From Bacillota bacterium (lineage in GTDB: Bacteria > Bacillota_A > Clostridia > Peptostreptococcales > Anaerovoracaceae), in the NCBI GenBank assembly GCA_017437925.1, contig JAFRWQ010000116.1, positions 1-12,776 of the forward strand: a stretch of DNA of 12,776 nucleotides, read 5' to 3'. The notes under the pieces were generated by a model. The model made no database searches and was not told the DNA's origin. It saw only the letters and a list, made by a program, of their open reading frames with translations. Below are positions 1 through 12,776 of the stretch, piece after piece. Each line of letters starts with the position of its first letter. Within the stretch, counting starts at the first letter, position 1. The translations under genes and the position numbers were made by a program.

Positions 1-937
1 CGTTGTAGACCTCGGTCGCTATGCAGAGGTCCGGACTTCCCATGCCCACGAGCTCGCAGACTATGCGGTCGTCCTTGTTGGTCCTGCCGGGCTTAAGGCC
101 TGCCGCGATCTCGGGCAGCTCGGCCTCGACGCTCTCTTCGCTCACTATGCCTTTTTCGGCCATGACTTTGAAATTGCCCCTGTGCAGGCCCTGGGAGGTG
201 CAGTCCAGATAGATCTTGTCGAACTTCATGGGGACGTCTTCCGAGGTCTCGGTAAAGGAGCCCATGGTGAGGACCAGGCAGCCCTTCTTGCACCAGGCTT
301 CCCTTACCAGGGGAGCGTCGGCGGTGGTGACGGTGATGATTATGTCTGCTCCGGTGCAGGCTTTTTCGTTGCTCTCAAAGGTCTTTACTTCGAAGCCTCT
401 TCCTTCGAAATCTGCGGCGAACTTTTCTCTGGCTTGCGGTTTGATATCGCATATCCTCAGTTCTTTGATCTCGTGTCTTAAGAGTATGCACTCGACCACG
501 AAGTGGGCCTGCTGGCCCGCTCCTATGATGGTCAGCACGTCGGTGGAGGCCGCCAGGTACTTGATAGCTATGGCGGGCTGGGCGCCGGTCCTGGCGTCGG
601 AGATCCAGTCTCCGCAGACCAGGGCTCTCAGATGGCCGTCGTGGGGATCGATGAGGCAGATGTTGCTGCGTATGAAGGGCATGCCCTTCTTCGGGTTGTC
701 GCTGTATCCTCCGACCAGCTTGAGCCCCGATGAATCAAGGGGATGCAGGTATGAGGGCATGGAGTTGAACCAGCCGTTGACCCCCAGGCTGCTCATGTCG
801 GTCGTGATCTTGGGGGGCATTACGACCAGGCCTTCTCCGTGCCATTTCCAGGTCTTTTCGACGCAGTCTATGGCCTTGTCCAGGCTCATGTGCTTTTTGA
901 CCTGCTCGTTGGTTATGATCGCGCTTTTGAATTTCAT
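1..937 (-). CDS. Ornithine cyclodeaminase / mu-crystallin family protein (C-terminus cut by window edge)
   Basis: The reverse strand reads openly from an ATG at 937 to the window edge, giving 312 residues; the family is usually about 320-330, so only a few residues are missing. A GGAGG sits at 947-951, nine bases before the start. The N-terminal half carries family landmarks: K73 in GLKLVGGY, the substrate-binding-like GDWISDARTGAQ (R116), then a Rossmann fold with IIGAGQQAHF (GxGxxA, residues 138-146). The later ADIIITVTTADAPLV segment is also typical. Family members use NAD(P) to deaminate or reduce amino acids: ornithine to proline, ketimine reduction, or alanine dehydrogenation. The exact substrate cannot be read from the sequence. 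It is divergent from a GntR/FCD regulator and an MFS transporter, which fits an inducible catabolic locus in the cytoplasm. Family call is strong; ornithine specificity is not claimed. Confidence 0.9.
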   Translation of the reverse strand, partial: MKFKSAIITNEQVKKHMSLDKAIDCVEKTWKWHGEGLVVMPPKITTDMSSLGVNGWFNSMPSYLHPLDSSGLKLVGGYSDNPKKGMPFIRSNICLIDPHDGHLRALVCGDWISDARTGAQPAIAIKYLAASTDVLTIIGAGQQAHFVVECILLRHEIKELRICDIKPQAREKFAADFEGRGFEVKTFESNEKACTGADIIITVTTADAPLVREAWCKKGCLVLTMGSFTETSEDVPMKFDKIYLDCTSQGLHRGNFKVMAEKGIVSEESVEAELPEIAAGLKPGRTNKDDRIVCELVGMGSPDLCIATEVYN

Positions 938-998
938 TTATTGATACCTCCGTTCTGATGAATACCAGAATTGTATTATTATATTATCAGACAATATG

Positions 999-1045
999 AC
1001 AAATCGCAATAACTATTATAAAGTTGACTTTATTGCAAAATTTGT
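999..1045. promoter_or_regulatory. Candidate operator: long imperfect inverted repeat
   Basis: The left arm is ACAAAT-c-GCAATAA (999-1012) and the right arm is TTATTGC-aaa-ATTTGT (1030-1045), so thirteen bases match in inverted orientation. A second, differently centred dyad, ATAAAG-TTGA-CTTTAT (1018-1033), lies inside it and overlaps the candidate rightward -35. ATTGT/ACAAT half-sites also occur at 970-974 and 991-995. GntR-family regulators often bind such dyads in the gap beside their own gene, so autoregulation plus control of the divergent gene is likely. The binding itself is inferred. Confidence 0.5.
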
Positions 1046-1061
1046 ATATTTTTTAATAGAA

Positions 1062-1080
1062 GGGCCTGCGGTTAAGGCCC
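1062..1080. repeat. Short inverted repeat in the regulator leader
   Basis: GGGCCT (1062-1067) and AGGCCC (1075-1080) are perfect arms around a seven-base loop. A GC-rich stretch with two GCCGGC copies follows (1094-1106). There is no T tract directly after the stem, so this is not a standard terminator. It could be an mRNA leader structure. Confidence 0.35.
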
Positions 1081-1137
1081 CCGGGAAGCGGCGGCCGGCT
1101 GCCGGCGCTTTTCCTGCTTTTCGGAGGCTCAGTTCCT

Positions 1138-1833
1138 ATGAAAGATATAAAACCAATTCCCAACAAGACTAATACCGATCTGGTTTCGGAGCAGCTGCAG
1201 GAGCTCATACTCGGAAGGCACTATCCTCCCGGGAGCCGGCTTCCGATAGAAGCTGACCTGGCTGCTAAATTCCGGGTGTCCAGAAGCACCATCAGAGAGG
1301 CTTTAAAGGGCCTTCAGGCCTCAGGCATACTGGTATCGACGGCGGGGAAAGGCACTTTCGTCTCCGATACGGCCCTCATGAGCATCCAGCTCTCCAGGTT
1401 CAACAAGATGCTGATCTCCACGGAACAGGTGAAGGACCTGGTGGAGCTTCGCTACGCCCTGGAACCCGAAATGGCAAGGATAGCTGCCCTGCGCCGGACA
1501 GATAAGGATATAGATGCCATGAGAAGCTGCATAGACAGCATGCGCACCACCGAAGACAGAGACGTGCTCCTTCAGTACGGCCACGATTTTCATCGGGCGG
1601 TCTGCAAATCGACCCACAACAGCATGATGACGGCCCTTCATTACTCCATCTCCAACCAGCTGCTGATGCTGCGCCGCATGGACTTTCTGACCCTTGAGGT
1701 CTACCTCAGCGGCATCGACGAACACCAGAGCATACTGGACGCCATCATAGATGGTGACGGGGAAAGAGCCGAAATGATGATGAAAAAGCATCTCGAAAAG
1801 GACTACGGCCAGTATCTCAACGGCATCTGCTGA
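1138..1833 (+). CDS. GntR family transcriptional regulator, FadR/FCD subfamily
   Basis: A 231-residue protein with a GGAGG ten bases before its ATG. Residues 12-76 are a winged helix-turn-helix of the GntR type: LILGRHYPPGSRLP, then VSRSTIREALKGLQASGI as helix-turn-helix and wing GKGTFV. Residues 96-225 match the helical FCD ligand domain, with DFHRAV near 150, EHQSILDAI near 195 and KKHLEKDY near 216. In metal-binding FCD proteins an Asp sits four residues before the first His. Here that place is Gly148, while H152, H196 and H218 remain, so metal or ligand binding may differ. The regulator lies between a divergent cyclodeaminase-like gene and an MFS transporter with which it probably shares a transcript. 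It likely responds to a small carboxylate or amino acid and binds the dyad upstream. Confidence 0.93.
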   Translation: MKDIKPIPNKTNTDLVSEQLQELILGRHYPPGSRLPIEADLAAKFRVSRSTIREALKGLQASGILVSTAGKGTFVSDTALMSIQLSRFNKMLISTEQVKDLVELRYALEPEMARIAALRRTDKDIDAMRSCIDSMRTTEDRDVLLQYGHDFHRAVCKSTHNSMMTALHYSISNQLLMLRRMDFLTLEVYLSGIDEHQSILDAIIDGDGERAEMMMKKHLEKDYGQYLNGIC

Positions 1834-1838
1834 TATAA

Positions 1839-1853
1839 GCAGGCTTCGCCTGC
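1839..1853 (+). promoter_or_regulatory. Hairpin directly before the transporter start
   Basis: GCAGGC-TTC-GCCTGC is a perfect six-base-pair hairpin in the 24-base gap between the regulator stop and the transporter ATG. It occupies the place where a ribosome binding site would be expected, and no Shine-Dalgarno match is visible. It has no T tract and so is not a terminator. It may affect translation of the transporter or coupling to the upstream gene. Confidence 0.4.
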
Positions 1854-1857
1854 GGCA

Positions 1858-3081
1858 ATGAAAGCGCATATGGACGTAAACGTGAGCAATAAATACCGCT
1901 ATTCCCTGGTCGCGGCAGGACTGATGATAATGGTTACCCAGTTCTCCATCAGCGTGAACTGTTTTCCAATATTCATCATCCCGGTATGCAATTCCCTGGG
2001 CTTCGCAAGAGGCGTATATTCCTGGACCCAGAGCTTCATATCCCTGGGCTCGGTGCTGGCGTCTCTTCTCAGCGGCAGGCTTTACGGGCGCTTCGGCATA
2101 GTAAAGGTCATGAGAGTGACGGCGGTGGCCGCCACCGTCCTCTTTTTCGTTCAGAGCTTCGCCTCGTCCATCCCGGCCTTCTGGTTCCTCAACCTGATCA
2201 TAGGTTTCTGCAACACCCTGTCCACCGCCATGCCCCTGGCCCTTCTCATAGGGGATCTTTTCACCGAAAAGCGCAACACCGTAATAGGGGTCGTCATGAT
2301 GGGCAGCGGCTTCGGGATCTCCATATTCAATAAATTGTCCAGCACCTTCATCACAGCCTATGGCTGGAGAACGGCCATGCGCCTTCTGGGCGCCATGATG
2401 GCCGGCTTTTCCCTGCTCAATTATTTCGCTCTCATAAAAGACGTGAAGGCACTCGAAGGGGAGGGCGTCACCGTCGAAAATCCCTCAAATACCCTTGAAA
2501 AGCCCGAATCCTTCTTTACCCCGCGAAGGACAGCCATAGCCCTAACCTGGGCCGTGATAGCCATCTCCGCCGACGCCCTCTGCAGCACCCTGACTCCATA
2601 TCTTCAGGACATAGGTTTCAGCCAGGATTTTGCGGCTTCCGTGTACTCGGCGGGCATGCTGACCATGGCGGCCGGCAAGATACTGCACGGCATGATCATA
2701 GACAGGTGGGGCGTCAGGGTAAGCAATACCGTGATGCTGCTTACCGCGATCATGGGAGGGATAGGCACCATTACCTTCCGCTCGGTGTATTCGGCCATAC
2801 CTGTCTGCGCCGGGATGCTCTTCGTGACTTCTTTGGGCGTTGTCGCGGCTCCGGCCCTTGCCGAAGCTATTGGAGGACAGAAGAACAAAAAGTATTTCGT
2901 CGGCAAGATCTCAGCCTTCATGAGCGTCGGCTACATGATAGCCCCCCTGATCTACGGCGGCGTCTATGACAGGACAGGGTCCTATCTTCCCGCCTACTAC
3001 GGGGCGATCGTCATGCTGGCTTTAAGCCTTGCCGCGGTACTGGCGCTGCTGCCCAAAAAGACCGGGAGCGGGGCGCTTTAA
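1858..3081 (+). CDS. MFS transporter, oxalate/formate antiporter-like
   Basis: A 407-residue polytopic membrane protein with about twelve hydrophobic helices in two halves joined by a polar loop at residues 195-223. MFS motif A is visible after helix 2 (SGRLYGRFGIVKV, 72-84) and again in the second half (GMIIDRWGVRV, 278-288). Length and style match the major facilitator superfamily. The start region and loops resemble the oxalate/formate antiporter (OFA)-type carboxylate carriers, although the substrate is not readable. The ATG at 1858 is 24 bases after the regulator's stop and lacks a visible ribosome site; ATG 1870 is an alternative. Being adjacent to a GntR regulator and an amino-acid dehydrogenase-type enzyme, it probably imports the substrate of that enzyme. 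Confidence 0.85.
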   Translation: MKAHMDVNVSNKYRYSLVAAGLMIMVTQFSISVNCFPIFIIPVCNSLGFARGVYSWTQSFISLGSVLASLLSGRLYGRFGIVKVMRVTAVAATVLFFVQSFASSIPAFWFLNLIIGFCNTLSTAMPLALLIGDLFTEKRNTVIGVVMMGSGFGISIFNKLSSTFITAYGWRTAMRLLGAMMAGFSLLNYFALIKDVKALEGEGVTVENPSNTLEKPESFFTPRRTAIALTWAVIAISADALCSTLTPYLQDIGFSQDFAASVYSAGMLTMAAGKILHGMIIDRWGVRVSNTVMLLTAIMGGIGTITFRSVYSAIPVCAGMLFVTSLGVVAAPALAEAIGGQKNKKYFVGKISAFMSVGYMIAPLIYGGVYDRTGSYLPAYYGAIVMLALSLAAVLALLPKKTGSGAL

Positions 3082-3135
3082 AACCGCGGTCCGGATACTT
3101 TTTCATGTAAAAATGCGGAAATGCTCCGCGATCTG

Positions 3136-3144
3136 TGGTATAAT
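3136..3144 (+). promoter_or_regulatory. Extended -10 promoter for the DUF3830 gene
   Basis: TGG-TATAAT is a perfect extended -10 element. No good -35 is seen. In its place is a short dyad, GCGGA-AATGC-TCCGC (3115-3129), which could be an operator. Transcription would begin near 3151, leaving a leader of about 36 bases before the ATG at 3187. Confidence 0.65.
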
Positions 3145-3186
3145 CTGAACGACCTACCGTTAACACAGCAAGAAAAGGATAAAAAT

Positions 3187-3603
3187 ATGGAACATCTTAA
3201 GATCACTGCAGGACCTTATACCTTCATAGCAAAACTTGAAAAGGAGAATGCCCCCAAGACCTGCGAAGCCTTCTGCGAGAGGCTTCCCTTCAAAAGCAAA
3301 TTCGTCCACGTCCGCTGGAGCGGAGAGGCCGTCTGGGCTCCTCTGGGCGACTACAAGCTTGGCGTGGACTACGAGAACCACACCTGCTACCCCTCGAGGG
3401 GAGACGTGCTCTTCTACATAGGAGGCATAAGCGAGACCGAGATCATCATGGCCTACGGAAGCTGCGCCTTCGCCAGCAAGGTCGGTCTTCTCGCCGGAAA
3501 CCATTTCCTCACCATAGTAGAGGGAATGGAAAACCTTGAAAAGCTGGGCAAGGAGTGCCTCTGGAAGGGCGCCCAGGAAGTGGTCTTCGAAAAGTACGAC
3601 TAG
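3187..3603 (+). CDS. DUF3830 family protein (cyclophilin-like fold)
   Basis: A 138-residue soluble protein. I chose ATG 3187, preceded by AAGGA at 3175-3179, because the longer in-frame start at 3121 lies upstream of the TATAAT promoter and so would not be transcribed from it. The sequence has the hallmarks I associate with DUF3830: KITAGPYTFIAKLEKENAPKTCEAF, HVRWSGEAVWAPLGD, YPSRGDVLFYIGGISETEI, and FASKVGLLAGNHFLTIVEG. The family has a cyclophilin-like beta-barrel fold, but its biochemical role is not established. Members tend to sit beside amidohydrolase, transporter and dehydrogenase genes for amino-acid or pyrimidine-like compounds. Here the neighbours are an MFS carrier, a GntR regulator and a cyclodeaminase-like enzyme. 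The gene has its own promoter and terminator. Confidence 0.82.
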   Translation: MEHLKITAGPYTFIAKLEKENAPKTCEAFCERLPFKSKFVHVRWSGEAVWAPLGDYKLGVDYENHTCYPSRGDVLFYIGGISETEIIMAYGSCAFASKVGLLAGNHFLTIVEGMENLEKLGKECLWKGAQEVVFEKYD

Positions 3604-3627
3604 TTATATATCATATCCCAAAAGCTT

Positions 3628-3666
3628 ACGGGCTTTCGGCATGCGGGCCGAAGGCCCGTTTTTTTT
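3628..3666 (+). terminator. Strong intrinsic terminator after DUF3830 gene
   Basis: A thirteen-base-pair stem (arms 3628-3640 and 3647-3659, one T-G wobble) with a six-base loop is followed by eight T residues (3659-3666). It closes the first region and isolates it from the next operon. Confidence 0.93.
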
Positions 3667-3731
3667 ATGGCATAGATGATAAATGTTCATAATGATAACA
3701 ATAAATAGTATATCCGATAAAGAAATATTAG

Positions 3732-3760
3732 ATGACAAATATCAGGCAATAATGTATAAT
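3732..3760 (+). promoter_or_regulatory. Promoter of the small membrane-protein operon
   Basis: ATGACA (3732-3737, five of six matches to TTGACA) and TATAAT (3755-3760, perfect) are separated by exactly 17 bases. The upstream 3667-3731 stretch is AT-rich. Transcription would start about 3767. This rules out the in-frame ATG at 3762 as the first gene's start. Confidence 0.85.
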
Positions 3761-3806
3761 TATGAAATCAAAATGTGAACGATGGTTAGCAAGGAAAGGA
3801 ACACCC

Positions 3807-3971
3807 ATGAAAGATCTGCTTATAGGCATAGCGACCCTCATAGTAGCCCTGATAATCATAGGCACCCTGATCCTGGGCAACGGCAACGGCACCCTCCAGA
3901 CCGTCATGAGCAACAAGGTCTCAGAGGGCATCGAGTCGGTCCAGAATCTGGAGTTCAAGACCAATCCATGA
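3807..3971 (+). CDS. Small single-helix membrane protein 1 of 4 (pseudopilin-like)
   Basis: A 54-residue protein starting MKDLLIGIATLIVALIII, with one N-terminal transmembrane helix (about 3-23) and a short polar tail carrying GNGNGTLQTVMSNKVSEGIESV. The start at 3807 is supported by AAGGAAAGGA at 3791-3800 and by the promoter position. There is no signal peptidase site and no Gly/Glu prepilin-peptidase signature, so it would stay anchored by an uncleaved N-terminal helix. It is the first gene of a four-gene operon whose products share this opening. Size and shape recall Flp/pseudopilin subunits or small membrane scaffolds, but I do not recognise a named family. It ends in an ATGA overlap with the next gene. 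Confidence 0.75.
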   Translation: MKDLLIGIATLIVALIIIGTLILGNGNGTLQTVMSNKVSEGIESVQNLEFKTNP

Positions 3972-4102
3972 AGGACCTGGTAGTCGTCATAGCGCTGCTG
4001 GTTCTGGGAGTGATACTGGCAAGGCTCATACTGTCCCCCGACGGGCTGATGGGAGCCGCGAGAAGCCTCTTCACTAACCAGATACAGTTTCTCGCTCAGT
4101 AA
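3968..4102 (+). CDS. Small single-helix membrane protein 2 of 4
   Basis: A 44-residue protein, MKDLVVVIALLVLGVILARLI followed by a short amphipathic tail ending in NQIQFLAQ. Its ATG overlaps the previous stop (ATGA), which implies translational coupling. The first 20 residues closely parallel the preceding protein and the two that follow, suggesting duplication or assembly through a common helix. The gene is short, but the conserved opening, the coupling and the lack of gaps in the operon make it credible. No family is recognised. Confidence 0.7.
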   Translation: MKDLVVVIALLVLGVILARLILSPDGLMGAARSLFTNQIQFLAQ

Positions 4103-4117
4103 AAAGGCGGGCTTAAG

Positions 4118-4513
4118 TTGAAAAACCTTATCACGGGCATAGCCTGCATGATAATACTGTCGGTCTTCCTGGTGCAGATAAGCTCGTACCAGGCCGCGCA
4201 CAGCAGAATACTCTTCGCAGAGACCGCGGTCAACTCAGCCGTCGAGACCGCAAGGCAGGACGGCTGCTTTACCGCGTCCAATATCGCGAGGCTCAGGGCA
4301 AGGCTTTCAGCGAGGCTGGGCTGCGACCCCTCCGAGATCGTCATAAACGCTTCGTCGGTGCCGGTAATGAGGGGGAGCATGATCGAGTATTCGGTGAGCT
4401 ATCCCCTTAAAGGCATAGTAGCGGCGTCGAAGGCGCTGGGCATAGCTGACGAAGACAACATGACCGTCAACACCATCAGCGGTTCGGCGGCCAGCGAGTA
4501 TACGGGAAGGTAG
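4118..4513 (+). CDS. TadE/pseudopilin-like membrane-anchored protein 3 of 4
   Basis: A 131-residue protein read from a TTG at 4118, chosen because it restores the MKNLITGIA opening shared by the other three and has AAGGCGG about eight bases upstream. One N-terminal helix (3-22) is followed by a soluble domain. The segment SSYQAAHSRILFAETAVNSAVETARQDG, given here only as a pattern, is an Ala-rich helix with a terminal Gly, as in TadE-like or DUF4320-like pilus accessory proteins. A beta-rich part (IVINASSVPVMRGSMIEYSV) and a conserved-looking SYPLKGIVAASKALGI come next. The resemblance is structural and not a firm family match. It lies 15 bases after protein 2 and three bases before protein 4. 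Confidence 0.72.
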   Translation: MKNLITGIACMIILSVFLVQISSYQAAHSRILFAETAVNSAVETARQDGCFTASNIARLRARLSARLGCDPSEIVINASSVPVMRGSMIEYSVSYPLKGIVAASKALGIADEDNMTVNTISGSAASEYTGR

Positions 4514-4516
4514 GCC

Positions 4517-5056
4517 GTGAAGAACATCGTCGTTACCATGGCCCTGCTGGTACTCTGCAGCGCGATACTGCTCTTCCAGATGGACGCCAACATGACCGAG
4601 AGGGAGAGCTACAGGGTGAAATACACCGCTGACCGCATGGCGGGAGCAGCGACCCTCTTCACCGATCCCTACTGGTACGGCAGGGGGAGGATAGTCTTTG
4701 AAGACAGCGAGGGTCTCGGCGCGGCCCTTGAGATATTCAGGGACAATCTGGGCTACGGCGGCTCGTTTTTCCCCGCCCGAAACACTTTCTTTACCGAAGC
4801 CGCCCGGGTGAGCCTCTGCTTTTTCGACGATTCCCTGAACGCCAGGCGCTACGTCAACGGGGCTCTCGCATCCGAGTTTTCCTTCAGCTACGGGGAGGAC
4901 GCGGGAGTTTACGATGCCGCCTTCGCGGGGGACGGCTTCATCATCGAAAAGCCCTGCGTGCTCTGCGTGATAGACGCGGGGAGGCCGGCTCTTAGGGCGT
5001 CCCTTCTCAGCGGCTCGGTCAAAATTGTCAAAAAGAGTATTTACGAATATAAATAA
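4517..5056 (+). CDS. Membrane-anchored protein 4 of 4 with larger extracytoplasmic domain
   Basis: A 179-residue protein read from a GTG at 4517, three bases after the previous stop, with GGAAGG upstream at about 4505-4510. It opens MKNIVVTMALLVLCSAILLFQ, the shared helix, then a basic/acidic helix (ERESYRVKYTADRMAGAATLF) and a mixed domain with DPYWYGRGRIVF, GYGGSFFPARNTFF and two Cys near the end (PCVLCVID). The topology is N-in with the domain outside. Together with its three neighbours it resembles a minor-pilin or surface-complex set. No ATPase, inner-membrane platform or prepilin peptidase gene lies in the window. Function is unknown. Confidence 0.75.
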   Translation: MKNIVVTMALLVLCSAILLFQMDANMTERESYRVKYTADRMAGAATLFTDPYWYGRGRIVFEDSEGLGAALEIFRDNLGYGGSFFPARNTFFTEAARVSLCFFDDSLNARRYVNGALASEFSFSYGEDAGVYDAAFAGDGFIIEKPCVLCVIDAGRPALRASLLSGSVKIVKKSIYEYK

Positions 5057-5067
5057 GGGGCGAACTG

Positions 5068-5076
5068 TGATAAAAT
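5068..5076 (+). promoter_or_regulatory. Probable extended -10 promoter for the hydrolase, abutting a terminator arm
   Basis: TGA-TAAAAT fits an extended -10 (TGn plus five of six bases). No clear -35 is present. The expected start near 5083-5084 falls at the loop of the terminator hairpin at 5077-5096, so transcripts from here would lack the 5' arm and escape termination. Confidence 0.5.
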
Positions 5077-5106
5077 AGCGGGTATAAAGACCCGCTTTTT
5101 ATTTTT
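5077..5106 (+). terminator. Intrinsic terminator of the four-gene operon
   Basis: AGCGGGT-ATAAAG-ACCCGCT is a perfect seven-base-pair hairpin (5077-5096) followed by TTTTTATTTTT. It lies 20 bases after the last small membrane-protein gene. Confidence 0.88.
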
Positions 5107-5133
5107 CCGACATAGACGATTAAGGAGGATACT

Positions 5134-6084
5134 ATGGCCGAAAACGATAAGAACAAGATCCCCAGCATGGAGTCCTTCGCCATGGCGGCGCTGGACAAGC
5201 ACGTCGACAACCTGCTCTGGTTCCAGAGACTGGGCGATAAAGCCAAGGTAGACATAAGCGTTATTACGGGTAACCCGCCTGCGAATACCATGGCTCAGGC
5301 CCCTCTCGAGAAGGGCAATCCGGTCAAATTCACCGTGTACAGTTTCGTCCCCAAAGACCTTGACACCAAGAAGAAGCACCCGGCCATCATGCTGATCCAC
5401 GGCGGCATCCACAGCAATTTCGGCAGCGCCGCCAACGCCCACATCGTCAGCGAGATGATAGACCAGGGCTACACCGTCATCGCCCCCGACTACAGAGGCA
5501 GCACCGGCTACGGACCCCTCACCTGGCAGCTGATAGACTACGGCGGGGAAGAGGTCGAGGACTGCATGTACGCCAGAGAATGGGCCCTCGCCACATATCC
5601 CTTCATCGATCCCAAGAGATTCGGCATCATGGGCTGGTCCCACGGCGGCATGATAACCCTGCTCTCCATCTTCAGGCATCCCGGAGTATACGCCGCTGCC
5701 TTCGCGGGAGTCCCCGTCAGCGACCTGATCACCCGCCAGGGCTACCACAAGGCCGGCTACAACGACCTGATGGCCGCCGACTACCACACCGGAGTCTTCG
5801 CCTGGGAGGATCCCAAGGAATACATGAGAAGATCGCCGGCCTGGAACGTCGAGAGCTTCGACAACAGCCCCTTACGCATACACACCAACACCAACGACGA
5901 GGACGTCAACGTGCTGGAGGTCAAGATGCTGATCAAGGCCCTCAAGGCCGAGAACAAGAAGTTCGAGTACGAGATCTTCGAGGACATCCCCGGAGGCCAC
6001 GTCTTCGACCGCATCGATACCGTCGTCGCCCGCCAGATCCGCCAGAAGATCTGGGACTTCATGGCGAGGTATCTGAAGCCTTAG
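5134..6084 (+). CDS. Alpha/beta hydrolase, prolyl oligopeptidase (S9)-type peptidase or esterase
   Basis: A 316-residue protein with AAGGAGG five bases before its ATG and no signal peptide, so it is cytoplasmic. Residues 82-310 are an alpha/beta hydrolase core. It has the oxyanion-loop LIHGGIH (87-93), YRGSTGYG (120-127, typical of S9 peptidases), the nucleophile elbow GWSHGG with Ser169, an Asp in NTNDEDV (Asp255 best fits DxxV), and GGHVFDR with His289. The catalytic triad is thus complete. Unlike full prolyl oligopeptidases it has no beta-propeller; the N-terminal 80 residues are a short alpha/beta extension. Likely reactions are dipeptide or acyl-peptide hydrolysis, or ester hydrolysis. 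It is monocistronic between two terminators. Confidence 0.88.
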   Translation: MAENDKNKIPSMESFAMAALDKHVDNLLWFQRLGDKAKVDISVITGNPPANTMAQAPLEKGNPVKFTVYSFVPKDLDTKKKHPAIMLIHGGIHSNFGSAANAHIVSEMIDQGYTVIAPDYRGSTGYGPLTWQLIDYGGEEVEDCMYAREWALATYPFIDPKRFGIMGWSHGGMITLLSIFRHPGVYAAAFAGVPVSDLITRQGYHKAGYNDLMAADYHTGVFAWEDPKEYMRRSPAWNVESFDNSPLRIHTNTNDEDVNVLEVKMLIKALKAENKKFEYEIFEDIPGGHVFDRIDTVVARQIRQKIWDFMARYLKP

Positions 6085-6112
6085 CCCTGGGCTCCGCATA
6101 AAGCGCAAATCA

Positions 6113-6151
6113 AAAGACCTGCCCTTTAAGGGCAGGTCTTTCATCGTTTTT
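6113..6151 (+). terminator. Intrinsic terminator after the hydrolase
   Basis: A perfect twelve-base-pair stem (6113-6124 with 6130-6141) has a TTTAA loop. The sequence after the stem is CATCG and then five T. The T tract is slightly displaced, but the A-rich 5' and T-rich 3' arms also make it work in reverse. Confidence 0.88.
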
Positions 6152-6217
6152 GCCGTCAGCTTTCGCTTAGACCGGTATTTCGAGTATAAAGTCCCCGGTT
6201 TCCGGGATAAGGCCGTT

Positions 6218-6264
6218 CCTGTTGTCCCCGGACCTGTTGTGTTCGGCGGATAACGGGGTATAAT
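6218..6264 (+). promoter_or_regulatory. Candidate promoter of the Fe-S/sigma operon with a direct repeat
   Basis: TATAAT at 6259-6264 is a perfect -10, and TTGTGT (6237-6242) at 16 bases is a poor -35. CCTGTTGT occurs twice at 6218-6225 and 6233-6240, 15 bases apart, just upstream, as an activator site might. A nearby small dyad is CCCGG-TTT-CCGGG (about 6195-6205). The remaining 6152-6217 and 6265-6334 stretches show no gene. Confidence 0.5.
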
Positions 6265-6334
6265 ACTGTTAAGAAGACTTGTTTTTCGGCCCGCAAAGGC
6301 CCGATAACAGAGCCGGACCGCCGGCGGAGGGACC

Positions 6335-6994
6335 ATGCTGCTCTACTTTCCCAGCTGCAAATTCACGGGGCTGAGGCCCGAAATATCCCTGAAGGTCCAA
6401 AGCTATATGAAAAGCCGCGGAGCAAAGATCGCGGGCTGCTGCAGGCAGGGCTTTGGGCTGCCCGAAGCGGGGGATATTGCCGTCACCGTCTGCGAAAGCT
6501 GCAATTTAATTATCTCTGAGAACCGGCCGGGCCTTGAGCTCATGAGCCTTGCAGAATTCATAGACGCAGACGAAAACTTCGTCTTCCCCGATCTCGGCGG
6601 GGAAATGATCACCGTCCAGGACTGCCTGAGGGCCAAAAACAGGCCGAAGGAGCGGGCCGCGGTAAGAAGCCTTCTTCGCAAAATGAACTTTGAAGTCGTT
6701 GAGCTTGAAGGATATGACGGCCCCGAAGACGCTGAGGCAAGGAATTTCGACGGCGCCTGGCTTTACGCTCCCATGAACGCGGATAACCTTGCCCTTGCTC
6801 CCAAAAGCTTTTCAAAATATAATAATATGGTAACCCTTCTTCCCCCCGAAGAAGCGGAGCTTAAGCTCGGGGCTTACTGCAAACGCTTTGAGACCGAAAA
6901 GGTATGCTGCTACTGCAACACCTGTCTTGCCGGCCTTGAAAAGGGCCTCGGCGGGGGAAGGGCTTTTCACATAACCGAGCTCGTCTTTAAATAA
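6335..6994 (+). CDS. Cysteine-rich CCG-motif Fe-S protein, HdrB/HdrD-like, with degenerate second motif
   Basis: A 219-residue soluble protein with eleven Cys. The start ATG follows GGAGGG closely. The first half has FPSC (Cys8), GCC (Cys35-36) and VCESCN (Cys53, Cys56), i.e. C-x26-CC-x16-CxxC, matching the CCG cysteine-rich domain of heterodisulfide reductase-type subunits, except that the Gly after CC is Arg. The second half starts like the second motif, with TVQDCLRAKNRPKERAAVRSLL (pattern; Cys97), but where CCG is expected there is EGYDGPED. It ends with CCYCNTC (Cys191-197). In the known family two motifs hold noncubane iron-sulfur clusters, so here one cluster may be lost or altered. 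It is 58 bases upstream of a sigma factor with no terminator between, so it may be co-transcribed. The role, redox or sensing, is inferred. Confidence 0.65.
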   Translation: MLLYFPSCKFTGLRPEISLKVQSYMKSRGAKIAGCCRQGFGLPEAGDIAVTVCESCNLIISENRPGLELMSLAEFIDADENFVFPDLGGEMITVQDCLRAKNRPKERAAVRSLLRKMNFEVVELEGYDGPEDAEARNFDGAWLYAPMNADNLALAPKSFSKYNNMVTLLPPEEAELKLGAYCKRFETEKVCCYCNTCLAGLEKGLGGGRAFHITELVFK

Positions 6995-7052
6995 AGCGGG
7001 CCGGAATCCAGCGCAAGCACTTGAAAAAAGCACAGGGAAAGGAGGGAAGGCT

Positions 7053-7610
7053 GTGTCCGATGACCTGCTGTATCAAAAATACCTGGCCGGAGACCAATCG
7101 GCCGGCGATGAGCTGATGTTCAGGTACGGCGACATGCTCACAGCCTACCTGGACGGCTTCCTTCACAACGCCCATGACGCCGAAGACCTCATGCTCGACT
7201 GCTTCACCGTCATACTGGTGAACAAGCCCAAGATCGCGGAAGGCTGCTTTAAGGCCTACCTCTTCAAGGTGGCGAGAAACAAGGCCAACAGCCTGTGGAA
7301 GACCAGGTTCAGACGCCGGGAATTCAGCCTGGAAGATGAACCTGCCGAGGCTCTTTCGGCGCTGGATCCGTCCCCCGAAGACGGAATGATAAAAAACGAG
7401 CGCAGCGCCGTTCTTCAGCGCTGCCTTAAGCGCATAGCCCCCCAGTACCGGGAGGCCCTGTGGCTGGTATACATGACCGGCCTCAGCTACAAAGACGCCG
7501 CGGCGGTGCTGGGCTGCGGCGCGAAGAAGGTGGAGAACCTGCTGAACAACGGCAAGGCGAGGCTGCGCCTGGAACTTGAGAGAGAGGGTATCACCCATGC
7601 GGACATATGA
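7053..7610 (+). CDS. ECF-type RNA polymerase sigma factor
   Basis: A 185-residue protein starting at GTG 7053, with GGAGG at 7041-7045. Residues 5-85 match sigma region 2: LAGDQSAGDELMFRY, HDAEDLMLDCF, then KAYLFKVARNKA. Residues 115-175 match region 4, with LSYKDAAAVLGCGAKKVENLL as helix-turn-helix. Regions 1.1 and 3 are absent, as usual for extracytoplasmic-function sigma factors. It directs RNA polymerase to a small set of promoters. It overlaps the next gene, which encodes a small membrane protein that is the natural candidate for its anti-sigma factor, and it shares the run with a PrsW protease. No autoregulated promoter could be recognised. Confidence 0.93.
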   Translation: MSDDLLYQKYLAGDQSAGDELMFRYGDMLTAYLDGFLHNAHDAEDLMLDCFTVILVNKPKIAEGCFKAYLFKVARNKANSLWKTRFRRREFSLEDEPAEALSALDPSPEDGMIKNERSAVLQRCLKRIAPQYREALWLVYMTGLSYKDAAAVLGCGAKKVENLLNNGKARLRLELEREGITHADI

Positions 7611-7932
7611 ACAGCGAAAAGAAGAGCTCCACAGCAGGATGAAGGCCATGAGGCGGACGAAAGCCCGCCGCAGGTACGCGCTGCTGAGCGCCTCCGCCGG
7701 GGCCGCCTGCCTGGCCGTTACCATAGGTCTCGCTCTCTTTATCGCGGGCACTCCCATATCCGACCCATCCGTGGTGTCCGAAGGCGTTTCCGCCAGCATA
7801 TTCGCTTCCGGAGCCCTCCTCCGATACGCGGTCATCTCGATACTCGCATTCACTTTGGGGGCGCTTTTTACCGTATTCTGCTTCCGTCTGCGGGACCATC
7901 TGAAGGAGAGGGACGATGATCGACATAATTGA
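7597..7932 (+). CDS. Two-helix membrane protein, candidate anti-sigma factor
   Basis: A 111-residue protein. ATG 7597 is preferred over an upstream TTG at 7576 because it has GAGAGAGGG at suitable spacing; it overlaps the sigma gene end by 14 bases. The N-terminal 26 residues are strongly basic and helical (YEQRKEELHSRMKAMRRTK). TM1 is about 27-51, an external loop 52-74, TM2 75-97, and a charged tail follows. There is no HxxxCxxC zinc anti-sigma motif. A paralogue at 9289-9639 shares LHxxMxAMRRxK. Position directly after an ECF sigma factor and upstream of PrsW suggests that the basic helix binds the sigma factor and that the helices are protease substrate. This is an inference. The family seems to be common but uncharacterised beside sigma factors in gut Clostridia. 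Confidence 0.75.
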   Translation: MRTYEQRKEELHSRMKAMRRTKARRRYALLSASAGAACLAVTIGLALFIAGTPISDPSVVSEGVSASIFASGALLRYAVISILAFTLGALFTVFCFRLRDHLKERDDDRHN

Positions 7933-8530
7933 TAACGGGACCCAGATCGCCGTCCTGCTGATCTGCGCCGCAGTGACCCTTTACAGGGCCGCCGTTTGGC
8001 ACAGCAGGACCTGGACCCTCGCGTTCTTCTTCTTCGGGGTCTGGGCCATGGGCGATATCTACTGGATGGTCTGCTTGATGTTTTACGGCGATTCCCCCCA
8101 GATATCCGTCGTATCGGATCTGAGCTGGTACGCCACCTTCATCTTCCTCTACCTGCTGCTGAGGCGCACCGATCCTCCGGAGGAGATGGGGAAGCCGGGC
8201 CTGCTGCCGTGGCTGGGCGCGGTCTTTGCCGTCGCCATGTCGGTATTCTTCATGCGCTGGGGCGAGATATTGAACAATCTGTTCTACGCCGGCTTTATGA
8301 GCCTTATTCTTTTCGCGTCCATACGCAGGCTGCAGGACAAAAGCATTGCGGCAAAGTACCGCTTCCTTCCGCTGGTGTCGCTGATCTACTGCCTGCTGGT
8401 GTACTGCCTCTGGACGGCCTCGTGTTTCTGGAGCGACGAGGTTCTGATCCATCCGTACTACATATTCGATCTTCTGATCACCGCAAGCTTTTTCTTCTTC
8501 CTCGCCGCGGTGAGAAAGGCGGCGGAATGA
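7916..8530 (+). CDS. Seven-helix membrane protein of unknown function
   Basis: A 204-residue polytopic protein with ATG 7916, AAGGAGAGG at 7903-7911, and a 17-base overlap with the previous gene. About seven hydrophobic segments are visible (roughly 9-27, 33-56, 66-82, 97-115, 120-135, 150-168, 182-198), with short loops and a basic tail. Aromatic-rich helices (FFFFGVWAMGDIYWMV; PYYIFDLLITASFFFFLA) stand out. No enzymatic motif is recognised. Tight coupling to the ECF/anti-sigma-like pair and PrsW suggests it is a signal-receiving or regulatory membrane partner. It ends with an ATGA overlap to PrsW. Confidence 0.75.
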   Translation: MIDIIDNGTQIAVLLICAAVTLYRAAVWHSRTWTLAFFFFGVWAMGDIYWMVCLMFYGDSPQISVVSDLSWYATFIFLYLLLRRTDPPEEMGKPGLLPWLGAVFAVAMSVFFMRWGEILNNLFYAGFMSLILFASIRRLQDKSIAAKYRFLPLVSLIYCLLVYCLWTASCFWSDEVLIHPYYIFDLLITASFFFFLAAVRKAAE

Positions 8531-9156
8531 ATTATATAGAGAACACCTATATATGCCTGGCCGCGCCGCTGCTTTTGGCCATACTCTGCCTTCGCCGCGA
8601 GGGGAGAAGGGCCCTGGTCTTCCTTCTTGCCGGCATGACTGTCTGCCTGCTTTCGGCCTATGTCAGCACCTATCTTGCGGGCCTTCTTGAAATTGACCTG
8701 GCGACGGCTTCCCACGAGGTCTCGCCGGCGGTTGAGGAGATCATGAAGTCCCTTCCCATGCTGTTCTACCTTCTGGTCTTCGAGCCCGACAAAAGGGCCG
8801 CCATCACCGGCGCCCTGATGATATCGGTGGGATTTGCGACCTTTGAGAACGTCTGCTTCCTCACGTCCTACGGCACTTCTGAGCTCCTGCGCCTTCTGAT
8901 ACGGGGCTTCGGCACCGGGGCCATGCACGTTGTCTGCGGCATGATAGTCGCCGTCGGCCTCTTTTATCTCTGGGACCAGGTCTGGCTGCGGGTCGTTGGA
9001 GCCTTCGCTCTGCTCTGCTTTGTTATAACCTTCCACGCGGTCTTCAACGTATTCGTCAACCAGTCCGGCGCCGTCTTCTGGATAGGCAGCATGATACCCC
9101 TCACGCTGGTCGGCGTGTATCTTGCGGTCTTTCGCAAAAAGATGGACCTGTGGTAG
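8527..9156 (+). CDS. prsW-like: PrsW-family intramembrane metalloprotease
   Basis: A 209-residue membrane protein starting at ATG 8527 in an ATGA overlap with the previous gene. It shows the PrsW/CPBP-related signature in order: SPAVEEIMKSLP with Glu70-Glu71 and Lys74; GFATFENVCF with Glu107-Asn108; RGFGTGAMHVVCG with His134; and TFHAVFNVF with His170 and Asn174. These glutamates and histidines are the metal-binding and catalytic positions of the family. Around eight helices are predicted. In Bacillus subtilis PrsW makes the first cut in anti-sigma RsiW, releasing SigW. Here it sits in one operon with an ECF sigma factor and a small membrane protein, unlike in B. subtilis. The symbol reflects family only. 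Confidence 0.88.
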   Translation: MNYIENTYICLAAPLLLAILCLRREGRRALVFLLAGMTVCLLSAYVSTYLAGLLEIDLATASHEVSPAVEEIMKSLPMLFYLLVFEPDKRAAITGALMISVGFATFENVCFLTSYGTSELLRLLIRGFGTGAMHVVCGMIVAVGLFYLWDQVWLRVVGAFALLCFVITFHAVFNVFVNQSGAVFWIGSMIPLTLVGVYLAVFRKKMDLW

Positions 9157-9172
9157 ATGCGTAAGGCATCCC

Positions 9173-9193
9173 GCCCCTTCGGGGGCTTTTTTT
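9173..9193 (+). terminator. Intrinsic terminator after PrsW
   Basis: GCCCC-TTCG-GGGGC is a perfect hairpin with a UUCG tetraloop (9173-9186), followed directly by seven T residues. It closes the sigma/PrsW run. A smaller GATGC/GCATC dyad sits just upstream (about 9156-9170). Confidence 0.95.
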
Positions 9194-9243
9194 ATTGCCG
9201 CAATAAAATTTAAAAACGCTTAGTTTTTTTTCGAAAAACCGAC
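9190..9243. repeat. Cluster of AT-rich palindromes before the paralogue gene
   Basis: Three neighbouring dyads are seen: TTTTATTG-CCG-CAATAAAA (9190-9208, perfect eight-base arms), AAAAAC-GCTTA-GTTTTT (9212-9228) and TTTTT-CG-AAAAA (about 9227-9238). AATTTAAAAAC (9207-9217) recurs at 9657-9667 before the next gene, and AAAAACC occurs at 9234-9240 and 9662-9668. They could be operators or promoter parts. No clear sigma-70 or ECF -10 was identified. Confidence 0.45.
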
Positions 9244-9288
9244 ACTTAATGAGTGAAAGACATTTTCGGGAAGGAGGGATGTCCGGCG

Positions 9289-9639
9289 ATGAAAGCAGAA
9301 GAAAGGGTCACCGCGCTGCATGAGAAGATGGATGCCATGCGGCGCAGAAAGGAGATCCGTAAGACCCGGATCATCGGAGCGGCCAATGCATCGCTGGCCG
9401 CGTGCCTGGTCTTTCTAATATTCGGAGGAGGCACGGCTCATTTCGGCGGCACAGCCGGGATGTACAGCGGAGCGACCATGCTCTTTGAGAACGCGGGAGG
9501 CTATGTCCTCCTGGCCGTCGGAGCCTTTATGGCGGGCGTCATAGCCACGGTCCTGATCAAAAGAAGTCAGAAAATGAGAAAGGAACTGTCCGAAGAAGGG
9601 CAGAGGTCCGCCGAAGCCGGAGAAAAAGACGGATCCTGA
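9289..9639 (+). CDS. Paralogue of the two-helix anti-sigma-like protein
   Basis: A 116-residue protein. ATG 9289 is chosen because AAGGAGGG lies ten bases upstream; the in-frame GTG at 9253 has no ribosome site. N-terminal residues EERVTALHEKMDAMRRRKEI form a basic helix like that in the 7597-7932 product. TM1 is about 28-48, then a Gly-rich loop (GGGTAHFGGTAGMYSGATMLF, pattern) and TM2 70-90, followed by a longer charged tail (KRSQKMRKELSEEG). It lies after the PrsW terminator, without its own sigma factor, and 103 bases before a large secreted-protein gene with no terminator in the gap. It may be a second anti-sigma/PrsW client or an accessory to the secreted protein. Confidence 0.78.
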   Translation: MKAEERVTALHEKMDAMRRRKEIRKTRIIGAANASLAACLVFLIFGGGTAHFGGTAGMYSGATMLFENAGGYVLLAVGAFMAGVIATVLIKRSQKMRKELSEEGQRSAEAGEKDGS

Positions 9640-9742
9640 AAGACCGGGACGAAAACAATTTAAAAACCATTACGTTAGATCTTGATCAGGGACCCAGCCC
9701 CGAAAAAGCAGCCGGGACAGGACCCGGGAAGAGAGGAAGATC
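9640..9742 (+). promoter_or_regulatory. Leader between paralogue and secreted protein gene
   Basis: This 103-base gap has no gene and no intrinsic terminator. It repeats the AATTTAAAAAC element (9657-9667) seen in the previous gap, followed by CATTACGTTAG. The secreted protein's ribosome site is GAGAGGAAG at about 9731-9739. Co-transcription with the paralogue or an ECF-dependent promoter are both possible. Confidence 0.35.
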
Positions 9743-12700
9743 ATGAACACAAGTACCAGGAAACCTTTAAGCAGGGCTATCGCCGTGTTTGTGTGCGCGG
9801 TGCTCGTATGCGGCAGTCTGAGCCCCATGCTGGCGCAGAAGGCCTTCGCGGAGGACAGCAGCTCATATGCCAACGGGGAATCTATCTTTAACCGCATCGA
9901 GAATATGGCAAGCCAGGCCCCGGATGATTTTGACGTACAGAAAGATCCCTACGGCCACGGCATGAACAAGGAATTCATGCTGGCGACCCAGGACGAGCTC
10001 TTCGTTATTCAGGGCAACGGCACCGAAGCTTCAAACCCCGTTAAGGTCTATGATAATCTGAAGCAGGCCAACGAGTCCTCGTCACCCCTCTCGGAAGCTG
10101 AGAGCGTGACCAACCTGAGCAGCATCACCAACGATCTCTCATATGTCCAGATGGTGAGCTTCGATCCGGACAAGACCGGACGCAAGGACCACATCGCCGT
10201 ACTGGGCGTGAATTACTGGTATGACGGCAACACCGGCAATGCATATACGACCCTCAGCGTCTTTGACAAGAACGGAAACAGAGAGTTCTCAAAGACGGTG
10301 GGCAAAGCCGAATGGATGGAGCACCACGAGGGCGGAAACGACGATATGAGGGATTTCAACGCCATGAACTTCCTCTCCATAACCGCCGGCGATTTCAGGG
10401 GCACCGGAAGAGACTCCATCGTAATCTGGCAGTGCGTGGACAATAACAATTACGGCCTTTCCGAGTGGATCAAGGATCCCGATACGGGCACATATACATG
10501 CCCGTCCACCGATAAATATGACAATAACAAATATTATGTCGGTGAAAAAGCTCTGCTCCACGACAAGTATCCCGATATATACGCGACCTGGCTCAGCAAA
10601 AACAACAACCAGAACTGGGTCGACAACAAGCTCCACTGCCAGCTCAGGAGCGGCGATATCAACGGAGACGGACTGGACGATCTGATAGTCCTCAGCTACG
10701 TGAACAGAGTCACCCACGACTATCTCAATTCGTACAAGATGTATTCGCAGGTGACAGACCTTTACCGTCCCTGCCTTGCGGTACGCTACGGAGCGAAGAG
10801 CGCCGCGAATATGGTGAGCAGCTATGATACAAGGTACGGTATCTGGAAAGCCGACAACAGTGACAGGTCCCGGTGGACTTCCATGCTGGCCGGCGGTGTG
10901 GCCGTAGGCGATATAGACGGAGACGCTGTGGACGAGATAGTAGTCAGCGGTTTCAAGAACACCATCGAGGGAGAGAGCGGGAAGGAAGTGGACGATCCCT
11001 ATACCATCACCAAATCAAAAATGGTGACCGCGATCTTCGACGGAACGGGCGGAAGCCTGACCCAGCTGATGTTCAACTCGGATTTTGACACCAATGGCTG
11101 GACAAAGGGCGCCGACATAGGCGGTCTGTACGTCGCCGATACGGAGGGCGGAGATCAGTCCTGGCAGAGGACCGCGGTTGAGACCGTCGCGATCAACGGC
11201 AAAGCCAAAGCGAAGAATATATTCATCAACGGTGACCTTTACGCTTACAACGCTACAGCCAGATCGATCACCGTGGTCTATCAGCCGGCATATTTCTCCG
11301 AGACCGATCAATACTTCGGCAACTATGACGGCAATTTAGGCATGAGGGTGGCCGAGACATATTTCCGCTCCGTGGCGGTGGGCGTTTTCGACGGAAACGA
11401 AAACGACAGGGAGCAGATAGTCTACGTTCTCGGCGCCACTAAAAACGGGGATCCCGACAACGCCCTCTTCAAGATAGGCATGATGGGCGGAGTGTTTACG
11501 GACAGTCAGGGCCTGGCCGTGGATGAAGCGGTGTCCTGGTACAGCACCCTGGACGAACCCATGGAGAAGACCGTTTATCCGTCAGGCGGCAGCGCTTCCG
11601 CCAACGTCTGGGACCGTCTCAATTTCGCCGTCTGCGCCTGGGACTGCGACTGCGACGGTCTCCATGCCAAATACGTGCGCAAGGAATTCGTCTACACCGA
11701 TCCCCAGGTCATAGCGATCCTTCAGGCTCCTCCGTATTTCGAGGAGCTCAGGGGACAGACGGTGGGAAGCACTTCATATACCATCTCCAATTCCTACAGT
11801 TACGGCATCGGGACCGGCAAGAGCACTTCCTTCGGCATAGGCCTCGCGGTGGATCTGGGATCGCCCTGCTGCAAGATAAACTTCGGGGTAGACGCCAGGC
11901 AGGATTGGTCCCAGAGCTTCTCAAACTCTTTAACTACGACAGACGAATACACCTTTACAGCTGAAGGAGAAGACCAGGTCATAGTGAAGCGGACCCCGAT
12001 CACGATCTACATCTACCAGGTGGAGACCTTCGATGAATGGTCGGACGATAATACTTTCGCGCTTTCCTTCCCGGGCGTGTCCGCTTACGAGACTCTGAAC
12101 GCCAGGGACTACAACGATTACGTCGAATACTACAACAACAAGTATCAGGAACTGGCTGTGGAAGCCAACGCCCAGCGCGCCGCCAACGGGCTCGATCCGA
12201 TAAAGGCCGAGGATATCCCCCATCTCGATCTTCTTGAGGACCAGTGGCTGTTCAACGAAGGCGACCCCTTCTCCTACATGAGAAAGACCAGTGTCGTGAA
12301 CGGCCGCACGGTGCTTCAGTCTTCGCCCAACACCTTCGGGGTCGGCGAGAGCTCTACTTCATATTCCTGGAGCCAGGAGCACTCCCACGAGACCGAGGAG
12401 ACCTATGCCTTCGGATTCAGCTTCGACATCACTTTTATGCTGGGGGGCAAGGGCTTCGGATGGGAGATATTCGGAGGAGTGCATTCCTCCCTTGAGTACA
12501 TGAAGGAGTACAGCACCTCGGAGTCCAAGAGCGTCGGACAGGGCGTCAGCTGCGAGGTCGCGAACATGAAGCTCTCCGATCTTGAGGAGATAGGCATAAG
12601 CCCGGAGGCCGCTTCGGAGTACGGTTTCCAGTACCAGATGGTGAGCTGGCCTTCCAATCTGCCCAACGATTTCGATCTCGACGCCTACATCGCCGACAAC

Positions 12701-12776
12701 GATTACGACGATGAAGCTCTCTACGAAGAGCTCAACATGGAAAAGCTGGAGCAGACTCCCATCTACGGCTACATGC
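9743..12776 (+). CDS. Large secreted protein with FG-GAP/VCBS-like beta-propeller and Ser/Thr-Gly-rich beta modules (3' end outside window)
   Basis: At least 1011 residues from ATG 9743, open at the right edge. Residues 1-36 are a Sec signal peptide (basic start, hydrophobic AIAVFVCAVLVCG, cleavage at AFA|ED). Calcium-type Asp-rich FG-GAP/VCBS repeats recur: FDPDKTGRKDHIAVLG (140-155), DFRGTGRDSIVIW (217-229), DINGDGLDDLIVLSY (305-319), DIDGDAVDEIVVSG (390-403), FDGNENDREQIVYVLG (549-564) and a degenerate DCDCDGL near 634. The spacing suggests a beta-propeller of about seven blades, as in integrin-like extracellular proteins. Residues 672-760 and 862-945 are rich in alternating Ser/Thr, Tyr and Gly (STSYTISNSYSYGIGTGK; TSYSWSQEHSHETEETY) with FG-anchored strands, possibly tandem modules resembling beta-barrel pore or adhesin domains. 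No enzyme motif is seen. It is probably surface-exposed or exported; function is unknown. Confidence 0.85.
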   Translation, partial: MNTSTRKPLSRAIAVFVCAVLVCGSLSPMLAQKAFAEDSSSYANGESIFNRIENMASQAPDDFDVQKDPYGHGMNKEFMLATQDELFVIQGNGTEASNPVKVYDNLKQANESSSPLSEAESVTNLSSITNDLSYVQMVSFDPDKTGRKDHIAVLGVNYWYDGNTGNAYTTLSVFDKNGNREFSKTVGKAEWMEHHEGGNDDMRDFNAMNFLSITAGDFRGTGRDSIVIWQCVDNNNYGLSEWIKDPDTGTYTCPSTDKYDNNKYYVGEKALLHDKYPDIYATWLSKNNNQNWVDNKLHCQLRSGDINGDGLDDLIVLSYVNRVTHDYLNSYKMYSQVTDLYRPCLAVRYGAKSAANMVSSYDTRYGIWKADNSDRSRWTSMLAGGVAVGDIDGDAVDEIVVSGFKNTIEGESGKEVDDPYTITKSKMVTAIFDGTGGSLTQLMFNSDFDTNGWTKGADIGGLYVADTEGGDQSWQRTAVETVAINGKAKAKNIFINGDLYAYNATARSITVVYQPAYFSETDQYFGNYDGNLGMRVAETYFRSVAVGVFDGNENDREQIVYVLGATKNGDPDNALFKIGMMGGVFTDSQGLAVDEAVSWYSTLDEPMEKTVYPSGGSASANVWDRLNFAVCAWDCDCDGLHAKYVRKEFVYTDPQVIAILQAPPYFEELRGQTVGSTSYTISNSYSYGIGTGKSTSFGIGLAVDLGSPCCKINFGVDARQDWSQSFSNSLTTTDEYTFTAEGEDQVIVKRTPITIYIYQVETFDEWSDDNTFALSFPGVSAYETLNARDYNDYVEYYNNKYQELAVEANAQRAANGLDPIKAEDIPHLDLLEDQWLFNEGDPFSYMRKTSVVNGRTVLQSSPNTFGVGESSTSYSWSQEHSHETEETYAFGFSFDITFMLGGKGFGWEIFGGVHSSLEYMKEYSTSESKSVGQGVSCEVANMKLSDLEEIGISPEAASEYGFQYQMVSWPSNLPNDFDLDAYIADNDYDDEALYEELNMEKLEQTPIYGYM

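Follow-up and report, generated by a model that had tools for sequence, protein, structure and literature searches.

Here, we report that the stretch of DNA analysed (12,776 nt, hereafter the window) carries a conserved set of genes in which an ECF sigma factor (SIG), a small protein of two predicted helices (SM), a seven-helix membrane protein (TM7) and a PrsW-family intramembrane protease (PRSW) are followed by a promoter-like element, a paralogue of the small protein (SM2) and a gene for a giant protein (BIG; Table 1). We give about even chances to the reading that these parts make up a compact cassette, a sigma/7TM-sensor/PrsW switch for giant and variable surface proteins. Gene content, gene order and their conservation, the element and its placement, the homology of SM to SM2 and that of TM7 to histidine kinases are all observed and are the basis of this reading; its regulated-proteolysis logic would carry over from the protein families concerned. 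A first-pass annotation of the same DNA had described the first four genes as an overlapping, self-contained operon. The coordinates and the overlaps of 14 (SIG/SM), 17 (SM/TM7) and 4 bases (TM7/PRSW) were confirmed, but the unit is not complete with PrsW, since it also takes in SM2, the promoter-like element and, as a rule, a long secreted ORF. A terminator-like hairpin is found after PRSW in 16 of 29 sequences, the window among them.

Table 1. Features of the regulator and cargo region of the window.
Feature	Description	Positions	Strand	Basis
SIG	ECF sigma factor of 185 aa starting with GTG	7053..7610	+	Above cut-off for Pfam PF04542 and PF08281
SM	111-aa protein predicted to form two long helices; candidate sigma inhibitor/PrsW substrate	7597..7932	+	
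TM7	Membrane protein of 204 aa with seven helices, probably the sensor	7916..8530	+	Structure model; homology to kinase N-terminus
PRSW	PrsW-family intramembrane protease, 209 aa	8527..9156	+	PF13367 above cut-off
Hairpin	Terminator-like hairpin and T run, 3' of the regulator genes	9173..9193	+	
Element	Two-block promoter-like element, probable SIG target	9216..9259	+	Conserved upstream of SM2
SM2	116-aa SM paralogue	9289..9639	+	BLASTP, 29% identity to SM
BIG	Giant protein, signal-peptide-like N-terminus (by eye), FG-GAP repeat, exits the window	9743..12775	+	

A first set of 28 loci in 52 stretches was fetched with a TM7 profile and three short patterns, and the linkage counts are therefore conditional on TM7. 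The TM7 alignment (A1) had 37 rows, consisting of the window and 36 of the 120 relatives listed out of 192 found. By title, the 28 loci stem from Bacillota-type records throughout (Clostridia, Lachnospiraceae, Oscillospiraceae, Solobacterium, Butyrivibrio and others). PRSW was found directly 3' of TM7 in all 28, overlapping it by 4 bp in 27 and by 14 bp in L026, and an intact SIG lies 5' of this pair in 26; the two remaining loci are L018, which starts inside TM7, and L022, where only a sigma remnant is left (profile E 2.4e-4). SM is positioned between SIG and TM7 in 21 of the 27 assessable loci, with a SIG/SM overlap of exactly 14 bp in 19 of these 21, and SM2 occurs 3' of PRSW in 23 of the 28 loci after a gap of 92-388 bp. 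Since the TM7 proteins of loci sharing this gene order are only 37-62% identical to that of the window, its recurrence is not a matter of chance. The co-occurrence that the first-pass annotation had put forward for checking is in this way borne out for PrsW, the 7TM gene and the ECF sigma factor, with SM in most loci. A ruminant gut site is named in the record titles of 10 of the 28 loci.

A second sample comprised 150 genomes of one family, that of G012, searched with the TM7 profile at E<=1e-10. Matches were obtained in 10 genomes and numbered 12 in total: eight cassettes in seven genomes, three long frames and one frame at a contig end (L097). One of the eight cassettes is L012 itself; the other seven were fetched and all of them harbour SIG and PRSW. 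SM is full-length in four of these; L090 has a truncated version of 62 aa, and L094 and L096 have none. SM2 is present in the five with enough contig (L090 and L093 stop 92 and 228 bp past PRSW, respectively), and in all four cassettes where this could be judged (L091, L094, L095 and L096) SM2 is followed by a long ORF whose start resembles a signal peptide.

The identity of the sigma factor and the protease is supported by profile matches. SIG scored above cut-off with Pfam sigma r2 (24.8 bits, cut-off 24) and r4_2 (42.5 bits, cut-off 25.7) and with TIGR02937 (65.8 bits, cut-off 42.9), and its solved relatives include sigma-H, SigE, CnrH and SigW. PRSW reached 39.9 bits against PF13367 (cut-off 23.5) and 22.1 bits against the NCBI PrsW equivalog NF033739, which is under the cut-off of 225; no solved structure related to it by sequence was found. 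The EExxK, EN, H and HxxxN residues that had been called intact are present, and E70, E71, K74, E107, N108, H134, H170 and N174 are invariant in all 29 aligned rows.

The seven helices attributed to TM7 were also recovered in its structure model (pLDDT 86.6), the fold of which matches rhodopsins and GPCRs alike, weakly and unspecifically. Identification of TM7 as a rhodopsin was rejected on account of these unspecific matches and of the lack of a retinal-binding lysine in mid-helix 7; by inspection, the helix at 180-203 of the window TM7 has its sole Lys near the C-terminal end. The three long frames of the second sample (L075, L076 and L077; 852-1252 aa) align to nearly the full TM7 profile, with E values of 3.7e-19, 1.8e-15 and 2e-11 in the genome search. 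They score 57-70 bits in a direct test in which the controls, a pair of reversed sequences and a pair of unrelated membrane proteins, remained below 0 bits over the full sequence with a best domain of 5.0. HisKA domains were identified in L075 and L077, the two long frames that were scanned. In these hybrid histidine kinases, which are from genomes of the family of L012, the N-terminal domain homologous to TM7 is fused to HisKA, whereas TM7 stands alone beside PrsW. Judged by homology, TM7 is a stand-alone version of the hybrid histidine kinase N-terminal domain and therefore probably the sensor of the cassette, a role already proposed for the seven-helix protein and now supported by its kinase relatives.

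Structure prediction gave two long helices for SM (pLDDT 72.3, pTM 0.39), with a cytosolic N-terminus of about 25 residues (by eye) and an N-terminal EQRKEELHSRM segment in the window protein. A similar EERVxxLHxRM segment is shared by the N-termini of SM and SM2, and the homology of the two, listed with its pairwise identity in Table 1, is also seen in the profile-profile comparison (probability 99.7). Neither SM nor TM7 of the window matched any Pfam or NCBI model above cut-off, and the absence of a zinc anti-sigma domain from the 111-aa protein, claimed earlier, holds in that no anti-sigma profile, the zinc type included, matched it above cut-off. Among solved structures, the search for relatives of SM by sequence returned two rows at chance level only. 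The SM (A3) and SM2 (A4) alignments retained 19 of 22 and 24 of 26 rows after near-duplicates and over-long frames had been dropped; a search with the single SM sequence listed four proteins including the window's own, and a search with the SM/SM2 alignment listed 96. When 43 SM/SM2 members were compared with protein families, the anti-sigma matches among the families listed were weak. The resemblance to CU044_5270 is sub-threshold (E 1.5e-4, 21.7 bits, cut-off 100), as is that to Sigma_reg_N, seen in three of the 43 members with a best E of 0.057, and both are faint because unrelated families score equally (ThrE, 6.2e-5).

Of the 27 first-set loci that could be assessed, six lack full-length SM (L015, L020, L021, L022, L023 and L028), as do three of the seven further cassettes of the second set. 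In L020 the position is filled by an SM2-type protein, and a short SM-like frame is left in L023 and L028. In either set, the loci lacking full-length SM still have TM7 and PrsW, and the sigma factor too, save for the remnant in L022. SM can consequently not be a universal anti-sigma factor, a role ruled out by this distribution, and the earlier designation of the 111-aa protein as the anti-sigma factor of the system is doubtful. An SM2-type protein is present in all seven cassettes that lack full-length SM and show enough of their surroundings (L015, L020, L021, L023, L028, L094 and L096), which argues that SM2, or either member of the family, restrains the sigma factor. SM2, or the SM/SM2 family taken together, is hence a better anti-sigma candidate than SM alone.

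The retention of TM7 and PRSW where SM is missing or truncated, and the lack of a recognised anti-sigma domain in SM and SM2, would also fit a quite different role for the small proteins, as membrane adaptors or export helpers: SM would then serve TM7 and PrsW, SM2 would serve the giant protein, and the sigma factor would be held by TM7 and PrsW or by an unlinked anti-sigma factor. An export-helper function of SM2 is kept alive by its travelling with the giant gene, since SM2, the element and a long secreted ORF occur together without any regulator gene in the part-contig stretches fetched for L033 and L058. We consider this explanation rather unlikely, as SM2 and the element are found without an adjacent giant gene in Butyrivibrio (L025, L027 and L042), a giant ORF follows the element without SM2 in L065 (and, as a weaker case, in L092), and membrane-bound sigma inhibitors are usually encoded beside their own sigma gene.

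The element begins about 73 bp 5' of SM2 in the window, where it reads GCTTAG and GACACTTAATGAGTGAA, and its consensus is GGTT(A/C)G..TTT followed by about GGACAC..TATA..GTGAA. The spacing of 17-18 nt between GGTT(A/C)G and GACAC is near-fixed, and the downstream block contains an imperfect CAC-N7-GTG dyad. A leave-one-out matrix gave scores of 17.9-42.7 in 22 of the 26 SM2-bearing sequences, against maxima of 9.4, 14.2 and 15.9 in three mononucleotide shuffles of 390 kb; 14 of the 22 scores are partly favoured because the training sites were seed-picked, and the remaining eight sites were outside the training, L009 nearly copying L006. All the matches listed (45 rows, shifted registers included) start 69-168 bp 5' of SM2, and at the matrix threshold the element was not found in L018, L023, L026 and L028.

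Genome-wide searches placed the element in the same context. A strict pattern had 10 matches in 10 of 28 genomes (about 71 Mb by listed sizes) while the reversed-pattern control had none; nine of the matches are in cassettes and the tenth (L033) lies 5' of a second SM2 and an FG-GAP-type giant on another contig. With the sequence model R1, all 22 matches at E<=1e-3 in the same 28 genomes precede SM2 and/or a long secreted ORF, although cassette matches were mostly expected as R1 was built from 21 sites, L033 and the window included. Twenty of the 22 are cassette sites, one being a second cassette in G025 (L042), and the others are L033 and L065, neither of which has a regulator gene in the stretch fetched; L065 (E 7e-4) has the element before a long secreted giant ORF and no SM2. 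L042, L065 and L058 were outside the model, the last being an SM2/secreted-ORF module on a separate contig of G008 (E 0.0078). Matches weaker than E 1e-3 are mixed, and L059, L066, L067 and L061-L063 mark no SM2. The search scored 150 first-look candidates per genome out of 252-1922, and weak sites may therefore be missed. In the 150 genomes of one family, with stricter filters and 42 candidates scored in each, R1 reached E<=0.01 in 11 genomes, the best matches being those of G012 (3.2e-7), G051 (9e-4, no TM7 match) and G039 (0.0016). Among the seven cassette genomes of this sample a strong match was obtained in one, G012, whose site is in R1. The G039 match is the site of L092, where a similar -10 block precedes a 1920-aa giant located 5' of SIG and the matrix score of 9.9 is below threshold.

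SigmaA-like scores are mildly raised 5' of SIG (mean 9.75 versus 8.70 in shuffled sequence, n = 28; p<=0.05 in 7 of 28) and not raised 5' of SM2 (8.67 versus 8.94, n = 26), so that a housekeeping promoter may drive the regulators, and the element the operon of SM2 and the giant gene. A sigmaA promoter for SM2 was rejected: GGACAC is readable as a -35, yet there is no conserved -10 and the scores equal those of the shuffles. The most economical reading of the sequence data is that the element is the probable SIG promoter. That it instead serves a different regulator as its operator, or acts as an RNA leader, with SIG driving other genes, is improbable: the dyad, the absence of the element from positions 5' of SIG among the 45 matches listed and its lack of likeness to textbook ECF promoters would all be accounted for, but the two blocks are spaced within the range of sigma70-type promoters, R1 matches at E<=1e-3 mark nothing but long secreted ORFs and SM2, the window had no Rfam match at gathering score and no other recurring regulator gene was noticed by eye in the loci. 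Distinctly improbable is the original proposal of SM as the dedicated anti-sigma factor of a self-contained four-gene unit, which agrees with the 14-bp SIG/SM overlap in 19 of 21 SM loci, the conserved N-terminal helix of SM and its faint sub-threshold likeness to CU044_5270 and Sigma_reg_N and is contradicted by SM not being universal and by the extension of the unit to SM2 and the giant gene.

The putative cargo differs between loci. In 19 of the 23 SM2 loci, SM2 is followed by an ORF whose start resembles, by eye, a signal peptide; 12 of these ORFs are longer than 1,000 aa and seven reach the contig end. No secreted giant directly follows SM2 in L013 (AMP-binding enzyme), L024 (radical SAM) and L025 and L027 (sugar transferase-like), and the Pfam run on these exceptions covered L013, L024 and L025. 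In the Pfam scan of the cargo, which left out L001, L009 and L011, FG-GAP was above cut-off in the window, L007 and L026. Other loci had I-set Ig (L004), collagen (L007 and L012), InlB-type repeats (L005, L006 and L019), GLUG (L015), BspA LRR (L014), zinc phospholipase with Ig (L003), Calx-beta (L017) and beta-helix (L021) domains, and in L010 a PPIC foldase is followed by a 1855-aa Ig protein. No Pfam match above cut-off was obtained for the cargo of L016, L023 and L028. BIG of the window could be aligned to ORFs of seven loci at 24-30% identity, and its best match is in L026, the locus where PRSW is least identical to its counterpart in the window (56%); cargo and regulators thus seem to evolve out of step.

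Several parts of this arrangement are already known, namely sigma/anti-sigma control by PrsW, short sigma-binding proteins and inhibitor complexes, while the parts that are new are a kinase-type 7TM probable sensor linked to these genes, the duplication of the small proteins and a giant protein as the probable target. PrsW makes the first cut in RsiW of the B. subtilis sigmaW system (PMC6066255, PMC5358783). The cassette resembles sigmaW/RsiW/PrsW in having an ECF sigma factor and a PrsW-family protease, and is unlike it in that prsW is linked to the sigma, 7TM and SM genes, that no RsiW-type zinc anti-sigma domain was found and that PRSW falls short of the equivalog cut-off (22.1 bits versus 225). 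A study of C. difficile reportedly links PrsW to ECF expression in its title. The literature also describes B. subtilis sigmaM as restrained by the anti-sigma complex YhdL/YhdK (PMC6827917), RsiV as cut by signal peptidase (PMC6066255) and CnrY, a class II anti-sigma factor, as binding sigma through a short two-helix segment (PMC7406223). SigmaM sets a precedent for an ECF sigma factor under an anti-sigma protein complex. The RsiV/DUF4179 anti-sigma factors of Firmicutes are likewise membrane regulators of ECF sigma factors, and one SM relative (P0125) is named DUF4179 by its source, whereas DUF4179 is not among the first 25 of 152 families listed for the 43 SM/SM2 members. CnrY is a precedent for a short sigma binder, and SIG has CnrH among its solved relatives; the parallel between SM/SM2 and CnrY is by analogy only. 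We know of no PrsW or 7TM sensor in the sigmaM/YhdL/YhdK gene set, nor of a 7TM protein or PrsW in the CnrH/CnrY system. No description of the present gene set was found in the open-access literature searched by title and abstract, the coverage of which is incomplete, and an earlier description is possible.

If the cassette acts as a switch, TM7 would sense an extracytoplasmic or membrane signal and gate PrsW, the genes of the two overlapping by 4 bp, and PrsW would in turn cleave one or both of the small two-helix proteins. The N-terminal helix common to SM and SM2 (EERVxxLHxRM) would until then hold the ECF sigma factor inactive. SIG, once freed, would recognise the element 5' of SM2, and transcription from there would yield both SM2 as a fresh inhibitor and a giant, lineage-variable secreted or surface protein. 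Should SM2 be both sigma-induced and inhibitory, a negative feedback would be built into the system. The lack of a recognised anti-sigma domain in SM, its short N-terminus, the gaps in the occurrence of SM and of the element, the dyad within the element and its unlikeness to textbook ECF promoters, and the four SM2 loci without a secreted giant ORF directly after SM2 count against this model. A more specific proposal, in which we place somewhat less than even confidence, is that a stand-alone receptor of the kinase-type 7TM class gates PrsW, and that the sigma factor has one or few targets, a swappable giant surface protein and the induced inhibitor SM2, making up a portable system of gut Bacillota.

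To our knowledge, it is unclear what tells PrsW to cut. With a probable sensor that is homologous to kinase N-termini and whose gene overlaps prsW (4 bp in 27 of 28 loci), this question becomes testable. The small-protein family of SM and SM2 may represent a novel type of sigma inhibitor, and a dedicated promoter for giant secreted proteins rich in repeats can be predicted from the sequence of the system. If the proposal is true, PrsW-type proteolysis would have its own dedicated receptor, and a portable regulator would be combined with swappable surface cargo.

In L018, a Bacillota locus, a diverged second copy of the cassette follows the first gene for the PrsW-family protease (PRSW) immediately on its 3' side. 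Its ECF sigma factor (SIG), PRSW and SM2, the paralogue of the two-helix protein SM, were matched by the profiles at E 1.9e-61, 2.5e-51 and 7e-26, respectively, and the seven-helix protein TM7 only marginally (5e-4); no separate SM was found within this second cassette. TM7 and PRSW are open frames in L022 (Lachnospiraceae bacterium AD3010) despite the reduction of SIG to a remnant, which is a natural loss.

The N-terminal 7TM domain of the kinases in L075 and L077 obtained no Pfam name at E<=0.01 and is an unnamed sensory domain.

Coordinates of features in the window and related loci
Locus	Position	Strand	Feature
Window	3762-5056		consecutive short ORFs
Window	6335-6994		219-aa ORF containing cysteines, directly upstream of cassette
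L018	914-3784		second cassette
L022	8784-9005		SIG remnant
L075	1495-3615		hybrid-type histidine kinase, N-terminal 7TM domain
L077	1-2130	-	hybrid-type histidine kinase, N-terminal 7TM domain
L024	10907-16107		stretch with radical SAM-SPASM gene after SM2 and ABC transporter-like ORF
L010	10695-17658		stretch with PPIC-type foldase gene after SM2 and Ig-domain protein

Upstream of the window's cassette, the short ORFs, with hydrophobic N-termini (MKDLLIG..., MKNLITG..., MKNIVVT...), look pilin-like by eye, and the 219-aa ORF bears a weak likeness, far below the cut-off (E 1e-6), to part of a dicluster-binding oxidoreductase.

Farther downstream of SM2 in L024 lies an ORF judged by eye to be ABC transporter-like, and the genes after SM2 there may make up a peptide-maturation target. 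The L010 foldase gene has a signal-peptide-like stretch, and its placement, preceded by SM2 and followed by an Ig-domain protein of 1855 aa, suggests a folding helper for this giant cargo.
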